Shown: one piece after another, positions 1 through 64,000 of the stretch
Layout of the letters: each line of letters opens with the position of its first letter
Numbering within the stretch: position 1 is the stretch's first letter
Source: a candidate division FCPU426 bacterium
GTDB lineage: Bacteria; Oederibacteriota; Muellerivitia; Muellerivitales; Muellerivitaceae
DNA length: 64,000 nucleotides
Assembly (NCBI GenBank): GCA_030041545.1
Contig: JASHNQ010000015.1
Span: 1-64,000, forward strand
Direction: 5' to 3'
The notes under the pieces: generated by a model
What the model saw: only the letters and a program-made list of their open reading frames with translations
Told to the model about the DNA's origin: nothing
The model's database searches: none
Made by a program: the position numbers and the translations under genes

Positions 1-282
1 TACGGCGACACCCAGGGCACTTGGCCGTCGACGCTGGAGTCCATGAGCATTTACGGCTTCAGCCGTTACCTGGACAACCTCTCGTCGGTGAAGGTGACGG
101 GTGCTTTCGTGGCCAATGCCACAAGCCCGGCGGGGAACCTGGTCACGATGACCACGATGAGTTCGGTGCCTATTGGCAGTGGAACGGGATGGCTTTATGA
201 CAGCAACTTCGGAAGCGTGTACGTGAACAGTACCGTGCAGGATTCCAAGAGCCTTCCCTATTCCTTTTACGGGTTTGAGTAA
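1..282 (+). CDS. C-terminal end of a secreted, pilin-like protein (partial)
   Basis: The reading frame is open from the first base of the window, so only the last 93 residues are present and the start lies outside. The fragment is rich in Ser, Thr, Gly and Tyr and has no cysteine. It contains GTGWLYDSNFGSVYVNS near the end. A Trp-x-Tyr, Gly and Asn pattern of this kind is common at the C-terminus of type II secretion pseudopilins and type IV prepilins, so a pilin-like protein is my best guess. The hydrophobic N-terminal helix that would prove it is not in the window. The gene is followed 40 bases later by a strong hairpin terminator. Confidence 0.6.
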   Translation, partial: YGDTQGTWPSTLESMSIYGFSRYLDNLSSVKVTGAFVANATSPAGNLVTMTTMSSVPIGSGTGWLYDSNFGSVYVNSTVQDSKSLPYSFYGFE

Positions 283-321
283 CAATCCCGTAACAAGAAC
301 GACTGGGATATTGTAAGCGAT

Positions 322-361
322 GTCGGGCATGGTTAACTTGTAACCATGCCCGACTTTTTTT
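322..361 (+). terminator. Rho-independent terminator overlapping the ndh start
   Basis: A perfect 14-bp inverted repeat (322-335 with 341-354), a 5-base loop ACTTG and a run of seven T (355-361) make a textbook intrinsic terminator for the upstream gene. The ATG of the next gene (346-348) lies inside the 3' arm of this stem. Confidence 0.9.
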
Positions 362-1608
362 GGGACCCTTCATCCCCGGCCGCCAAGCCCAAATTGGTCG
401 TGCTTGGTTCGGGCTTCGCCGGTTTCAGCCTACTGAAAAAGCTGGACCGCCGGGCCTACGACGTCACGGTTATCGCCTCCCGGAACCACTTCCTTTTCAC
501 TCCCCTTCTTCCCGGTTCCACCGTGGGGACCGTGGAATTTAGAAGCATCATCGAACCCATACGCCGGGCCCTGAAAGGCATCCGTTTCTACCTGGCTTCG
601 GCCCGTGAGCTCAATACGGCCCCCAAAACCGTCCGGTGCACGGCGGCCGACGGCCAGGGATATTTCGAGGTGCCCTACGACCTCTTGGTGATCGCCGTGG
701 GCGCCAAGGTCAACACCTTCGGCATCCCGGGCGTTGTTGAAAACGCGCTCTTCCTCAAAACCGTGGAGGACGCCCGCCGCATTAGGCGGCGCACCATTGA
801 ATGTTTCGAGCGGGCCGCCGAACCCACCGTGTCTCCCGAAAAGCGCCGCCAGCTCCTTCATTTCATGGTGGTGGGTGGCGGTCCCACGGGCGTTGAGTTC
901 GCGGCCGAACTGCATGATTTCGTGCTGAAGGAAGTCAAGGCTTGTTATCCCTCCCTCATAGGGGACGTCCGCATCACCTTGGTGGACGCCGCCGATCACA
1001 TCTTAAGCGCTTTCGATAAATCCTTAAGTGAGTATACGACGAGGCATTTCCAACGAGAGAACATCCAGATGCTCACCGGCATCCGCACCGTGAAACTTGA
1101 AAAGGACCGCGCCATCCTCAACGACGGTTCCGAGGTCTCCTTTGGGATGGTGGTTTGGTCCACGGGCCTGGGCCCCACCATCGCTGTGGGCAACTTCAAC
1201 CTCCCCAAGGACAAGGCCTCCCGCCTCCTGGTGGACGATACCCTCAAGGTCCAGGGGCAGGATTCGGTTTACGCCCTGGGGGACTGTTCCTGCGTGATCG
1301 GCAAAAACTATCCCGCAACCGCCCAAGTGGCCATGCAAGAGGGGACATACTTGGCGAAAGCCCTCAACAACCTGTCCCGGGGCCGGTCCGTCAGGCCCTT
1401 CCAATACCGCCACCACGGCATGCTGGCCTACATTGGGGAAGATTCGGCCATCGCCGACCTGCCCGAAATCAAGGGAAAGGGCCGGACCACTTACTTTCTC
1501 TGGCGCTCAGCCTATTTGACCCGCCTGGTGAGTTGGAAAAACAAATTACTGGTGCTTTTCGACTGGCTCAAAACCGGCCTTTGGGGAAGGGACATCAGCA
1601 GGTTTTAG
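346..1608 (+). CDS. ndh: Type II NADH dehydrogenase (NDH-2 family)
   Basis: This 420-residue flavoprotein should move electrons from NADH to membrane quinone without pumping protons. The FAD-binding dinucleotide fold is at residues 17-27 (KLVVLGSGFAG), a second NAD(P)H-binding Rossmann motif (VVGGGPTGVEF) is near residue 175, and the family's VYALGDC motif is near residue 308. The C-terminal 30 residues are hydrophobic and basic, as in the membrane-anchoring helices of NDH-2. Length is normal for the family. The frame is blocked by a stop at 334, and the first start codon is the ATG at 346, inside a terminator hairpin, with no clear ribosome-binding site. Translation may therefore be leaderless or structure-controlled. 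Confidence 0.9.
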   Translation: MPDFFWDPSSPAAKPKLVVLGSGFAGFSLLKKLDRRAYDVTVIASRNHFLFTPLLPGSTVGTVEFRSIIEPIRRALKGIRFYLASARELNTAPKTVRCTAADGQGYFEVPYDLLVIAVGAKVNTFGIPGVVENALFLKTVEDARRIRRRTIECFERAAEPTVSPEKRRQLLHFMVVGGGPTGVEFAAELHDFVLKEVKACYPSLIGDVRITLVDAADHILSAFDKSLSEYTTRHFQRENIQMLTGIRTVKLEKDRAILNDGSEVSFGMVVWSTGLGPTIAVGNFNLPKDKASRLLVDDTLKVQGQDSVYALGDCSCVIGKNYPATAQVAMQEGTYLAKALNNLSRGRSVRPFQYRHHGMLAYIGEDSAIADLPEIKGKGRTTYFLWRSAYLTRLVSWKNKLLVLFDWLKTGLWGRDISRF

Positions 1609-1858
1609 TAAAATAAGTGTCAGCCCCCAAACGTTCCTCGCGGGGCCCAGACCCCCAAATATCCCAAACATCATTGGAATGACTGGCGGTTAAGTATTTC
1701 CAGCCACTATTTGTGCTATTATAAAATTTCATGGGTTAATTTTGTCAAAACGCATATTTCAAAAAGAAATCCCAAAAGACGTTAAAATTGGATAGCTTTT
1801 TTTTCGACCCCTCGCTAAAAGCCGCTCTGTTTAAAATATTTTTCAACGGAGAGTTGGC

Positions 1859-3211
1859 ATGAAAGTCCTCATCATCGACGACGAAGAAAGTATCGCTAAA
1901 ATCCTCTCCAAGTTCATTCAACAGGAAGGCCACGAGGCTTTTTCGGCCTTCAACGCCAAAGACGGCTTGGAGCGCGCCGAAACCCTAAACCCCGACGTCA
2001 TCCTCCTGGACATCCACCTGCCGGACATGACCGGCCTGGAGGTCTTGGGCCAAATCAACGAGCGCAAGTTGCCGGCCCAGGTGGTCATGATCACCGGGGA
2101 GGGCTCGGTGGACACGGCGGTACAGGCCATGAAAATGGGCGCCGAGGACTACCTGGAGAAGCCCCTGAACGTCGAGAAGCTGAAGATCGTCATCAAGAAA
2201 ATCGCTGAGAAGCAGGGGCTTTTAAGGGAGGTTTCCGACCTCAAGAAACAGCGGCGGGAGCTTTACCGCAAGGACTACCTTTTCCTCACCGACCCTGAAA
2301 TGCGGAAAATCTACGACCAGATCGAACAGGTGGCCCAACAGGACAAAATTACGGCCCTGATCCTGGGCGAGACCGGCACCGGCAAGGAACACATCGCCAA
2401 GCTTATTCACGCCCTTTCGTCCCGAGCGTCCCAACCCTTCGTGGAGCTCCACTGCGGGGCGCTGCCCGAAACCATTTTGGAATCGGAGCTTTTCGGCTAC
2501 GAGCCGGGCGCCTTCACCGACGCCCGGAAGCAGAAACGCGGTCTTTTCGAGGAGGCGCAATTCGGCAGCGTCTTCCTGGATGAAATCGGGGAGCTGACGC
2601 CGGCCGTCCAAACCAAGCTCTTGAAGGTGCTGGAACAGAAAACCCTCCGCCGCTTGGGGGGGACCCGCGAGATTCCCCTCGATGTGCGGATCATCGCGGC
2701 CACCCACCGCAACCTGGAAAAGGAGGTGCAGGAAGGCCGCTTCCGGGCCGATCTGTTTTACCGCTTGAACGTGGTGCCCATCACCCTTCCCCCCTTGCGC
2801 TCCCGGCCGGAGGATATCGAACAGTTGTCTCACTTCTTCTTCAAGGAGGCCTGTCAAGCCTTCGACAAGAAACTGAACCTCCTCTCATCGGATATCGTGG
2901 AGAAATTGAAAAACCATAATTGGCCCGGCAACGTGCGGGAATTGAAGCACGTTATTGAGCGGATGGTCATCACGGCCAAAGGCTCCGGCCTTACGGTGAA
3001 GGACCTGCCGAAGGAAATCATGGAGACCCGGAAGTCCGCAGCCCCTTCCAAAGGCTCCATGACCAAGGAAGAGGCGGAAAAGGAAAACATCCGGAAGGCC
3101 TTGGTCGAAACCAACGGAAACCAATCCAAGGCCGCGGAAAAACTCGGCATCACAAGGAAAACCCTCTTCAACAAGATCAAGAAATACGATTTGAAGCTAT
3201 CCGGGGAATAA
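1859..3211 (+). CDS. NtrC-family sigma-54-dependent response regulator
   Basis: The 450-residue protein has the three classical parts. A receiver domain (1-120) has acidic residues at 7-9, phospho-acceptor D51, T79 and K101. The AAA+ domain (about 145-385) has Walker A GETGTGKE at 170-177 and Walker B VFLDEIGE near 238. A Fis-type helix-turn-helix lies at about 410-445 (NQSKAAEKLGITRKTLFNKI). The sigma-54 contact loop reads GAFTDA (217-222) instead of GAFTGA. A good ribosome-binding site (GGAGAG, 1848-1853) fixes the start. No histidine kinase is adjacent, so the input is unknown. A short hairpin (3199-3206 with 3212-3219) encloses the stop codon. Confidence 0.93.
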   Translation: MKVLIIDDEESIAKILSKFIQQEGHEAFSAFNAKDGLERAETLNPDVILLDIHLPDMTGLEVLGQINERKLPAQVVMITGEGSVDTAVQAMKMGAEDYLEKPLNVEKLKIVIKKIAEKQGLLREVSDLKKQRRELYRKDYLFLTDPEMRKIYDQIEQVAQQDKITALILGETGTGKEHIAKLIHALSSRASQPFVELHCGALPETILESELFGYEPGAFTDARKQKRGLFEEAQFGSVFLDEIGELTPAVQTKLLKVLEQKTLRRLGGTREIPLDVRIIAATHRNLEKEVQEGRFRADLFYRLNVVPITLPPLRSRPEDIEQLSHFFFKEACQAFDKKLNLLSSDIVEKLKNHNWPGNVRELKHVIERMVITAKGSGLTVKDLPKEIMETRKSAAPSKGSMTKEEAEKENIRKALVETNGNQSKAAEKLGITRKTLFNKIKKYDLKLSGE

Positions 3212-3245
3212 CCCCGGATGCGGGGAGAATGATTTAATCTGAGCA

Positions 3246-4133
3246 CTACCGGGGAAGGAGGGCGGCCGCGGATTGATCAAGGAAAAACACCAGATTCCCC
3301 GCGGCGGGGCGCAGGTATTGGATGGGATAGTGGGGAGGCTCGGAGGGGCCGCCCAAGGTTTCCTTCGCAATAGCCGCCTTTTTCTCCCCTTCCACCAAAA
3401 TCATGAGGAACCGGGAGGCATTCAGTACTGGGAAGGTCAGGGACACCCTTTCCTTCCGGGCCTCATCCACGAAATAGCCCACCACCCATTTTTCCAATTC
3501 GTTCACCTGGGGCATGCCGGGGAAGAGGCTAGCCGTATGGCCGTCCTCGCCCATTCCCATCAAGGCCAGGTCGAAAACCGGGACCGAACCGTCCCCGAAG
3601 AATTTCCTCATCTTGATTTCATACGCCGAAGCCGCCTTGTCCACCGTCAAGGAACCGTTGGTGGCGGGAAACACGTTTTCTTTGGGAACCGGCGCTTTGG
3701 ACAGGAGGTATTCCTGCGCCATACGGTAGTTGCTTGTCTCGTGATCCAAGGGTACGTGGCGTTCATCCACCCAGAAAAAATAGGCCTTGGCCCAGGGGAT
3801 GAGGGTCCGGTAGGGCTCCTCGGTCAACTGCTGGAACAGGCCCTTGGGGGTGGACCCGCCGGAAAGGGCCGCCACGAAACGCCCCCTTTCGTTCACGGCT
3901 TCCCGGGCGATCTGCATGACCTGGTGGGCCGCCTCCTGGAACAAGGTTTCGGGTGTGGGATAAACCCGTACCTCGGGTTGAAAGAGAAAAACCTTGGAAG
4001 GGGCGGCCTTGGGTCTCGTGGAGGGCCGGGTTTTCTTGGCGGGCCTGGCCTTCAACGCGCTTTTCTTTTTTGCCGACGCGGCTTTGTTTTTGGGGGCTTT
4101 AGGGCGGGCCCGGTTCTTTTTCTTGGGGGACAT
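3246..4133 (-). CDS. pgl: 6-phosphogluconolactonase with basic N-terminal tail
   Basis: It hydrolyses 6-phosphogluconolactone, the second step of the oxidative pentose phosphate pathway. Family motifs are FVAALSGGSTPKGLF, FFWVDERHVPLDHETSNYRM and LMGMGEDGHTASLFPG. The protein has 295 residues, longer than the usual 230-260, because the first 45 or so residues are a Lys/Ala/Pro-rich stretch that resembles histone-like tails. The tail may be real or may reflect a start chosen too early, but no later start with a better ribosome-binding site is obvious. It is the last gene of the zwf-opcA-pgl operon, 43 bases after opcA. Confidence 0.93.
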   Translation of the reverse strand: MSPKKKNRARPKAPKNKAASAKKKSALKARPAKKTRPSTRPKAAPSKVFLFQPEVRVYPTPETLFQEAAHQVMQIAREAVNERGRFVAALSGGSTPKGLFQQLTEEPYRTLIPWAKAYFFWVDERHVPLDHETSNYRMAQEYLLSKAPVPKENVFPATNGSLTVDKAASAYEIKMRKFFGDGSVPVFDLALMGMGEDGHTASLFPGMPQVNELEKWVVGYFVDEARKERVSLTFPVLNASRFLMILVEGEKKAAIAKETLGGPSEPPHYPIQYLRPAAGNLVFFLDQSAAALLPR

Positions 4134-4176
4134 TTTTCCTCCGCGGTCCTAAGTCTGAGAGCGGTTGGGTTTTGGT

Positions 4177-5280
4177 TTAATCCAGGGTTAACTTGGGTTT
4201 GACCAACACGGATCCGGCCATTGCCAGGGCCTTCTTCCAAAGCGGGTCCTCCTCCAAGTGCTTGAGGCCCAGGGCCAGCAGCTCGTTGGAATGCAGGTGG
4301 TCGAAGGAAACCGTCCTGGAAAAGGCAACCTTGTGGGCCACTTCCGACCGGGCGATCACGCAGTGGGGGTCCTGGTCCCGGACCACGGTGAAAATCCCTT
4401 CCTGGCCGCCGCCGGTGGCGATCCCTACGGCGAAAATCCGGTCCCGTTTCACGTCGGGCACGGGCACGGGTTTCAGGAAAATCTCCACGTTCCCCTGGGT
4501 GGCCTCAAAAGTGAGCCGGTCGGTGAACTCCGAAAGCCGGGGCCCCAGGTAATGCCAGCCCAATTGGGAAGCCAGCCAGCAGGCCAGGAAAAAGCTGCGG
4601 GTGGGTTGGGTCCCCTCCCCATACTCGATGGTGACCTGGCGGATATCCTTCAGGACCTTGGACCAATCCCCGTCGAAGAGCTCGGCGATGAGGGACCTCC
4701 ACCTTTGGATGCGGATCCAATTCAGGTCGCCTAGGAAGGTGTGGGGGTAGCGGCTGTGCCAGAAGGCGGCCAAGCGGGTGAGGGACTGCACGGGTTTTTT
4801 GAACTTGGAGGAATCCACCCAAACACGGTTGGATTCCTGGGCCATCTTCTCGAAAAAGGCGTTCTCGTAAGGCAGGTCGCCGGGCCACCAAAACTCCACC
4901 GGCAGGTCGGGCATCAACAGGGAAAAGGTGAAGCCGTAGAGGTTTTCGATGATCTCGGGCTGGGCCACCAGCTTGATGAGGTCGCAGCAGACCCTTTTTT
5001 CCCGGCCCGCGCCGAAAAGGCAATGGCCGGAAAGGTAGGAACGAAGGGGTGGCTCGCTGCGATCGGCCGCGGGCCTCACGAGGATGTAGCGGCCCGGGTG
5101 CTTTTCCGCCAAGTCATTGAGGATCTGCTCCACTCGGTAACCTTCCTCGTGGTCCGAGGCATAGGCCACCAGGTTGGTGGTATAGACCCTCTGGAGGCCC
5201 AGTTGCTGGGCCTTGTCCTCGACCCCGGCCTTCCAAAGTTCGGCCAGGTCTTTTTCGATGGATTGGGCTGAAACCGTCAT
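4177..5280 (-). CDS. opcA: OpcA-like glucose-6-phosphate dehydrogenase assembly protein
   Basis: OpcA binds and activates glucose-6-phosphate dehydrogenase; the family is best known from cyanobacteria and actinobacteria. The 367-residue protein carries the family signature MPDLPVEFWWPGDLP near residue 125 and a helical segment TRSFFLACWLASQLGW near residue 235. Its place between zwf and pgl on the same strand is the classical context and strongly supports the call. An 88-bp heptad hairpin lies between it and zwf, so operon transcription runs through that structure. Confidence 0.9.
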   Translation of the reverse strand: MTVSAQSIEKDLAELWKAGVEDKAQQLGLQRVYTTNLVAYASDHEEGYRVEQILNDLAEKHPGRYILVRPAADRSEPPLRSYLSGHCLFGAGREKRVCCDLIKLVAQPEIIENLYGFTFSLLMPDLPVEFWWPGDLPYENAFFEKMAQESNRVWVDSSKFKKPVQSLTRLAAFWHSRYPHTFLGDLNWIRIQRWRSLIAELFDGDWSKVLKDIRQVTIEYGEGTQPTRSFFLACWLASQLGWHYLGPRLSEFTDRLTFEATQGNVEIFLKPVPVPDVKRDRIFAVGIATGGGQEGIFTVVRDQDPHCVIARSEVAHKVAFSRTVSFDHLHSNELLALGLKHLEEDPLWKKALAMAGSVLVKPKLTLD

Positions 5281-5296
5281 TCAACACCTCGCACGT

Positions 5297-5384
5297 CAGT
5301 TCACAGGTCACAGTTGGCAGCAAGGCGGGGTTGGCGATTGAAGCAGTTGCTGCGAACTGTGAACCGTGACCTGTCAACTGCCTT
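5297..5384. repeat. Heptad hairpin element (CAGTTCA type), copy 1
   Basis: The left arm is four 7-bp units from 5297 (CAGTTCA, CAGGTCA and two more). The right arm is five complementary units from 5350 (CTGCGAA, CTGTGAA and three more). The arms pair across about 25 bases, with one unit extra on the right. The element fills the gap between the zwf stop and the opcA start. Confidence 0.85.
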
Positions 5385-6919
5385 TACAGCCTTCTCCACT
5401 TACGCCACGGTTTTTCCAGCATCTGGTCGGCCGCGGCCGGGCCCCAGCTTCCCGCCTCGTAATTGGGAAAATCGCCTTCCGGCTCGGTGGTTTCCCAGCG
5501 GTTCAAAACGGGCATCAGGGCTTCCCAGGCCGCCTCGGTCTCGTCGCCCCGGATGAACAAAGTGGCGTCCCCCAGCATGCAGTCCAACAGTAGGCGCTCA
5601 TAGGCCTCGGAGGTGCCCTCGGCGAAAGTGGTGCCGTAGCGGAAGTCCATGTTGACGGTCTTGGCTTCCATGGTCATGCCCGGCACCTTGGTCTCGAACT
5701 TGAGCGTGATGCCCTCATCCGGCTGGATGCGCACCACCAGTACGTTGGGCGAGAGGTCGGTCACGTTGCTCTTGAAAAGGAGGTTGGGGGGTTCTTTGAA
5801 CTGGATGGCCACCTCGGTGGCGCGCTTGGGCAGCCGTTTGCCGGACCGCAGCAGGAAAGGCACGCCGTGCCAGCGCCAGGTGTCCAGGAACACCTTGATG
5901 GCGGCGTAGGTGGGCGTGATGGACTTGGGGTTGACGCCTTCCTCCTGACGGTAGCCGGGCACCCTCGCCCCCGCCAGGTAGCCGGGGCCGTACTGTCCGC
6001 GCACCGCGAATTGCGAGAGGGTCCGGTCCTCGAAGGGCCGGATGGACTTCAGGATTTTCAGTTTTTCATCGCGGATGGCGTTGGCCTCGTAGGTCACCGG
6101 CGGCTCCATGGCGATCAGGCACATGACCTGGAAGAGGTGGTTTTGGAACATGTCGCGCAGCACGCCCGAGCTCTCGTAATAGCCGGCCCGGCTCCCGACC
6201 CCCAGGTCCTCGCAGGCCGTGATCTGCACGTGGTCCACATGGCGGCGGTCCCAGATGGGCTCGAAGATGGAGTTGGCGAACCGCATGACCAGGAGGTTTT
6301 GCACCGTCTCCTTGCCGAGGTAATGGTCAATGCGGTAGATCTGGTTCTCCTTGAAGACTTCCTTGACCCGGCGGTTCAATTCCTTGGCCGAACCCAGGTC
6401 GTGGCCGAAGGGCTTCTCGATGACGATGCGGGCGTAGCCCTTTTCCTCCCGGTTGAGGCCCGCCGCCCCCAGGTTGGAGATGATGGCCTCGAATACGTTG
6501 GGCGGCGTGGAAAGGTAGAAAATGCGGTTGGCGGCCGTCCCGTTTTCCGCGTCCAACTCGTCCAGGAGTTTCGAGAGGGTCTGGAAGGCCTTGAAATCGT
6601 CATACGCGCCCGACACGTAATGGAAGTTCTGGGAAAAGCTCTCCCACAGGGAATCGGACAGCTGTGGCTCGCTTTGTTTCAGGGATTCTTTCAAGTGTTT
6701 CTTGAATTCCTCATCGGTCATCTTGGAGCGGGAGATTCCCACCAGGTTGAAGGAGGTCGGCAGCAAGTGCTTTTCATAAAGGTCGAAAAGAGCGGGCACC
6801 AGCTTGCGGTGGGTCAGGTCGCCGGAGGCGCCGTAAATCACCAGGCTGCAAGGTTCGGGAACGCGGTCGCTGAAGAGGCCTTGGCGCAGGGGATTTTCCA
6901 AGAGCGCTGCGGTTGCCAT
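5384..6919 (-). CDS. zwf: Glucose-6-phosphate 1-dehydrogenase
   Basis: It oxidises glucose 6-phosphate to the 6-phosphogluconolactone used by pgl downstream, giving NADPH. The 511-residue protein has the N-terminal nucleotide-binding motif VIYGASGDLTHRKLVPALF and the active-site motif RIDHYLGKETVQNLLVMRF around residue 200, and the length is normal. It is the first gene of the operon zwf-opcA-pgl. The start lies in a divergent region of about 230 bases, shared with the ferredoxin/hydrolase gene, that also holds a second heptad hairpin. Regulation is not visible beyond that. Confidence 0.97.
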   Translation of the reverse strand: MATAALLENPLRQGLFSDRVPEPCSLVIYGASGDLTHRKLVPALFDLYEKHLLPTSFNLVGISRSKMTDEEFKKHLKESLKQSEPQLSDSLWESFSQNFHYVSGAYDDFKAFQTLSKLLDELDAENGTAANRIFYLSTPPNVFEAIISNLGAAGLNREEKGYARIVIEKPFGHDLGSAKELNRRVKEVFKENQIYRIDHYLGKETVQNLLVMRFANSIFEPIWDRRHVDHVQITACEDLGVGSRAGYYESSGVLRDMFQNHLFQVMCLIAMEPPVTYEANAIRDEKLKILKSIRPFEDRTLSQFAVRGQYGPGYLAGARVPGYRQEEGVNPKSITPTYAAIKVFLDTWRWHGVPFLLRSGKRLPKRATEVAIQFKEPPNLLFKSNVTDLSPNVLVVRIQPDEGITLKFETKVPGMTMEAKTVNMDFRYGTTFAEGTSEAYERLLLDCMLGDATLFIRGDETEAAWEALMPVLNRWETTEPEGDFPNYEAGSWGPAAADQMLEKPWRKWRRL

Positions 6920-7051
6920 AAAAAACCTCGGAGTAAAAGGATTTTAGGTGAGGCCTTTATTTTAACGGACTTATTTGAACCGAGCCTTGTAATTATTTCA
7001 ACCCCGCCCCAAACTTGGGGAAACTCATGTTTTTAGGGTGAAACCCCAAAG

Positions 7052-7136
7052 CAGCTGACAGTTCACAGTTAACAGCTCTCAGTAACGAATTGAACGCCTC
7101 CCGCCCGCCTGTCAACTGTGATCTGCGAACTGTGAG
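7052..7136. repeat. Heptad hairpin element (CAGTTCA type), copy 2
   Basis: The left arm has five units at 7052-7086 (for example CAGCTGA, CAGTTCA). The right arm has four at 7109-7136 (CTGTCAA, CTGTGAT and two more), exactly in 7-bp register. It lies in the divergent promoter region and ends 18 bases before the start codon at 7154. Confidence 0.85.
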
Positions 7137-7153
7137 CTTATTTGAGGTGTGGA

Positions 7154-8041
7154 ATGGCGGATTTCAAAAAAAGCGTTTCCCAAAACGTACCAGGTGAGTT
7201 TTTCGTGGATTCCACCTGCATTGACTGCGACACCTGCCGTCAACTGGCTCCCAGCGTCTTTGAGGACGCCGGTAACACGTCCTTTGTCCGGCGACAGCCT
7301 CAAACTCCGGAAGAAACCCAAACCGCCCTTCAGTCCCTTTTGGCCTGCCCTACCGGTTCAATCGGGACCCTCCATAAAAACAAAGCCTCAGAAATCATGG
7401 ACCATTTCCCCCTGGAAATTGAGGACGGCGTTTTTTACTGCGGCTTCAATTCCCCGAAGTCCTACGGCGGAAACAGTTATTTTGTCCGCCACCCCGAAGG
7501 CAACTGGCTGGTGGATTCCCCCAAGTTCCTTCCCCACCTGGTTCGCAAATTCTCAGAAGCTGGTGGAATCCGGTATATCTTCCTCACCCACCAGGACGAC
7601 GTGGCCGAGGCCGCCCGCTACGCGGAAAAATTCGGAAGCCTAAGGATCATCCATGAGGAGGACCAAGGCGCGCAGCCTGGCGCTGAAATCGTTGTGAGGG
7701 GCGTGGATATCCTGGAACCAGAGCCGGGCTTCAAGGTCATCCCCACCCCCGGCCACACCCAGGGCCATTGTGTCTTGCTTTACAAAGACAAATACCTTTT
7801 CACCGGCGATCACCTCTGGTGGCGCCGCAAGCGCCAACAGCTGGGAGCCTCTCAAAACGTGGCCTGGTATTCCTGGCGCAAGCAAACCGAGTCCATGGAG
7901 CGGCTTTTAAGGTTCGATTTTGATTGGGTTTTGCCCGGCCACGGTCAGCGGATGAGCCTCCCCAAGGCCGAAATGAGGAAGGGGCTGGAAGCCCTGGTCA
8001 ATCGGATGAAAGCTTCCTTAGAGCCGGGGTGGGACGACTAA
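7154..8041 (+). CDS. Ferredoxin domain fused to metallo-beta-lactamase-fold hydrolase
   Basis: The N-terminal 75 residues form a small ferredoxin-like domain with C-x2-C-x2-C at residues 22-28 and a later CPTG motif, enough for one 4Fe-4S cluster. The rest is a metallo-beta-lactamase fold with THQDD in place of the usual HxHxDH, then PTPGHTQGHC, FTGDH and LPGHGQ. Single-chain proteins of this layout exist in cyanobacteria and plants, but their substrate is unknown to me. The altered first metal motif means the metal site should not be assumed complete. I chose the ATG at 7154 because GAGG (7144-7147) precedes it; a TTG at 7142 is possible. It overlaps the next, convergent gene by four bases. 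Confidence 0.82.
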   Translation: MADFKKSVSQNVPGEFFVDSTCIDCDTCRQLAPSVFEDAGNTSFVRRQPQTPEETQTALQSLLACPTGSIGTLHKNKASEIMDHFPLEIEDGVFYCGFNSPKSYGGNSYFVRHPEGNWLVDSPKFLPHLVRKFSEAGGIRYIFLTHQDDVAEAARYAEKFGSLRIIHEEDQGAQPGAEIVVRGVDILEPEPGFKVIPTPGHTQGHCVLLYKDKYLFTGDHLWWRRKRQQLGASQNVAWYSWRKQTESMERLLRFDFDWVLPGHGQRMSLPKAEMRKGLEALVNRMKASLEPGWDD

Positions 8042-9063
8042 TACTTAATTTCGGTCACCTTCTCCTTCACTTGTGAAAGAAAACTGTCCGGCAGGGGGGC
8101 GTAGGATAAATCCGCCTCCAACTTCTGGCCGTCGGCCAGGATCCAGTTCAGGAAATCCACCAAAGCCTGTCCCCTTTTGTGGTTATGGGTGACGTTGAAA
8201 TAATTCTGATGGACCAGCAGGTAGGAAAAGGAGCAGAGGGGATAGGCTTCCTTGGCGCGGGACTGGTCCAGGTTGACCTGGAAATCCTCCGGCAGGCCTT
8301 CCAAGTCGGAAAGGGCCGCGGCCAGCGAGTCCGCTGAGGGCTCCACGAAACGCCCGGCTTGGTTCCTCAAGGCCGCCGTCGGCAAGTGGTTTGGGGCGGC
8401 GAAGGCCAGGTCCACCGCCCCCACCGTGCCGGGCCAAAGGCGCAGCTTCTCCAAAACCTTGTCGTCTCCTTTCACGTTCTGCCCCACGGGCCAATGCAGT
8501 TTTTTATCCTTTCCACGCTTAAGCGTCCACTGGGGGTCCTGTTTGGCCAAGTAAGAGGGAAAAAGGTCGTGCGGGCTGCTTTCCTCCTCCCGGTGCACCA
8601 CTCGGATTTCGAGGTCGGGCAGGTCCACGCCGGGGTTCAGCTCCTTGATGGCGGGGTTGTTCCATTTCTTGGTCACGCCTTGGAAGATGTCGGATAGAAC
8701 GGCGGGCGTCAATTTGAGGCCGGTTTCCACGCCCGGGAGGTTGTAAGTAATGGCCACCGCCTCCACGGCCACCGGCAGGTGGAGGATGGCACGGCTTTGT
8801 ACCAACTGCCCTTCCTCCAAAGTGAAGGGGGTGTCCACCGCCGCGAAATCCGAACCATGGTTCAGGGCTTTCTGCACGCCCTCCGAGGAATCCTTGACTT
8901 CATATTGGACTTTAACGGCCGGCTCCACCTGGCGCCGTTCCTTGATCCATTTCCCATAAAGGGATGCGACTAAAGCCGAGCCGACGCCTTTCAGGGATGT
9001 GTCGGCGAAGGCCTGGGATGACGATAGTACGGCGATAGCGGCCAAAAGTTTTAAGGTTTTCAT
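8038..9063 (-). CDS. PstS-like periplasmic phosphate-binding protein
   Basis: The 341-residue protein has a signal peptide (first 20 residues, cut after QAFA) and the substrate-binding fold of PstS: GVGSALVASLYGKWI, SSEGVQKAL, GSDFAAVDTPF and FQGVTKKWNNPAI. In PstS these segments bind phosphate and deliver it to PstCAB. No pstCAB genes are nearby, so this may be an orphan scavenging or sensing protein. The start at 9063 follows GGAG in CAACGGAGCACCC. Frames further upstream look non-coding. Confidence 0.82.
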   Translation of the reverse strand: MKTLKLLAAIAVLSSSQAFADTSLKGVGSALVASLYGKWIKERRQVEPAVKVQYEVKDSSEGVQKALNHGSDFAAVDTPFTLEEGQLVQSRAILHLPVAVEAVAITYNLPGVETGLKLTPAVLSDIFQGVTKKWNNPAIKELNPGVDLPDLEIRVVHREEESSPHDLFPSYLAKQDPQWTLKRGKDKKLHWPVGQNVKGDDKVLEKLRLWPGTVGAVDLAFAAPNHLPTAALRNQAGRFVEPSADSLAAALSDLEGLPEDFQVNLDQSRAKEAYPLCSFSYLLVHQNYFNVTHNHKRGQALVDFLNWILADGQKLEADLSYAPLPDSFLSQVKEKVTEIKY

Positions 9064-9282
9064 GGGTGCTCCGTTGATTGGGTTGACAGTCATTGCCGAC
9101 AAATCGCCGAGGCTTGGCGTCCGAGATTGCCACGGCCTTAACCCAGCGTCAATGCAAAAAAATTGGAAGCCGCGTGGGTTCGCTTGAAATCCCTTTAAAA
9201 ATGCAACTTCGAAAGTCTCTTCCTTGTCTTCGGCCCTTCGGCAACGTATCATTGCTAAAACCGTTTTTGGGCGGGAACTCCT

Positions 9283-9999
9283 ATGAAAGCTTACGATTAC
9301 GAAAAACTCAACCGCAACTTCGAAACTCTGTCCTCCGAGGATATCGTCCGATGGGCGGCGGGGGAGTTGGGCGACGGCTTGGCCATGTCCACCTCCTTCG
9401 GGGCGGAAAGCGCCGTCCTGCTGCACTTGGTCACGCAAATCAAGCCCGGCATCCCCGTGCTTTTCACCAACACGGGCTTTCATTTCAAGCAAACCCTGGA
9501 GCACCGGGACTACCTGGTGCAAAGGTTGAAGTTAAACCTACGCGAACTAACCCCGCAGATACCCCATGACGAATTCCTGGCCCAATACGGCAAGCTTTAC
9601 GAGCGGGACCCGGACGCCTGCTGCGCCATGAACAAGATCGCGCCTTTTGAGAAAGCCCTGAAGGACTACCAGGGCTGGATCACCGGCATTCGCCGCAACC
9701 AAGCCGCCACCCGCCAGGAGGCGCCTTTCGTGGAAAACTACCGTGGCGCCCTGGTCAAGGTGAACCCCCTGATCAACTGGACCGGAAAGATGCTCTGGGA
9801 TTACGCCAAGAAATATGACCTGCCCTACCATCCCCTTTGGGAAAAAGGCTACCTGTCCATCGGTTGTTCGCCGGAGACCTGCACCCGCCCAGTCACGCCG
9901 GGGGAAGACGCCCGTTCGGGCCGCTGGGCTGGCACGGGCAAAATCGAGTGCGGTATCCATACCTTCCTAACCCAGCCTAGCCAGAACCAACGGGGATAA
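9283..9999 (+). CDS. cysH: APS/PAPS reductase with unusual CX4C spacing
   Basis: It reduces adenylyl sulfate (or PAPS) to sulfite using thioredoxin or glutathione. The nucleotide-binding motif STSFGAESAVLLHL is at 36-49 and LFTNTGFHF at 60-68. The C-terminal active cysteine is in ECGIH (C223). Cysteines 113-114 and a second pair mark the iron-sulfur APS reductase type, but the second pair reads GCSPETCTRPV (C195 and C200), with four residues between the cysteines instead of two. The protein has 238 residues. It is divergent from the PstS-like gene, and no other sulfur-assimilation gene is in the window. Confidence 0.9.
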   Translation: MKAYDYEKLNRNFETLSSEDIVRWAAGELGDGLAMSTSFGAESAVLLHLVTQIKPGIPVLFTNTGFHFKQTLEHRDYLVQRLKLNLRELTPQIPHDEFLAQYGKLYERDPDACCAMNKIAPFEKALKDYQGWITGIRRNQAATRQEAPFVENYRGALVKVNPLINWTGKMLWDYAKKYDLPYHPLWEKGYLSIGCSPETCTRPVTPGEDARSGRWAGTGKIECGIHTFLTQPSQNQRG

Positions 10000-10268
10000 A
10001 ACCTAGACTCTTATGGGCGAACCAGGCCAATAACGCCCGGTCCCTTAGCTCGGGAAATCTTTAACCGTTTTAGAAGATTTTACGAGTAAGGGGCTCATGG
10101 AAGAACCGGCTTCGTCCTCCCAAAAATAAGTTCGCCCCTCCAACCGCCGTTTTAGGATAAAATTTGCCCCAGGCGGAACCCTAACTTTTCCGGGTGTTAA
10201 ACCGTCCAACGAACGATGGCGGGCCGGAAAGTCCTCCCTTTTGCAAACCATGAGGTCCAGCCGGACTT

Positions 10269-11426
10269 ATGGCCAAAAGGAAAAAAATGAAATCGGTACC
10301 ATTCACGGTGGTAGGGGTATTTTTCACCTTATTGCCGGCTTTTCCCGCCCATGCGCAAGATTCCGCCATGCAGTACTTGGATGCGGGAAACAAGCTATAC
10401 CGGGAAAAAAATTACAGCCAGGCCCTCCATTATTACCAAGCCGCGGTCAAACTAAATCCCCGCTCTTGGCAGGGCTACGAGGGGTTGGGCAACTGCGAAT
10501 TGGCCCAGGGCGACAAAACGCGGGCCCTTTCGGATTACCGGACCTGCCTGGCCCTGCACCCCGATAATCCCTCCTTGAGTTCACTCACCCTCTGGCTCCA
10601 GTCCCAACTATCCTCGACCTCCGATTCCGACGATTCGGCGACTCCTTCCGGCGACGACGAGGAGAAACCCTTCAAGCCCCATTGGGAAAATGAGTTCCAA
10701 TTGAGTTCCACCAACCAGCAGGCGGGCCAGTCCACCAATGCCCTTTCCTACACGGGCACCCGGCATTTCACCGAGGCAGGGGATTTCGCCTCCGGCGAAC
10801 TCCAACTCGAGCGGCAAAAGGTGGAAGGGGCGGCCTCGGCCATCGGCGTGCTGACCTTCGAGGGCGGGTTGGGATTGGGGTTTTTCTCCCCCGCCCTCTC
10901 CATCGGAGGCGAGGGGGGCGAAAACGCCTGGCACCAGTTGGACGGGAATCTGACCCTCGCTTTCCAACTTTGGGACCCCTGGGCGCTCAATTACACCCTG
11001 GGAGGCAACGCGGGCTACCACGATGGGCCGGTTTCCCAATTTTATCCTTCCCTCAATGAAACCGCGCGCATCGACACGGCCAGTTGGAATACCACCTTGG
11101 GGCCCACCTTCACCCCCTGGGACTGGTGGTCTATTTCCACGACGATAGGTTACGAGTACGACATCACCTACCAATTGCAGGGCATCTATCACCCGAACAA
11201 GAAGGTCCCTATCGACCAAGCTGAACAAATCGACACCCTCAACCCGGCCCTGGATTTCACCCTTTTCAAGGGCCTCCTCCTGGACCTCGCCCCCCAAGTA
11301 GGCCGGGAATATTTCCCTGCGGGCGCGGTTTACAACCCCAAGGCGGGCGGTTTGGTGTTTAATACCTCGCCCACCTCCCAAAACTTCGTGGGCGGCACGG
11401 TTTCTGTCAGCTACAGTTTCGAGTAA
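10269..11426 (+). CDS. TPR protein with C-terminal outer-membrane barrel-like domain
   Basis: The 385-residue protein starts with a signal peptide (cut near AHA/QDS). Two TPR units at about 30-105 follow (NKLYREKNYSQALHYYQAAV and EGLGNCELAQGDKTRALSDY), then a Ser/Asp-rich linker and about 245 residues of alternating hydrophobic strands ending in VSVSYSFE. The C-terminal part is paralogous to the next gene, sharing EKPFxPHW, GPxSQxYP, a PWD motif and the final strand. I infer an outer-membrane barrel carrying a periplasmic TPR. The function is unknown. Confidence 0.75.
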   Translation: MAKRKKMKSVPFTVVGVFFTLLPAFPAHAQDSAMQYLDAGNKLYREKNYSQALHYYQAAVKLNPRSWQGYEGLGNCELAQGDKTRALSDYRTCLALHPDNPSLSSLTLWLQSQLSSTSDSDDSATPSGDDEEKPFKPHWENEFQLSSTNQQAGQSTNALSYTGTRHFTEAGDFASGELQLERQKVEGAASAIGVLTFEGGLGLGFFSPALSIGGEGGENAWHQLDGNLTLAFQLWDPWALNYTLGGNAGYHDGPVSQFYPSLNETARIDTASWNTTLGPTFTPWDWWSISTTIGYEYDITYQLQGIYHPNKKVPIDQAEQIDTLNPALDFTLFKGLLLDLAPQVGREYFPAGAVYNPKAGGLVFNTSPTSQNFVGGTVSVSYSFE

Positions 11427-11462
11427 GATGTAAGACTCCGGTCCAATCCGCGCGGGAAAACA

Positions 11463-12407
11463 ATGATGAAGCGTTCGATCCTTCTTTTAGGCCTGGCAAT
11501 GGTTTTTTGCGGGTTCTTCAACCGCTCCCACGCCCAAACAACCCCCGCCGCTTGGGTCACGCCGTCCCCGGGCCAGTCCCCCCAAGGGGATGAAAGCGAT
11601 GAAGAGCAGGTCTTGGGGGAGTTGGAAAAGCCCTTTGTTCCCCATTGGACAGGCCAATTGGGCCTCACCTACTCCACCCAGCCAACCCAATTGGGCCAGG
11701 GCCAGCAAACCGAACAGCTCAACCTGACCGGAACCTACAACATCACGGAGAGCGGCGCTTACGTGTCCCTGGAAATCGCGGGCGGGGAGCTGTTGCTGGA
11801 AGGGGCCAACACCAATTTCGGGGAAATCACGGGGGAAGGCTGCCTGGCCATGGGAATTTTCCTGCCCACCCTTTCCCTGTCCCTGGCGGAGGGCGCCGCC
11901 GCCTTGAATGCCTATAGTTCGATTTTGACCCTGGATTTCCAGGTTTTGGATTCCCTCACCGTGGGCCCCCTGGTCAGTGGGGGGGTGGAAACCCACCAGG
12001 GGCCCGCTTCGCAGATTTACCCCAACACGTCCAATCCCGATTCTTTCATCGTCGTCAGCACCGGCGATTGGGACGCCGGGGTGGAAGTTTCCTTCGTTCC
12101 CTGGGATTTTGAGACCCTGACGCTCACCGGGCAGCAGGAAATCGACGTGACCTTCCAAACCAACGGCGTTGACGACGACAACGTCAAACCCATCAACCAG
12201 TCCGACCGCATCCCCTCCCTGACCCTGGAAACCGAAACGACCTTTTGCAAGGACTTCCAACTGCTCCTCTCCGCGCAAGCGGGCCAGGAATTTTACTCGG
12301 CGGGAACCATCTTCAGCCCCATTACGGGTAAAACCCGGACCTTCACCCAGCCCACCGAACAGAACTTCACGGGTTATACCGTGGGACTTCTTTACAACTT
12401 TCAATAA
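11463..12407 (+). CDS. Outer-membrane barrel-like protein, paralog of the preceding gene
   Basis: The 314-residue protein has a signal peptide (cut near SHA/QTT), a short Pro/Ser/Asp-rich linker, then the same barrel-like domain as the gene 36 bases upstream (EKPFVPHW, GPASQIYPN, FVPWDFETLTLTGQQ, last strand VGLLYNFQ). It lacks the TPR part. The pair looks like a tandem duplication in which one copy kept or gained TPR units. The two genes are probably cotranscribed. The function is unknown. Confidence 0.72.
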   Translation: MMKRSILLLGLAMVFCGFFNRSHAQTTPAAWVTPSPGQSPQGDESDEEQVLGELEKPFVPHWTGQLGLTYSTQPTQLGQGQQTEQLNLTGTYNITESGAYVSLEIAGGELLLEGANTNFGEITGEGCLAMGIFLPTLSLSLAEGAAALNAYSSILTLDFQVLDSLTVGPLVSGGVETHQGPASQIYPNTSNPDSFIVVSTGDWDAGVEVSFVPWDFETLTLTGQQEIDVTFQTNGVDDDNVKPINQSDRIPSLTLETETTFCKDFQLLLSAQAGQEFYSAGTIFSPITGKTRTFTQPTEQNFTGYTVGLLYNFQ

Positions 12408-12410
12408 AGA

Positions 12411-12531
12411 CAGCTGACAGCCCTTCGAGTGGCCTCCGGCCCCTCAGGGCCCTGAGTGAAATCGAAGGGCTCACAGGTGATAGTTCGCAGCGAGGTCTTT
12501 AAAGCCTTTGCTGTCAACTGTGGATTGTGAG
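12411..12531. repeat. Heptad hairpin interrupted by a CCCTTCGA-type palindrome, copy 3
   Basis: Heptads CAGCTGA (12411), CAGGTGA (12474) and CAGCGAG (12488) face CTGTCAA (12511), CTGTGGA and TTGTGAG. The left arm is split by a palindromic insert whose 10-bp ends (12419-12428 and 12462-12471) are perfect inverted repeats. CAG lies on both sides of the insert (12418-12420, 12474-12476), 56 bases apart, so the 7-bp register is kept. Confidence 0.75.
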
Positions 12532-12537
12532 CCAATT

Positions 12538-12996
12538 TTAGAATTTGTAGGCGATGGTGAGCCCACAGCCGTCCCGGTTGGGGCCCAAGGTGGTTTGGAC
12601 GTTGAGGGCGGGGCGCCCCAGGATTTCCAGCGTGAGGAGGGTGGTGGCGTGGGTGCCCACCGCGATCCAGGCTCTTTGCCGCACCCCAGGATCGGAAGCG
12701 CCCAAAAGCGTCACCACCGGGTAAAGGGTCTTGGCGATACCGTCCGCGTTCACGAAAAACAATCCCGCGTCGTAGTCGTTGGCGGCGAAAAACAAAGTCC
12801 AGCCCAGGGCGTCAACCCCCGCGGCGGACCAGGCGTAGATGTCCGCGTGATCCTCGAAGGCCTCGGTATAAGCCCAGGCGTAATAATCGGCCAACACGAC
12901 CGGCACGGTAATGGCCTCGTTGGCCGCCCTTATCCCGCTCGCCGCCATGAAGCACGCCATAAAACTCGAGACGAAAACGGCCTTTCTCAACGCCAA
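12538..12996 (-). CDS. Small secreted barrel-like hypothetical protein
   Basis: I do not recognise this 152-residue protein. It has a signal peptide (cut near IRA/ANE), a central Tyr/Trp/Ala-rich region (ADYYAWAYTEAF, ADIYAWSAAG) and ends GCGLTIAYKF. A closing strand with a terminal Phe is typical of outer-membrane proteins. One Cys is present near the end. The gene stands alone between two heptad hairpins. Confidence 0.6.
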   Translation of the reverse strand: MALRKAVFVSSFMACFMAASGIRAANEAITVPVVLADYYAWAYTEAFEDHADIYAWSAAGVDALGWTLFFAANDYDAGLFFVNADGIAKTLYPVVTLLGASDPGVRQRAWIAVGTHATTLLTLEILGRPALNVQTTLGPNRDGCGLTIAYKF

Positions 12997-13013
12997 CCCC
13001 TCCAGTGGAGTCT

Positions 13014-13105
13014 TAAGTTCTAAATTTTGGGTTCTAAGTTATGGAGAATTTTTGATGGGAGGTCAAAATTTGGCCTCAACTCAAAACTTAAAACTTAGAA
13101 CTAAG
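13014..13105. repeat. Heptad hairpin element (AACTTAG type), copy 4
   Basis: Left units from 13014 are TAAGTTC, TAAATTT and similar. Right units at 13078-13105 are AACTCAA, AACTTAA, AACTTAG and AACTAAG, in exact 7-bp register. The right arm contains the stop codon of the next gene (13101-13103). Confidence 0.82.
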
Positions 13106-14738
13106 AATTGTTTTCCGAGGTTCGGACAGGACGGCCGTCCAGCACGTAAACCTTTCCGTCGGAGAGAATCCACTCCACCTCGGTGAACTGTCCCCAGCGG
13201 CCCGCCAACCTGCGGGTGAGCTTGACCACGTCAAAAAGCTCGAACCCCCTCAAGGGGAAAGACCGGGGAAAATAATTCCAGGGGGTGTCCAGCCAGCCCT
13301 TGAAAAGGGTGCGGTCGGGGGTGAGCCGGAGGATCAACACCTCCCCCTGGGGAAGTGACGTCACCCTTATCTCCACGTCGGTGAGCTTGAAACCCCGGGG
13401 CGGGAAGGAACGGCAAACCCCCACCGCCGAGGCCTTGAGGGCCTTTTGCACGATGAAATACCGTTTGGCGGTGGGCGCGGCCTGTCCCGCGAAGCCTTGG
13501 CGAAGCGGGAAAACGGCGCGCATCACCTGTTCGTGGGAGAGGGGCTTCAGGGCTTGGAGGGTGCTTTTTTTGGAGCCCGAAACGTCCGAAGACCTCAGCC
13601 AAAAAGGCCCTTGCCCAAGCTCCCCCAAGGCCTGCCGAACCGCCTCCTCCGCCCGGCTCCGGGGCATGCCCCCGCAGATGAAACCCGGGGAAGTTTCGCC
13701 GCCCAGGGGCAGCAGGTCGCTCAAACGCCCCGCCAACTTCCCATAATAGTCGCCGTGACCCTCGGTCAGGGAAAGCAGCCAAACGCGGGGAGGGTGAAGG
13801 GAGCGCCGGTAGGCCCCCACCAGGATTTCGATTTGGGGCGCGGCCCAGGCGCTCACCCCCGCCAAAAGGCCGCCGCTGATCAAGTCGGGCACGTAGTGGA
13901 ACCCCAGGAGAAGGGTGGAAAGCCAGATGCCCACCGTCAAAGGCAGTCCCCAAACCACCGACCGGCGGTCATAGGCCGCCTGCCAAAAAAGGAGGTAGGT
14001 TGAGATGGCGCCGTGCAGGCTCGGGAACACGTCGAAGCGGGAGCCCAGGTTGACGATCAAGAACTCCGCGGCCTTGAAAATCACTCCCCCTTTCAACCAG
14101 GTCCATTCGCCGGGATAAGCGAAGCGGGGACCGATGGCCGGGAAGCTCAGGTAGCCCAGGAACCCGCCGATGTAAACCAAGATGAGCCCCAGCATGAAGC
14201 GCTGGTAAAGGGCCCGCCGCAGGAGGCTGTGGTAAACCAAAAGCCCCAGGAGCCAGGCGAAGAGGCCCAGGTAGCAGACGGAGAAAAAATCGGTCCAATG
14301 GGGCCGACCCAGGAGGAACTGCTCGAAGAAGGCGGGCCCCCGGCCCAGGAGGCTTAAATCCAACCTCCGCAGCTGGGCGTCGTAAAGCTGGGGATGCAGC
14401 ACCGGCACCAGGGGTTTCATCAGGCCGTAGCAAAGCACCAGCCCACCCCAGGGCGCCAGCCCCCGCGCCAAGCCCCAACCGCCCAGGGGCGGCGGCCGGC
14501 GCACGGCCACCACGAAATAAAGCCAGGCGCCCCAAAGGGCAAAAGAGGCCGTGCCCTGCCAAAAGGCCGCCTCCCAACCCGGGCGATCCGTGAAACAGGC
14601 GCCCATGGTCAGGAAGAAAAAGATGAAGAAGAGGAAGGACGTCAGGAGTTCGGAGGGCGACAAAATCCAAATGTTTTTGCGGAAGGTGGAAGGGAATTGA
14701 AAAACCAAGTTGAAGCACCCTTTCAAATTAAAATTCAA
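13101..14738 (-). CDS. PAP2-family membrane enzyme fused to a PEP-synthase N-terminal-like domain
   Basis: Residues 1-310 are a polytopic membrane domain with the PAP2 phosphatase/transferase motifs FPSLHGA (238-244) and HYVPDLISGG (281-290), resembling the inositol-phosphorylceramide-synthase-like PAP2 branch. Residues 360-545 resemble the nucleotide-binding N-terminal domain of PEP synthase/pyruvate phosphate dikinase: FWLRSSD (379-385), GFAGQ (415-419), FIVQKALKASAVGV and the closing VEWILSDGKVYVLDGRPV. The second part lacks the phosphohistidine and PEP domains. Such a fusion is new to me. A lipid or sugar phosphate role is only an inference. The last codons lie in a heptad hairpin. Confidence 0.78.
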   Translation of the reverse strand: MNFNLKGCFNLVFQFPSTFRKNIWILSPSELLTSFLFFIFFFLTMGACFTDRPGWEAAFWQGTASFALWGAWLYFVVAVRRPPPLGGWGLARGLAPWGGLVLCYGLMKPLVPVLHPQLYDAQLRRLDLSLLGRGPAFFEQFLLGRPHWTDFFSVCYLGLFAWLLGLLVYHSLLRRALYQRFMLGLILVYIGGFLGYLSFPAIGPRFAYPGEWTWLKGGVIFKAAEFLIVNLGSRFDVFPSLHGAISTYLLFWQAAYDRRSVVWGLPLTVGIWLSTLLLGFHYVPDLISGGLLAGVSAWAAPQIEILVGAYRRSLHPPRVWLLSLTEGHGDYYGKLAGRLSDLLPLGGETSPGFICGGMPRSRAEEAVRQALGELGQGPFWLRSSDVSGSKKSTLQALKPLSHEQVMRAVFPLRQGFAGQAAPTAKRYFIVQKALKASAVGVCRSFPPRGFKLTDVEIRVTSLPQGEVLILRLTPDRTLFKGWLDTPWNYFPRSFPLRGFELFDVVKLTRRLAGRWGQFTEVEWILSDGKVYVLDGRPVRTSENNS

Positions 14739-14758
14739 AATTTAGAATTCAAAATTGC
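14724..14758. repeat. Single heptad arm (AATTCAA type)
   Basis: Five 7-bp units in a row (CAAATTA, AAATTCA, AAATTTA and two more) without a clear facing arm. They lie directly upstream of the PAP2 fusion gene and right after the stop of the VOC gene, both on the minus strand. Confidence 0.65.
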
Positions 14759-14760
14759 CT

Positions 14761-15201
14761 TTAATGCGTTTGGCCGGGTTTGGGGGACAACTGATAGGAA
14801 AACTCAAGTAGGTTCCCGTCCGGGTCGGAGACCACGCAAAAATACCCCTTGATATGCCCCCCGTAGCTGGCCGGCTCCACCAAGCAATTGTCCTTCTTGG
14901 CCTTGGCGCTGATTTCCTCCACGGGTTTCAAGTCAGCCAGACGGAAGGAGAACAAAGGATGGGCGGCCACCCCCCCGGCCGTAGCCTTCGGATGGGGGTC
15001 CTCGGCGAAAACGAAGAGGGGAGCGTAGGGGTTTTCGGAAAAACGCATCCAAACCCACCGGGTCCCGTCCCCGTCCCTCTGGTCGAAGACCGCCCCCATA
15101 CCCAGGTACTCGCTGTAAAAGTGGATGGAAAGGTCCGCGTCCTTCACCTTGAACAGGACATGGTGCCATTCGGGATAATGGGACACGAACTCCAGGGCCA
15201 A
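14761..15201 (-). CDS. VOC-superfamily (glyoxalase-like) protein
   Basis: The 146-residue protein has the paired beta-alpha-beta-beta-beta units of the vicinal-oxygen-chelate fold: HHVLFKVKDADLSIHFYSEYL at the start and YFCVVSDPDGNLLEFSYQL at the end. Candidate metal ligands are the His in WHHVLF and the Glu in LLEF. It resembles lactoylglutathione lyase, but the substrate cannot be told. The start appears to be TTG at 15201, since no ATG precedes the conserved first strand. It is flanked on both sides by heptad repeats. Confidence 0.8.
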   Translation of the reverse strand: MALEFVSHYPEWHHVLFKVKDADLSIHFYSEYLGMGAVFDQRDGDGTRWVWMRFSENPYAPLFVFAEDPHPKATAGGVAAHPLFSFRLADLKPVEEISAKAKKDNCLVEPASYGGHIKGYFCVVSDPDGNLLEFSYQLSPKPGQTH

Positions 15202-15220
15202 GGCTTCAACCTTTCCAAGG

Positions 15221-15312
15221 CAGGTGTCAGGTCCAAGGTATCAGGTGTCAGTAAAAGATTTGAAGATTTTGCCGTGAACTAACACCTTGCGCCTGAAACC
15301 TGATACCTTGTT
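15221..15312. repeat. Heptad hairpin element (CAGGTRT type), copy 5
   Basis: The left arm has units from 15221 (CAGGTGT, CAGGTCC, AAGGTAT, CAGGTGT). The right arm at 15285-15312 has CCTTGCG, CCTGAAA, CCTGATA and CCTTGTT. Both are in exact 7-bp register, and the element fills the gap between gpsA and the VOC gene. Confidence 0.84.
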
Positions 15313-16299
15313 TTAAGACACTATCTTCCACACCTCGTCCACGAACTTGGCGCGAGCCGCGGGTTGGTTTAAGGCCGTTTGGATCAGCCGGGCCAAGGGT
15401 GTGTCCACCGTCGAACCGACGGTTTGCAGCACCATTTCCAGGGTGCGGACGCCCTCGGGCACCACTCCTCCCAGCTTTTCAATGGCCTTGCCGTATTCCA
15501 TGCCCTGCGCCAGGTATTCGCCCAGCTTGCGGTTATGGGAATCAGACGAGAACCCTGTGGTCACCAGGTCCCCCAGCCCCGCCAAGCCGTCCATGGTTTC
15601 TCTCTTGGCTCCCATCGCCACCGCGGTTTCCTTCATTTCCCTCAGGGCCATGGTCACGAAGGCGGCCTTCAGGTTGGGCGATCCATGGTTCAAGCCGTCC
15701 AAAAGCCCGAAACCGAGGGCATAAATGTTCTTCAGGACCCCTCCCACTTCCACGCCCAGGGGGTCCTTTGAAATTTCCACACGGAAATAGGGGTTGGCCA
15801 GGGCGCCAGCCGCCTTTTGCACGCAGGAATGGTTGGTGCCCGCGATGACCACCGCCGTGGGCTTCTTGCGGGCGAACTCATTGGCGATGGAGGGGCCTGA
15901 AAGGGCCACGTAATGGTCGGGGGTATGCAGGGCCGCCTCGGCGTAAACCTCGCTCATGCGCTTGTGGGTAACGGCCTCCAGGCCCTTGGAAGTCCCCACC
16001 ACCACCGCCTCGGGCAGGGAAAAGGGGGAGAACTCCTTGACCACCTGGCGGAAGTAAAGGGAGGGAGTGGCGATGAGGATCAGCGGCGCTTCCTTGACCA
16101 CGTGGTTCAAAAGGTGGTCCGCCGTCACGCTCGAAGGAAGGGGTATCTCGGGGAGAAACCGGGAATTCAGGTGGTTCTTCTTGATGTCCTCCACCACCTC
16201 CGGCATGTGGTCCCAGCAGGCCACCGTGTGGCCGTTGTCGGCCAAAAGGCAGGCCAGGGCCGTACCCATGTTCCCGGTTCCGATGACCGCTGTTTTCAT
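15313..16299 (-). CDS. gpsA: Glycerol-3-phosphate dehydrogenase [NAD(P)+]
   Basis: It reduces dihydroxyacetone phosphate to sn-glycerol 3-phosphate, the backbone for phospholipids. The 328-residue protein begins with the dinucleotide motif MKTAVIGTGNMGTALACLL. It contains LSGPSIANEFARKKPTAV near 145 and the catalytic region GVEVGGVLKNIYALGFGLLDG near 190 with its Lys, then TMDGLAGLGDLVTT. Length and motifs are normal for GpsA. The frame is open upstream, but the conserved start of the fold fixes the ATG at 16299. Confidence 0.95.
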   Translation of the reverse strand: MKTAVIGTGNMGTALACLLADNGHTVACWDHMPEVVEDIKKNHLNSRFLPEIPLPSSVTADHLLNHVVKEAPLILIATPSLYFRQVVKEFSPFSLPEAVVVGTSKGLEAVTHKRMSEVYAEAALHTPDHYVALSGPSIANEFARKKPTAVVIAGTNHSCVQKAAGALANPYFRVEISKDPLGVEVGGVLKNIYALGFGLLDGLNHGSPNLKAAFVTMALREMKETAVAMGAKRETMDGLAGLGDLVTTGFSSDSHNRKLGEYLAQGMEYGKAIEKLGGVVPEGVRTLEMVLQTVGSTVDTPLARLIQTALNQPAARAKFVDEVWKIVS

Positions 16300-16352
16300 G
16301 AAATCTATTATAACCAGGGCCTGGCCTTTTTCCGCCGTGTTTCCCCCCTTTT

Positions 16353-16880
16353 TCAAACGTTGGAAGGGCGGTTTCCCTTGCGCAATCGACCATACTCTTC
16401 CCAAGTCAGCCAAATGACGATAGCGTCCAAAAGGGTGAGGATCGCCACGGCTGTCGAACCCGAAAGGGTGAATCGGTAGATTTGATAGGCGCCGAAGGCG
16501 GCGAAGACGGCCATGGCGGTGGGATAGGCCCAAAGTTGGGACCGCCAAAGGGCCCCAACCAGGCCCACTTTCACCAGCCCATGGGATAAAAGAAAAAGGA
16601 CCGCGAAAGTCCTCGCGCTTGCGGAAAAGCCTTGGGCCGCCAGCGCCAAGTGGCCGGCGATGAAGTCGTTCGGGTCGCGGCTGAGTTCATGCTGGGTCAG
16701 GAGGGAGGCCACATGGCCGATCTTCTGGGGGGTGAGGAAGGAAAGCAGGATTCCCCCGGCCACTTCCAGGACCCCGTCCACGCCCTTGAGGAGAATCCCC
16801 ATTTCAAAGGAAACATGCGCGATCCTGGAAAAAACGTCCAGGGGCGCCGGAGGTCCTTTTTCCCTAGGTTCGAATCTCAT
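16353..16880 (-). CDS. DUF2127-like membrane protein
   Basis: The protein has about 175 residues with four predicted membrane segments: around LLKGVDGVLEVAGGILLSFL, FAVLFLLSHGLVKVGLVGAL, PTAMAVFAAFGAYQIY and TAVAILTLLDAIVIWLTW. Order and content match small DUF2127 proteins, whose function is unknown. AGGGGG lies just before the ATG at 16880. An ATG at 16922 would add 14 residues and cannot be excluded. It is divergent from the ClC gene. Confidence 0.7.
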   Translation of the reverse strand: MRFEPREKGPPAPLDVFSRIAHVSFEMGILLKGVDGVLEVAGGILLSFLTPQKIGHVASLLTQHELSRDPNDFIAGHLALAAQGFSASARTFAVLFLLSHGLVKVGLVGALWRSQLWAYPTAMAVFAAFGAYQIYRFTLSGSTAVAILTLLDAIVIWLTWEEYGRLRKGNRPSNV

Positions 16881-17009
16881 ATCCCCCTTGAACGCCGCTC
16901 CCGGGTTCCCCCTCCTGGCCATTTTAACCGTCTTTTCCCGCTTTGGGCTTGGTTGTCAGGGCCGGCTTGGATAAGCTTGGGTCGCCCCCGGAACCCGAAA
17001 GGAAGGCCC

Positions 17010-18419
17010 ATGCCCGAGTACCACCGAAGGAAAACCGACCGCCTTTTAAGCGACTCCCTCAACCAACTGGGCCGGGGGGTTTCGGAAGCGGCCGTGGAAC
17101 TCAACCCCATCCACCCCAAAAGCTCCGTCCAAGCCTCCCTTCTTTTGGCGGCCGTGGCCGCGGGCCTTTGCGCCTATCTTTATGCCCAAGCCACCGCGCT
17201 CATCCAGGCCCTTTATGACCTGATTTTCAGGGACCACCCTTATCTCCTGTCCCTGGCCTGCCCCGCTCTTTTCGTCGCCGCCGCCTGGCTGGTCGTGCGG
17301 TTCGCGCCCGCCGCCAAAGGCAGCGGCATCCCCCAGGTGTTGCAGGCCATCGAGGGGACCGAACCCGGGGACCCGAAAGTCACGGGTGGCCAACTGGTCT
17401 CCATGAGGACCTCGGTCCTGAAAGTGGCTTCCAGCCTCGTGGGCATCCTGGGCGGGGCCTCCATCGGAAGGGAAGGCCCGACCGTGCAGGTGGCCTCCTC
17501 GGTTTTCGCCTTCGCGGCGCGTCATGCCCGGCGCTTTTTCGGGTCGCTGGACTTCCAGTCCTACCTCATCGCGGGGGCCTCGGCGGGCATTTCGGCGGCC
17601 TTTAACACCCCCATCGCGGGCATCCTCTTCGCCCTGGAGGAAATCGCGGAACAAACCTTCGCCCAGTTCAAGCGCGCGGTCATGCTCGCCGTCATCGTGG
17701 GCGGCATCACGGCCCAGGCCATCGGCGGCAACTACCTTTACTTCGGCCACCCTTCCATCCAGAACCCCTCGGCCTCCATTTACCCGGTCTCCCTGTTCTT
17801 GGGACTGTTGGGCGGCTTGTTCGGCGGGCTTTTTTCCATGATCCTCACGCGGCCCCGCCTTTCCATCCTGCCTTCCCGGTGGTGGACGCGGGCCCTCTCC
17901 TGCGGCCTTCTGGTCGCCCTCCTGAACCTGCTGACCCACGCGGACACCTCGGGTTCGAGCTATGACGTGACCCGCCGGTTCATGGACGCCACCCGGGGAA
18001 CGCTTCCACCCCTCTTGTTTCCGGCGAAATTCCTCACCACCGTCTTCTCCTATCTCTCGGGCATGGCCGGGGGCATATTTTCCCCCTCCCTCTCCATCGG
18101 CGCGGGGATGGGCGTGACCTCCGCCCAAATCCTCCACGTGCCGGACTTGAAGGCCTGCGCCCTGATCGGCATGGTGGCCTTTTTCTCCGGCGTGGTGCAG
18201 GCCCCCTTGACGTCGGTCATCATCGTGATGGAAATGACCGACCAGAGCCTCCTCCTGATCCCCTTCATGCTGGCGGCTTTCCTGGCCCAGGGCATTGGCC
18301 GGCTCTTGATGCCGGTGCCGCTGTACCACCGCCTGGCCGAGATGGAAATGGAAAAGGCGGGAAAGAAGCAAGAATTCTTAACCGCGAAGGCGCGAAGAGC
18401 GCGAAAAAAGGACTCGTAA
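17010..18419 (+). CDS. ClC-type chloride channel or transporter
   Basis: The 469-residue polytopic protein has all the selectivity-filter motifs of ClC proteins: KGSGIPQ, GGASIGREGPTVQ (with the gating Glu), an FNTPIAGILFALEE helix and GMAGGIFSPSLSIGAGMG. It should move chloride, or chloride for protons, across the inner membrane. No CBS domains follow. GGAAGG at 17001-17006 fixes the start at 17010. The last 13 or so residues (LTAKARRARKKDS) are encoded by an intergenic repeat (18381-18487), so the native C-terminus was probably replaced or extended by the repeat. Confidence 0.92.
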   Translation: MPEYHRRKTDRLLSDSLNQLGRGVSEAAVELNPIHPKSSVQASLLLAAVAAGLCAYLYAQATALIQALYDLIFRDHPYLLSLACPALFVAAAWLVVRFAPAAKGSGIPQVLQAIEGTEPGDPKVTGGQLVSMRTSVLKVASSLVGILGGASIGREGPTVQVASSVFAFAARHARRFFGSLDFQSYLIAGASAGISAAFNTPIAGILFALEEIAEQTFAQFKRAVMLAVIVGGITAQAIGGNYLYFGHPSIQNPSASIYPVSLFLGLLGGLFGGLFSMILTRPRLSILPSRWWTRALSCGLLVALLNLLTHADTSGSSYDVTRRFMDATRGTLPPLLFPAKFLTTVFSYLSGMAGGIFSPSLSIGAGMGVTSAQILHVPDLKACALIGMVAFFSGVVQAPLTSVIIVMEMTDQSLLLIPFMLAAFLAQGIGRLLMPVPLYHRLAEMEMEKAGKKQEFLTAKARRARKKDS

Positions 18420-18487
18420 AAGCCAAAGGCTTTACTCGACTTTTGTTTTTTACCGAAAGGGAAGTTTATGACTTCGCGGCCTTCGCG
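18381..18487. repeat. GCGAAGG-type hairpin at the convergent gene ends
   Basis: The left arm from 18381 reads ACCGCGAAGGCGCGAAG, with units spaced about 8 bases. The right arm at about 18471-18487 is its complement (CTTCGCGGCCTTCGCG). A small inner hairpin GTAAAAGCC/GGCTTTAC sits in the spacer. A CCTGAGCGGGC-type fragment (18489-18521) follows. The arms encode the C-termini of both flanking convergent genes. Confidence 0.7.
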
Positions 18488-19062
18488 TACGACCCTGAGC
18501 GGGCGGAGTGAGTCGAATGGGCTCCGCGTTTTAACAGGCGTAGGATTTCCCCCGCGATTTTGGGCGCGGGCTTGCCCTTGGTTTCCACGGTCAGGTCGGC
18601 GTATTTCTTGAACAGTGGCGTCCTTTCCTTGTAAAGCGCCGGTAAGGATGCGCCGCCGCGGCATACCACGCCTCGGTTAGACCAGTCGGGCAGGCGTTTT
18701 TGAAGCTCATCCAATTCCACCTTAAGGAAGACGCAGGGGCCCAGGCGTTTCATGCGCCCCATGCCCTTGGGGTAATACACCGCGCTTCCGCCGGGCGCGA
18801 TCACGCAATGCCGGTACCGCAGGGCCCGCAGGGTCTCGTCCTCCATTTTCATAAAACCCTTCATGCCCAATTTGTCCAGCACCTTCTGGAGGGGCAGGCG
18901 GTACTTGGCCTCGATCAAGTGGTCCACGTCCACGAAATGGTAGCGGAGTTTTTCAGCCAGGGCCCGCCCCACCGTGCTCTTGCCGCTGCCGAACATGCCG
19001 ATAAGAACGATGTTTTCCGGAATGGATCCGGGTTTTAAGGCGAAGCCGCTGGTTTTCTTCAC
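18466..19062 (-). CDS. Shikimate-kinase-like protein
   Basis: The P-loop kinase has about 198 residues: Walker A GMFGSGKST, an acidic pair FVDVDHLIE in the shikimate site, PGGSAVYYPKGM where shikimate kinase has its GGG motif, and LYKERTPLFKKYADLTVET near the end as in AroK. It may phosphorylate shikimate or a related small molecule; no other aro gene is near. GGAGG lies nine bases before the GTG at 19062, so I prefer this start. An ATG at 19107 is possible. The last 20 or so residues (SARSGSYAKAAKS) come from the adjoining repeats. Confidence 0.8.
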   Translation of the reverse strand: MKKTSGFALKPGSIPENIVLIGMFGSGKSTVGRALAEKLRYHFVDVDHLIEAKYRLPLQKVLDKLGMKGFMKMEDETLRALRYRHCVIAPGGSAVYYPKGMGRMKRLGPCVFLKVELDELQKRLPDWSNRGVVCRGGASLPALYKERTPLFKKYADLTVETKGKPAPKIAGEILRLLKRGAHSTHSARSGSYAKAAKS

Positions 19063-19171
19063 GTGACGGTTCCTCCGCAAACAAGGGATATCTCGGCTGG
19101 CCGCCATTATCCATAAAAGTGGGGCGTTAGGGCCACCGCAGTGGCCGCTTTTTTCCAGCCTCCGGCCCTTG

Positions 19172-19177
19172 TATAAT
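19172..19177 (+). promoter_or_regulatory. Possible -10 element (TATAAT)
   Basis: A perfect TATAAT lies 44 bases before the ATG at 19221 and right after a T-rich and GC-rich stretch. No convincing -35 is visible at the right distance, so this is a weak promoter call. Confidence 0.3.
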
Positions 19178-19220
19178 GAGGGCCGTTTTCAATCACGAGT
19201 TCTCGGACGGGGGGGACGCC

Positions 19221-19781
19221 ATGCGAAAGGGATTTCTAATGCTTGCGGCCTTGGTGGGTCTGGCTTCCTCAGCCTGGGCGGCCCCGGATTCGGGTTTCGA
19301 GATCCGGCTGGACGGGGGCCTGGTTTCGCCCGTCAGCGGGCTTCTTTACGAAAACTACACCGCGTCTTCCTCTTTCGGCGGTTCGCTGGGCTATTCCTTC
19401 GGCTGGTTTTCCCTCTTGCTGGACGCCCAATACGATACGTTAAACTCCCCCATCGAGGATTCCACCACCACCTACAATACGTTGGAAGCGGCCCTGGTCG
19501 AAAAGTTCCGCTTGGGGGCCCTGACGTCCATGAAGCCTTTTGTCTTCCTGGGGGAGGGCCTGGGGGTCTCCAGCATCAATGGTTCCTCCAGTGGTTCCTC
19601 CGCCAGTGAATCCGATCCCCTCTTGGAGGCGGGCTTGGGGCTGGATTTCTTCGCCGCCCCCAATTTCAGCATCTTCATCCAAAGCAAGGGCACCTTTCTG
19701 CTGAGTTCCACCCCAGCCTTGGGCCAGGATAAACTGGCCGTGCTTATTCCCGTCCAACTGGGCGTGGATTTCGTCCCCTAA
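19221..19781 (+). CDS. Small outer-membrane beta-barrel protein
   Basis: The 186-residue protein has a signal peptide (cut near AWA/APD), then alternating strands typical of eight-stranded barrels (FEIRLDGGLVSPV, FGGSLGYSFGWFSLLLDAQYD, EAGLGLDFFAAPNFSIFIQS, KLAVLIPVQLGVDF). It resembles OmpA/OmpW-like surface barrels in style, but no specific family is recognised. A Gly/Ser-rich loop is at the middle (SSSGSSASE). GGACGGGGGGGAC precedes the start. It converges on the next gene across a long repeat. Confidence 0.65.
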   Translation: MRKGFLMLAALVGLASSAWAAPDSGFEIRLDGGLVSPVSGLLYENYTASSSFGGSLGYSFGWFSLLLDAQYDTLNSPIEDSTTTYNTLEAALVEKFRLGALTSMKPFVFLGEGLGVSSINGSSSGSSASESDPLLEAGLGLDFFAAPNFSIFIQSKGTFLLSSTPALGQDKLAVLIPVQLGVDFVP

Positions 19782-19804
19782 TTAAAGTTTCGAACAAAAA
19801 TCCA

Positions 19805-19976
19805 TCACCACGAAGTACACATGCCGACCTTCCATAAAGCTGTTAAAGGGGTCGGTATAGTACCGGTTTCATTAACTCCTTTAAGGTGAATCGGCACAAA
19901 GGACACGAAGTAAAATGCCTTAAGTGTTCCTGACATTTTTATGCCACACTTTGTGCCCTTCGTGACCTTTGTGGTA
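19805..19976. repeat. CACGAAGG-type hairpin with interrupted left arm
   Basis: The right arm (19947-19976, ending CCTTTGTGGTA) pairs with a left arm split into CACCACGAAGTACAC (19806-19820) and GGCACAAAGGACACGAAG (19893-19910). About 72 unrelated bases separate the two pieces and carry their own imperfect inverted repeat (GCCGACC and GGTCGG). It lies between two convergent genes. Confidence 0.7.
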
Positions 19977-19996
19977 AGAGTTTTTGTTGGAGGTTC

Positions 19997-21094
19997 TTAA
20001 AAAAAATAATCCAGCGAAGCCCCAGCCCGGCCGGGGTAGAGGTCCAGCGGCCCTTTCCAATCGCCCAGGAGCATCTGCGCCTGGAAACCCAGTTCCCACT
20101 GGGACGTGAATTCCCATTCCAGCTGGGGCCAGAAAAGAAAAGGCCCTCCCTCCATGGGGACCACCATGGCGGGGGAAGCCTTCCACCGGTCCAAGACACC
20201 TCCTTCGGCCTTGAGGAAAACATAAGTGGCTTGGCCCTCCACGTCCGAGTAAGACCCCAGGATTTCCCCGGTTGCATCCCTTAAAACCTCGGCCGTGTAC
20301 TCGACGCCCAGGTGGGAAGTCGAAATGCCCGCCACCCAATCGGCGGCCGTGCGCTGGCCGGGATAAAGCCAGTCCGTGCCCTCCAGGCGCACCTGGAAGG
20401 TGGGAAAGGTGCCGGCCAGTTCCAGGCCGAAGGCGTTGCGGCCGGTCAGCCAGGCCGCGCTGGGGACCACCGTCAGGCCGATCCCCTTGTTGACCAGCCT
20501 CACGACCCCCTCGGTGTCGCCGCCGGCCAGCCAGCGGGCCGCGCCCTCCAGGCTCAAATCGTCGAAAAGATAGCAGGAAGCGTCCAATCCCTCGCTGGCT
20601 AAGGGCTCGGCCCTCTCCCATTGCAGGGGTGGCAGGGGAAAAAAGTAATCGGTGGGACGGTAGAACCGGGCGGAACCCCATGAGGGTTTGAACAACCCGG
20701 CGGTCACGTCCAGCGGCCCCGAGGCCCAGTGGAGGTAGGCCCGGTCCATTTCAACGCCGTAAAAGTCGTTTCCCTTGCTGGCGGCCGCGTTGTCCGCTTC
20801 CAGCCTCAAGGCGTTGGTTTGGGGGTAAAGGGGCCAGGCGGTGCTCCCCGGCGGGGTGAGGGTCTGCCAGTCGGACTCGGCGGCCAGGGCGTAGGACAAA
20901 CCCGGGTCCAGGTCTCCCAAGTCCTTCAGGAAAAGGCGGTAATAGGAATAGGTCTCGACCGCGGTTTCCGGGGCCTGGAGGCCCCCGCCTTCCAGGCTCA
21001 GGTTCCCGGCGAAGCCCGCGCCTTCGTCGGCCCAGGCTCCTCCAGCCCAAAGAAGGCCCAGGATCCAAAACAGCCGGAAGTGACGGCGCATCAA
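19997..21094 (-). CDS. Outer-membrane porin-like protein
   Basis: The 365-residue protein has a signal peptide (cut near AWA/DEG) and about sixteen alternating strands, ending in the closing strand RAGASLDYFF with terminal Phe, the signal for outer-membrane assembly. One segment (GVEMDRAYLHWASGPLDVTAG) resembles porins in which a long strand follows a tight turn. The substrate is unknown. Its start ATG overlaps the stop of the MscS gene (ATGA, 21091-21094), so the two are translationally coupled and may act together in the envelope. Confidence 0.72.
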   Translation of the reverse strand: MMRRHFRLFWILGLLWAGGAWADEGAGFAGNLSLEGGGLQAPETAVETYSYYRLFLKDLGDLDPGLSYALAAESDWQTLTPPGSTAWPLYPQTNALRLEADNAAASKGNDFYGVEMDRAYLHWASGPLDVTAGLFKPSWGSARFYRPTDYFFPLPPLQWERAEPLASEGLDASCYLFDDLSLEGAARWLAGGDTEGVVRLVNKGIGLTVVPSAAWLTGRNAFGLELAGTFPTFQVRLEGTDWLYPGQRTAADWVAGISTSHLGVEYTAEVLRDATGEILGSYSDVEGQATYVFLKAEGGVLDRWKASPAMVVPMEGGPFLFWPQLEWEFTSQWELGFQAQMLLGDWKGPLDLYPGRAGASLDYFF

Positions 21095-22170
21095 GGGGTC
21101 TTCCCTTTTTCGGCTGTGGGCAAAGGCCCCCGGAACTCCACGGACTGGATAGGGAAGGGCATGACGATTCCTTCCTTTCTATAACGTTCGTGCAGGGCTT
21201 TGATGAACTCGTGCTTGACCCCGGAGATTCCCGGGTATTGGTCCGCCTCCAGGTTGACCGAAAACTGGACCGCGGAGCTTCCGAAATCGTGGAAGCTGAT
21301 GGAAGGCTGGTAACCGCGGGAGGCTCCTGTGGCTTTCTCCTGCACCTGGCGGGCCACCTCCAGGGTGACGGCCTCGACCCGCCTCAAGTCGCTGTCGTAG
21401 TCCACGCCCACTTCCACCGAGAGGGAGCAACGGGGGTCGGGCAGGCTGTAGTTGTGGATGAGGTTTTCCGCCAGCTTGGAGTTGGGGAGGATGACCAGGT
21501 GGTTGGAAAGGGTGTTGATCTGGGTGCTGCGCCAGCCGATGACCTTCACGAAACCCTCCTCGCCGGTGGAGAGCCTCACGAAATCCCCCACCCGGGCGGG
21601 CTTGTCGATGAGCAGGTACACCCCGGAAAACAAATTGGCGAAGGTGCTCTGGAACCCCAGGGCCACGGCCAAACTGCCAACGCCCAAGGAAGCCAGGAGG
21701 GGCGTGATGGAAATTCCCAGGTGGTCGAGGAGGAGCATGACGCCCAGCGTCCAGACCGCGATGTGGAGGATGGCGGAAAAAAAGGTCCGGGAATTTTCCA
21801 GGTCCTCATGCCGGTTTTCCATTTGCCGCAGGAACCCCTGGAGCAGGCTGTCCACCAGGTAAACCAAGGCCAGGAGCAGGAGCACCTTGAGGACCTTCAG
21901 GATCTGGGTTTCGTCCGACTCCAGGAAGGGGGCATAGCGGCTGGAGACCATGAAACCCGTGATCACCAAAAGGGCGTAAAAAGGGATGGGCAGGACCTTG
22001 GCCAGGATATTGCCGGAGGATGGGTCGGCTTTCAGGGACCGGTTCTTGAGGAAGAAGAAAAACCACCGGGCCGCCGCGAAGCCCACCGCCAGCCAGGCGG
22101 CCAACAGGACGATCGAGAGGGTCCAATCCCCCACCGCCACCGCGTCGTGATGAAACAGTTTGTCCATCAA
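21091..22170 (-). CDS. Small-conductance mechanosensitive channel (MscS family)
   Basis: The 359-residue protein has four or five membrane helices (residues 15-165) followed by the MscS pore and beta domain: GISITPLLASLGVGSLAVALGFQ, FANLFSGVYLLIDKPARVGD and GRSTQINT-like WRSTQINTLSNHLVILPNSKL. The Gly/Ala-rich pore helix and the beta domain are intact. It should relieve osmotic stress at the inner membrane. It is coupled by a four-base overlap to the porin-like gene downstream. Confidence 0.9.
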   Translation of the reverse strand: MMDKLFHHDAVAVGDWTLSIVLLAAWLAVGFAAARWFFFFLKNRSLKADPSSGNILAKVLPIPFYALLVITGFMVSSRYAPFLESDETQILKVLKVLLLLALVYLVDSLLQGFLRQMENRHEDLENSRTFFSAILHIAVWTLGVMLLLDHLGISITPLLASLGVGSLAVALGFQSTFANLFSGVYLLIDKPARVGDFVRLSTGEEGFVKVIGWRSTQINTLSNHLVILPNSKLAENLIHNYSLPDPRCSLSVEVGVDYDSDLRRVEAVTLEVARQVQEKATGASRGYQPSISFHDFGSSAVQFSVNLEADQYPGISGVKHEFIKALHERYRKEGIVMPFPIQSVEFRGPLPTAEKGKTP

Positions 22171-22469
22171 GAGCCTCCGCTTCGGGATTGGTCTGAAGAA
22201 TCAAGTTACCAAATTTGGAGACGCCTGCCAACCTTGGACCGCTTAACCCAGGGGTTTCCAGACGTAAAGGAACCAAAAGAAGAATTTCCACACAAGGAAT
22301 CCAACCAGTATCAAAAGCAGGAGTAAAACACCAACCGATATTCGGGAAACATATAGACAACCGCCGCTAACGGTGATGGTTTCCAAAAGGAACCGGCCAC
22401 GAGCCTCTCCAGTATTCTAAGCGCCCGGGCCGCCTCGGACCGCTTGGTTTTGACAGGCCTTTTCCCGGC
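22171..22469. other. Gene-free stretch
   Basis: About 300 bases upstream of the MscS gene. I see no gene, strong hairpin or repeat arm here; it probably holds the MscS promoter. Confidence 0.5.
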
Positions 22470-22994
22470 TCACTTTGAGCCGACCTCAGGAAAAGCTCCC
22501 TTCGGCACGGCGGTGACCATTAAAAACTTGCGCAGGACGACTTCCTTTTGAATGGTTCCCTTCCCGTGGCAGGTGGGACATGGAATTTTTCCGTGGCAGA
22601 CCGGGCATTCGGCCCAGCCTGTCCCGTGGCAAATAGGGCAAGGCCCCATGTCAGTCCAATGGCCGTTGACCAGTTGAATCACGTGGCCTACGTGGCCTTG
22701 GCTATAGGCCGACCAACTTCCATCGGGGAGGTAGAAACGGTGCCATAGTTCCGTGTCCGGGTGCCCAGCCACCTGCAGGTGCTCCCAGTCGCCGCGCCAA
22801 AGCTCCAGGCAGTCGGGATTGGGACAATGAACCCGGCCGTGCACGCAGCCCGGCGCGCCGCAGGAAGCCGCGCCGGTTCCGTCGCAGTCCGGGCACCTGA
22901 CCGTCACATATTCGTGGTGGAAGCACAGATAACCCAAGTAACCCACGCCAACTAACAAAACGGTTAAAACCGCGAGAAAAGTGCTGCTTTTCAT
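22470..22994 (-). CDS. Membrane-anchored protein with DnaJ-like zinc-finger cysteine motifs
   Basis: The 174-residue protein has one N-terminal membrane helix (residues 5-27) and a periplasmic or cytoplasmic part with CxxCxG repeats: CPDCDGTGAASC near 34, CPNPDC near 57, and CPICHGTGWAECPVCHG plus CPTCHGKGT near 115-145. These resemble the zinc-binding domain of DnaJ and RSP-type proteins, without a J domain. It could bind zinc and assist folding, but the partner is unknown. Confidence 0.72.
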   Translation of the reverse strand: MKSSTFLAVLTVLLVGVGYLGYLCFHHEYVTVRCPDCDGTGAASCGAPGCVHGRVHCPNPDCLELWRGDWEHLQVAGHPDTELWHRFYLPDGSWSAYSQGHVGHVIQLVNGHWTDMGPCPICHGTGWAECPVCHGKIPCPTCHGKGTIQKEVVLRKFLMVTAVPKGAFPEVGSK

Positions 22995-23039
22995 ATCATC
23001 TCCTAAAAATATTCCATTTCGGGATGTTCTTGAAAAAGC

Positions 23040-23792
23040 TTATCCCGGCTTATTTCCCAACAATAGCTCCCTCAACGATTCTAGCGCTTCCCCGGCCTTG
23101 GAGCGCAGGGAAAGGGTAACGCGGCCGGAAAGGGGCGTTTCCTCGGTGTTGATCTCAATAACCGGTTTTCCCCGGCTTAAGGGGTCCTCCGGCAGGGCGG
23201 CCGCGGGATAGACCAGGGCTGAGGTTCCAATCACGAAAAAAACGTCGCAGGCCCGGGCCGCTTCCTCGGCCTCGTCCCAGGTTTGTTGCGGCAGCCCTTC
23301 CCCGAACCAGACAACGCCGGGCCGTAACAGCGCCCCGCATTGGGGGCATTGGGGGGGCAGGTTTACCAGTTCATGGCGGTCCTCCCATTCCCCGCAGGAG
23401 GGATTTCCGGTACATCGCACCATCCATAAGCTGCCGTGCAGCTCAAGGGGCCACCGGCTTCCGGCTTTCTGGTGCAGCCGGTCCACGTTTTGGGTGACGA
23501 GGGTGAAACCCGGGAAATAGCCTTCCATCCAGGCGATGACCTCATGGGCCCGGTTGGGCGCGGCCTCCGCCACTTGCCGCCGCCGGGCCTCGTACCATTC
23601 CCAAACCGCCTTGGGATTCCCCGAAAAGGCCTCCGGAGTGGCCATTTTCATCGGGTCCACCTTTTCCCATAAGCCGCCCGCGCCCCGGAACGTGGAAACG
23701 CCGGACTCGGCGGAAACACCCGCTCCGGTCAGGACCACCGCTTTGTGGCAATCCCGGAGTTCTTGAAGGAGTTTCCGGGGCCAAAGGCTCAT
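23040..23792 (-). CDS. cobB: NAD-dependent protein deacylase (sirtuin, class III type)
   Basis: The 250-residue sirtuin has the NAD-binding motif GAGVSAESGVSTFRG (23-37), TQNVDRLHQKAG (100-111), the catalytic His in ELHGSL (H119) and four zinc cysteines (C127, C133, C149, C152). Y67 and R70 in WYEARR match the Tyr-x-x-Arg pair that selects succinyl and malonyl groups in class III sirtuins (SIRT5, CobB), so desuccinylase activity is likely. Its ATG overlaps the stop of the upstream alginate-lyase-like gene. Confidence 0.93.
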   Translation of the reverse strand: MSLWPRKLLQELRDCHKAVVLTGAGVSAESGVSTFRGAGGLWEKVDPMKMATPEAFSGNPKAVWEWYEARRRQVAEAAPNRAHEVIAWMEGYFPGFTLVTQNVDRLHQKAGSRWPLELHGSLWMVRCTGNPSCGEWEDRHELVNLPPQCPQCGALLRPGVVWFGEGLPQQTWDEAEEAARACDVFFVIGTSALVYPAAALPEDPLSRGKPVIEINTEETPLSGRVTLSLRSKAGEALESLRELLLGNKPG

Positions 23793-24922
23793 GGCGTCCC
23801 CGAAGGAGCCGTCACGGAGGGCCGGGTGGCTTCGTTCAAGAGGATTTGCGGGGTGGGGTAAGCCGAGTCGGGTTTGCCTGCCAAGGTTCCTACTAAATCC
23901 TTTAAATCCGGCTCGAAAAACTGCGCCAGTTCCAGGCAGTGGATCGCGGCTTTTGGCTCGAAAAGTCCCCCGATGGCGTGGCCCTTCTCGTGGTTTTCGG
24001 CGCGCTGGAGGTCGAACTTCACCGTGGTGTGCACGTATTCGGCATGGTTTTTTTTGCCCTTGGCGAAGGGCAACACGAAGGCCACGCAATTTCGGATCGA
24101 GGCGCCCTGAGCCGTTTTCCAATCGTAGAGGTCCCCGAAACCCGCCCTTTGGTAGATCATGGCGGTGCGGATCAGGGGTTCCAGGTCGTAAACCTGGTAG
24201 TGCAGGGCGTCCCTTTCCATGTAATCCAAGGTGGTGCCGTCCGGGTTGAGGTTTTTTTCCAGCAGGGTTTTAAGGGCATCCCACGCCTGCTTTTCCAGCG
24301 CCGCATCCTCAAGCACGAAGGCGGCCATGGCCACGATCTTCAGCCGGTGGGACTTGTGGTTGTTCCAATAGGTCCCCTTGGAGGGGTCGTCGGAGGAAAG
24401 GAGGGTCTGGGCCACGGACCGAACCCAGTTGTCCAGGGTGTCCCGGACCTGGGCTGTCACGTGGGGCCGCAGGAGGTCGTAGGTTTCCAGGAGCGCCTCC
24501 AGGTTCGTGGCGTCGATGGCGTTCTCCGGCGGCTGGCAGGTCTTGGCCCAGGCCCAAAGGTAAGCCTGGGCCTTTTGGCCGTACTCCTTCCGTCCGGTCA
24601 GGACGAAAGCCAGCGCCAGGGCCCGCATGCGGGGCATGTCCTTGAGCGCCTCCTGGGTTTCGGTCTTCTCCGCGCTTCCCTGCAGTTGGCCCGCGGTTTG
24701 GATTTGGGCGATGGGGTCGGGCGTCTCCTCCAGGGCTTCCTGGGCCTGCCGTTCGATGAACTCGGCCCACATCCCCGCCTCGGGGGAGGAGTTCGCCAAG
24801 GCCTTCAGCTTGAGGACCTCCGCGTCGGTCAAGAAGGCGACGCCGGCGGAGGCTGTTTGAACCGCCAAAGCCATCATACCGACAATCACTAAAATTTTTT
24901 TTAATGAAAAAACCGGGGTCAT
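23789..24922 (-). CDS. Secreted alginate-lyase-like protein (PL5-like fold)
   Basis: The 377-residue protein has a signal peptide (cut near ASA/GVA) and an all-helical body. TYWNNHKSHRLKIVAMAAF and LDYMERDALHYQVYDLEPLI match the NNH and RALHYHxYALxPL motifs of family PL5 alginate lyases (AlgL), including the catalytic Asn, His and Tyr positions. It may cut an alginate-like or other uronate polymer in the periplasm. No polymer synthesis genes are nearby. It overlaps the sirtuin start by four bases (ATGA), an odd pairing of functions. Confidence 0.78.
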   Translation of the reverse strand: MTPVFSLKKILVIVGMMALAVQTASAGVAFLTDAEVLKLKALANSSPEAGMWAEFIERQAQEALEETPDPIAQIQTAGQLQGSAEKTETQEALKDMPRMRALALAFVLTGRKEYGQKAQAYLWAWAKTCQPPENAIDATNLEALLETYDLLRPHVTAQVRDTLDNWVRSVAQTLLSSDDPSKGTYWNNHKSHRLKIVAMAAFVLEDAALEKQAWDALKTLLEKNLNPDGTTLDYMERDALHYQVYDLEPLIRTAMIYQRAGFGDLYDWKTAQGASIRNCVAFVLPFAKGKKNHAEYVHTTVKFDLQRAENHEKGHAIGGLFEPKAAIHCLELAQFFEPDLKDLVGTLAGKPDSAYPTPQILLNEATRPSVTAPSGTP

Positions 24923-24975
24923 TTCGCCTTCTTTTTTCGGTGTTTAAAAATAACGAAAAGCGAAGCTTTTCTCAT

Positions 24976-25010
24976 CAATTCAAAATTGAGAATTCATAAT
25001 TCAAAATTCG
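24976..25010. repeat. Single heptad arm (AATTCAA type)
   Basis: Five 7-bp units (CAATTCA, AAATTGA, GAATTCA, TAATTCA, AAATTCG) end just before the stop codon of the next gene at 25013. No facing arm is clear. Confidence 0.65.
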
Positions 25011-25012
25011 CC

Positions 25013-26056
25013 TTATTGCTTTTTATAGTACTCCGCTTCGTCCGGCACGGCCTTGGTGAAATCCGGGTACCCGCCCTTGTCGTCGTGGTCGTTCCAGTCG
25101 GTCACCTTGCCCGTTTCCGCGTTTAACACGTAAATCACGTTTTGGGACTCGGGGCCGGTCCCGGAAAAATGCACCGCCGCCATGACCATGCGTTTGTGGT
25201 TTTCCCGGAAAAGGGCGAGGGACATGTCCTGGGAAGGCCCCGGCGCGAAGGGCAGGTGGGTTTTCCAATCCAGCTGTTTTTGGGGTCCGTAGCAAAGCAC
25301 GTCGCCCGTGGCCGCGTCGGCCACGTAGGTGTTGGCCCAGGGGTCGCGCACCGCGTCCCGGATGTCCGCCAGGCCGTCCGCCTTCCCAAGCTGCCAGACG
25401 ACCTTGTCCTCCTGGAAGAAAACCTCCTCCACCGTGGAATCCTGGAGAACGACGAGGAAGTTTCCGCTGTCCGTGCAAAGGTGCACCCGCCGGGGCGTGG
25501 CGGCCAGTTGGTACTCCCAGCGGATTTTGGGGTTCCGGGTCTTGGCGTCGGCCAAAAAAATCCGCTGGTTGAGCGAATCCGCGGCCAGGACGAGGGTGGG
25601 GTTGTCCTTCTCGTCCCAATCGGCCACCACCGCGCTTTCCACCGCCACGCCGGGCAATTGGCCCCAATGCCACACCACGCGGCAACCCTTCCAGACCTTG
25701 CGCAGCAGCAGCACCTGCCGGGAGCCTCCCGTGACCAGGTAATAGCCGGGAAGGGGCTGGGGCTGGATGTCCTTCAAGGGGCCGTCCAGGGCGTAGTCCC
25801 AATCGGTGTGGTTGCGGAGGACATGGAAGACCGTGTTGTGCTTTGTCCCGCAAAGCACCACGGTGGGAAAGGCGGGCTTTGCCGCCGGCTCCTCGGCAAA
25901 GGCAACGGAAATCCTAAATGGAACCACGAAGGCACAAAGGGCACAAAGAAAACCAAAACAAAATATTTTGTTTGAACCCGGTTTTTCTATTAATGGTTTT
26001 CGAAGTTCTTGGTGCCCTTCGTGCCTTCGTGGTTCAATCGGTTTAAGGTTTTTCAT
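25013..26056 (-). CDS. Secreted beta-propeller-like protein with repeat-derived N-terminus
   Basis: The 347-residue protein has no recognised family, but repeated strands such as YYLVTGGSRQVLLLRK, LVLAADSLNQRIFLADAKT and NTYVADAATGDVLCYGP suggest a propeller. The N-terminal 60 residues are encoded by both arms of a CACGAAGG-type repeat. One arm gives PRRHEGHQEL, the other gives FLCALCAFVVPF, which forms the hydrophobic core of the signal peptide (cut near AFA/EEP). The ATG at 26056 overlaps the stop of the upstream cyclic-nucleotide gene (ATGA). Confidence 0.68.
   Translation of the reverse strand: MKNLKPIEPRRHEGHQELRKPLIEKPGSNKIFCFGFLCALCAFVVPFRISVAFAEEPAAKPAFPTVVLCGTKHNTVFHVLRNHTDWDYALDGPLKDIQPQPLPGYYLVTGGSRQVLLLRKVWKGCRVVWHWGQLPGVAVESAVVADWDEKDNPTLVLAADSLNQRIFLADAKTRNPKIRWEYQLAATPRRVHLCTDSGNFLVVLQDSTVEEVFFQEDKVVWQLGKADGLADIRDAVRDPWANTYVADAATGDVLCYGPQKQLDWKTHLPFAPGPSQDMSLALFRENHKRMVMAAVHFSGTGPESQNVIYVLNAETGKVTDWNDHDDKGGYPDFTKAVPDEAEYYKKQ
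25921..26036. repeat. CACGAAGG-type hairpin inside a coding region
   Basis: 28-bp arms at 25921-25948 and 26009-26036 pair with two mismatches, both starting from GAACCACGAAGG outward. The 60-base spacer is AT-rich. The whole element is translated as the N-terminus of the propeller-like protein. Confidence 0.85.
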
Positions 26057-26529
26057 GTGCACCAGAACCGGATGGTCTCGAAGGCCCGGTTGGCTTCCCG
26101 GATGCGCGAACAGAGGGTCACCACCAGCATGTCCTGGATGCGCAGGGCGGTGGCCGGGTTCTCCCGCTTGAGTTTCTCGTAATCCGAGTGGGAAAGAAAA
26201 AAAAGAACGGCTTCGGAATCCGCCACGGCGTCCGCTGACCGGGGTTCCCCGTCCACCAGGGCCATTTCCCCGAAAATCTGCCCCGCGGTGAGGACCGTCA
26301 GGAGCTGTTCCTGTTTTTCCCTGCGCCCCTCCGGCGTCACCTGGCGGCTGATGCGGATTTTGCCCGACCGCACCCAGTAAAACCCGTCCCCGGGGTCGTT
26401 CTCCTTGAAAACCGCGGCACCCGCCTCCCGCCCGATCTCCCTCAAAAGCTCCGCAAGGATCTTCCAATCCGGCTCCTTCAGGCCCCGGTAGGGCGCGGCA
26501 TCCTTGAAAACGGACAGGTCAACGGGCAT
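26053..26529 (-). CDS. Stand-alone cyclic-nucleotide-binding domain protein
   Basis: The 158-residue protein is one cNMP-binding domain: GDGFYWVRSGKIRI, then the phosphate-binding cassette GQIFGEMALVDGEPRSADA with the conserved Glu and Arg. No DNA-binding helix-turn-helix follows, so it is not a Crp-type regulator. It may act on a partner protein. I place the start at 26529, because GGAGG lies six bases upstream. Residues further upstream would be encoded by a repeat arm. Its stop overlaps the start of the propeller gene. Confidence 0.82.
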   Translation of the reverse strand: MPVDLSVFKDAAPYRGLKEPDWKILAELLREIGREAGAAVFKENDPGDGFYWVRSGKIRISRQVTPEGRREKQEQLLTVLTAGQIFGEMALVDGEPRSADAVADSEAVLFFLSHSDYEKLKRENPATALRIQDMLVVTLCSRIREANRAFETIRFWCT

Positions 26530-26546
26530 TCCAACCTCCAACAAAA

Positions 26547-26645
26547 TGAACCACGAAGGCACTAAGGGCACCAAGAAATAACAAATCTGACTTTTTTCCC
26601 TGGGCCATGATCGTCCTTTGTGCCCTTCGTGTCTTTGTGGTTCAA
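26547..26645. repeat. CACGAAGG-type hairpin, solo copy
   Basis: Arms at 26547-26575 (TGAACCACGAAGGCAC...) and 26616-26645 (...GTCTTTGTGGTTCAA) are near-perfect inverted copies around a 40-base spacer. It lies directly upstream of the cyclic-nucleotide gene. Confidence 0.85.
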
Positions 26646-26682
26646 TTATTCAATTTTTTTGCGGTTAAGTCTCATGAAAAGG

Positions 26683-27465
26683 TCAGGTCAGCAGGTTAGG
26701 ATATTCCCGCGTGGCCAGGGCCCAGATGAAAAGGGACGCGCCCAGGAGCACGCTCCCATCCAACAGCCCTTGGGTATAATCCGGATCCAGCAAAAGCCCC
26801 CTCAGGCCGTCCACCAGGTAGCTCATGGGGTTGGCTTTCGCCGCCACCTGCATCCAAGTAGGAAGGATGGGAAGGGGGTAAAGGGCGCTGGAAAGGAAGA
26901 AAAGAGGCATGGTCACCAACTGGCCGATCCCCATCATCCGGTCCCGGGTCTTCACCAGGGCGGCGATGACCATGGAAAACCCGGAGAAAAAAGCCGACCC
27001 CAGCACCACGAAGACGAACAACCCCAGGGCCCGGTCCCAACCCCATTGAAGGTGGATACCCAGGAGAAAGGCCACCAGCAGCACCACCACCAACTGGCTG
27101 AGGGATTTGGCCGTGGAGGCCAGCATCTTGCCCAGGACCAGGGCCGAGCGCTCAATGGGCGTGGTGAGGATCTTCTGAAGGAGTCCCATGTCCCTCTCCC
27201 AGATGATGGACAGGCCGTTGAAGATGGAAACGAAGGTGATGGCCTGGGCCAGGATGCCCGGCGTCAGGAAGGCCTGGTAGTCGCCCCCCGCTTCGGGCAC
27301 GGCCTTCAGGCGGCTGAAAGCCCCGCCGAAGAGGAGAAGCCAGAGGACCGGCTGGACGCTGCGGGAAAGCACCTCCACCGGATCCTTGGCCATCTTGATC
27401 ACTTCCAACTCGATGATGACCGAAACGTGGTGAAGGTAAAGGACGACGTAGTTATGTTTTTTCAT
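26683..27465 (-). CDS. ABC-2 type transporter permease
   Basis: The 260-residue protein has six membrane segments and the ABC-2 signature IIWERDMGLLQKILTTPIERSALVLGKMLAS followed by RDRMMGIGQLVTMPLFFLSSALYP, as in DrrB-like drug or polymer exporters. Its ATPase partner is almost certainly the gene at 28688-29488 on the same strand. The two are now separated by an AT-rich gene on the opposite strand. Confidence 0.88.
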   Translation of the reverse strand: MKKHNYVVLYLHHVSVIIELEVIKMAKDPVEVLSRSVQPVLWLLLFGGAFSRLKAVPEAGGDYQAFLTPGILAQAITFVSIFNGLSIIWERDMGLLQKILTTPIERSALVLGKMLASTAKSLSQLVVVLLVAFLLGIHLQWGWDRALGLFVFVVLGSAFFSGFSMVIAALVKTRDRMMGIGQLVTMPLFFLSSALYPLPILPTWMQVAAKANPMSYLVDGLRGLLLDPDYTQGLLDGSVLLGASLFIWALATREYPNLLT

Positions 27466-27656
27466 CTTTTAAATCCTTTAACGTAAAGACGCTAAACCAC
27501 AAAATTATTAGGTAGGAAAAAATCAATAAATTTTGAGCTTTTAACCCGGACTTTTCGGATGAAATTTCTATCACATTTATAACAGTATAATAAGGCAGCG
27601 TTTGGTTACATAAATAACGCTTTTTTGTTTTTAGGATCACGAGAAGGGAAAACGCG

Positions 27657-28586
27657 ATGGATAGATCTGTTCATTTTTGGGTGGCTTTGACCTATTTGTT
27701 AATCGCCGGAATATTTGGATATCAGACTTTTCGTCATACTGAAACAGCGGTACATGTTCTTTCAAAAGTATTCGAAATTGATAATTGGAAATATATATTT
27801 GCAGAAGAGGAACCAAATTTGATCGGGAAAATTATTCAGGGCCATCATTTAATTGGGCCTTTAATCGCTCCTCAAGTCAAAAATTTTATCAATCAAACTT
27901 TCGATCTCCCCTCCTTAACAAAAGTAAAACAGGACACGGACAAAATCCCAGGTTTAAAAATTCAGATCGAAAAAGAGGGCAAAAAATCAAGCTTATGGTC
28001 GTGGATTTTAATTGCAATAAGTTTTATTTATTTCATTTTAGTGATGGCATTTTTTAAAAAATCGAGAATTAAAAATATACTTTATTCGCTAACAAACATT
28101 TCTATTGTTTCTTTTGTTGTTGGGATAACTACACCCGCATTAATGATTGTTGCCATGTCACCCAAAACACAATATTTGCCTTCAGCGGTTTTACATTATG
28201 AAATAAGAAGTGTCTTGGGTGTTATTTCCAAATTATTTTCATCAGGCCATTGGTTTGTTGCATCCGCTTTAACACTTTTTAGTATTCTTATCCCAATTTC
28301 TAAGGCGATTTTGACTTTATATGCCACGGAATTCGCTTCATTATCTGCAAAGTTAACAATCGCTAAATTTCTACATTTAATCGGAAAATGGTCTATGGCT
28401 GATGTTTTTGTGGCGGCTTTATTACTGGTGAGCTTTGCCATCAAAGCCGACCAAACCACCCAAGCTTATCTATTCCGAGGCTTCTATTATTTCTTGGCTT
28501 ACTGTTTATTGAGTATGGTTTCAACAACTTTGCTGGAATATCAGGTTAATAAAATCGACCAAACACTAATAGTTCAACAAGGTTAG
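27657..28586 (+). CDS. AT-rich PqiA-domain membrane protein
   Basis: The 309-residue protein has an N-terminal helix, a soluble stretch and a C-terminal membrane domain matching PqiA: HYEIRSVLGVISKLFSSGHW, FSILIPISKAILTLY and LIGKWSMADVFVAALLLVSFAI. In Escherichia coli, PqiA works with an MCE protein in lipid transport between membranes. No MCE gene is nearby. Base composition is much more AT-rich than its neighbours, and the gene lies between the two halves of an ABC exporter on the opposite strand, so recent acquisition is likely. Confidence 0.8.
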   Translation: MDRSVHFWVALTYLLIAGIFGYQTFRHTETAVHVLSKVFEIDNWKYIFAEEEPNLIGKIIQGHHLIGPLIAPQVKNFINQTFDLPSLTKVKQDTDKIPGLKIQIEKEGKKSSLWSWILIAISFIYFILVMAFFKKSRIKNILYSLTNISIVSFVVGITTPALMIVAMSPKTQYLPSAVLHYEIRSVLGVISKLFSSGHWFVASALTLFSILIPISKAILTLYATEFASLSAKLTIAKFLHLIGKWSMADVFVAALLLVSFAIKADQTTQAYLFRGFYYFLAYCLLSMVSTTLLEYQVNKIDQTLIVQQG

Positions 28587-28687
28587 TAAACACCTAAACA
28601 CAAAATGTGTTCGTTTGATTTTGATAAAATTCAGATCGTTCCTTGTGAATCTACGGTGAAAATTTTAACCTTTACGGTTTTAAATGT

Positions 28688-29488
28688 TCAGCCAAGGCGT
28701 CGTGCGGTGCGGCGGATGCGCTTGACATCGGAAAGGTCTCCTTGTTCCTCGGGTTCCAGGTGCCCCACAAAATGCACGAAAAGCTCGTCCATGTCGGCCC
28801 GGGGCATCCGGGCCTTCTTGCGCAACTCGGCCAGGGTGCCCATGACCTCGATACTCCCCTTGTTCATGATGGCGATGCGGTCGCAGAGCTCTTGGGCCTC
28901 GTCCATGTAATGGGTGGTCAGGAACAGAGTCATGCCGTATTCCTTTTGCAGGCCCCGGATATGGCCCCAAAGGGCCTTGCGGGCCACCGGGTCCAAGCCC
29001 ACCGTGGGCTCGTCCAGGAAAATCACCGCCGGGTGGTGCAGGATGGCCTGGCCCACCTCCAGCCGCCGCACCATGCCGCCCGAATAATGGGCTACCAGGC
29101 GCTGGGCCGCCTCCGTTAGGTCCATGAGTTCCAGGATGCGGGGGATGCGCTCCTTCAATTCCTTGGCGCCCATCCCGTAGAGCTTTCCGAAGATCATCAG
29201 GTTTTCATAACCCGTCAGGGCGCCGTCCACCGAAAGGGATTGGGGCACGTAGCCGATGGATTCCCGGATGTGGCCCGGCTGCCTCAGTGAAAAGCCGTTC
29301 ACCCAGGCTTCTCCGGAATCGGGCGCTAGGAGCGTGATGAGCATCTTGATGGTGGTGGACTTGCCTGCGCCGTTGGGGCCCAGTAGCGCGAAGCATTCAC
29401 CGGGGGCCACCTTGAAGCTGACATCCTTGACAGCTTGCACTTCCTTGAAACTCTTGTTTAGATTTTGGACTTTAATAATGGGTTCCAT
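28688..29488 (-). CDS. ABC transporter ATP-binding protein (DrrA-like)
   Basis: The 266-residue ATPase has Walker A GPNGAGKST, signature HYSGGMVRRLEVG, Walker B VIFLDEPTVGLD and the H-loop TTHYMDEA. It resembles DrrA/CcmA-type exporters that pair with ABC-2 permeases. The ATG at 29488 follows GAGG eight bases upstream. An in-frame upstream extension would be encoded by a repeat and is rejected. Its permease is at 26683-27465. Confidence 0.92.
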   Translation of the reverse strand: MEPIIKVQNLNKSFKEVQAVKDVSFKVAPGECFALLGPNGAGKSTTIKMLITLLAPDSGEAWVNGFSLRQPGHIRESIGYVPQSLSVDGALTGYENLMIFGKLYGMGAKELKERIPRILELMDLTEAAQRLVAHYSGGMVRRLEVGQAILHHPAVIFLDEPTVGLDPVARKALWGHIRGLQKEYGMTLFLTTHYMDEAQELCDRIAIMNKGSIEVMGTLAELRKKARMPRADMDELFVHFVGHLEPEEQGDLSDVKRIRRTARRLG

Positions 29489-29505
29489 GAGCACCTCAAA
29501 AACGA

Positions 29506-29977
29506 TTGAACCACAAAGACACAAAGGGCACCAAGAACGTCAAAATTACAAAATGACTCTTTGAATCCCATCTTTAATAAGCGGCTCATTGAAATTTATA
29601 AGTAACCCCAATCTTTGTTTGGTTACTTTTAAATAAGTTATGACTTGGGCTTCATGAATCGGCAATAAAGCTTCAACAGCTTTTAACTCAACAATTAATT
29701 TTCCTTCTACGAATAAATCGATTCGGAATCCAACGTCTAATTTTACTTCTTCATATACCAATGGAACGGGGATTTCGACTTCGACCTTTAATCCTCTTTT
29801 TCTCAATTCATATGCTAAGCAAGCTTGGTAAGCACTTTCCAAAAGTCCAGGACCAAAAATTCGATGAATTTTAAAGGCCGCATCAACAACCTGGCCGGCA
29901 GTCCTCTCTGTTTCCGGATCAATCCTTTCAAAATGCTTCATGTCTTCCTTAGTGCCCTTTGTGCCTTTGTGGTTCAA
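29506..29977. mobile_element. 472-bp candidate element: 30-bp terminal inverted repeats around a GxxExxY gene
   Basis: Terminal repeats at 29506-29535 and 29948-29977 are inverted copies with two mismatches, and both begin TTGAACCACAAAG. They belong to the same family as the solo hairpins at 25921 and 26547. The only gene between them is a GxxExxY protein. No target duplication is obvious. The right end supplies the TGA stop of the neighbouring DUF815 gene. Confidence 0.6.
29546..29941 (-). CDS. GxxExxY family protein (PD-(D/E)XK nuclease-like)
   Basis: The 131-residue protein has the name-giving motif in GPGLLESAYQACLAYEL (residues 26-42) and a PD-(D/E)XK-like core in FRIDLFVEGKLIVELKAVEAL. 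These proteins are predicted nucleases of unknown role. I start at the ATG at 29941. A further 12 residues (MNHKGTKGTKED) would be encoded by the repeat arm. It is AT-richer than its neighbours and lies entirely inside inverted repeats, so it may help move or maintain that repeat family. Confidence 0.88.
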   Translation of the reverse strand: MKHFERIDPETERTAGQVVDAAFKIHRIFGPGLLESAYQACLAYELRKRGLKVEVEIPVPLVYEEVKLDVGFRIDLFVEGKLIVELKAVEALLPIHEAQVITYLKVTKQRLGLLINFNEPLIKDGIQRVIL

Positions 29978-31368
29978 CTGACTTTGCCTTTCAAGTCGTT
30001 GATGAATTGCCGGGCCGTGCGGCCCGAGCGGACATTATTAGCCTTTTCCCATTGTAAAGCCCGGGCATGCAGCTCGGCGGGCGGCATCTTGATGCCCTCG
30101 GCCTTGGCCCAACCGTCCACCATCTTCAGGTAGGTCTCCTGGTCCGGGGTATAAAAGGAAATCACCAACCCGAAGCGGTCCGAAAGGGATAATTTTTCCT
30201 CCACCGTGTCCGCCCCATGGATTTCCCCTTCCTTTTGGACGCCCCCCGCCCGGTCGCCGAAGAACTCCCGGATCAAGTGGCGACGGTTGGACGTGGCGAT
30301 AATAATCACGTTGGGGGGCGTGGCCTCCACCGTTCCTTCCAAAAGCGCCTTCAACCCTTTATAAGAAGTTTCATTCTCCTCAAAAGAGAGGTCGTCCACG
30401 AAAAGGATAAATTTTTCAGGCCGTCCCCTCAAGAAGGGCAGGATGGCCGGGTATTCGTTCAAATGGGAAGGATGCACTTCCACCAGCCTTAAACCCCTGC
30501 CCTGGTATTTGTTCAAAAGGGCCTTCACGGTGGAAGACTTCCCTGTCCCCCTTTCCCCGTAAAGCAGGGCGTTGTTGGCCCCTTTGCCGGACACGAACGC
30601 CTCGATGTTTTCGATCAAAGGCTTGCGTTGTTCGTCATAGCCGATCAGGTTTTCCAGGCGGATAGGGTCCACGGCTTCCACGCCCACGAGGCGCCCTTTC
30701 CCGCCTTCCTCCATCTGCCAACGAAAAGCCCGATAGAGGCCAAACAATCCCCATCCGTTCTTGTGGAAATATTCGGCCAGGTTGGCCAGGAGCGGGTTTC
30801 CCTTGTTGGAGGAGAGGAGTTCCGCCTTCATCTTGCGCCGGGCTTCGACGGCCGGGGGAAGGCCCTTGCCCCGCTTGGGGGCGACGACCCCTTCCAGGGA
30901 GGGTGCTTCACTCTTGCCCAAAAGACCGGACTTCTTGAGGAATTCCCCTTCCCAGTCCGTTTTCAGGATTTTTTGGACCGCGTCCAGTTCCCGCGCATAG
31001 CTTTGGTGCAGCGAGGGGCTGATCTCGGAAAGCGGCGCCAATTCGGCCTTGCGGTGCAGGGGGTTGTCGTCCTCCAAGAGCCGCTCCAGGAAGTAGTCCT
31101 GCAGGAGGGTTCCCACCCGGGGGTGGGCGGCGAATTCCTGATGGTCCACCAGGGCTTTCCAAAGCGCGCCGTAGCGCCTCAAGCCCTTCGCGGGTTCAGT
31201 GTCCTTTTTGGCCAGCCATTTGAGTAGTCGTACGAACTTCAAACCAGCCTCATCGCGGAAAATTCCGGCCAAAAGCACAAGGAAATCGAGGGCTTCCAAG
31301 GCCCGCTTGGCCGCGGCGGAGGCTTTGGGGAGTGGATTTTCTTTGGGGGTTTTGGACTTCGAGGCCAT
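29974..31368 (-). CDS. DUF815-family AAA+ ATPase
   Basis: The 464-residue protein has a helical N-terminal half and an AAA+ domain with Walker A LYGERGTGKSSTVKALL near 270, Walker B FILFVDDLSFEE near 320, and sensor motif IIIATSNRRHLI with GDRAGG after it. This matches DUF815 (YifB/ClpX-like group of unknown function). Its TGA stop is formed by the end base pairs of the adjacent repeat element, so the native stop may have been replaced. Confidence 0.88.
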   Translation of the reverse strand: MASKSKTPKENPLPKASAAAKRALEALDFLVLLAGIFRDEAGLKFVRLLKWLAKKDTEPAKGLRRYGALWKALVDHQEFAAHPRVGTLLQDYFLERLLEDDNPLHRKAELAPLSEISPSLHQSYARELDAVQKILKTDWEGEFLKKSGLLGKSEAPSLEGVVAPKRGKGLPPAVEARRKMKAELLSSNKGNPLLANLAEYFHKNGWGLFGLYRAFRWQMEEGGKGRLVGVEAVDPIRLENLIGYDEQRKPLIENIEAFVSGKGANNALLYGERGTGKSSTVKALLNKYQGRGLRLVEVHPSHLNEYPAILPFLRGRPEKFILFVDDLSFEENETSYKGLKALLEGTVEATPPNVIIIATSNRRHLIREFFGDRAGGVQKEGEIHGADTVEEKLSLSDRFGLVISFYTPDQETYLKMVDGWAKAEGIKMPPAELHARALQWEKANNVRSGRTARQFINDLKGKVS

Positions 31369-31471
31369 GTGACTCCTTCAGGAAAAGGACGGCTATTTTA
31401 CCTGGTTTTAAACTGGGACGAACCTGTTTTTGCCCGGGGTGCAGCCTTAGAATGAAGGCGAAAGGAAGGCC

Positions 31472-32638
31472 ATGGCCGGGATTTTGACGCTGGAACAACT
31501 GCTCTCGGAACGGACCGCCGAGGGGACACTTTACGAAAAGCGGCCGGACAACCGGGTGCAATGCTGGGCTTGCGCCCATCGTTGCCGCATACCCGAGGGC
31601 AAGAAGGGGATTTGCAAAGTCCGTTATAACGAAGGCGGCGTTTTGAGGGTCCCCCGCAACTATGTTGGCGCGGTCCAGGTGGACCCCATCGAGAAGAAAC
31701 CGTTCTTCCATGCGCTGCCCGGCAGCCGGGCTTTTTCCTATGGCATGTTGGGCTGTGACTATCACTGCCATTACTGCCAGAACTGGATCACCAGCCAGGC
31801 GCTGCACGACCCGGCCTCGGAGGAAGCCGGCGCCCAACCCCAGGACATGACCGCGGCCAATATCGTCCAACTGGCCCTTCAATATAAATGCCCTGTCGTC
31901 ACCTCCACCTATAACGAACCCCTCATCACCAGCGAATGGTCGGTGGAAGTTTTCCAAGAGGCCCGGAAAAAAGGACTGCTGACTTCCTACGTCTCCAACG
32001 GCAACGCCACGAGGGAAGTGCTGGAATTCATCCGCCCTTGGGTGGACCTTTATAAGGTGGATCTGAAGGGCTTCAACGACAAGCACTACCGATCCACCAT
32101 GGGCGGCACCTTGAGGCCGGTCCTGGAATCCATCGAGCGGCTCAAGGCTATGGGCTTCTGGCTTGAAATCGTCACGCTGGTCATACCCGGCTTCAACGAC
32201 GGCGAATCGGAGCTCAGGGGTATCGCCCGATTCATCGCCTCGGTGAGCCGCGACATTCCCTGGCACGTGACCGCCTTCCATTCGGATTACAAAATGATGG
32301 ATACCCCCGACACCCAACCCGAACAGTTGAGCCGGGGCTACCAAATCGGCCGGGAAGCGGGGCTCAGGTACGTGTATTCCGGCAACCGGCCGGGCCAGGT
32401 GGGTACCACCGAAAACACCTATTGCCCGTCCTGCGACGAACCTCTTATTGAACGTTACGGTTTTAAAGTCTTCAAGGACCGCCTGGGAGCCGACGGCCTT
32501 TGCCCGAAATGCCAGACCCCCATCCCGGGTGTCTGGAAAATTCCCGGCCGGGACCCCGGCGCCGTGACGCCGGTGGAACAAACGCCCTTGGCCGAAGCCG
32601 CCCTGGCCGCGGCCACATACACCCGAAAACAAAATTGA
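31472..32638 (+). CDS. amrS: Radical SAM enzyme of the AmmeMemoRadiSam type
   Basis: The 388-residue protein begins with CWACAHRCRIPEGKKGICKV and VDPIEKKPFFH, then has the radical SAM cluster motif GCDYHCHYCQNW (C-x3-C-x2-C) and a C-terminal cysteine pair CPKCQTPIPG. This is the layout of AmrS, found with AmmeR (AmrA) and Memo (AmrB) genes. Neither companion is in this window. Older annotations call it pyruvate formate-lyase activating enzyme. The reaction is unknown. Its TGA stop lies in the edge of a repeat hairpin. Confidence 0.88.
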   Translation: MAGILTLEQLLSERTAEGTLYEKRPDNRVQCWACAHRCRIPEGKKGICKVRYNEGGVLRVPRNYVGAVQVDPIEKKPFFHALPGSRAFSYGMLGCDYHCHYCQNWITSQALHDPASEEAGAQPQDMTAANIVQLALQYKCPVVTSTYNEPLITSEWSVEVFQEARKKGLLTSYVSNGNATREVLEFIRPWVDLYKVDLKGFNDKHYRSTMGGTLRPVLESIERLKAMGFWLEIVTLVIPGFNDGESELRGIARFIASVSRDIPWHVTAFHSDYKMMDTPDTQPEQLSRGYQIGREAGLRYVYSGNRPGQVGTTENTYCPSCDEPLIERYGFKVFKDRLGADGLCPKCQTPIPGVWKIPGRDPGAVTPVEQTPLAEAALAAATYTRKQN

Positions 32639-32737
32639 GCCACAGAGTCATGGGATGAATGGGATGGAAAAATCAAAAGACATAAGGCTATTGGTTTAGG
32701 GTTCAGGCCAATCCCATTTATCCCGTGCATCTGTGGC
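32639..32737. repeat. CCACAGAG-type hairpin
   Basis: Arms 32639-32667 (GCCACAGAGTCATGGGATG...) and 32708-32737 (...CCCGTGCATCTGTGGC) are imperfect inverted copies around 40 bases, with GGGATGAAT and GGGATGG spaced by nine bases. The outer TTGAGCCACAGAG resembles the TTGAACCACAAAG ends of the GxxExxY element. Confidence 0.72.
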
Positions 32738-32806
32738 AAAAAAAGCCTTGGCTTTTAGGCGTAAGCTTTTAAAATTCACCTCATCCCGGTTTCATCCGAG
32801 GTTTCC

Positions 32807-33502
32807 TTGTTCATCACCTTCGTCGAGGACGCGCCGGCTTCCAAAAAGATCGCCTGGGCCAACACCGGCATGATCGTCCTGAACATCCTGGTCGTCTACC
32901 TCACCCTGGGTCGGCCCGGTTTCAACCTGACCTTGGCCCATTACGGCTTCATCCCCGCGCGGGGGGTGCAGATCGGCCTCCTGACGGGCTTTTTCCTCCA
33001 CAGCAGCTGGGCCCAATTGGTCACGAATATGGCCTTCCTCTTCATGTTCGGGAAGGGCGCCGAACATCGCATCGGCCGGTTCAACTACGTGCTGGCTTAT
33101 TTCGGGATCGGCCTAGCGAGCGAGCTGGTGCATTGGTACTTTAACCGAGGGAGCATGCTGCCCCTCGTCGGCGCCTCCCGCATCGTCACCGGCCTGGGGG
33201 TCATTTACCTGCTCATGTATCCCTGGGGCAAGATGAAATGGGTCTTTTCCTTTTTCGGCGCGCCCGTCCTGGAAATCCCCTCCCGCACCCTTTTCGTCAT
33301 GGCCTTCTGGGCGCTGGTCCAGCTGGCCCTGGCCTTCTTCCCCTGGTCCGTGCTGGCCCGAGTTTTCGATTCCCTGACCCGTATGGGCATTACCCTCTTT
33401 ACCGTAAACCCGACGGCGGGGACCGCCTGGCGGGCCCACCTGGGCGCCATGGCGGCGGGGCTTATCCTTCATTTCCTGATGCCCCCCCAAAAACACGGTT
33501 GA
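32807..33502 (+). CDS. Rhomboid-like membrane protein with altered active site
   Basis: The 231-residue polytopic protein is a tandem relative of the next gene. The catalytic-serine loop reads GASRIVTG, so the Ser is kept but the following Gly, which is normally invariant, is Arg. The second catalytic His is present in WRAHLGAMAAG. The HxxxN motif is weak (SSWAQLVTNM). It may be an inactive, binding-only rhomboid. The start is a TTG with GAGG five bases upstream. Confidence 0.78.
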   Translation: MFITFVEDAPASKKIAWANTGMIVLNILVVYLTLGRPGFNLTLAHYGFIPARGVQIGLLTGFFLHSSWAQLVTNMAFLFMFGKGAEHRIGRFNYVLAYFGIGLASELVHWYFNRGSMLPLVGASRIVTGLGVIYLLMYPWGKMKWVFSFFGAPVLEIPSRTLFVMAFWALVQLALAFFPWSVLARVFDSLTRMGITLFTVNPTAGTAWRAHLGAMAAGLILHFLMPPQKHG

Positions 33503-33542
33503 CAGTGGGTCCGGCATTGAAAGAATAAAAAAGGAGCGCGGC

Positions 33543-34187
33543 TTGTTTTTCTTTCTTCCCGTGCAGGAGGGCAACCCGCCCAAGAAGTTCCCCCTGATCA
33601 ACGTCCTTTTGATCCTGCTGAACTGTTACGTTTTCTTCAAGACGGCCACCCGGCGTTCCTTCGAGCGCATCATCTGGCATTACGGCTTCATCCCCGCCCA
33701 TCCGCACCTCAAGGACGTCTTTTCCTCCATGTTCCTCCATGCCGGGCTGCTGCACCTGGTGGGCAACATGTACTTCCTTTACGTTTTCGGCGACAACGTG
33801 GAGGACCGCATGGGCCGCCTCAACTACCTTCTGGCCTATTTCCTCTCGGGCCTGGGCGCCTGTTACCTCCAATACATCGTGGACCCGGCCTCCACCCTGC
33901 CCCTGGTGGGCGCCTCCGGGGCCATTTCGGGCGTCTGCGCGCTTTACATGTTGATGTTCCCCTGGCAGAGGATGCGCCTGCAGTTCTTCTTCCTCATCTT
34001 CCCCATCTTCTCCATCCCGGCGCGGGCCTTTTTCGTGGTGGGCATCTGGTTCCTGGAGCAATACTTCATGGCCGCCACCTCCGATCCCTCCCTGGGCGGC
34101 GTGGCCTTTTGGGCCCACGTGGGCGGCTTCCTGACCGGCATCGTGCTTTTCCCCCTCCTCATGCCCTCCAAAAAAATTCCAGCCTGA
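33543..34187 (+). CDS. Rhomboid family intramembrane serine protease
   Basis: The 214-residue polytopic protein keeps all active-site features: HAGLLHLVGNMYFLYVFGD in helix 2, GASGAISGV with the catalytic Ser in helix 4, and FWAHVGGFLTG with the catalytic His in helix 6. It should cut other membrane proteins within the bilayer. It starts at TTG with GGAG nine bases upstream and follows the altered rhomboid by 40 bases, so the two are probably cotranscribed. Confidence 0.92.
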   Translation: MFFFLPVQEGNPPKKFPLINVLLILLNCYVFFKTATRRSFERIIWHYGFIPAHPHLKDVFSSMFLHAGLLHLVGNMYFLYVFGDNVEDRMGRLNYLLAYFLSGLGACYLQYIVDPASTLPLVGASGAISGVCALYMLMFPWQRMRLQFFFLIFPIFSIPARAFFVVGIWFLEQYFMAATSDPSLGGVAFWAHVGGFLTGIVLFPLLMPSKKIPA

Positions 34188-34315
34188 GGCTTGGATAATT
34201 CATTTCAAAAACGGCTTTTACTTCCCGGCCGAAAAAGCGCTTCCCTGGTTTTTTAACTAAAGACCGGTTCTCCCCTTGTGTATTGCCGTTTTCATCCTCT
34301 AGCATTCTCTCTTGA

Positions 34316-34411
34316 AAGTTCGAAGTACGAAGTTTGGGTGTGTTCTTGTTCGGCTTTGCCGAACAAGAACTTCATCAACTTAAAACTCAGCGCTTAGAAC
34401 TCAAAACTGCA
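34316..34411. repeat. Heptad hairpin (AAGTTCG/AACTTAA type) with nested perfect hairpin, copy 6
   Basis: Left units AAGTTCG, AAGTACG and AAGTTTG start at 34316. Right units AACTTAA, AACTCAG, CGCTTAG and AACTCAA lie at 34377-34404. Between them is a perfect 13-bp stem with a 3-base loop (34342-34354 with 34358-34370). It lies just upstream of the alcohol dehydrogenase gene. Confidence 0.8.
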
Positions 34412-34426
34412 GTTCCAGGGGGAGTT

Positions 34427-35476
34427 ATGCCATCCGCCAAAGCCTATGCCGCCCACCAAGCGAAGGAGCCTTTAAAGCCCTTGGACCTTCAGCGCCGGGA
34501 ACCGGGCCCGCACGACGTTTTGATCGACATCCTTTTTTGCGGTGTCTGCCACTCCGACCTGCACCAAGTGAAAAATGAATGGGGCTTCGGCGCCTATCCC
34601 ATGGTGCCGGGCCATGAAATCGTGGGGAAAGTGGAGGCGGTGGGCTCCGCCGCCAAGAAATTCAAGAAGGGGGACATAGCGGCCATCGGTGTCCTGGTGG
34701 ACACCTGTCGCACCTGTGAGTCCTGTAAGGAAGGGTTGGAGCAGTACTGCGAGGGGACTATCGTTTGGACCTACGGCGGCGTGGAAAAAGAGACGGGCAA
34801 ACCCACCTATGGCGGTTATTCCACCCGCATCGTGGCCGATGAGAATTACGTGTTGAGGGTTTCTCCCAAACTGAAACTCCACGAGGCCGCGCCCCTTCTT
34901 TGCGCCGGCATCACCACCTATTCCCCGCTGCGACATTGGGGCGCCGGGCCCGACAAGAGGGTGGCCATCCTGGGGCTGGGCGGCTTGGGCCATATGGGCG
35001 TCAAGCTGGCGGCCGCCATGGGGGCGGAGGTGACGGTCCTGAGTTCCTCCCCCAAGAAAAAGGACGACGCCTTCCGGCTGGGCGCCAAGCGCTTCGCCGA
35101 CATGTCCAACCCCAAGAGCTTCACGGACTACGCCGGTTATTTTCACCTGATCATCGACGCCGTTTCGGCGGACCACGACTTCACGAAGTACATGGACCTC
35201 TTGAAGAGGGACGGCACCCTGGTGCTGGTGGGTCTTCCGCCCAAATCCCCGGCCATCCTGCCCTTCGCTCTCACGGCCAAGCGCCGGGCCATCGCGGGTT
35301 CCCAGGTAGGCAGTATTAAGGAAACCCAGGAGATGCTGGACTTCTGCGCGCAACACGGCCTGGGCTCCGACGTGGAGGTCATTCCCATGCAGAAGATCAA
35401 CGAGGCTTTTGACCGCATGGCGAGGAACGACGTGCGCTACCGGTTCGTCATCGACATGGCCTCGCTCAAGGCCTAA
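34427..35476 (+). CDS. Zinc-dependent alcohol dehydrogenase (YahK/cinnamyl-alcohol type)
   Basis: The 349-residue protein has catalytic zinc ligands in CGVCHSDLHQ and GHEIVG, four structural-zinc cysteines (CRTCESCKEGLEQYC), and the NADP-binding motif GLGGLGHMGVKLAAAMGAEV. It should interconvert aldehydes and alcohols. AGGGGGAG at 34417-34424 fixes the start. The physiological substrate is not visible. Confidence 0.93.
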   Translation: MPSAKAYAAHQAKEPLKPLDLQRREPGPHDVLIDILFCGVCHSDLHQVKNEWGFGAYPMVPGHEIVGKVEAVGSAAKKFKKGDIAAIGVLVDTCRTCESCKEGLEQYCEGTIVWTYGGVEKETGKPTYGGYSTRIVADENYVLRVSPKLKLHEAAPLLCAGITTYSPLRHWGAGPDKRVAILGLGGLGHMGVKLAAAMGAEVTVLSSSPKKKDDAFRLGAKRFADMSNPKSFTDYAGYFHLIIDAVSADHDFTKYMDLLKRDGTLVLVGLPPKSPAILPFALTAKRRAIAGSQVGSIKETQEMLDFCAQHGLGSDVEVIPMQKINEAFDRMARNDVRYRFVIDMASLKA

Positions 35477-35610
35477 CCCTCTTTGGCAAATCAAGGAAAA
35501 GCCCCCAGCGCGGCATAGGCCCGGCGGTGACACTTTTGGGAAGGCATGGCGTCTTAACCTATGGTGAAAAACACCGATTCAAGACTCGAGAGAGACAGGG
35601 AGAAAAAACC

Positions 35611-35814
35611 ATGAAAAAATTCTGGATGGCCGGCGGTTTGGCCGTGATGTTTTTGACCGCGACTTCGGGCCCGGCCTTGGCCCAGCAAATCACGCCTTCC
35701 CAGGGCATCGCGCCCAAGCCGAGCATCTCGCAAAGCGGGAAAGGCAAAGGGCATCACCACGGTTGCCACGGGAAATGCAGCGGCAACAAAGGCGGCAAGA
35801 GCTCCGGCAACTAA
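35611..35814 (+). CDS. Small secreted His/Gly/Lys-rich protein
   Basis: The 67-residue protein has a signal peptide (cut near ALA/QQI) and a C-terminal tail GKGKGHHHGCHGKCSGNKGG that could bind metal through its His and Cys residues. I recognise no family. GGGAG precedes the ATG. A strong bidirectional terminator follows it. Confidence 0.65.
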   Translation: MKKFWMAGGLAVMFLTATSGPALAQQITPSQGIAPKPSISQSGKGKGHHHGCHGKCSGNKGGKSSGN

Positions 35815-35835
35815 ACGATTCGTTCGGCAACACCC

Positions 35836-35864
35836 ATAAGGCCCCATTTTCAATGGGGCCTTAT
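35836..35864. terminator. Bidirectional intrinsic terminator
   Basis: A perfect 11-bp stem (35836-35846 with 35854-35864) with a 7-base loop sits between two convergent genes. The stem ends in A/T on both sides, with T-rich sequence after it on the plus strand. Confidence 0.82.
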
Positions 35865-36968
35865 TTATTTCCCTGAGAAAAGTTCCTGCAGTTTTTCGGT
35901 GGAAACGGGCGGTACCAGCGCCACCTTCAGGTTTTCCTCCACGTGGGCTTTTCTCTTCATGCCCACCAGGGCGGCGGTGACTCCGGGGGTCGAGCGCACG
36001 AACTGGATGGCCCTTTGGGCGTCTGTCTCCAGGCCCGCGAAGGTTTCGGCCACGGCCTGCGGCAGGTTGCGGGAGAGCTTGGACTGGAGGATGGAGGCGC
36101 TGGTGAAGACCGCGACGCCGTTGGCCTTGGCCGCTTCCAGGAAAGGAATGGTCTGGGAGCCCAGCACCTGGTTGGAAAAGCCGTAGGCCTCCGCCATGGC
36201 GAGGTTATACGGCAGTTGGACCGCCTTGAAATGGTGGGAACTCCCTCCCGCTTTTTCCGCGGCCCTCAATACCTCGTGCAGCGACAGGTGCTCCGGCGAT
36301 TCGGGTTCCACGCGGTAGCCGTTCCAGGTGGCCGTGCCATAGGCCGAAATCCTGCCCTCCGAAACCAGCTTTTCCAATTCCTCAAAAGCCTTTTCCAGCC
36401 TTTGGTAAAACCCGGCCCGGTCCGTGGCTTCGAATTGGGTTTCGGGGTTGTGGACGTAATAAAGGTCGATGCAATCCAATCCCAGGTTCTTGAGGGAACG
36501 TTCCACCTGGTTCCTCAGGTACTGGGGCGCCATGCAGTGGCATCCCGCCACAACGTCTTCATGGCGGCACAAACCCGGACCGATGTATTCATCGTGGAAA
36601 TATTTCGATGGATTGGCGGGCGGCGCGCCATCAAAGGGGATGAAGCCTCCCTTGGTGCAGACCACCACCTCTTCGCGCGCGGTTTTTCCTTCCTTTATCA
36701 ACTCCCGGAGGGCCTGCCCGATATTCCTTTCACTGCGCATACAACGGTAATTGATGGCCGAATCCAGGAGGTTGACGCCCGAGGCGAGGGCGGCCTGGAT
36801 GGCCTCCACGTAAAGCCGGTCGTCGGACTCGTTCTGGTTCCCCAGGTAGGTGCCCAAGCCCAGGGATGAAACCGTGAGGCCCATGAAGTTCCGGTAATGC
36901 CCGGCCTTGACCAAATCGGGAAACCGGCCGGCGTATTTTTGCGTTCCTTGGGATGTGGCGTGGGACAT
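35865..36968 (-). CDS. Aldo/keto reductase family protein
   Basis: The 367-residue protein has the TIM-barrel AKR layout: GLGTYLGNQNESDD, GVNLLDSAINYRCMRSE (with Asp and the catalytic-Tyr position), a Lys in VVVCTKGG, YYVHNPETQ and SAYGTATWNG. The usual HXD segment is changed to VHNPE. It should reduce carbonyl compounds with NAD(P)H. Its last base abuts the terminator stem. Confidence 0.85.
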   Translation of the reverse strand: MSHATSQGTQKYAGRFPDLVKAGHYRNFMGLTVSSLGLGTYLGNQNESDDRLYVEAIQAALASGVNLLDSAINYRCMRSERNIGQALRELIKEGKTAREEVVVCTKGGFIPFDGAPPANPSKYFHDEYIGPGLCRHEDVVAGCHCMAPQYLRNQVERSLKNLGLDCIDLYYVHNPETQFEATDRAGFYQRLEKAFEELEKLVSEGRISAYGTATWNGYRVEPESPEHLSLHEVLRAAEKAGGSSHHFKAVQLPYNLAMAEAYGFSNQVLGSQTIPFLEAAKANGVAVFTSASILQSKLSRNLPQAVAETFAGLETDAQRAIQFVRSTPGVTAALVGMKRKAHVEENLKVALVPPVSTEKLQELFSGK

Positions 36969-37050
36969 GGGTTCTCCTGAAATGAAAGTGCGCGCCCATC
37001 ATAGGGGGCGCCCTTTTGAATGTCACCAGCGGTGAAAAAAGTTTGGACTG

Positions 37051-38976
37051 TTAGGGTTGCCCTGGGGAACCAAGGGGAAGGCTTTCCAAAATCCGGCGCG
37101 CGATTCCGTTGCCCGGGTCCTCCTGCAGCACCCGCCTCATGCAAAGCCCGGCCTCGGCGGCGCGCCCCTCCAGGTAATAAAACTGGCCCAGGTTGAAGTA
37201 AAAAGCCCCGTACCTTCCCCCGCCCCTGCGAATGGCCTCCAGGTAAAAGGCCTCTCCGCCGGCGGGATGGCCGGTGAGGAATAAAAAGACCCCCAAGTGG
37301 GCCAGGCGGTAGGGATAGTCCTCCTTGCGGAAAAACCCTTCCCCGAAAGCCTCCCAAGCCGGTGCAGGGGAAAGCCGTAGCAAACCGGGAGCTTGGGCCA
37401 GGATGTCGTTGGAGACCCCTTCCTGTCGAAGGATCTGGGCGTCCTGGAGGGCGGGAACCTGCGGCGCGTAACCTTCCCGCAGGTAGAGGGCGGCGGTCCC
37501 ATCCGCGTAAACCGGCCTCCAGGACGTGGCCTTGGCCAGGTCGTTGACCCAATGGTTGGGAAGGGTGAAGATCAGGATATCCGCGCCATAATGATCCGCC
37601 AGGGAAAGGAGGCCGCCGGGTTGTCGGGTCCGCGTGTATTGGGCGAAAAGGTCGCTTCCCATCACCTGCAAGCGCCCGTCTAGGAAGATCTTTTGCGGTC
37701 CCCGCCAGTCCAGCCAATCGCCGCAGGGTATGTCATTGAGGATACGGCCATCCAAATGGTTTTGGGAAATAAACTCGACGGCCCGTTCGGGAATCCGGTC
37801 CAAATCCAGGCCCCAGCCGAAGTGCTCCGGCCTTTCGGCGGAAACATAGAAAGCGTTCGTAACCACCCTGGCCCCCAGGCCCAACATCAGCGCCGTCCAC
37901 AACGCCGCCGCCCGTGGGCTTGAAAGAAAAGGCCCGGTCCACCTCCCCAGCCGGCCTCCGGACAGGTCCCTTAAAACCTCCCCGGCGGTGGGAAGGCAGG
38001 CTAGCAGGAAAAGGGGAATATTTCTCACGGATCGCGCGGACAAGTAAAAGAAAAATCCGGCCAAGAGCCAATCCCGAAGCCTTCGATGCCGAAAGGTGGC
38101 GGCCATTCCCAGCAAGAGGAGGACGGAAAAACTCTTGTAGCCCCAAAGTCCCGGGGGCAGGAGGGAGGCGTCGGAGGAATCCCAGGGGGACAGGAATTCC
38201 GTGATGTTGCGGGTGAAAACATCCGCATGGAGGGTTTCCCAAATGGCGAGCGGAACCCGGAGGATGTGGTATCCATAAGGGTTCCATAAGACGGCTAAAA
38301 GAACCAGCAGGAAGCAGGAAAGCAACCGGGCGTCCACCCGCTTTGCGCGGATCCAAGCGGAGAGCAGGAAAAGGGCCACCACGGCCCAGCCGATCGGGAA
38401 AATGCCCTCGGTGTTGACCCAAAGGATTTCAAGGAGCGGGGGGAGGAAAAGCAGGTTTTTCCCCCGGTCCACGTAAAGTTCCAACACCCAAAGCATCCCG
38501 ACCAGCAGCGCCCAACTGAGGTTTTCCGCGCGGAGGTGGAACCTGAATTCGCAGGCCAGCACCACGGCGGCCAGGAGGGGGACCCCCAGCCACCGGGGGC
38601 AATGGGTCCGCCCCAGGCGGGCCCAAGAGCAGGCGAAGGCCAGCGCGATAAGGACGACGTTGAAAAAGGAAAGGAGGGGATAGCCGCCCGCGCGGTAAAG
38701 GCCCAAGGCCAACAGGTCGAAGGCCCATTGGACTTCCAAGTAAGGATGGTCCGGGACCGTGTAGGTGAAAACATCGTGGGCGGGGACCCCGTGGTTTTGG
38801 ACGATCCATTTTCCCGCGCCCAAGTAAATGCCCAGGTCGGTGTCCCAGATTTTCCTCGAAGCCAGGAGTCCCAAAAGCAAAAAACAGGCGGCGAGCGCCA
38901 GGATCCAGGACCGGGAAAAGGATTCATCGGCGTGGGGCGGGCTAGGCGCGCGGCTCGGTGGGGGTGGGGAGGCCAT
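37051..38976 (-). CDS. Large polytopic membrane protein with C-terminal TPR-like region
   Basis: The 641-residue protein has about ten membrane helices in residues 25-390, a soluble region with YFLGPQKIFLDGRLQV-like strands, and a helical end (AEAGLCMRRVLQEDPGNGIARRI) resembling a TPR. The pattern WDTDLGIYLGAGKWIV at the start of the first loop resembles membrane glycosyltransferases of the PMT/GT39 kind, but I cannot place the family. The ATG at 38976 is my choice; a GTG at 39000 is possible. Confidence 0.65.
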   Translation of the reverse strand: MASPPPPSRAPSPPHADESFSRSWILALAACFLLLGLLASRKIWDTDLGIYLGAGKWIVQNHGVPAHDVFTYTVPDHPYLEVQWAFDLLALGLYRAGGYPLLSFFNVVLIALAFACSWARLGRTHCPRWLGVPLLAAVVLACEFRFHLRAENLSWALLVGMLWVLELYVDRGKNLLFLPPLLEILWVNTEGIFPIGWAVVALFLLSAWIRAKRVDARLLSCFLLVLLAVLWNPYGYHILRVPLAIWETLHADVFTRNITEFLSPWDSSDASLLPPGLWGYKSFSVLLLLGMAATFRHRRLRDWLLAGFFFYLSARSVRNIPLFLLACLPTAGEVLRDLSGGRLGRWTGPFLSSPRAAALWTALMLGLGARVVTNAFYVSAERPEHFGWGLDLDRIPERAVEFISQNHLDGRILNDIPCGDWLDWRGPQKIFLDGRLQVMGSDLFAQYTRTRQPGGLLSLADHYGADILIFTLPNHWVNDLAKATSWRPVYADGTAALYLREGYAPQVPALQDAQILRQEGVSNDILAQAPGLLRLSPAPAWEAFGEGFFRKEDYPYRLAHLGVFLFLTGHPAGGEAFYLEAIRRGGGRYGAFYFNLGQFYYLEGRAAEAGLCMRRVLQEDPGNGIARRILESLPLGSPGQP

Positions 38977-39009
38977 GGTGGAAGTATAGTCTTTCACCAC
39001 GGCAGGGGG

Positions 39010-39528
39010 TCAGAGGTTTCCTAAGTCAGGCCACAAATAGGAGACCAGCCGCAGGCTGTGGCCCGCCACCTGCAATTGTTTGATCCCCGGCTGCAGGGTC
39101 CCATGGAGCGATTCGTAGAACTTGCGGTAGGGGCTGGCCTCCAGCACCCAGACCACCATGGATTTCATGCCGGACTTGAGCAGGCTTTCCACCGAGGCCT
39201 CGAACAATTGGCGGCCCGTGCCCTGCTTCTGGAACTCCTTGAGGACATAAATGGCGTAAAGCTCCCCCAGGCCGCTTTCGGGGTGGCTTCGTTCCTTGCC
39301 TCCGTCCGCGAAGCCCACCAGCCGGCGCTGGGGCGCCTCGGCCACGTGGAAGAAGTAGGAATGGCCCTCGGACTTCAGGCTGTCGCGGAAAATCTGGGCT
39401 GCGGCTCCGGCCGTCATGCCTTTCACGAAGGGACGGGGCGCGATGTCCTGGTAGGTCTCGCGCCAGGTCTGCGCGTAAACGCGGGAAATTTCGTCGATGT
39501 CGTCGGCCGTTCCGGGGCGGATTCTCAT
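39010..39528 (-). CDS. GNAT-family N-acetyltransferase
   Basis: The 172-residue protein is a GNAT acetyltransferase: AYAQTWRETYQDI-like N-terminus (VYAQTWRETYQDI), beta strands LGELYAIYVLKEFQKQGTGRQL with the acetyl-CoA loop QKQGTGR, and a C-terminal strand VVWVLEASPYRKFYESL. Its ATG overlaps the stop of the VapC gene upstream (ATGA, 39525-39528), so it is cotranslated with the VapBC pair. Substrate unknown. Confidence 0.86.
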   Translation of the reverse strand: MRIRPGTADDIDEISRVYAQTWRETYQDIAPRPFVKGMTAGAAAQIFRDSLKSEGHSYFFHVAEAPQRRLVGFADGGKERSHPESGLGELYAIYVLKEFQKQGTGRQLFEASVESLLKSGMKSMVVWVLEASPYRKFYESLHGTLQPGIKQLQVAGHSLRLVSYLWPDLGNL

Positions 39529-40064
39529 TTGACGAGGGAGGCGGTGCGGATTCGGGAGCGGTAACGCCGGCGAGGCTCCTGGACGGAAAAGGAACCGGAA
39601 CCTTTCCCCGGCTTGTAAAGGCCGTCCAAGGGATGGCGCCAATTTAAACCTGGAAATTTCGAGTAATCCTTGTCGGCCGTGATCCATTCCCCACCGATTT
39701 CGATCGCCAAGGCTGCAAGGTAGGCGTCCGGCACTAAATCCCCCTTCACGTCCGCCTTGCGGCAAAGGTCAATGAAAATAGCCCAATGGTTCTTTCCGGG
39801 ATGGTTTGCGACATGGTTTGGACTGCGCGTAAGGTCATCCAAAACTGTCAAAGCTTCCTCAAAAGGAGTTGGTAGGCGGTAAATGCGGGGATTGGTAACA
39901 ATCCGTAAAAAACTGCTTCCGATCATTTCGGGGATTGAAAAGGTTTGTCCCGAAGAAACCATCTGTTCCACCCAACGACGGAATTCCATATGCCGGAAGG
40001 AATCCTGGCGATAGGCGTAAACCAGGATGTTAGTGTCGATAAGAAGCATCTTTTTCGGACTCAA
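39525..40064 (-). CDS. vapC: VapC-like PIN-domain toxin
   Basis: The 179-residue PIN protein has acidic metal ligands in LIDTNILVYAYR, EMIGSSFLR (Glu), DLVPDAYLAALAIE and WITADKDY. VapC toxins cut tRNA or rRNA. It is longer than typical VapC (about 140) because of a basic C-terminal tail rich in Arg (RRRYRSRIR). It overlaps the antitoxin gene by 35 bases. A start at the ATG of MLLIDTN would shorten this to 20. Confidence 0.88.
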   Translation of the reverse strand: MSPKKMLLIDTNILVYAYRQDSFRHMEFRRWVEQMVSSGQTFSIPEMIGSSFLRIVTNPRIYRLPTPFEEALTVLDDLTRSPNHVANHPGKNHWAIFIDLCRKADVKGDLVPDAYLAALAIEIGGEWITADKDYSKFPGLNWRHPLDGLYKPGKGSGSFSVQEPRRRYRSRIRTASLVK

Positions 40065-40287
40065 GGAACGCCGTTAAAGCGGCCGTGTTGCTGATGTCGA
40101 TGCCCGGCCTAACGCCGTCACCTTTGAAGGTGCGCAGCTTGAAGGGTTTGTGGCCTTTGCGTTGGTTGGGCTGCAACGCCAACCGCAGGGCCTCCTCCAC
40201 CACCGCCGTCAAGGTCTGGCGGGTATCCGCCGCCCGTTTCTTGGCGCGGATCAAAAGGTCGTCATGGATATCCAGGGTTGTTCTCAT
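40030..40287 (-). CDS. vapB: VapB-like antitoxin
   Basis: The 85-residue protein starts with a DNA-binding fold common in VapB partners (RTTLDIHDDLLIRAKKRAAD, then TLTAVVEEALRLAL). The C-terminal half, with DISNTAALTAFLESE, is the likely toxin-binding segment. It precedes and overlaps the PIN gene, the usual arrangement for autoregulated type II toxin-antitoxin operons. Confidence 0.85.
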   Translation of the reverse strand: MRTTLDIHDDLLIRAKKRAADTRQTLTAVVEEALRLALQPNQRKGHKPFKLRTFKGDGVRPGIDISNTAALTAFLESEKDASYRH

Positions 40288-40352
40288 GCATAAAAGCATA
40301 CGATTTTCGGGCCCGGGTGTCAATTCGCCGGCGGGGGAAACGTCAAAGAAGC

Positions 40353-42245
40353 CTATTTTTTGCCTTGGAAGCCGAGTCCGTCGTCCACCACGATCCCCTT
40401 CTCCAGCCACTCGTAGCCGCCGTCCATGGCCTTGACCGCGGCCTTGGAATCCCTGACATCGGTGTTGCAACAGACTCCCCGGAAATAGTTGCCGATGCGG
40501 ATCCGCGCCTGCCGGCAGAAAAGGTCGGCCAGCTCGCGGGGGCCTTTTTCCCCGGGGTTCTGCTTTTCCAGTTCCACGGCCTTGGCGCAGGAAGTGGCCA
40601 TGGCGAAAAGCTCGGTGCCCACTTCCACCAACCGGGCCAAAATATTTTGGCGCCGCTCCAGCTTAGGGCCGAACTTGACCATCTGGTGGAACAGCGTGCG
40701 CGCCAGCTTGCGGGACCGGCATTCCACGAAGCGCATGTGCTTCCCGAGGGAGCCGTACCCCGCGAAGCGGGGCCACAACCCCGTGGGCAGCCACATCCGG
40801 AGGTACCAGAAGGGATAGAACAGGGCGCATTTCACCAGGGCGTTCATCTTCCGGGCCATCGGGGCCTTGGGGTTCAAGAGGTCCATGGCCAGGCGCATGT
40901 GCTTGTCCATGGCCTCGCGCGCGATGAAGAGGTGTTGGATCTCGGTGGTGCCCTCGATGATGCGGTTGATGCGCGAGTCGCGCATCATGCGTTCCACCGC
41001 CCAGCCCTTCTCGCCCCGCTTGCGCAGGGAGGCGGCGGTCTCATAGCCGCGCCCTCCCCGCAGCTGCATCAGGTCGTCCACGATCTTCCAGGAGGCCTCG
41101 CTGCAGAAGAGCTTGGCCATGGCGGCCTCCAGCCGGATGTCGGCCCCGCCCTTGTCCACCAGGGCCGAGGTGTAATAGGTCATGGCCTCCTGCGCGAAGG
41201 TGGAGGCGGCCATGGAGGCGATCTTGACCGCCCCGGCCTCGTGTTTCCCCACCGGCTGGCCCCATTGGACCCTTTCCTTGCCCCACAGCCGGGCGATCTG
41301 CAAGGCCTGCTTGCTGAGCCCAGCGCAAGCGGTCGGGAGCGTCAGGCGCCCCGTGTTGAGGGTGATCAGGGCCAGCTTCAGCCCCTGGCCCTCGCCCCAA
41401 AGGATGTTCTCCGAGGGCACCTTCACGTTGGTGAGGCGGATGACGCCGTTCTGGATGGCGCGGATGCCCATGAAGTCGCAGCGGCTGGCGTATTCGATGC
41501 CCGGCATCCCCTTTTCCACGATGAAGGCGGTGATCTGCTTTTTTTCCTTGCCGTTGACCGTTTTGGAGGGCGTGCGGGCCATGACCGCCATGACGTCGGC
41601 CACCAGTCCGTTGGTGCACCAGAGTTTGTTGCCGTTGAGGGTCCAGGTTTTGCCGTCAGAGGAAGGCTCCGCCGTCGTCACCATCTGGGCCGGGTCACTG
41701 CCCACCCCGGGTTCGGTGAGCGCGAAGGCCGAAACCGCGCCCTTGGCGAATTGGGGGAAATACTTTTTCTTTTGCGCCTCGTTGCCGAAGAGCTTCAGGG
41801 GTTGGGGCACGCCGATGGACTGGTGGGCGGAGAGCCAAACGGCGGTGGAGCCGCAATAGGAGGCCACCAGGGCCACCGAGCGGTTGTAGTTGACCTGGGA
41901 AAGGCCCAGGCCGCCGTAATCCTTGGGGATCTTCATGCCCCAGCAGCCCAGTTTCGCCAGGCCGTCGATCACCTTTTTCGGAAGGTCGCCCGTGCGGTCC
42001 ACCTCGTCCGGGTCCAGGTTGTCCTTAAGGAAAGCCTCCAGGCGGCCCATGAACTCGTCCCCCACGGCCTTATCCTCGGGGGATTGAAGGGGATAGGGGG
42101 AGATCAGGTCGGTCCTGAGCCGGCCCATGAAAAGCTCGGCCACGAAGGAGGGTTGGGTCCATTCCGTTTCCCGGGCCCCCTCGGCCACGTCCAGGGATTC
42201 TTTTTCTTTTTCGCTGAGGTGTTTGGCGGTATCGGAGACGCTCAT
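40353..42245 (-). CDS. Long acyl-CoA dehydrogenase
   Basis: The 630-residue flavoprotein oxidises acyl-CoA in beta-oxidation. Family motifs are WGMKIPKDYGGLGLS, FALTEPGVGSDPAQM, KLWCTNG, a TGRLTLPTACAG helix, and RDSRINRIIEGTTEIQHLF with the catalytic Glu. The length exceeds the usual 380 by a C-terminal helical domain of about 200 residues, as in VLCAD-like enzymes. GGAA precedes the ATG at 42245; residues further upstream would be repeat-encoded. No other beta-oxidation gene is adjacent. Confidence 0.92.
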   Translation of the reverse strand: MSVSDTAKHLSEKEKESLDVAEGARETEWTQPSFVAELFMGRLRTDLISPYPLQSPEDKAVGDEFMGRLEAFLKDNLDPDEVDRTGDLPKKVIDGLAKLGCWGMKIPKDYGGLGLSQVNYNRSVALVASYCGSTAVWLSAHQSIGVPQPLKLFGNEAQKKKYFPQFAKGAVSAFALTEPGVGSDPAQMVTTAEPSSDGKTWTLNGNKLWCTNGLVADVMAVMARTPSKTVNGKEKKQITAFIVEKGMPGIEYASRCDFMGIRAIQNGVIRLTNVKVPSENILWGEGQGLKLALITLNTGRLTLPTACAGLSKQALQIARLWGKERVQWGQPVGKHEAGAVKIASMAASTFAQEAMTYYTSALVDKGGADIRLEAAMAKLFCSEASWKIVDDLMQLRGGRGYETAASLRKRGEKGWAVERMMRDSRINRIIEGTTEIQHLFIAREAMDKHMRLAMDLLNPKAPMARKMNALVKCALFYPFWYLRMWLPTGLWPRFAGYGSLGKHMRFVECRSRKLARTLFHQMVKFGPKLERRQNILARLVEVGTELFAMATSCAKAVELEKQNPGEKGPRELADLFCRQARIRIGNYFRGVCCNTDVRDSKAAVKAMDGGYEWLEKGIVVDDGLGFQGKK

Positions 42246-42263
42246 GGCGGGATTCCTTAAAAT

Positions 42264-42354
42264 CAGTTTTAAGTTTTGAGTTAAGGTTGGCTTGGGGGCC
42301 GATAGCTCAAAAACTTCCATCACTCAAAATGGAGAATTCAAGATTCACAACTTG
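42264..42354. repeat. Heptad hairpin (CAGTTTT/AATTCAA type), copy 7
   Basis: Left units CAGTTTT, AAGTTTT and GAGTTAA start at 42264. Right units include AGCTCAA (42304) and GAATTCA, AGATTCA, CAACTTG (42334-42354). The register is 7 bp on each side but slips in the middle, so this copy is more decayed. It lies upstream of the acyl-CoA dehydrogenase gene. Confidence 0.65.
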
Positions 42355-42408
42355 CCTTCGGGGCTTATTTTACTCCGCGGCCTGGTTAAATCGCCCCTTT
42401 TAAAATGC

Positions 42409-42433
42409 TAAAGGCGGCCTTGTGCCGCCTTTA
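42409..42433. terminator. Hairpin at the 3' side of the NHL gene
   Basis: A perfect 10-bp stem (42409-42418 with 42424-42433), loop of five. The NHL gene reads toward it on the minus strand. The T-run is short, so it is a modest terminator. Confidence 0.55.
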
Positions 42434-42505
42434 TGACGAATATCAGGTATGGGATTAAAAGCCGGCGTTGAGCCCGCCCGAGACGGTGGAGGCCCCCCTG
42501 TGCTT

Positions 42506-43759
42506 CTACCGGATGGGAAAACCCTGCCCCCCAAAAGGCATGGACTCATCGGGCGTGGGTGTGAAAGTTGGAACCGGGGTCGGCGACAGGACGGGGGTGA
42601 CATTGATCTGGATAAAGGGCTGATCCGTCTGGACCAATTTCAGGCGGATGACGCAGTCGTTCTGGATGTCGGTGACATAAAGCCGGTTCTGGGAATCGCA
42701 GGCCAGGCCCCGGAAATGCGGGGGGGAGGCCAGGTTCAGCTTCTCGTCCTCGGCCCGCCATTCGCCGTAGAATTCGAAGGGGCTCTTGTTGAAAATCTCC
42801 AGCCGGCCCGTCACGCCGTCGGCCACGACGACCAAGCCGGTTTTGGTGACGACCGCCCCGGCCGGTTCCTTGAATTGCATGGGCCCGTCGCCGTACCAAC
42901 CCTCCACAGTGACGGGGGCGACGGTGACGGGAGTGGGCTCCATCGTGACGGCGCCCGTGGAGGTGTCGGTGACCGGGGAATAATTGACGTTGGCGGGCGT
43001 CCGGTCGTTGAAGATTTCCATCCGGAAGTTTTGCGAATCGGATATGACGCACTGGTCGATTTGGTTCAGGGCCATCCCCAGGGGAAAGTTCAAGTGCCCG
43101 CCCTCCGAGCCCAGGGACCCCCAGGCGAAGTTGAATTTCCCGTCGTTGGTGAAGTTCTCGACCCGGGAGTTCCCCGTATCCAGCACCCAGATGTTCCCAT
43201 AATGGTCCTGGGCCACCACCCGGGGGAGGTTGAACTGGCGGTGGCGGCTTCCCTGGCTTCCCCAGGAAAGCGCGACGAGCCCGTTCGGGTCCAGCATCAC
43301 GATACGGTTGTTGTTGGTGTCGGCGACGTAGACCTGGCCGTTGGGGAGCGCCAGCACCCCTTCGGGATGGTCGAATTGGGGGTCATTGCGCCACATGGCG
43401 GAGATGCCGAAAGTACCGATGGATTTGACGGGCTTTCCATCGCTGGTCCATACCTGGATGCGGTTGTTGTTGGTGTCCGCGATGTAAAGATTGTCGCCGG
43501 GCCCCACGCAAATCCCCTCGGGATCGTCGAGTTCGTCCGGGCCTGAACCCTTGCCCCCCAAAACGGTGTCGAGGGTGTAAAGTTTCTCGCCAGCCAAATT
43601 TTCGGGCAGGGCGTTGGCCGTGGGGGTCGGGCCGGGCAGTAGGGCGGCGGTGGGAGTAGGGGTCGCGGCGCCGTTGTCAGCCCAAGTGGCGCCGGGCCAG
43701 GCCGCCAAAAGCTGGAAAAAGATGATGAAACCGGTGATGAATCTCAAGGTCAATGGCAT
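42506..43759 (-). CDS. Secreted NHL-repeat beta-propeller protein
   Basis: The 417-residue protein has a signal peptide (cut near TWA/DNG) and a Thr/Pro linker (ATPTPTAALLPGPTPTANAL). NHL units follow (GDNLYIADTNNNRIQVW, GQVYVADTNNNRIVML, GNIWVLDTGNSRVENF, GLVVVADGVTGRLEIF, NRLYVTDIQNDCVIRL). A second Pro/Thr tail precedes the end. NHL propellers usually bind proteins or sugars outside the cell. The function is unknown. It belongs with the other linker-bearing propellers in the last 10 kb. Confidence 0.85.
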   Translation of the reverse strand: MPLTLRFITGFIIFFQLLAAWPGATWADNGAATPTPTAALLPGPTPTANALPENLAGEKLYTLDTVLGGKGSGPDELDDPEGICVGPGDNLYIADTNNNRIQVWTSDGKPVKSIGTFGISAMWRNDPQFDHPEGVLALPNGQVYVADTNNNRIVMLDPNGLVALSWGSQGSRHRQFNLPRVVAQDHYGNIWVLDTGNSRVENFTNDGKFNFAWGSLGSEGGHLNFPLGMALNQIDQCVISDSQNFRMEIFNDRTPANVNYSPVTDTSTGAVTMEPTPVTVAPVTVEGWYGDGPMQFKEPAGAVVTKTGLVVVADGVTGRLEIFNKSPFEFYGEWRAEDEKLNLASPPHFRGLACDSQNRLYVTDIQNDCVIRLKLVQTDQPFIQINVTPVLSPTPVPTFTPTPDESMPFGGQGFPIR

Positions 43760-43961
43760 GGGAAGAATGTTATACGGTTAGCCCGGCGGATTCAATGCCG
43801 GGCTTGGCCATCCCGAAGGCCGGATACTTCCAAGGCAGCCTCCCTCGGCCCTCCTGGGCATGGGGACGCGGCTTTCAAAAAAGACAACCCGAAAAAAGGG
43901 ATTTATAGACTTCACCAAAAGAAGTGTTTTCAAGGTTTCCCAAAAAGGTTAAACTATTTTT

Positions 43962-44186
43962 ATGAACGCATTCGCCAGCCCTGAGGAAGCCTCCCCTTAC
44001 GAGTTCCCGGAGTTTCCCAAACGCGAGGACCAGGTGACCGAATACGCCAATCTGGAGGGGGCGGTGGATTACCAGTTGAAGGACTTCAGCACCGCCCAGG
44101 CCTTTGACCCGGCCACCCAAGACACCCCCGTGGTCCAGCCCATCGTCCTGCAGGATTTCAAGCAAGTCCTCCACGCCGCCTCCTAA
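43962..44186 (+). CDS. Small acidic hypothetical protein
   Basis: The 74-residue protein is acidic, has no membrane segment or cysteine, and contains ANLEGAVDYQLKDFSTAQAF and a closing LQDFKQVLHAAS. I know no family. The ATG lies after an AT-rich stretch with no strong ribosome-binding site. A perfect palindrome 15 bases after its stop can act as a terminator. Confidence 0.5.
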   Translation: MNAFASPEEASPYEFPEFPKREDQVTEYANLEGAVDYQLKDFSTAQAFDPATQDTPVVQPIVLQDFKQVLHAAS

Positions 44187-44189
44187 AAT

Positions 44190-44316
44190 CAGTCATGAGT
44201 TCTAGCGGGCTGCTGAAAAAGTCCGTTTTAGGGACTTTTTCAGCAGCCCGCTAGGTTTTAAGTTTTGTCCCACATCTCATTTCAGAATCCAAAAATAACC
44301 ACGACTTAAAACTTCA
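44190..44316. repeat. Heptad hairpin interrupted by a perfect GGGCTGCTGAAAAA palindrome, copy 8
   Basis: Units CAGTCAT, GAGTTCT (44190-44203) and AGGTTTT, AAGTTTT (44253-44266) form a left arm that is split; GACTTAA and AACTTCA (44303-44316) form the right arm. The split holds a perfect 23-bp inverted repeat (44202-44224 with 44232-44254), whose first and last four bases are CTAG. Confidence 0.75.
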
Positions 44317-44324
44317 GGCCTTTC

Positions 44325-45746
44325 ATGCTCTCTTCCCAAAAAATATTTGTTGCGGGCAACTGGGTTGAATCCGGTAAGCCCCTTCCCGTCGTGGATCCCT
44401 ATACCGGCGGGGCCTTCGGCCAAACCTTTCTGGCCGATGCCGCCCAAGTGGAAAAAGCCCTGGCTTGTGGGGCCGCCTATTTTGAAGCGGGCCCAAAGCT
44501 TTCTCCTTCCCAACGCGGCGGAATCTGCTTGGCGGTGGCGCGCGGGTTGGAGGAAAAAAAGGGGGACTTCGCCCGCCTCATCGTGGCCGAAGCGGGCAAA
44601 CCCGTCACCGACGCCCGGCGCGAGGTCCAAAGGACCCTGTCGGTCTTCCGGGAGGCTTCCCGGGAAGCGGGGGCGCTGGAGCCCCAGCCCCTTCCCTTGG
44701 AATTCCCTCCCGGCCAGGAAAACCGCAAAGCCTTCCTGGGCCGTTTCCCCTTGGGCGCCGTCTTTTGCGTCACCCCCTTCAACTTTCCGTTAAATCTGGT
44801 GGCCCATAAGGTTGCCCCGGCCATCGCCTTCGGCTGTCCCTTTATCCTCAAGCCTTCCCCCAAGACGCCCTTGACCCCCCTTCTTTTGGCGGAGGTCCTC
44901 CTGGAGGCGGGCCTGCCGCCGGAAGGCTTTTCCGTGTTCCCCGCGGAAAACGCCGACACGGAAAAAATGGCGGCCGACCCACGGGTGAAGGTGCTTTCCT
45001 TCACGGGCAGCGCGGCGGTGGGTTGGCGGCTGAAGGGCTTGGCGAACAAAAAGAAGGTGCTGTTGGAGCTGGGCGGCAACGCGGCCGTGGTGGTGGAGCC
45101 CGATGCCGATATGGATTTCGCCCTGGCCCGCGTCCTGGCCGGCGGGTTCGGTTACGCGGGCCAGACCTGCATCTCGGTGCAGCGAGTTTATGTGGAAAAG
45201 GGTCTTTTCCCGCGCTTCCTGGACCTCCTGGTGGCCCGGGTGAAAGCGCTTCAAATGGGCGAACCGACCGACGAAAAAACCCAGGTGGGCCCCATGATTT
45301 CGGAGGAAGCGGCTAAGCGCGTGGAGGATTGGGTGAAAGAGGCCCGAACGGGCGGCGCCAAGGCGCTGTGCGGCGGCAGGCGCAACGGCTCCTTTTACGA
45401 GCCCACAGCCTTGACCGGCGTGAGGCCGGAAATGCGGGTTTCCTGCGGGGAGCTTTTCGGCCCCGTGGTGGTGGTGGAACCCTATTCGGATTATGAAAAG
45501 GCCCTGGCCGAGGTCAACCGGGGTCCCTACGGCCTGCAGGCGGGCGTTTTTACCCGCGACCCGGAAAAAATGAAGCGGGCCTATGAAACGCTCGAGGTTG
45601 GGACCGTCCTCATCAACGAGGTTCCCACCTACCGGGTGGACGCCATGCCCTATGGCGGGGTCAAGGACTCGGGCTTCGGCCGCGAGGGAGCCCGGTACGC
45701 GCTGGAGGCCTACACCGAGCCCCGGCTGATGATCGTTAATTTATGA
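44325..45746 (+). CDS. Aldehyde dehydrogenase (NAD(P)+-dependent)
   Basis: The 473-residue enzyme has VTPFNFPLNLVAHKVAPAI, FTGSAAVGWRLK, the catalytic Glu in LELGGNAAVVVE and the catalytic Cys in GYAGQTCISVQRVYV, plus MPYGGVKDSGFGREG near the end. Length is normal. It oxidises an aldehyde to an acid; the substrate is not evident, and it does not lie near the other dehydrogenases in a shared operon. Confidence 0.93.
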   Translation: MLSSQKIFVAGNWVESGKPLPVVDPYTGGAFGQTFLADAAQVEKALACGAAYFEAGPKLSPSQRGGICLAVARGLEEKKGDFARLIVAEAGKPVTDARREVQRTLSVFREASREAGALEPQPLPLEFPPGQENRKAFLGRFPLGAVFCVTPFNFPLNLVAHKVAPAIAFGCPFILKPSPKTPLTPLLLAEVLLEAGLPPEGFSVFPAENADTEKMAADPRVKVLSFTGSAAVGWRLKGLANKKKVLLELGGNAAVVVEPDADMDFALARVLAGGFGYAGQTCISVQRVYVEKGLFPRFLDLLVARVKALQMGEPTDEKTQVGPMISEEAAKRVEDWVKEARTGGAKALCGGRRNGSFYEPTALTGVRPEMRVSCGELFGPVVVVEPYSDYEKALAEVNRGPYGLQAGVFTRDPEKMKRAYETLEVGTVLINEVPTYRVDAMPYGGVKDSGFGREGARYALEAYTEPRLMIVNL

Positions 45747-45790
45747 TAAGCAATTTAAGCCCCCCCTCACCGGGTTCCGATTAAAGGGCC

Positions 45791-45889
45791 CAGGCCTATA
45801 AAGTATACTTTATGGAGCCCCACGGGCAGAGCCCGTGGTACCTTTAAGGCCCGCCTACGCCAAGGCTTTAAGTATATTCTTTAGGCCTG
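45791..45889. repeat. CAGGCCTATAAAGTATAC hairpin
   Basis: Inverted arms 45791-45812 and about 45869-45889 match at 18 of 21 positions. A perfect inner hairpin (45820-45827 with 45831-45838) sits in the spacer. A third copy of the arm is at 61531-61558. The right arm encodes the last codons of the small gene next to it. Confidence 0.72.
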
Positions 45890-46051
45890 ACCCCTTTTGC
45901 TTTTTTCTAAAAGCTCTTTCCAAAAAGGATTATGGCTCACTTTTTTATGGGCGGATTCCAACATGGCTTTCAATGGTTTGCCTTCGTTTTCGCGGTCCAA
46001 TGCCTCACGCATATTCCGTATCCATTCGACGGCATGAAAATTACTACTCAT
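45881..46051 (-). CDS. Small hypothetical protein downstream of a toxin-antitoxin pair
   Basis: The 56-residue protein is charged and probably all helical (AVEWIRNMREALDRENEG, then FWKELLEKSKRGQA). It lies 13 bases after the antitoxin-like gene on the same strand. It has no membrane segment or cysteine. I know no family. Operon position suggests a third partner or a truncated gene. The repeat at its 3' end supplies its last residues and stop. Confidence 0.5.
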   Translation of the reverse strand: MSSNFHAVEWIRNMREALDRENEGKPLKAMLESAHKKVSHNPFWKELLEKSKRGQA

Positions 46052-46064
46052 AGCTCAAAACTTC

Positions 46065-46388
46065 TCAGAGCTTCTTCAAGTGTTTGATGAGGTCCTGCGA
46101 TGAAATCGTCTTGACCTTGCCACTTTTCATTTCCGCGACTCCACGGCGAATCTCCGCCGCTTCTTTGGTGGATGGCTTAGAAAATTTCCAGCCCATGTAT
46201 TCAAATGCCGCGGCCGAAACCTTGGAAATGAATTTCCTTACCTTGGGGTCTATGGCTTCCTTCTCGACCTTTTCTTTAATGGCGTCATTAATGAACTCGG
46301 TAAGGTCGTCATAATGCGTTTCCTTGGCGATTTTCCTCAAGGCCTGGGTGTCGATCACAGGCCTGAAAGTTACAGTTTTAGTGGTCAT
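46065..46388 (-). CDS. Antitoxin-like ribbon-helix-helix protein
   Basis: The 107-residue protein opens with KTVTFRPVIDTQALRKI and EFINDAIKEKVEKEA, fitting a ribbon-helix-helix fold, followed by a charged helical half (AAEIRRGVAEMKSG). It starts two bases after the stop of the RelE-like gene, with GGAG seven bases before the ATG. It probably neutralises the toxin and represses the operon. Confidence 0.7.
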   Translation of the reverse strand: MTTKTVTFRPVIDTQALRKIAKETHYDDLTEFINDAIKEKVEKEAIDPKVRKFISKVSAAAFEYMGWKFSKPSTKEAAEIRRGVAEMKSGKVKTISSQDLIKHLKKL

Positions 46389-46390
46389 TT

Positions 46391-46657
46391 TCAGCTCCTT
46401 CCTACCGTTATCTTGTGAATCCAAACCGTCTTTGTCTTCGGGTCCGCTTCTCCCGATATGTGGACAATCTGGTTGTCCGATGTGAAAACGTCATGTCCTT
46501 TTTGTCGGCGCAATTCAAACCATTTTTCCGGCGGAAAATCCTCTAAAGCCTGTAACCGCTGGATGATGATTTCCTTCAAATCAGGGCGCTTCTTAATGAT
46601 TACTTCAAGCTCGTCCAGGGCTTTGTCCCTGTATTCGATCTTCCACTTGCTTTCCAT
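46391..46657 (-). CDS. RelE/ParE-superfamily toxin
   Basis: The 88-residue protein (KWKIEYRDKALDELEVIIKK at the start, QALEDFPPEKWFELRRQ and VWIHKITVG at the end) has the compact fold of RelE/ParE toxins. Such proteins cut mRNA at the ribosome or poison gyrase. GAGG lies six bases before the ATG at 46657. The order here is toxin first, then antitoxin, then a small protein. Confidence 0.72.
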   Translation of the reverse strand: MESKWKIEYRDKALDELEVIIKKRPDLKEIIIQRLQALEDFPPEKWFELRRQKGHDVFTSDNQIVHISGEADPKTKTVWIHKITVGRS

Positions 46658-46784
46658 GTATCCTCGGATCAATTGTAAGACGCATTGTAAGACAATTCAA
46701 GAAGATTGGGCCTAAACCGCGTTACATCCGTGGACAATTTACACAAGCGGCTATTTCCCCGGCAAGCACACCCATTGGCGGATT

Positions 46785-46942
46785 ATAAGACTGAATAAGA
46801 CACCAATGCCTCCCACCTCAGACCAGCGGTGTGGAATACAGCCGCTCTACTTCCGTTTCCGTGCCGGTGAGGGGTGTCTTATTACTGTCTTATTCGACCG
46901 TCTCAGGAGGTTTTTGACCGTCGCCAAAGGTCCTTGACCGTC
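46785..46942. repeat. TAAGAC inverted repeat followed by phased GACCGTC sites
   Basis: Inverted arms 46785-46817 (ATAAGACTGAATAAGACACC...) and 46866-46893 flank 48 bases. Three copies of GACCGTC follow at 46896, 46916 and 46936, exactly 20 bases apart. They are inverted relatives of the GACGGT decamers at 47209 and 50841. Confidence 0.7.
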
Positions 46943-47032
46943 ACAACGAAAAAGGGCCCCTGCCTACCGGGTCCGTGAAAACCCTTGTAAACAAAGGCCC
47001 GAATTTTTCAGGCTTGGACGTGAATTTAAAAA

Positions 47033-47078
47033 ATGGAGCTGGGGACCGGGCTTGAACCGGCGACCTGCTGTTTACGAA
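47033..47078. repeat. 46-bp direct repeat, left copy (att-like)
   Basis: These 46 bases recur exactly at 52055-52100 in the same direction and correspond to the 3' half of the tRNA-Thr-like gene. A duplicated tRNA 3' end is the usual scar of tyrosine-recombinase integration. Confidence 0.82.
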
Positions 47079-47139
47079 ACAGGAACGGCAGTTTACCAGC
47101 TTCATGAAGGCTGTTTTAAAAAATCAATTAGTCCCCAGC
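47033..47139 (-). tRNA. tRNA-Thr(CGT)-like sequence with disrupted D arm, carrying one 46-bp end repeat
   Basis: Read on the minus strand, the 3' half is a normal tRNA: anticodon stem-loop TGTTTCGTAAACA (CGT, Thr), variable loop, T arm GCCGGTTCAAGCCCGGT and acceptor strand with CCA at 47034-47036. The matching 5' acceptor strand GCTGGGG is at 47133-47139, but the region between holds about 50 bases instead of 19, and no D stem forms. Anticodon-stem pair 27-43 is C-C. It is probably a pseudo-tRNA or an integration scar. Confidence 0.5.
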
Positions 47140-47149
47140 ACAGTTTCAA

Positions 47150-47202
47150 AGGCCTTTGCCAGTAAGGGTTTCACAACCTAAACGGGCAAGGGCCTCTTTT
47201 TT
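47150..47202 (+). terminator. Intrinsic terminator-like hairpin inside the island
   Basis: An 11-bp stem (47150-47160 with 47185-47195, one G-T pair) is followed by six T (47197-47202). The transcript it would end on the plus strand is not clear. Confidence 0.5.
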
Positions 47203-47208
47203 GAAGTG

Positions 47209-47258
47209 GCGGTCAACGGCAGTCAGAGACGGTTAAGAACGGTAAAAGACAGTTGAGT
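47209..47258. repeat. GACGGT decamer array, short copy
   Basis: Five degenerate 10-bp units (GGTCAACGGC, AGTCAGAGAC, GGTTAAGAAC, GGTAAAAGAC) lie in register and match the array at 50841-50920. Confidence 0.7.
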
Positions 47259-47386
47259 TTGACACGTATATGACACTGGAGGCCTCCTGTTTTCCATGGA
47301 GGAGATCAGTATTTTTTAATTTTTTAACGCTTTTCATCCTCCTGATCGTTTGGCAGAAGGCCGCCCTGTCATATCCGTGTCAAACT
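47256..47386. repeat. 20-bp inverted repeats shared with the integrase 3' end
   Basis: AGTTTGACACGTATATGACA (47256-47275) and its near-perfect inverse (47367-47386) bracket about 90 bases. The right copy is the exact inverse of 51988-52007, inside the last codons of the broken integrase. Confidence 0.72.
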
Positions 47387-47544
47387 ATAAGTTCAAGCAA
47401 GCGATTCTTGACGCCTAAATTGGGTCTAAAACAATTAATCAGCATTGCTGACTGTCCACGATGTCCTCCCCGTCGTGGACATTTTTTCTATTTACCACCG
47501 CAATAAAAAAGAACCTAATTCGTAAACATTAAAGAAACAATTGG

Positions 47545-48252
47545 TCATTTATTCCCCGTCCCCTTATTTTCATGGGATGTTTTCAATGCCCTGGCTTCTC
47601 CCAAAAAATGATTCACCATGTCATCGGTTGGAAAAGCCTTTATCCACTTCTTGGCCGTTTCGATCGCCTTGTCATAATCACCAAGGACATCATAAGTACA
47701 AACGAGCCCATAGTAAGCGCCAGGCATATTGCAGCAATTCAACTCGATCGACTTGTTAAAGTCCGCGATAGCTTTGGGATAGTCCTTTTTCTCCCAACTA
47801 TAAATGGAACCCCTGTTCGCGTAGGAGGGGCCATAATTCGGATCGATTTCGATGGCCTTGTTGTAACAATTGAAAGCCGTTTCGTAATCCTCTTGAAGCC
47901 CATAGGCCACCCCCATCTGGAAGTAGGATTTCGCATTCTTGGGGTCCATCTCCAAGGCTTTTTTAAGGTCCGCGATGGTTTTCTTGGGTTGCACCAGACG
48001 TAGGTAGGATTCCGCCCGGCCCTCTAAAGCTTCGACATTCTTCGGGTCTAATTCGAGGGTCTTCGTGAAATCCTCAACGGCCAAATCGTATCTCCCCTCC
48101 TGCCAATAGGCTTTGCCTCGGTGGAAATAAGCCTGGGGGTTCTTGGGATCCTCTTGAATAGCCTTCGTGAAAAGTTGGATGTTATCGGCGCTATCAGCGT
48201 AAAGAGGAAGGGTCAAGAGCGATATCAGTACCAGCCAAATAAAGGTTTTCAA
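47545..48252 (-). CDS. Secreted TPR protein
   Basis: The 235-residue protein has a signal peptide (cut near LYA/DSA) and five TPR units from residue 24 (AIQEDPKNPQAYFHRGKAYW, TLELDPKNVEALEGRAESYL, ALEMDPKNAKSYFQMGVAYG, AIEIDPNYGPSYANRGSIYS and one more). It should act as a protein-binding scaffold in the periplasm. It lies inside the island and is AT-richer than the chromosomal TPR genes. Confidence 0.85.
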   Translation of the reverse strand: MKTFIWLVLISLLTLPLYADSADNIQLFTKAIQEDPKNPQAYFHRGKAYWQEGRYDLAVEDFTKTLELDPKNVEALEGRAESYLRLVQPKKTIADLKKALEMDPKNAKSYFQMGVAYGLQEDYETAFNCYNKAIEIDPNYGPSYANRGSIYSWEKKDYPKAIADFNKSIELNCCNMPGAYYGLVCTYDVLGDYDKAIETAKKWIKAFPTDDMVNHFLGEARALKTSHENKGTGNK

Positions 48253-48282
48253 TTACGACTCCCAATCGTTACGGCTTAAAAA

Positions 48283-48849
48283 CTAGCCCATTCCTGGTTT
48301 AATTCTACTTTTCATATACCCGTTAAAATATTTCGAATAAGCGTCAAAAAGTTGGATTCTTAAAACCTGTTCATAGGTTATTACGTAATTCTTCTCCCAT
48401 TTTCCCTCAGCGTCATAAGCGAATAAGCAAAAACTTTTCGTTCCGACTTCGGTAACAGGGCCAATAAAAAGAGATGTTTTTCCCTTTCTCCGAGCTTCCA
48501 CAATGGGCCAAATCCTTCTGCGGCGACACTCCCGAATAATTTCATTAATGCTTTTTGTTTTAAGTATCCACGATGGGTATTTTATTTTTTTGAGCGGTTC
48601 GAATTTGGAAAATATTCTATCTAACGAACGTTCAAGTTTTCCCATTCGCACATCTTTTAAATTTGAAGGCGGGAATGCGATGACACCATCAAAAATGAAA
48701 TCCCTTTCGTATTGCAAAAGAATTACATCCTTAGTGCAAGAAAGAACAATCCCATCATAGTTGTCGCCATTTGGGTGATGAGTGATGAGGCGAATTGATT
48801 TTTTTAACCGGACCGAATGCTTCACGTTTTTTACGATCGATAATTTCAT
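48283..48849 (-). CDS. Hypothetical island protein
   Basis: I do not recognise this 188-residue basic protein. The N-terminal half (RLITHHPNGDNYDGIVLSCT, DVILLQYERDFIFDGVIAF) looks like a small beta barrel; the C-terminal half has an Arg/Lys-rich helix (NEIIRECRRRRIWPIVEARR) and aromatic strands. No signal peptide or membrane helix. Part of the island cargo. Confidence 0.6.
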   Translation of the reverse strand: MKLSIVKNVKHSVRLKKSIRLITHHPNGDNYDGIVLSCTKDVILLQYERDFIFDGVIAFPPSNLKDVRMGKLERSLDRIFSKFEPLKKIKYPSWILKTKSINEIIRECRRRRIWPIVEARRKGKTSLFIGPVTEVGTKSFCLFAYDAEGKWEKNYVITYEQVLRIQLFDAYSKYFNGYMKSRIKPGMG

Positions 48850-48915
48850 ATATTTTCCTTAAGAAAGGTCATCTCCCCATCGCGGAAAGGTAATATTAGG
48901 TTTCGGGTTGCGGGC

Positions 48916-49620
48916 CTAAACTTTTTTCAGATTTTCTAACAGACCCGTTTTTGTCTTAAAAAACTCGTCCTTGAAAATCGGCTCTTTAAGGTTGTCTTGG
49001 TTTCGGATGGCCGAAACCAGGTCATCAAATGGCCGTCCCAGGCCCAACTGCTCGCCAAGCCACGCCCGTAAATAATATGGAAAACCGTATGTCGGGTCGC
49101 TCTCTACTGCCTTTTCCACATAACTCCAGGCCTGTTCTTTAGACCCTTTAAGCCAGGCCGTTCTAGTTAAATCACAATATCCATTAGAGACCGCATATCC
49201 AGCGTTCCCATCTGGTCTTTTTTCAAAAACGGAATAAATCTTCTTCATCGTGTCGGGAATTTCCTGTTGAACCGCACACTCGCAAAGCGATGAAAAGCCG
49301 CCCCACCAAGCGGCCTGAAACGGGGGCCACTCCCTTTTCTTTTTTGGGTTTGGGTCATCTTCCTGCCAGTTAGTAAGCTTATCCACGCAATAGTCGAACC
49401 CCTCTTTGTATTTTTTACCTTTGATTAGTTTTTTTATTTTCCATGCCCACAAAAGATATTCCGCTTTCCACGCAATCAGCGGATAAAAAAGAAGCCAAAC
49501 CGGGAAGAGGAAAAGGATTAATACTTTCCGGGCAATTGGATGCTTCTCCCCATCAAGAGCCTTCATCCATGGCAATTCGTGTTTTTTAAGCTCTTCATAC
49601 TTGAGCATGGGATCGGTCAT
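48916..49620 (-). CDS. Hypothetical membrane protein with TPR-like C-terminus
   Basis: The 234-residue protein has one or two membrane helices near residue 35 (VLILFLFPVWLLFYPLIAW) and a helical C-terminal part with repeats (YSVFEKRPDGNAGYAVSNGY, WSYVEKAVESDPTYGFPYYL) like TPR or SEL1 units. Starts at 49620 or 49641 are both possible. Unknown function. Confidence 0.6.
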   Translation of the reverse strand: MTDPMLKYEELKKHELPWMKALDGEKHPIARKVLILFLFPVWLLFYPLIAWKAEYLLWAWKIKKLIKGKKYKEGFDYCVDKLTNWQEDDPNPKKKREWPPFQAAWWGGFSSLCECAVQQEIPDTMKKIYSVFEKRPDGNAGYAVSNGYCDLTRTAWLKGSKEQAWSYVEKAVESDPTYGFPYYLRAWLGEQLGLGRPFDDLVSAIRNQDNLKEPIFKDEFFKTKTGLLENLKKV

Positions 49621-49675
49621 CGGTTCTAAATCCCTTCCCATCGTGGACAAGTTTTCGACTACAAGTTATATGTCT

Positions 49676-50089
49676 TTACTTCAAAATATCCTTCGGAAAA
49701 CTTGTGCGAATTGCCGTTCTAACCTTAACGGCCAGGGCCGCCGCTTCTTCGGCTTCCTGCCGATTCATGGGTTCCCAATTCCCCGGATAGCGGCCCATCC
49801 AGGCATAACTCGTTAATTTTTCCTGCTCCGCAAGGGTCAAGGGAAAACTAAAACCAGGAGGGAAAAGTTTGACGATTTCCGCGATGTCATGGCTTTTCGG
49901 GAAGTCGATCGAGAGGTAAATCAGACGTGATTTTAAATATTTTTCGATGCATTGTTGGGCGTGAAAACAAACGGTATCGAAGGGGCAATCATCGCCCATC
50001 TTCAAAAGGTTTTGGAAGGCTTTATGGTCGTTTTCCGCCTTCTCAATCCATTGGTGGACAATCGCAATTTGCTCAGGCGGCACGCTCAT
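49676..50089 (-). CDS. HEPN-domain protein (MNT partner)
   Basis: The 137-residue helical protein matches HEPN: WIEKAENDHKAFQNLL, CFHAQQCIEKYLKSRLI and FPKSHDIAEIVKLF. The RX4-6H nuclease motif of toxic HEPN proteins is not visible, so it may be the binding rather than the cutting type. It overlaps the nucleotidyltransferase gene by 17 bases. Confidence 0.86.
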   Translation of the reverse strand: MSVPPEQIAIVHQWIEKAENDHKAFQNLLKMGDDCPFDTVCFHAQQCIEKYLKSRLIYLSIDFPKSHDIAEIVKLFPPGFSFPLTLAEQEKLTSYAWMGRYPGNWEPMNRQEAEEAAALAVKVRTAIRTSFPKDILK

Positions 50090-50402
50090 AGAGAACTTTC
50101 CCCTCGTGAACAGCCGTCTTGATAATGGTCCCCACGATATCCCTGAACTTCCGGACCTCCTCGGGGGTCACCACAAAAACATCCTTTGCCAAACCTATCC
50201 CACTCAGGGCAAGGCGCACCTCCACACATTTATCGACATGGCGACCCGCGAAGGGCATAACCACTAAAAGGTCCACGTCGCTATCCGGGCCGGCCGTCCC
50301 CCGGGCATAGGAACCGAAAAGGATGATCTGAACCGGGTTAAATTTTTCGACGATCCGCCGGACCATTTCTTGGATGATGTCTTGAGCGCTCACGCTTTGC
50401 AT
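50073..50402 (-). CDS. MNT-type nucleotidyltransferase
   Basis: The 109-residue protein has the minimal nucleotidyltransferase motif FGSYARGTAGPDSDVDLLVV with both acidic residues. MNT/HEPN pairs act as toxin-antitoxin modules in which the nucleotidyltransferase AMPylates the HEPN toxin (MntA-HepT). The order nucleotidyltransferase then HEPN, with overlap, is typical. Confidence 0.88.
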   Translation of the reverse strand: MQSVSAQDIIQEMVRRIVEKFNPVQIILFGSYARGTAGPDSDVDLLVVMPFAGRHVDKCVEVRLALSGIGLAKDVFVVTPEEVRKFRDIVGTIIKTAVHEGKVLYERAA

Positions 50403-50618
50403 TTAATTCCCTTTATGACTCGAATAGGCAATAACGGCTTCAACGATATCTTCGAACGGCATTATAACCTATTCCCCTTACACAACCCATCCACTTTGAC
50501 CCCTACCATGCTCACCTAACCAAACCCCCGATATTCCAACCTGCCTCGCCAATTTCTACACCGGAAAATAACTCCTCCGTTCCCATCCAAACCACCCTAC
50601 GACTAATCGTTTATGAGG

Positions 50619-50706
50619 GCCACCACGCACAGAGGGCGAACCCCCCTATCGTTTCCCGCATCCGACCTTGATGCGCGGATAGGGGGGTTCGCCATCGGAG
50701 CGTGGC
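50619..50706. repeat. Long hairpin with GGCGAACCCCCCTATC arms
   Basis: Perfect 16-bp core arms (50635-50650 with 50678-50693), an outer GCCAC/GTGGC pair, and an inner CGCATC/GATGCG stem make a three-tier hairpin of 88 bases. Confidence 0.8.
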
Positions 50707-50840
50707 ATAACCGGCCCATTCAAAGGGAAATTTTCATTTTTGGAGTTCCATGGCGCGGAACTATTGGTTCCATGGACCATCGACATAAGCATTACAGGGT
50801 CTTGCTTAAATGATTTCACGAAGGTTTTTTTGTGCAATTC

Positions 50841-50920
50841 GAAGTGACGGTTAAAGACGGTAAAGAATGGTTAAGCACGGCAAGTGGCAGTTAGTGACGG
50901 TTAATGGCGGTCAGTGACAG
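50841..50920. repeat. GACGGT decamer array, eight units
   Basis: Eight degenerate 10-bp units in perfect register (for example TTAAAGACGG, TTAGTGACGG). The 10-bp period places every unit on the same face of the helix. Confidence 0.82.
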
Positions 50921-51225
50921 TGCTTAAAATTTATCCTAGTTCCAAGCAACGAATTCACCCTCAAGACAGTCAAAACAAATATTAAAGTTGGGTGGTGACG
51001 GATGAACAAAATTTTTCGAATTCGAATTTTGCATTTAAAGGGCGTTTGCTGCCCCGAAGATTTTCTCTTCGCAAGTTGTTCCGATTCGACATCCGAACTT
51101 TTAAATCCAAGTCAAGCCGCAAGGAGAATCCCCCAAACCATGAACGCTTCACAACCAGATTTTTTAACTCCGACGAATAGGACCGACTCCTGCTTTAAGC
51201 GGGACTTAAACCCGTGTAAAGCGGA

Positions 51226-51355
51226 AGGTGAATCTGATTCACCTCTTTTTTCAGGAATAAGCCGCAATTGGGGCGGCCTTTCGTTCACCTGCGACGCCAG
51301 ACCCCACTCCCCCAGGATCATATTTCGATCCCGGAAACCGGTAGTGGGGTCTGGC
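51226..51355. repeat. Two small perfect palindromes
   Basis: AGGTGAATC/GATTCACCT at 51226-51244 (one-base loop) and GCCAGACCCCACT with its inverse (51296-51308 with 51343-51355). Confidence 0.7.
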
Positions 51356-51566
51356 CTCTTGGTTCACTTAGACGCCCCTATTGCGGAACTGTTTAAAACC
51401 TACTTCTTCCATCCAAACCCAAGTCAAAACCAACAAAACCTACGCCTTCAAAGCGTTGAGGACGTAATTGGACTTTTCGTATTTGCGGTGCTGGTGCTGG
51501 GTACATCTTTAAAAAAATTCTTGGCCCCTGGTAATATGTTCGTGCTGGGGACATTAGGAGGTAGTT

Positions 51567-52040
51567 ATGAGTAGGCCTAATGTTCATGGATTGCCCCAAT
51601 TCCTCCGCAAGGACGGTAAGGGGTATTTCCTGGATTACTTCATCCAGGAAGGAGGATTGAGGAAGCGCAAGAGGGTCCGGCTAGGGGAAATACCGGCGGC
51701 CCAGGCCCGGAAAATACTGTCCCAACACATGCAGGAAATTGTGGCGGGCAGGTTCCTAGCCGGGGAAAAACCGGAGGCCACCTTCAACGAGGCGGCGGAT
51801 TCGTTCCTGGCTTATTCCGAGGCAAGAAGGAAAAGCTACCGGAACGATCTGCAAATGGTCAACCGGCTCAAGGGTTACTTTGGAATCATCATGTCCATAT
51901 CGGGCCACAAGACCTATGCGATGTTCAAACGGTATAACCGGATCGACCGGCAGGACCGGGTGAAGGCGCTGCAACAGGTTGAGAGGCAGTTTGACACGGA
52001 TATGACACGGGGCGGTTCCGGGCAGTTGGTGAAGCCGTAG
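51567..52040 (+). pseudogene. Tyrosine integrase with the catalytic core deleted
   Basis: The 157-residue product joins an N-terminal Arm/SAM-like integrase region (FLRKDGKGYFLDYFIQEGG, then AADSFLAYSEARRKSYRNDL) directly to the C-terminal integrase end (SGHKTYAMFKRYNRID, which includes the His/Lys box and the catalytic Tyr). The middle of the catalytic domain, with the first Arg and Lys, is missing. Without it the enzyme cannot recombine. It lies 15 bases from the right end repeat, as expected for an integrase gene. Confidence 0.82.
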
Positions 52041-52054
52041 AACCGTTGAAAAAT

Positions 52055-52100
52055 ATGGAGCTGGGGACCGGGCTTGAACCGGCGACCTGCTGTTTACGAA
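52055..52100. repeat. 46-bp direct repeat, right copy (att-like)
   Basis: Identical to 47033-47078. It runs straight into the reading frame of a truncated gene, so it marks the right boundary of the island. Confidence 0.82.
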
Positions 52101-52302
52101 GCTGGGGATCGAGGTCGTATTCGCCGGGATTCCCGTGCCCGAACACCAGACCATCATGATTCTCCGGGCGCCCAGCTTCGAGGCGGTCCGGACCTTCACG
52201 GTGGAAACGGGTTTCGTTCAGATCAACACCATCACGATCCGCCAGACCGAGTCGATCGAGGAATTCTTCAACGAAACGAAGGACACCACGCCGCTCTTTT
52301 AG
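52099..52302 (+). pseudogene. C-terminal fragment of a small alpha/beta protein cut by the island
   Basis: Sixty-seven codons from the edge of the end repeat encode GIPVPEHQTIMILRAPSFEAV, FVQINTITIRQTESIEEFF and a stop. It looks like the second half of a small dabb/DUF3303-like protein. No start codon or N-terminal half is present, so the gene was truncated when the region was rearranged. Confidence 0.6.
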
Positions 52303-52377
52303 GCCGCCAAGGGCCGGACCCCTTGCGGGTCCCCCGAAATTTCCTCAAGGTTTAACAACGATTAGGAGGGCTTGAAA

Positions 52378-53151
52378 GTGATACCCGAAAGCCTGTGGGG
52401 CGTATGGTGCGTGTGGCGGCGGTATTACTCCGCCTTCCTCAAGAGCATCGTCTACTACCTTCTGACCACCTTCCTGGAGCCCATCTTCTACCTGCTTTCC
52501 TTCGGCCTGGGCGTGGGGGCCCTGGTGGGCGGCATCACCACCCAGGGCGCGCACCTCACCTACCGCAGCTTCATCTTTTCCGGCATCATCGCCCAGACGG
52601 TCCTCTTCCAGGGCTTCTACGAGGGGGCCTTCGGCGCCTTCGTGCGCATGTACTACCAGAAGATCTTCCAGGCCATCGCCATCACGCCCATCACGCTCTC
52701 GGAGGTCCTTTGGGGCGAGCTGCTTTGGGACGCCACCAAGGCCACGGTGGCCGCCGAGGTGGTGGCCCTGATCGGGGTGGCCACCGGGGATTTCCACCCG
52801 GGCTGCCTCCTCACCATCCTTCCGGTCGCCTTCGCGGGCGCCTTTTTGTTCTCGGCCATGGGCCTGGCCTCGGCGGGCTATTCGCGCAGCATCGACGAGC
52901 TGTCCTACCCCCAGTACCTTTTCATCTTCCCTATGTTCCTCTTTTGCGGGGTCTTTTACCCCATCGACGGCCTTCCCAGGGTGCTCAGGGAAATCGCGTG
53001 GTTTTTCCCGCTGACCTCGGTGAACGCCATCCTGCGCTCCCTCACGCTGGGGCTTCCCCTTGAGGCCCAGGCGGTTCCGCTCCTCCTGGTTTGGCTATTG
53101 GCCATGGTCTGGGTCTCCCGCCGGTCCATGTTCAAGCGGCTGGTGAAATGA
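52378..53151 (+). CDS. NodJ-like ABC-2 transporter permease
   Basis: The 257-residue protein has six membrane helices and the ABC-2 signature MYYQKIFQAIAITPITLSEVLWGELLW, plus SYPQYLFIFPMFLFCGVFYPI, as in NodJ and polysaccharide exporters. AGGAGG at 52363-52368 is well spaced for the GTG at 52378. The best ATPase partner, NodI-like, is at 62707-63534 on the opposite strand, 9.5 kb away. Confidence 0.88.
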   Translation: MIPESLWGVWCVWRRYYSAFLKSIVYYLLTTFLEPIFYLLSFGLGVGALVGGITTQGAHLTYRSFIFSGIIAQTVLFQGFYEGAFGAFVRMYYQKIFQAIAITPITLSEVLWGELLWDATKATVAAEVVALIGVATGDFHPGCLLTILPVAFAGAFLFSAMGLASAGYSRSIDELSYPQYLFIFPMFLFCGVFYPIDGLPRVLREIAWFFPLTSVNAILRSLTLGLPLEAQAVPLLLVWLLAMVWVSRRSMFKRLVK

Positions 53152-53260
53152 GACGCAGAACCCCAAGTCTTATGTTTGATGCGTTTTTAAGAGCATTTTA
53201 ATGGGTATGGACAAAGGTATACAAAAGTCTTAAACTTCCGCAAGGTTTAGGAGAGCAAAC

Positions 53261-53713
53261 ATGGCTCATTCTGCTTTAGCAGTTGCAAAAAAAATTTTAG
53301 AGTTTAGTCAAAAAGAGCGTAAGCCAATTACTCCGCTTCAAATGATAAAACTTGTATTTATTTGCCACGGGTATTCTTTGGCTTATTTTGGAACACCTTT
53401 AATAAAAGAATCCATCGAAGCTTGGAATTACGGACCTGTTATTCCGGAATTATATCAAGCAGTAAAAAATTATGGGTCGGAACCAATTCTCAATATAGAC
53501 GCCCCAAAAGAAACATTTACTGTTGATGAACTTGATCTTATTAAGGCTGTTTACGACAGTCTTAAGGAGAAAAGTGGTATCTACTTATCTTCTCTTACAC
53601 ATCAACTTGGTACGCCTTGGGATATAACTTGGAAAAATGGAAAAGGAAAAAACAGCATAATTGATAACGCCATAATTCAAGATTTTTATTTGAGAAAAAT
53701 CCATAAAAATTAA
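53261..53713 (+). CDS. Panacea-domain (DUF4065) antitoxin
   Basis: The 150-residue protein matches the Panacea domain (DUF4065): AKKILEFSQ, ITPLQMIKLVFICHGYSLAY and EAWNYGPVIPELYQAVKNYG. Panacea proteins are antitoxins that neutralise many unrelated toxins. The DNA is AT-rich. It overlaps the next gene by one base (TAATG), so the pair is translated together. Confidence 0.88.
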   Translation: MAHSALAVAKKILEFSQKERKPITPLQMIKLVFICHGYSLAYFGTPLIKESIEAWNYGPVIPELYQAVKNYGSEPILNIDAPKETFTVDELDLIKAVYDSLKEKSGIYLSSLTHQLGTPWDITWKNGKGKNSIIDNAIIQDFYLRKIHKN

Positions 53714-54075
53714 TGCCAAGTTCTACCCGTTCAAATCGTTCAAAATCACGCTATAAAATTTTTGAATCCAATGAAGTCATAGATTCTTTGAATGATTTCA
53801 AGGCTCAAGAAGAAAGCAAGCTTGTCCAAGCAAAACAACTAGAAAGAAGTAGAAGAGAACAGTTTTTAAACCATCGTCATTTGGGCTCGTTGATTTTATA
53901 TTGGGCAATTATAGTTTTGATTTTAGCTGGTGGCTTTGTTTGGGGATGGAATACCTTTTTACCTCACTGTATTAGATTTTTAGATCCAGATGAAATAATT
54001 AAAATCGAAACGATAGCAAAAGGTGGGCTTTTAGGATTTGTTCTGAGCGATCTTCAAAAGAAATTTAAAGAATAG
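53713..54075 (+). CDS. Small membrane protein, candidate toxin paired with Panacea
   Basis: The 120-residue protein has a basic N-terminus (SNRSKSRYKIF), a charged coiled region (AQEESKLVQAKQLERSRREQF), one strong membrane helix (SLILYWAIIVLILAGGFVWGW) and a weaker hydrophobic end (GGLLGFVLSD). No family is recognised. The one-base overlap with a Panacea antitoxin makes it the likely toxin, possibly acting by disturbing the membrane. Confidence 0.65.
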   Translation: MPSSTRSNRSKSRYKIFESNEVIDSLNDFKAQEESKLVQAKQLERSRREQFLNHRHLGSLILYWAIIVLILAGGFVWGWNTFLPHCIRFLDPDEIIKIETIAKGGLLGFVLSDLQKKFKE

Positions 54076-54674
54076 TTATTTTTCTTTTCTAACTTTTTAT
54101 TCGGAGCTACCTTCTCTAACATTCATTGAAAGTTTTGTCCTCCCTTTAGATGGATGCTCTTTGGCGAAACAGCCTAAAAGATCTTTTCCCCGCTCCTTTA
54201 AATGAAAAGGGATTTGCCTACTGATATTCATAATCCTCAAAGGGATAATCGTCATTCAAACTAAGTCACTGCCGTAAAATAGTTCTTCTGTCAGTTTTTC
54301 CGCCGAAACTTATCAGTAAATAAAATCGCCCTGAAACTTCCTTAAGCCGCCAGCGGTTTTCCCGAAAGGGAAACGGCCACCGCCCTTGGTTCGCCGTTAA
54401 AACAGGGAACGCGGCTTGGGCCTGGGCCGGAATGTTGGAAATATGTATCCGCAAAACCAAGGCCTGCGGAAATCTTTGGGGTCAAGACCGTTGCAAGGTC
54501 GCTTTTTGTCCCTGGAACCCTGGTCCAGGGACGGGTTCAACAGTCTCATGGTTTAGTGTTTTCCCAGAATTCGCCCTTTTCCACCTTCCTTATCCCTCAC
54601 CCCCCGGGATTAAATAGACGCAGTTGTGCCGGGTTTCGTCTGCGCGATAAGGAACTTGTATAGGGACAAGACCT
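54076..54674. other. Gene-free stretch
   Basis: About 600 bases with no supported gene. I see only short imperfect hairpins. It probably marks the edge of the AT-rich patch. Confidence 0.5.
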
Positions 54675-57365
54675 ATGGGATTTAAAAGCACCCTCACCGG
54701 CATCCCGCCGGCGGTGTTGTTGCTGGCGGGGTTTTTCGCGCTGGGAGCGGGCCCGCTGGGGAAGGCCTCCCCCGCGGTCCCCCACCGGAAAATTTACCTT
54801 TTCCCGGGACCGCCCGCCCAACGCCGGGCGGATTACGGCAACCTTCCGCTGGCCTTTGAGCCCAACCAGGGGCAGACGGCACCCCAAGTCCAATATGTGG
54901 CGCGGGGAAGGGGCTACTCGCTGTTCCTCACCGCCGAAGGGTCGGTGCTGGAGCTTCAAAAATCCCGGATTCCCCCCCCGCCCTCCAGGGCCCATGCGTC
55001 CGCCCCCAAGCGGTTCACGCAATGGGGCAAGTCCCACCCGTCCCCCCCGACCCCCACCCTCCTGCGCCTGGAACTTCAGGGCGCGTCCGGGGCGGCCGCC
55101 TTCGAGGGCCAGGCGCGGCTACCGGGCGTGAGCAATTACTTTATCGGCCGAAACCCCGCCCTTTGGCGAAGGAACATCCCCCAATACGGGAAGGTCCTGG
55201 CCCCGGGGGTTTACCCGGGCGTGGACCTGGCTTACTACGGCAACCAGGGGAAGCTGGAATACGACTTCGTGGTCAAGGCCGGGGCCGATCCGGGCGCGAT
55301 CCGCCTCCAATATGAGGGGGCCTCCTCCGCCCGGATCAACGCGGAGGGGGATTTGGAGCTTGGGACCGGCCAGGGGACCGTGCGTTTCCTCGCGCCCCAG
55401 GTTTACCAGGAGAACCAGGGCCTTAAAACAATCGTCGGGGGCCGCTACCGCCTGGACCAAGGCGCGCAGGTGGGGTTTGAGGTGGGCGCTTACGACCGCG
55501 CCCGGCCCCTGGTGATCGACCCCGTGCTGGATTATTCCACTTATTGGGGGGGGAGCGGCCAGGACTGGGGGACCGGTATCGCCCTGGACGCGGCGGACAA
55601 CGCCTACGTGGCGGGCTATACCACCTCCGCCGACTTTCCCGTGACCCAGGCCCTCCAGGCCGCCCTGTCCGGGGCCCAAAACGCCTTCGTGGATGAAATC
55701 GACTCCAGCGGGACCGTCATGCTTTATTCCACCTATCTTGGCGGAAGCGATACGGACATGGCCAACGGCATCCAGGTGGACGCGGCCGGGGAAGCCTATA
55801 TCGTGGGCGCCACCGATTCGCCCGATTTCCCGGTCACCAACGCCGTCCAAACGGCCCTCTCCAACGCCTATGACAACGCCTTTGCCGCCGAGTTTTCCGC
55901 CGGTGGGGGAAGCCTGGTCTTTTCCACCTACCTGGGCGGCAGCGGCAACGCGGGGGAGGGAGGGGGCGATTACGGGCAGGCCATCGCCCTGGACGCGGCG
56001 GGGGGCATCTACCTGGGCGGTTACACCCTTTCCTACGATTTCCCGGTCACCAACGCCTACCAAGGCACACTCAACGGCACGGTCAACGGCTTCCTCGCCA
56101 AGCTCAACCCCTCGGGCGCGGGGCTGGCCTATTCCACCTTCCTGGGCGGGTCGGCCGAGGACGGCTGTTTCGGGGTGGCGGTGGACGCCAACCAGGACGC
56201 TTACTTGACCGGCGTGGCCACCTCCTCCAATTTCCCCGTGACCAACGCCTCGAACCTGGACCCTACCTTCGGGGGGGACGAAAACGCCTTCGTGGCCGAA
56301 ATGAACACCGGGGACTCGGCCCTGGTTTATTCCAGCTACCTGGGGGGGAGCGCCACGGATTTCGGCTCGGGCATCGCCGTGGACCCGCAAGGGGACGCCT
56401 ACGTGGCGGGTTCCACCACCTCGGCCAATTTCCCGGTGACCAATGCCTACCAAGCCTCCCTTTCCAACAGCTACGGCAACGCCTTCCTCACCGAGGTGGC
56501 CTCCGGGGGGGCCAGCTTCGTTTATTCCACCTACTTGGGCGGAAGCGGCAACGCCAACGGCTATGGTGATTACGGCATCGCCGTGGCCGTGGACAGCGAG
56601 GACTACGCCTATGTGGCGGGCTATACGGGCTCCACCAATTTCCCCAACGTCAACGCGGTCCAAACGCAAAACAACAGCCCCTACGGCACCTGCTTCCTCA
56701 CCCAGGTGGCGGCCGGGGGCGGGGGCCTGGTGTACTCCACCTTTTTGGGGGGGAGCCTCTTCGACGAGGCCGAGGGCGTGGCCGTGGACAACACCGGCGA
56801 CGCCTTTTTGACCGGCACGACCTATTCCACGGATTTCCCCGTGACCGTCGTCCCCCCGCAGTCCGAGCTGGCGGGGGAAAACAACTCCTTCATCGCGGAA
56901 ATCTCCGCGCCCCTGCCGGCCAGCCCCACGGACACGCCGGCTTCCACCACCCCCACGGCCACCCCCACTTCCACCGGCACCCTGGAACCGACCCCCACGC
57001 CCACTCCTACCTTCACCCTCACGCCCACGGCCTCCCCGGCTTCCACGGCCACCCCCACCGCCACCCCGCCGGTCGTGACGGTCGCCATCGGCCAGCCCTA
57101 CCCCGACCCCATCAGCGGGTCCGGCCCCATCCAAATCCCCCTGACGGCGCCCACGGGTTCCACGGCGCACTGGTCGGTTTATACCGTGGGGTTCAGGAAA
57201 ATTTACGACCGCGTCCAGGCCCTGCCGGGCGACACCGCCGCCTTGAGCTGGAATTTATCGGACAATTGGGGGAACCCGGCGGCCAACGGCCTTTATTACA
57301 TCCGGGTGGAGGTGACGGGGCTTACGCATGCCTCGGCGGTTTTAAAGCTCCTGGTGCTGCGCTGA
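54675..57365 (+). CDS. Large secreted SBBP-repeat protein
   Basis: The 896-residue protein has a signal peptide, the N-terminal domain usual for SBBP proteins (PLAFEPNQGQTAPQVQYVARG at about 57-77; NYFIGRNPALWRRNIPQYGKV), and nine or more SBBP units (GDAYVAGSTTSANFPVTNAY and variants) from 300 to 740. A Pro/Thr linker follows (TPTSTGTLEPTPTPTPTFT). The last 85 residues resemble a FlgD-type Ig-like domain (LSWNLSDNWGNPAANGLYYI). It is probably surface-exposed. Unknown function. Confidence 0.85.
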   Translation: MGFKSTLTGIPPAVLLLAGFFALGAGPLGKASPAVPHRKIYLFPGPPAQRRADYGNLPLAFEPNQGQTAPQVQYVARGRGYSLFLTAEGSVLELQKSRIPPPPSRAHASAPKRFTQWGKSHPSPPTPTLLRLELQGASGAAAFEGQARLPGVSNYFIGRNPALWRRNIPQYGKVLAPGVYPGVDLAYYGNQGKLEYDFVVKAGADPGAIRLQYEGASSARINAEGDLELGTGQGTVRFLAPQVYQENQGLKTIVGGRYRLDQGAQVGFEVGAYDRARPLVIDPVLDYSTYWGGSGQDWGTGIALDAADNAYVAGYTTSADFPVTQALQAALSGAQNAFVDEIDSSGTVMLYSTYLGGSDTDMANGIQVDAAGEAYIVGATDSPDFPVTNAVQTALSNAYDNAFAAEFSAGGGSLVFSTYLGGSGNAGEGGGDYGQAIALDAAGGIYLGGYTLSYDFPVTNAYQGTLNGTVNGFLAKLNPSGAGLAYSTFLGGSAEDGCFGVAVDANQDAYLTGVATSSNFPVTNASNLDPTFGGDENAFVAEMNTGDSALVYSSYLGGSATDFGSGIAVDPQGDAYVAGSTTSANFPVTNAYQASLSNSYGNAFLTEVASGGASFVYSTYLGGSGNANGYGDYGIAVAVDSEDYAYVAGYTGSTNFPNVNAVQTQNNSPYGTCFLTQVAAGGGGLVYSTFLGGSLFDEAEGVAVDNTGDAFLTGTTYSTDFPVTVVPPQSELAGENNSFIAEISAPLPASPTDTPASTTPTATPTSTGTLEPTPTPTPTFTLTPTASPASTATPTATPPVVTVAIGQPYPDPISGSGPIQIPLTAPTGSTAHWSVYTVGFRKIYDRVQALPGDTAALSWNLSDNWGNPAANGLYYIRVEVTGLTHASAVLKLLVLR

Positions 57366-57502
57366 TCTTCCTTTATTCTGAACGCGACACTTTCACCCTT
57401 TCAATGCCGTCCCAACCTGATTGGGTTCCTTTAAAGCCGCCCCTGGTTGATCGCGGGTATTTCCTGTGACCTTGTTCGAATCCGTTTTTGCTGGAGGCCT
57501 CT

Positions 57503-58858
57503 TTGCGCCGGTCACTTTATCGGTTAGGTTTCGCCTTCATCGCCTTGTCGGCTTTGGGACTTTTCCAAATCTCCTGCAAAAAAGTTTACGTCGTATCGCC
57601 TTTGCCTGCGCCCACGCCCACCGGCACGCCCTGCGTGGACGGTTTGGGCCACACTTGCACGCCGACTTTCACCGCGACACCCAGTAGCACTGCCACCGTC
57701 ACGCCCACCAGCACTCCGACCAGTTCGCCCACGCCTACTTTCTCCAGGACCCCTTCCCCCACCGTTACCAACACGGGAACGGCGACCCCGACCGGCACCC
57801 CCACGAGCAGCGCGACGATGACCGCCACGGCGACCCCAACGGACACGCAGACCCCGGTTCCAACCAATGCCGGCGTGGTGTCCACCCTGGCGGGAACGGG
57901 ATCGACGGGGTCCGCCAACGGCCCGGGGATCACCGCGTCTTTTACCTATCCCACCGGCATCGCGGTCGATGGATCCGGAAATATTTACGTCGCGGACGAG
58001 GGCGATGATTTGATCCGGAAAATCACCCCCGGGGGAGGGCTGGTGACGACCCTGGCGGGCCAAGCCGGGGTGGCCGGAGCCGCCAACGGAATGGGAACCA
58101 CCGCTACCTTCAATTCCCCCTGGGGCGTCGCGGTGGATTCTTCCGGAAATGTTTACGTCGCGGACGAGGGCAATAATATGATCCGCGAAATCACCCCCGC
58201 GGGACAGGTGTCCACATTAGCGGGATCGGGTTACAGTGGGTCGGCCAACGGAACGGGGACGGGGTCGTCCTTCGACGCTCCCACGGGTGTAGCCGTCGAC
58301 AGCTCCGGGAACGTTTACGTCGCGGACGAAGGCAATGACTTGATCCGGAAAATCACCTCGGGGGGCGTGGTGTCCACCCTGGCCGGCCAAGCCGGGGTGG
58401 CCGGAGCCACCAACGGAACGGGAACCGCCGCGTCTTTCAATAATCCCTTTGGCATCGCGGTGAATCCCGCTTCGGAGATTTCCTTTGTCGGGGACACGGG
58501 CAATGAGTTGACCCGGGAAACCACCTCCGGCGGCGTGGTGTCCACCCTGGCCGGCCAAGCCGGAGCGGCCGGAGCCACCAACGGAACGGGAACCGCCGCG
58601 TCTTTCAATAATCCCACGGGAATCGCGCTGGATTCCTCCGGGAATGTTTACGTCGCGGACGAAAAAAACAACCTGATCCGGGAAATCACCTCGGGGGGCG
58701 TGGTGTCCACCCTGGCCGGCCAAGCCGGGGTGACCGGAACCGCCAACGGATCGGGGACGATGGCGTCCTTTGATAACCCCTACGGGGTCGCGGTTGACGG
58801 ATCCGGAAATGTTTACGTCGCGGATACGATCAACAACTTGATCCGGGAAATCCAGTAG
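57503..58858 (+). CDS. Secreted NHL-repeat protein with Thr/Pro linker
   Basis: The 451-residue protein has a hydrophobic leader ending LFQISCKK that may be a lipoprotein signal, a long Thr/Pro/Ser linker, and five NHL-type units (TYPTGIAVDGSGNIYVADEG, then VSTLAGQAGVAGATNGTGTA and near-identical repeats). The repeats are so similar at the DNA level that recent unit expansion is likely. GGAGG (57493-57497) is five bases before the TTG at 57503. Confidence 0.82.
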   Translation: MRRSLYRLGFAFIALSALGLFQISCKKVYVVSPLPAPTPTGTPCVDGLGHTCTPTFTATPSSTATVTPTSTPTSSPTPTFSRTPSPTVTNTGTATPTGTPTSSATMTATATPTDTQTPVPTNAGVVSTLAGTGSTGSANGPGITASFTYPTGIAVDGSGNIYVADEGDDLIRKITPGGGLVTTLAGQAGVAGAANGMGTTATFNSPWGVAVDSSGNVYVADEGNNMIREITPAGQVSTLAGSGYSGSANGTGTGSSFDAPTGVAVDSSGNVYVADEGNDLIRKITSGGVVSTLAGQAGVAGATNGTGTAASFNNPFGIAVNPASEISFVGDTGNELTRETTSGGVVSTLAGQAGAAGATNGTGTAASFNNPTGIALDSSGNVYVADEKNNLIREITSGGVVSTLAGQAGVTGTANGSGTMASFDNPYGVAVDGSGNVYVADTINNLIREIQ

Positions 58859-59046
58859 TCCGCTATGCGTGAACGAAGGGGGCGTTTACGGTTTCGAATC
58901 GGTAACGTTGAATGCCGATTTTGAAGAAATGCCCGATGGCCCCAATAGTCCGAGTAACTACCCGCTAAAATGATTCACTGCCGGGTTTAACGGCGTTTTT
59001 TGTATACTAACGCCGTCTTTTCAATTTCTTTTTGGGGAATCCTGTT

Positions 59047-60459
59047 TTGATAAAACTATATCGTCCTTTCGCCACCGTTTTGGCCTTTGGGGCCTTCCTG
59101 GCCTTGGCTTCCGTTGCCGGGGCTTACACCGCGACCGACTACTACAACGCCGGGCTCCAGCTTTACAACGCCCGGAACTACGGCCAAGCCATCCAATATT
59201 TCAGCGCGGCCATCCAGTTGGACCCCAACAACGCCGCGGCCCTCCAGGGCCGGGCCAACTGCTATTACCAGCAGGGCCAGTACCAGCTGGCCCTGGACGA
59301 TTACCAGAAGGTTGAGGCCCTCCAACCCAATCCCCAGTTGGCCGCCATGATCCAGTCCCTCCAGGCCAAGGTGGGAGCATCCGCCCCGGCCGCCCAGCCG
59401 CCCGTGCCGGGGCAAGATTCCTTCGCCCAGGGAACCGCCTTGTTCCAGCAGCAGCAATACGCCCAGGCCCTTCCCTTGTTCCAGAAAGCAACCCAAGACA
59501 ACCCCCGGGACTCCAAAGCCTACTATTACCTGGGGGTCTGCCAGGCCCAGGTGGGAGACTATAAGGACGCCGCCGTGGCTTTAGGGGTATCGGACAAGCT
59601 CAATCCCAACCCGTCCGTGGAAAACTACGTGGCCCAGTTGAAGTCGCGGCTTTCCCCCGCCGACCGGCAATGGGTGGACGGCCAGGTCACGGCCACCGCC
59701 AACCCCGCGGCCGCGGGGATCCCGGCCCCCGCCAGCGCCAGGGATTTCGGGATAAGGTTCGAACCGGCCGTGGTGTTTCCCAGCCTGGGGGATTTCAACG
59801 CGGAAGCCCAGGCCGGGGAGTCCTACGCCAAAAACTTGCAGGGCACCGACCCTAACGCCAGTTATTCCGCCTCGGTCCCCACCGGATACCCGAATATCGC
59901 CATCGAGCCTGTATTGAGATTGAGCCCCCAATGGGAGCTGGGGCTTCCGATCGCCTTGGGTTTGGTGGGGAATTTCGTTGAATCGGGGTACACCACCAGC
60001 AGCGGGGTTACGGAAACCGATACTTACGCCCTCAGCGCCTTCTCCGTGGGGCTCAACGCCCGTTACTTGTTCCCGCTGGGTAAAGACATGGATTTGTTCG
60101 TGGCCGGGGGGCCCATGGTGGTCCCCGTCAGCATGAACCTTAAGGTGACGAGCACGGGCGCCAACGCCAACCTCTCCGCCGTGGGCGTCGGGGGCCAGGC
60201 CCAATTGGGCCTGGATTATCATTTGGGGGACAGCTTCGTGGTGGGGCCTTTCGCGGGTTTCCAACTGGTGAGCGCCAGCGGATTTACCGGAACCTACCAG
60301 GGAACCAACTATGAGCTTTATTTTTATTCCAACCCGTCCCCCGGCCAATATCCGCTCATCACGGATGGACCGCCCAATTCGCCGCCCCAGGGAACAAGAC
60401 CGCTGGCCGTGGATTTAAGCGGCCCCTTTGGAGGCATCCAGGTTTCGGCGTTCTTTTAG
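59047..60459 (+). CDS. TPR protein with C-terminal barrel-like domain
   Basis: The protein of about 470 residues has a signal peptide (cut near AGA/YTA), two TPR pairs at about 28-90 and 130-195 (FSAAIQLDPNNAAALQGRAN, FQKATQDNPRDSKAYYYLGV), and a C-terminal region of alternating strands ending GIQVSAFF. The layout repeats that of the gene at 10269. A TTG start at 59047 or 59032 is used. Probable outer-membrane protein; function unknown. Confidence 0.75.
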   Translation: MIKLYRPFATVLAFGAFLALASVAGAYTATDYYNAGLQLYNARNYGQAIQYFSAAIQLDPNNAAALQGRANCYYQQGQYQLALDDYQKVEALQPNPQLAAMIQSLQAKVGASAPAAQPPVPGQDSFAQGTALFQQQQYAQALPLFQKATQDNPRDSKAYYYLGVCQAQVGDYKDAAVALGVSDKLNPNPSVENYVAQLKSRLSPADRQWVDGQVTATANPAAAGIPAPASARDFGIRFEPAVVFPSLGDFNAEAQAGESYAKNLQGTDPNASYSASVPTGYPNIAIEPVLRLSPQWELGLPIALGLVGNFVESGYTTSSGVTETDTYALSAFSVGLNARYLFPLGKDMDLFVAGGPMVVPVSMNLKVTSTGANANLSAVGVGGQAQLGLDYHLGDSFVVGPFAGFQLVSASGFTGTYQGTNYELYFYSNPSPGQYPLITDGPPNSPPQGTRPLAVDLSGPFGGIQVSAFF

Positions 60460-60688
60460 TCTCTTAGTCGTGAAATTTTATACAAAAAACCGAAAATTTC
60501 CCGACCTAAGGGACCGGGCACTATTTCCCTGGTTTCGCCAGTGAATCTTGAGGATTCTTCCCTCTTTGGTTCCGGCTCGCCCGGGTTATGAAACCGAACT
60601 TCAAAATCCTTGATTTGAAGCCGTATCTTTATTTATCCCTTTCATCCCAGTTTCAATGGATTTGGTTTTGGTTAGGTAGCGGAGGTTC

Positions 60689-61414
60689 TTAGTTGCCGGA
60701 GGGCGCGTTGCCCGGCGCCGGGGCGGCCTGGCCTCCGCCCTGGGGGGAACCCTGGGAGGGCTGGCCGCCGTGCCCCCCGTGACCGCCGCGGCGGTCCCCC
60801 TGGTAGCGGCCGGGCGCGCTGATGATGGCGCCGCTCCCGTCCTGGCCCATGTCCTTGAGCACGTTCCCTTGGGCGTCGCAAGCGTAATACTCGCCGCCGA
60901 CGCAAACCTGGATGGAATGGGGACCCTGGCCGTCCGCCCGCCACCAATAGCCTTGGAAATAGTAAAGCCAGTGGGCGGCGAAAGGATCGCGCCACCAAAA
61001 ACGGTGCCCCTTCCCGAGAACCCAGTTGAAATTCCCGTCCCCGCCTTCCCAGCCGTACCAATGGTTGCCTTCCAGGTCCTGGAAGTGGCAATAGTCCAGC
61101 CCGCGGGGTGTGGCGTGCCAGTAGAAATGTTGGACCTGGGTTTCGCGGCTTTTATCCCGCTGGATTTCCTCGAAAAGCGCCGGGCTTGAGAATAGGTCCA
61201 GGACCTTGGGGTCCGGGGGTTGGATGGAGGCCCGCGGGTCCCAGGCCTGGCCGCCGGGCCCCTGGGGGGGGACGTCGGGGCAGGCCAGGGACTTCCGCGG
61301 GACCTTATCCTGGGCCCGGAGGAAATAAGGCCAGTGGACCTTCGTGGGGGCCGCTGGGGTATCGGCCCAAACGGCCTGGGCGAGAATAAGGCAAGCCATC
61401 AAAAAGTTTTTCAT
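60689..61414 (-). CDS. Secreted Trp/Tyr-rich protein with Gly-rich tail
   Basis: The 241-residue protein has a signal peptide (cut near VWA/DTP), aromatic-rich segments (VQHFYWHATPRGLDYCHF, NHWYGWEGGDGNFNWVLG, HWLYYFQGYWWRADG) and a Gly/Gln/Pro-rich tail (GGHGGHGGQPSQGSPQGGGQ). Three cysteines may form disulfides. I know no family. Confidence 0.65.
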   Translation of the reverse strand: MKNFLMACLILAQAVWADTPAAPTKVHWPYFLRAQDKVPRKSLACPDVPPQGPGGQAWDPRASIQPPDPKVLDLFSSPALFEEIQRDKSRETQVQHFYWHATPRGLDYCHFQDLEGNHWYGWEGGDGNFNWVLGKGHRFWWRDPFAAHWLYYFQGYWWRADGQGPHSIQVCVGGEYYACDAQGNVLKDMGQDGSGAIISAPGRYQGDRRGGHGGHGGQPSQGSPQGGGQAAPAPGNAPSGN

Positions 61415-61530
61415 CCAACGGCTCCCATCGTGGGCACCTTTACTTCGCCATGAATCCCAGGCATCCCTGGCTCAAGAGGTGTCGGTTATGTGTTTTTAAA
61501 ATGGGGTGCGTCAACAGCATAGCGCACAGA

Positions 61531-61558
61531 AGGGGTCGGGCCTATAGAATATACTTTA
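61531..61558. repeat. Single CGGGCCTATAGAATATAC arm
   Basis: This arm matches the inverse of the right arm of the element at 45791-45889 over about 30 bases, without a facing partner here. Confidence 0.65.
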
Positions 61559-61658
61559 ATGTCCCCTGGGTAAAAGCCTTGCCTCCGTCAACCGCTTCTT
61601 GGCGCTGGTACAAAGGTGGCGAACCGCCCCCCAACTGATCCCCGTCTTTTCCCCGATG

Positions 61659-62645
61659 CTAATGGAACACTACGATCCGGGAATGTCCTGGGTCCGAGAC
61701 ATAGAAATTTCCCGATCCATCCGTCGTGATACCCGCGGGACCGTCCAAAATACCCTGGCCGAATTGGCCGATCTGCGCGCCGGAGGAATTAAATTCCACG
61801 ATGAAATTATTGCCTATATCCGCCGCGTAAACGTCGCCTGAGCCATCCAATACCAAGTCGGAGGGGTTAAAGGGGTTGGGGAGCCCTGAAACCGTGAAAG
61901 ACCTGCCAAAGTAGGCTCCCGACCCGCTGTATTCCGCGACGCGGTGGTTGTCCTCATCCGCCACCCAGACATCGCCGCCTCCATCCACCCGTAGGCCCTC
62001 CGGGCGGTATAAGGTGACCGGCCCGAATCCGGCCGTCCCGAAATTAAATTGATAGGTATAAACGGGTGGGGAACCCGCCGTAATGGAATAAACAAAAACC
62101 TCGTTGGCGGCCCCACCGGACGCGTAAACGGTGGTTCCCGCCGCGTTGACCGCTACGCCGTCCGATTCCAAGCCGTTCAACTGGGTTTTACCGAAAGTCG
62201 TCAGGTAAACCCCCGTCGGGTCGAATACCTCGATCTGGCCGTTTCCTGTATCGTCCAGGTACACATTGCCCGTGGCGGGATCAATGCCGTCCGTGAAAGG
62301 AATATCAAAGGTGGCGCCGGAATTGAAGGTTGAAATGGTGGTCGCGGGCGCGCCGCCGTTCGTCACCCACTCTTGAAGATTGCTGCCCGCGAAGTTGAGG
62401 TTGACCACCCACAGGGAACCGTTTTCGTATTGGATTCCCCTGACGCTGTTAAAATAAGCGCCGCTGCCGAGGGTCGCGAAGGCGCTGAGGGAATTGGTGG
62501 GCGTGCTGGTCGGCGTGTTGGCGGGCGTGGGCGTAGGGGTCGCGTTGGGCGAGGTTAGGTTTTTCCCGCAGGCCATCGGGAATAACACGAATGGAACCGT
62601 TAAAAACAGGGCAAAACCGAAAAGAGCATAAGGCGATTGCCGCAT
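61659..62645 (-). CDS. Secreted NHL-type propeller protein
   Basis: The 328-residue protein has a leader ending LFPMACGKN (possible lipoprotein site), a Thr/Pro linker (NATPTPTPANTPTSTPTNSL) and NHL-like units (GNVYLDDTGNGQIEVFDPTG, GDVWVADEDNHRVAEYSGSG, GDVYAADIGNNFIVEFNSSG, GNFYVSDPGHSRIVVF). It belongs with the other linker-bearing propellers. Confidence 0.82.
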   Translation of the reverse strand: MRQSPYALFGFALFLTVPFVLFPMACGKNLTSPNATPTPTPANTPTSTPTNSLSAFATLGSGAYFNSVRGIQYENGSLWVVNLNFAGSNLQEWVTNGGAPATTISTFNSGATFDIPFTDGIDPATGNVYLDDTGNGQIEVFDPTGVYLTTFGKTQLNGLESDGVAVNAAGTTVYASGGAANEVFVYSITAGSPPVYTYQFNFGTAGFGPVTLYRPEGLRVDGGGDVWVADEDNHRVAEYSGSGAYFGRSFTVSGLPNPFNPSDLVLDGSGDVYAADIGNNFIVEFNSSGAQIGQFGQGILDGPAGITTDGSGNFYVSDPGHSRIVVFH

Positions 62646-62706
62646 AAAAATTCCTTAATTAAAACCCTTAAAACCTTAATAAGAATACCATACCCAAAAA
62701 ATTTGT

Positions 62707-63534
62707 TCAGAGTCCTTCCACTCCCAGCCCGCTGCCCGTGAGCTTCAAATAAACGTCCTCCAGGTTGGGCCGCCTTTTCCACACCACGCCGGGGCGCACT
62801 TCCTCCTCCACTTCCTCCCGGGCGATGTGCTTGGCGATGAGCTTTTCCGGCGAATCGATGTCCAGGATCTTGCCGTGGGAAAGGATGGCGATGCGGTCGC
62901 AAAGCCGCTCCGCTTCCTCCATATAGTGGGTGCAAAGGAGGATCGCCGTCCCCTGGGAGCGGGCCTCGGTGAGGGCCTCCCACAGCATGCGCCGCACGTC
63001 CGGGTCCAGGCCCGTGGTGGGCTCGTCCAAGACCAGCACCTTGGGGTTGGAGACCAGGGCGCGCGCCACCTGCAGCCGGCGCTTCATGCCGCCCGAGAGG
63101 GCCTCCACGTTTTCCTTGGCCTTCTCCGAGAGCCCGAATTTCCCCAGCAATTCCGTGGCGCGCTTTTTCCCCTCGGCCGGGGGGATGTGGAAATAAGTGG
63201 CGTGCAGCACCAGTTGGTCGAGGGTGGAAAAGTCGCTGTCGAGCGTTTCCTCTTGGTTGCACACGCCCAGTTCCCGCCGGGCCTGCTTGGGGTCCAGGTG
63301 CACGTCGTGCCCGCCCACGAAAACCGCGCCCGAGGTCACGGGGTAAAAACCGGAGATGCACTGGATGGTGGTGGATTTGCCCGCGCCGTTGGGGCCCAAA
63401 AGGCCGAAGCACTCGCCTGCCGACACCTCGAAGGAAATGTCGTTGACGGCCTCCACGTCCTCCCCGCCCCAGCGGGATTTGTATTTCTTCGATAGGTGCC
63501 GGACTTCCAGCGGATGGGTGGGGATGAGGGTCAT
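62707..63534 (-). CDS. NodI-like ABC transporter ATP-binding protein
   Basis: The 275-residue ATPase has Walker A GPNGAGKST, ELGVCNQEETLDSDFSTLDQL as in NodI/polysaccharide exporters, signature ALSGGMKRRLQVA, Walker B VLVLDEPTTGLD and H-loop CTHYMEEA. Its natural partner is the NodJ-like permease at 52378-53151; normally the two are adjacent. Confidence 0.9.
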   Translation of the reverse strand: MTLIPTHPLEVRHLSKKYKSRWGGEDVEAVNDISFEVSAGECFGLLGPNGAGKSTTIQCISGFYPVTSGAVFVGGHDVHLDPKQARRELGVCNQEETLDSDFSTLDQLVLHATYFHIPPAEGKKRATELLGKFGLSEKAKENVEALSGGMKRRLQVARALVSNPKVLVLDEPTTGLDPDVRRMLWEALTEARSQGTAILLCTHYMEEAERLCDRIAILSHGKILDIDSPEKLIAKHIAREEVEEEVRPGVVWKRRPNLEDVYLKLTGSGLGVEGL

Positions 63535-63675
63535 GGCGAAGGACTCCTGGAGCCATTCCTGGGTTAAAACTGGAAGGCATTATACTTGCCGGGCACCGGC
63601 GTCGTAAGATAAAGCCATGGCCTATTCTGGACATCGGCTCATCCCCGCCGCGTTCCTGGCCGGCGGTCTTAGGGG

Positions 63676-63744
63676 CTCTAACAAAACCCCCCAGTTCACC
63701 CCGGAAATATGGGTTCGGGACGCCTAAAACGGGTTTTGTTAGAG
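63676..63744. repeat. CTCTAACAAAACCC inverted repeat
   Basis: Perfect 14-bp arms at 63676-63689 and 63731-63744. They cut through a short open frame that begins at 63617 (36 codons), which may be the remains of a gene. Confidence 0.75.
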
Positions 63745-63912
63745 GTTCTTAATTCCGTGGTGGGCGAGCCAAAAGGGTCTGGCCACCCTAATCCATTCCC
63801 AGCACCTAAATGGTTAATGGTGGGCCTGACCCTTTGGGGTGACCCCTTTTTGAATTGAACCGGTTCGTTTTTTCTTGAAACCCGCAATCGGGAGGGACAT
63901 AGTTCTATTTTC

Positions 63913-64000
63913 ATGAATTTCCAGTCGGACGACGGTTCGATCCAAAATTCCGATCCGGCGGCGGCCTGGAACCTCCCCTATGCCTGCCGTTGGGTTGCTT
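63913..64000 (+). CDS. Start of a gene cut by the window end
   Basis: An ATG at 63913 opens a frame that stays open to the last base (MNFQSDDGSIQNSDPAAAW and ten more residues). GGAGGG lies about 20 bases upstream, which is far for a ribosome-binding site. Too short to identify. Confidence 0.35.
   Translation, partial: MNFQSDDGSIQNSDPAAAWNLPYACRWVA

Follow-up and report, generated by a model that had tools for sequence, protein, structure and literature searches.

The GxxExxY locus of the window, by which we mean the whole 64,000-nucleotide stretch of DNA that was analyzed, is with moderate confidence read as a resident putative nuclease gene together with its own hairpin repeat family, an arrangement resembling a REPtron (REPIN-RAYT) but built upon an unrelated enzyme. 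By analogy with the role proposed for RAYT at REP/REPIN sequences, the layout suggests that GxxExxY maintains or copies the hairpins.

Organization of the locus

The gene-bearing element (Table 1) consists of a single ORF between two inverted arms that are 80% complementary across 46 nt. As described in the first-pass annotation, these arms match two nearby gene-less (solo) hairpins, with arm identities of 80-91%; the hairpin at 25918-26038 has arms 91% complementary to each other. This arrangement is far above chance, with flanking inverted repeats of comparable strength found at 1.7% of 1370 spacing-matched random placements. The TTGA of the right arm forms the stop codon of the adjoining DUF815 gene; read inward, the arm gives the GxxExxY ORF either a leader that is not translated or an artefactual N-terminus. 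A longer version of this ORF (29546-29977, minus strand, TTG start) begins with MNHKGTKGTKED, which is the repeat arm in translation, and the ATG at 29941 is the likely start. A gene-repeat association thereby explains the odd translated-repeat N-termini of GxxExxY proteins. Neighbors of the gene in the window are transporter, cNMP, and DUF815 genes, and the interval holding the ABC and PqiA-like genes is the site where relatives have DUF815 joined directly to the cNMP gene.

Table 1. Coordinates of the GxxExxY gene, its repeats, and neighboring features within the window
Feature	Position	Strand	Remarks
Single arm, related dialect	18378..18408	+	AACCGCGAAGGCGCGAAGAGCGCG; resembles ends of L003, the other AG-type GxxExxY gene of this genome
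Single arm, CAC-AAG dialect	19947..19975	-	ACCACAAAGGTCACGAAGGGCACAAAG (minus strand)
Solo (gene-less) hairpin	25918..26038		Same dialect as window GxxExxY arms; in signal-peptide region of the ORF from 25013
Solo (gene-less) hairpin	26545..26646		Same dialect as window GxxExxY arms; directly upstream of cNMP-domain gene
ABC permease, PqiA-like gene, ABC ATPase	26683..29524		Between two same-dialect elements
Left inverted arm of gene-bearing element	29506..29537	+	TTGAACCACAAAGACACAAAGGGCACCAAGAA
GxxExxY gene	29546..29941	-	Likely ATG start at 29941; PD-(D/E)XK nuclease-like
Right inverted arm of gene-bearing element	29945..29977	-	

Across the 3.8 Mb genome the arm pattern had 119 matches versus 18 for the reversed pattern; hairpins described here for this genome are a sampled set rather than an exhaustive listing. 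Five GxxExxY loci are present, two of them remnants, and all five possess inverted ends, with a different repeat dialect at each. An Rfam scan yielded no match reaching the gathering score, with mir-5881 at sub-threshold values only (33-42 versus 87 bits).

The GxxExxY protein

The predicted 131 aa protein matched TIGR04256 (145 bits, cut-off 35) and PF13366 PDDEXK_3 (140 bits, cut-off 22) only; the HUH Y1 transposase profile PF01797 gave no qualifying match. Residues D75, E85, K87, and Y103 were invariant in 71 of 71 proteins and Q99 in 70, giving the spacing D-x9-E-x-K followed by Q99-x3-Y103 that is also found in Cas4, lambda exonuclease, and LHK-Exo. The same three proteins were the top PDB folds identified by Foldseek (entries 4ic1, 4r5q, 3sz4, and 6m9k; TM about 0.45) for an AF2 model with a pLDDT of 94.5, and a Cas4 profile matched weakly (E=0.015). 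According to this model, the PD-(D/E)XK and QxxxY active site of GxxExxY is predicted to be intact, and the fold to resemble those of Cas4 and lambda exonuclease. The combination of D...E-x-K and Q-x3-Y on a PD-(D/E)XK fold assigns it to the QxxxY branch, in agreement with the PD-(D/E)XK likeness noticed at first and with retention of the D, E, K, Q, and Y residues. Unlike Cas4, which has a four-Cys Fe-S site, GxxExxY has a single nearly invariant Cys (C41) and therefore no site of that type; a CRISPR neighborhood was likewise not found at the window gene, and GxxExxY here is not linked to CRISPR or phage recombination genes. No sequence relative was found among solved structures. A phage search returned no GxxExxY, and a plasmid search returned 8 records, all 8 rated non-mobilizable. 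The QxxxY nucleases characterized to date trim or resect DNA and are not known to be transposases, which weighs against a role in hairpin movement. GxxExxY is a widespread family with no assigned function; in an open library of 5.39 million papers its name occurs in 2, and the passage in one of these does not address function.

Inverted ends and repeat dialects across genomes

In genomes picked by protein profile alone, inverted ends were present at 42 of 48 GxxExxY genes (88%) in relatives and at 26 of 39 (67%) in a 339-genome sample. A third sample had them at 61 of 79, compared to 26 of 481 other ORFs (5.4%). The initial expectation that such ends would flank GxxExxY genes more often than other genes (67-88% versus 5%) was thus borne out, and the inverted-end architecture spans many bacterial phyla; the phylum-level searches around G045 returned one genome. 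The claim is limited by the 12-33% of GxxExxY genes for which an inverted repeat was not detected up to 200 nt away and by one repeat-rich genome that lacks the gene. Between arms 200-1000 bp apart GxxExxY alone was found, a count that is not independent evidence because the loci were chosen for GxxExxY. One apparent exception (L109:7046-7576) proved to be GC-rich coding sequence with a chance pattern match.

Each arm is built from degenerate units of 8-10 bp, two to four in number, ending in TTNAACCAC; the arms are inverted around the gene (~450 bp) or, in solo hairpins (~85-130 bp), around a short variable spacer. The first-pass annotation had envisaged ends of one type, CACGAAGG; inverted ends are indeed common, but they occur in many dialects tied to protein clades rather than as one repeat. 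For two dialect classes, units ending -AG/-CG and units ending -AT, a first tree of 109 proteins required 1 dialect change (shuffled mean 17.7) and a tree of 135 proteins required 6 (shuffled mean 24.8), with 0 of 500 shuffles having as few. The match between dialect and protein clade also holds inside single genomes, and it might reflect joint inheritance without recognition.

Repeat abundance followed the presence of the gene. Among genomes defined as repeat-rich (at least 50 AG-type hits and at least 8 times the reversed control), 28 of 29 contained GxxExxY versus 55 of 310 others (18%; p=3e-18), and outside this phylum the proportion was 18 of 19. The prediction that repeat-rich genomes hold the gene therefore held with a single exception, G052, which has 83 AG-type hits. 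After 6 hits per gene were subtracted, a median of ~80 AG hits was left in the repeat-rich genomes. Genomes whose GxxExxY genes are all AT-clade had 0-7 AG hits, and GAT-type repeats were high (7-30 hits) only where a genome has AT-clade genes. These distributions bear upon a quite improbable alternative, in which the hairpins are mobilized by a RAYT/IS200 Y1-type transposase, with GxxExxY merely carried along as a passenger. Y1 transposases are common (45 of 59 genomes), but hairpin-rich G001 (63 AG hits) and G003 (126 AG hits), both at least 98% complete, have no PF01797 match, ruling out a Y1/RAYT mover in these two; furthermore, G010, G016, G019, and G031 carry 4-8 Y1 genes and only 0-2 AG hits, and the match between dialect and protein clade also speaks against this alternative. 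In G343, with 984 AG hits genome-wide, hairpin density was low in the 100 kb examined, where spacers were mosaics of other repeat types.

Copying of solo hairpins and age of the gene

Three gene-less hairpins of this genome (L035, L214, and L025) are alike across the whole ~110-bp unit, with spacers 75-82% identical and surroundings essentially unrelated; a CAAAGGC-like outer motif may reflect an insertion preference. Judging from these alignments, gene-less hairpins were evidently copied as units to unrelated sites within the genome. In the remaining hairpins the arms are 88% identical and the spacers near random (52% versus 48% shuffled), a combination also characteristic of REPINs, and the movement observed is old. 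A scan of 154 elements for target-site duplications revealed no length or offset in clear excess.

The genes present a different history. Genomes encode up to 11 GxxExxY paralogues, and those of one genome differ widely from each other (31-61% identity); the copies are old and often orthologous between genera. Where measurable, old orthologues had dN/dS values of 0.03-0.07, indicative of strong purifying selection. Near-identical copies within one genome were sought in relatives and not found; tandem copies occur in G172. Because the copies are old, divergent, and under selection, GxxExxY has the appearance of a resident enzyme that acts in trans on the hairpins. The earlier suggestion of an autonomous parent that moves itself consequently fits poorly, while its other element, a nuclease that moves or copies the hairpins, retains support from the copying of gene-less units to unrelated sites and from gene/repeat co-occurrence.

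The same data address a reading in which gene plus arms is the sole mobile unit, solos are dead internal-deletion remnants, and the nuclease moves only itself. Partly deleted genes between intact arms do exist (L004, L005, L159, L161, and L197), as such decay would produce. However, solo sizes are narrow (84-132 bp), a gene-less unit, spacer included, was copied elsewhere, solos far outnumber gene-bearing elements (about 20 paired AG-type hairpins versus 2 intact AG-type genes in this genome), and within-genome paralogues are not recent copies. Decay is accordingly unlikely.

A regulatory role, with arms exerting control at the RNA or DNA level (as terminators, in translation, or as a protein sink) and GxxExxY as an RNase-like host enzyme that processes transcript hairpins and does not move them, is also unlikely. 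It would accommodate a gene that has persisted vertically over long periods under strong purifying selection, the mainly intergenic, AT-flanked hairpins, and the annotation of Geobacter tandem-octamer inverted pairs as putative global regulator sites (PMC2700814). Regulation alone does not explain solo copying to unrelated sites or clade-specific dialects across phyla. Arm mismatches on the gene-sense strand favor G-T over A-C (228 versus 171, p=0.005), but the 5' arm may have been selected for purines resembling a Shine-Dalgarno sequence, which could produce this excess; an RNA-only reading of this weak and confounded bias was set aside.

Proposed model and relationship to known systems

Under the favored reading of a resident nuclease with its own repeats, GxxExxY, a predicted QxxxY-type PD-(D/E)XK nuclease akin to Cas4, RecB, and lambda exonuclease, would recognize the folded arms of its own dialect and cut the extruded or single-stranded hairpin. 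Cutting may occasionally permit the hairpin unit to be copied or re-inserted elsewhere, while the gene itself would seldom move and would be kept by selection. We infer direct arm recognition, cleavage, and hairpin copying or movement driven by GxxExxY.

The closest parallel is REPIN-RAYT (PMC3116915, PMC8049555, PMC8266576). In both systems inverted repeats (palindromic in REPIN-RAYT) border one small nuclease gene, and gene-less inverted doublets, predicted to form hairpins whose arms are conserved and whose spacers vary, are dispersed in the genome; both also have enzyme/repeat co-evolution and more repeats in genomes with the gene. In REPIN-RAYT the gene is single-copy, vertically kept, and not self-copying; GxxExxY has old orthologous insertions and low dN/dS, but also up to 11 paralogues per genome and the tandem copies of G172. 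In contrast, RAYT is an HUH Y1 transposase and GxxExxY a PD-(D/E)XK QxxxY nuclease; REPs carry GTAG/CGTC tags in a 20-40-bp unit, whereas the tandem short units of GxxExxY arms lack such tags on inspection; and REPIN-RAYT has one gene per genome whereas GxxExxY has several paralogues with differing dialects. Gene-less derivatives that share ends with a gene-bearing element are also known as MITEs and IS solo derivatives, but GxxExxY elements have neither a DDE or HUH transposase nor detected target-site duplications, and it is apparently not the form with the gene that proliferates.

A further comparison is the 23S rRNA IVS (PMC4990558), an element of ~430 nt whose terminal inverted repeats pair into a long stem (28 bp), with a small ORF in the loop and tandem heptamers near the ORF. 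This shared geometry, and four-helix-bundle genes here with the same genome-wide layout, would fit a unit that spreads via RNA, possibly by reverse transcription in trans. We consider this highly improbable, since IVSs lie inside 23S rRNA and encode a four-helix bundle, whereas the GxxExxY elements examined sit between ordinary protein genes and encode a DNA-nuclease type of fold.

A broader proposal, held tentatively and rated just short of probable, is that nucleases which maintain repeats include a second class, unrelated in enzyme type and founded by GxxExxY, in which a Cas4-like PD-(D/E)XK enzyme, in many bacterial phyla, keeps and copies the hairpins that share its dialect. If a Cas4-like nuclease acts as RAYT is thought to for REPINs, host-nuclease/repeat partnerships arose more than once, with implications for how Cas4-type adaptation nucleases originated. 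The association with a sequence-specific hairpin population provides GxxExxY with a testable substrate and suggests where many intergenic hairpins that lack an explanation may come from.

A literature search by repeat sequence gave unrelated matches only. Similar repeats are known by layout: the Geobacter multicopy nucleotide sequences are, in the accessible part of their description (PMC2700814), intergenic and numerous with tandem 7-8-bp repeat arms, and differ from GxxExxY hairpins in being considered putative regulator sites with no protein family linked in that part. TAACTGA repeats (PMC4679880) are likewise short tandem heptamers in intergenic regions, with a species distribution resembling that of the small accessory proteins XisH/XisI, but are mostly direct, whereas GxxExxY repeats are inverted pairs framing a gene. 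Four-helix-bundle (S23) genes have the same inverted-end architecture with other dialects, and therefore GxxExxY is not the sole such family. Together with four-helix-bundle/S23 and perhaps DUF559 proteins, it may belong to a guild of small proteins behind many of the short-unit hairpin repeats that lack an explanation in bacterial genomes.

The window element and its genome

As the first-pass annotation had claimed, the GxxExxY gene of the window shares its terminal repeats with two neighbouring gene-less (solo) hairpins. The arms consist of degenerate 8-10-bp units (ACCAC-AAAGG-CACAAAGG-GCACCAAG), and the translated arm forms residues 1-12 of the longest GxxExxY ORF. In the 3.8-Mb genome (G000) the arm pattern yielded 119 matches versus 18 for the reversed pattern, mainly as convergent pairs spaced ~55-145 bp start to start. 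Five GxxExxY loci (L001-L005; three intact, two deleted remnants) were found in G000, each surrounded by its own inverted repeat, which differs between loci.

Coordinates and repeats of framed genes and solo hairpins (G000 unless other loci are named)
Feature	Position or locus	Strand	Remark
GxxExxY gene, full-length	29546-29941	minus	TIGR04256 and PF13366 profile matches
Arms either side of GxxExxY gene	29506-29537 and 29945-29977		
Solo hairpin	25918-26038		Arms as in GxxExxY element
Second solo hairpin	26545-26646		Arms as in GxxExxY element
Inverted repeat	L001		CACAAAGGGCACCAAG
Inverted repeat	L002		GATGAATAGGATAAATGGGAT
Inverted repeat	L003		CACCGCGGAGACGCGAAG
Inverted repeat	L004		CACAGAGGGCACAGAG
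Inverted repeat	L005		GCCACAGATG... (weakest of five)
Framed four-helix-bundle (TIGR02436/S23) loci	L164-L193		
Framed four-helix-bundle (TIGR02436/S23) genes	L085:2420-2803, L089:1665-2009, L092:6266-6637, L123:8966-9430, L135:8013-8387		

The first solo hairpin apparently supplies the signal peptide hydrophobic core (..FLCALCAFVVPF..) of the downstream gene, ORF 25013-26467 (minus strand); at the same spot, relatives carry four-helix-bundle-like units (G001, G003) or AT-type units (G006). Sub-threshold matches to the Rfam microRNA family mir-5881 (RF03975) were observed at 25915-26045 and 26541-26650 (33-42 bits versus 87), and this family may have been founded on a similar repeat.

Comparison of the window site was made between genera. 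DUF815 directly adjoins the cNMP gene in G001, G003, and G006, and is followed by an ABC ATPase, without an element, in G005. At this site G004 carries a GxxExxY element with an internal deletion, a GxxExxY gene of G007 (L147) also adjoins DUF815, and in G000 two same-dialect elements enclose an ABC/PqiA-like/permease block at the DUF815-cNMP junction. No target-site duplication was seen among 154 elements scanned. The element end (TTGAACC, 29974-29980) provides the DUF815 stop codon, as does G004's own element.

Inverted ends across GxxExxY genes

For each gene the two 200-nt flanks were compared and their best inverted match was scored, with a cut-off of at least 16. Among genes selected by protein profile alone, this score was reached by 42/48 from relatives and by 26/39 from a sample of 339 genomes; for genes found by tblastn in named genomes the count was 61/79. 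The latter sample is potentially biased by the translated arm; restriction to matches starting after residue 13 gave 34/48. Other ORFs of the same loci (26/481) and random placements (1.7%) reached it far less often, in favour of the first-pass annotation, which had proposed testing whether inverted ends flank GxxExxY genes more often than random genes. Named hosts, many metagenome-assembled like many of the genomes analysed (metagenome bins), included Bacteroidota, Planctomycetota, Verrucomicrobiota, Chloroflexota, Acidobacteriota, Pseudomonadota, Cyanobacteria, Armatimonadota, and Geobacter.

Association of gene and repeat

Arms were assigned to coarse dialect classes by unit ending (-AG/-CG or -AT), with hand corrections preceding sight of the tree. 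On a first tree of 109 proteins the dialect label changed once (shuffled mean 17.7). This was optimistic, since an enlarged tree of 135 proteins, adding 28 later-found genes classed by rule (one hand-corrected for strand), required 6 changes versus a shuffled mean of 24.8 (0/500 shuffles as low). Protein clade thus predicts repeat dialect, and the association holds on the larger tree. Host phylogeny cannot account for it because it is also present within single genomes (L001 and L003 versus L002); joint inheritance could mimic enzyme-repeat co-evolution. In genome G172, GxxExxY genes and gene fragments are clustered (L246, L247), some in tandem ~0.5-1 kb apart, with AT-type arms (CGCAGATTTCGCAGAT) within the AG protein clade.

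Across 339 genomes that are at least 90% complete, with repeats counted by degenerate patterns, GxxExxY was present in 28/29 genomes richest in AG-type repeats versus 55/310 others (p=3e-18). Outside the phylum of the FCPU426 genome the values were 18/19 and 52/295, and at a looser cut-off (at least 20 AG matches, 4x control) 43/58 and 40/281. After deduction of 6 matches per GxxExxY gene for its own arms, the AG-richest genomes retained a median of ~80. Genomes whose GxxExxY genes are all AT-clade had 0-7 AG-type matches. GAT-type repeats numbered 7-30 in seven genomes with AT-clade genes and 0-2 elsewhere, though the motifs of the deepest AT lineages are different. The expectation that repeat-rich genomes carry the gene was therefore upheld with a sole exception among the 29, G052, which has 83 AG-type matches and no GxxExxY; its hairpins (L201, L202, L205) are tandem clusters of CAC-AAG type. 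G052 also has 19 four-helix-bundle matches. In G343, three GxxExxY genes were seen alongside 984 AG-type matches genome-wide, and intergenic mosaics (L257, L259, L261) unite AG-type, AT-type, and GGCTATT heptamer arms in BIME-like fashion.

Hairpin copying and gene persistence

Hairpins copy, while GxxExxY genes persist, with hairpin movement inferred from old events. Arm identity among 17 solo hairpins of G000 was 88%, with spacers near random (52% versus 48% shuffled). In three solos on separate contigs, similarity spans the whole ~110-bp unit including the spacer and surroundings are essentially unrelated past ~12 nt; gene-less units have therefore been copied. Paralogues within one genome share 31-61% identity, and several insertions have orthologues in other genera (L004=L043=L040=L159; L005=L041=L044=L059). 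Between old orthologues with unsaturated synonymous sites dN/dS was 0.03-0.07, with many pairs saturated and two closer pairs at 0.27-0.28. Several hairpins (outer flanks of L025, L035, L214) show a CAAAGGC-like inverted motif ~5-10 nt beyond the arms, which may belong to the unit or reflect a preference for certain targets.

The predicted nuclease and related systems

The Cas4/RecB/lambda-exonuclease branch has the active-site pattern D-x9-E-x-K plus Q-x3-Y. G30, G32, E35, Y38, D75, E85, K87, Y103, F117, and R128 were invariant in 71/71 GxxExxY sequences and Q99 was kept in 70/71. Best structural matches of the AlphaFold2 model (pLDDT 94.5) were Cas4, LHK-Exo, and lambda exonuclease, with probabilities of 0.9-1.0 and E values of 4e-3 or weaker; Cas4 profiles match weakly. 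Because of these conserved active-site residues and the resemblance of the model, the enzyme looks catalytically intact.

A REPtron comprises a RAYT gene with inverted REPs at its borders; dispersed REPINs have conserved arms and diverse spacers, RAYTs are maintained vertically without self-copying, and REPINs are more numerous in genomes with a RAYT (PMC8049555, PMC3116915, PMC8266576). Most of these behavioural features were found again here. However, the GxxExxY gene lacks the HUH domain, the REPtron's defining enzyme type, and no Y1 transposase match was found in two hairpin-rich genomes; the system is therefore classed as REPIN-RAYT-like rather than as a REPIN-RAYT member, its nuclease being a different one, which we infer may cut and copy the hairpins.

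GxxExxY is not the sole family with this layout. S23 four-helix-bundle genes show it in other dialects (16/22 loci with usable flanks at a score of at least 18), with arms of short tandem units (e.g. GTTTATAAGGTTTGTAAAGTTT, GGGATTAGGGATCAGGGA) outside rRNA. This anatomy is common to the Coxiella 23S IVS, which has a 28-bp terminal stem, an S23 ORF, and GACAGAT heptamers (PMC4990558). Geobacter inverted octamer arrays were previously recorded as putative regulator sites (PMC2700814). Clear framed cases among unselected other small ORFs were five four-helix-bundle genes, IS200-type transposases, and one gene for DUF559, another PD-(D/E)XK-like protein, lying between inverted GGGGAGAGGG-type repeats (L136:2768-3145) and possibly representing a third family.
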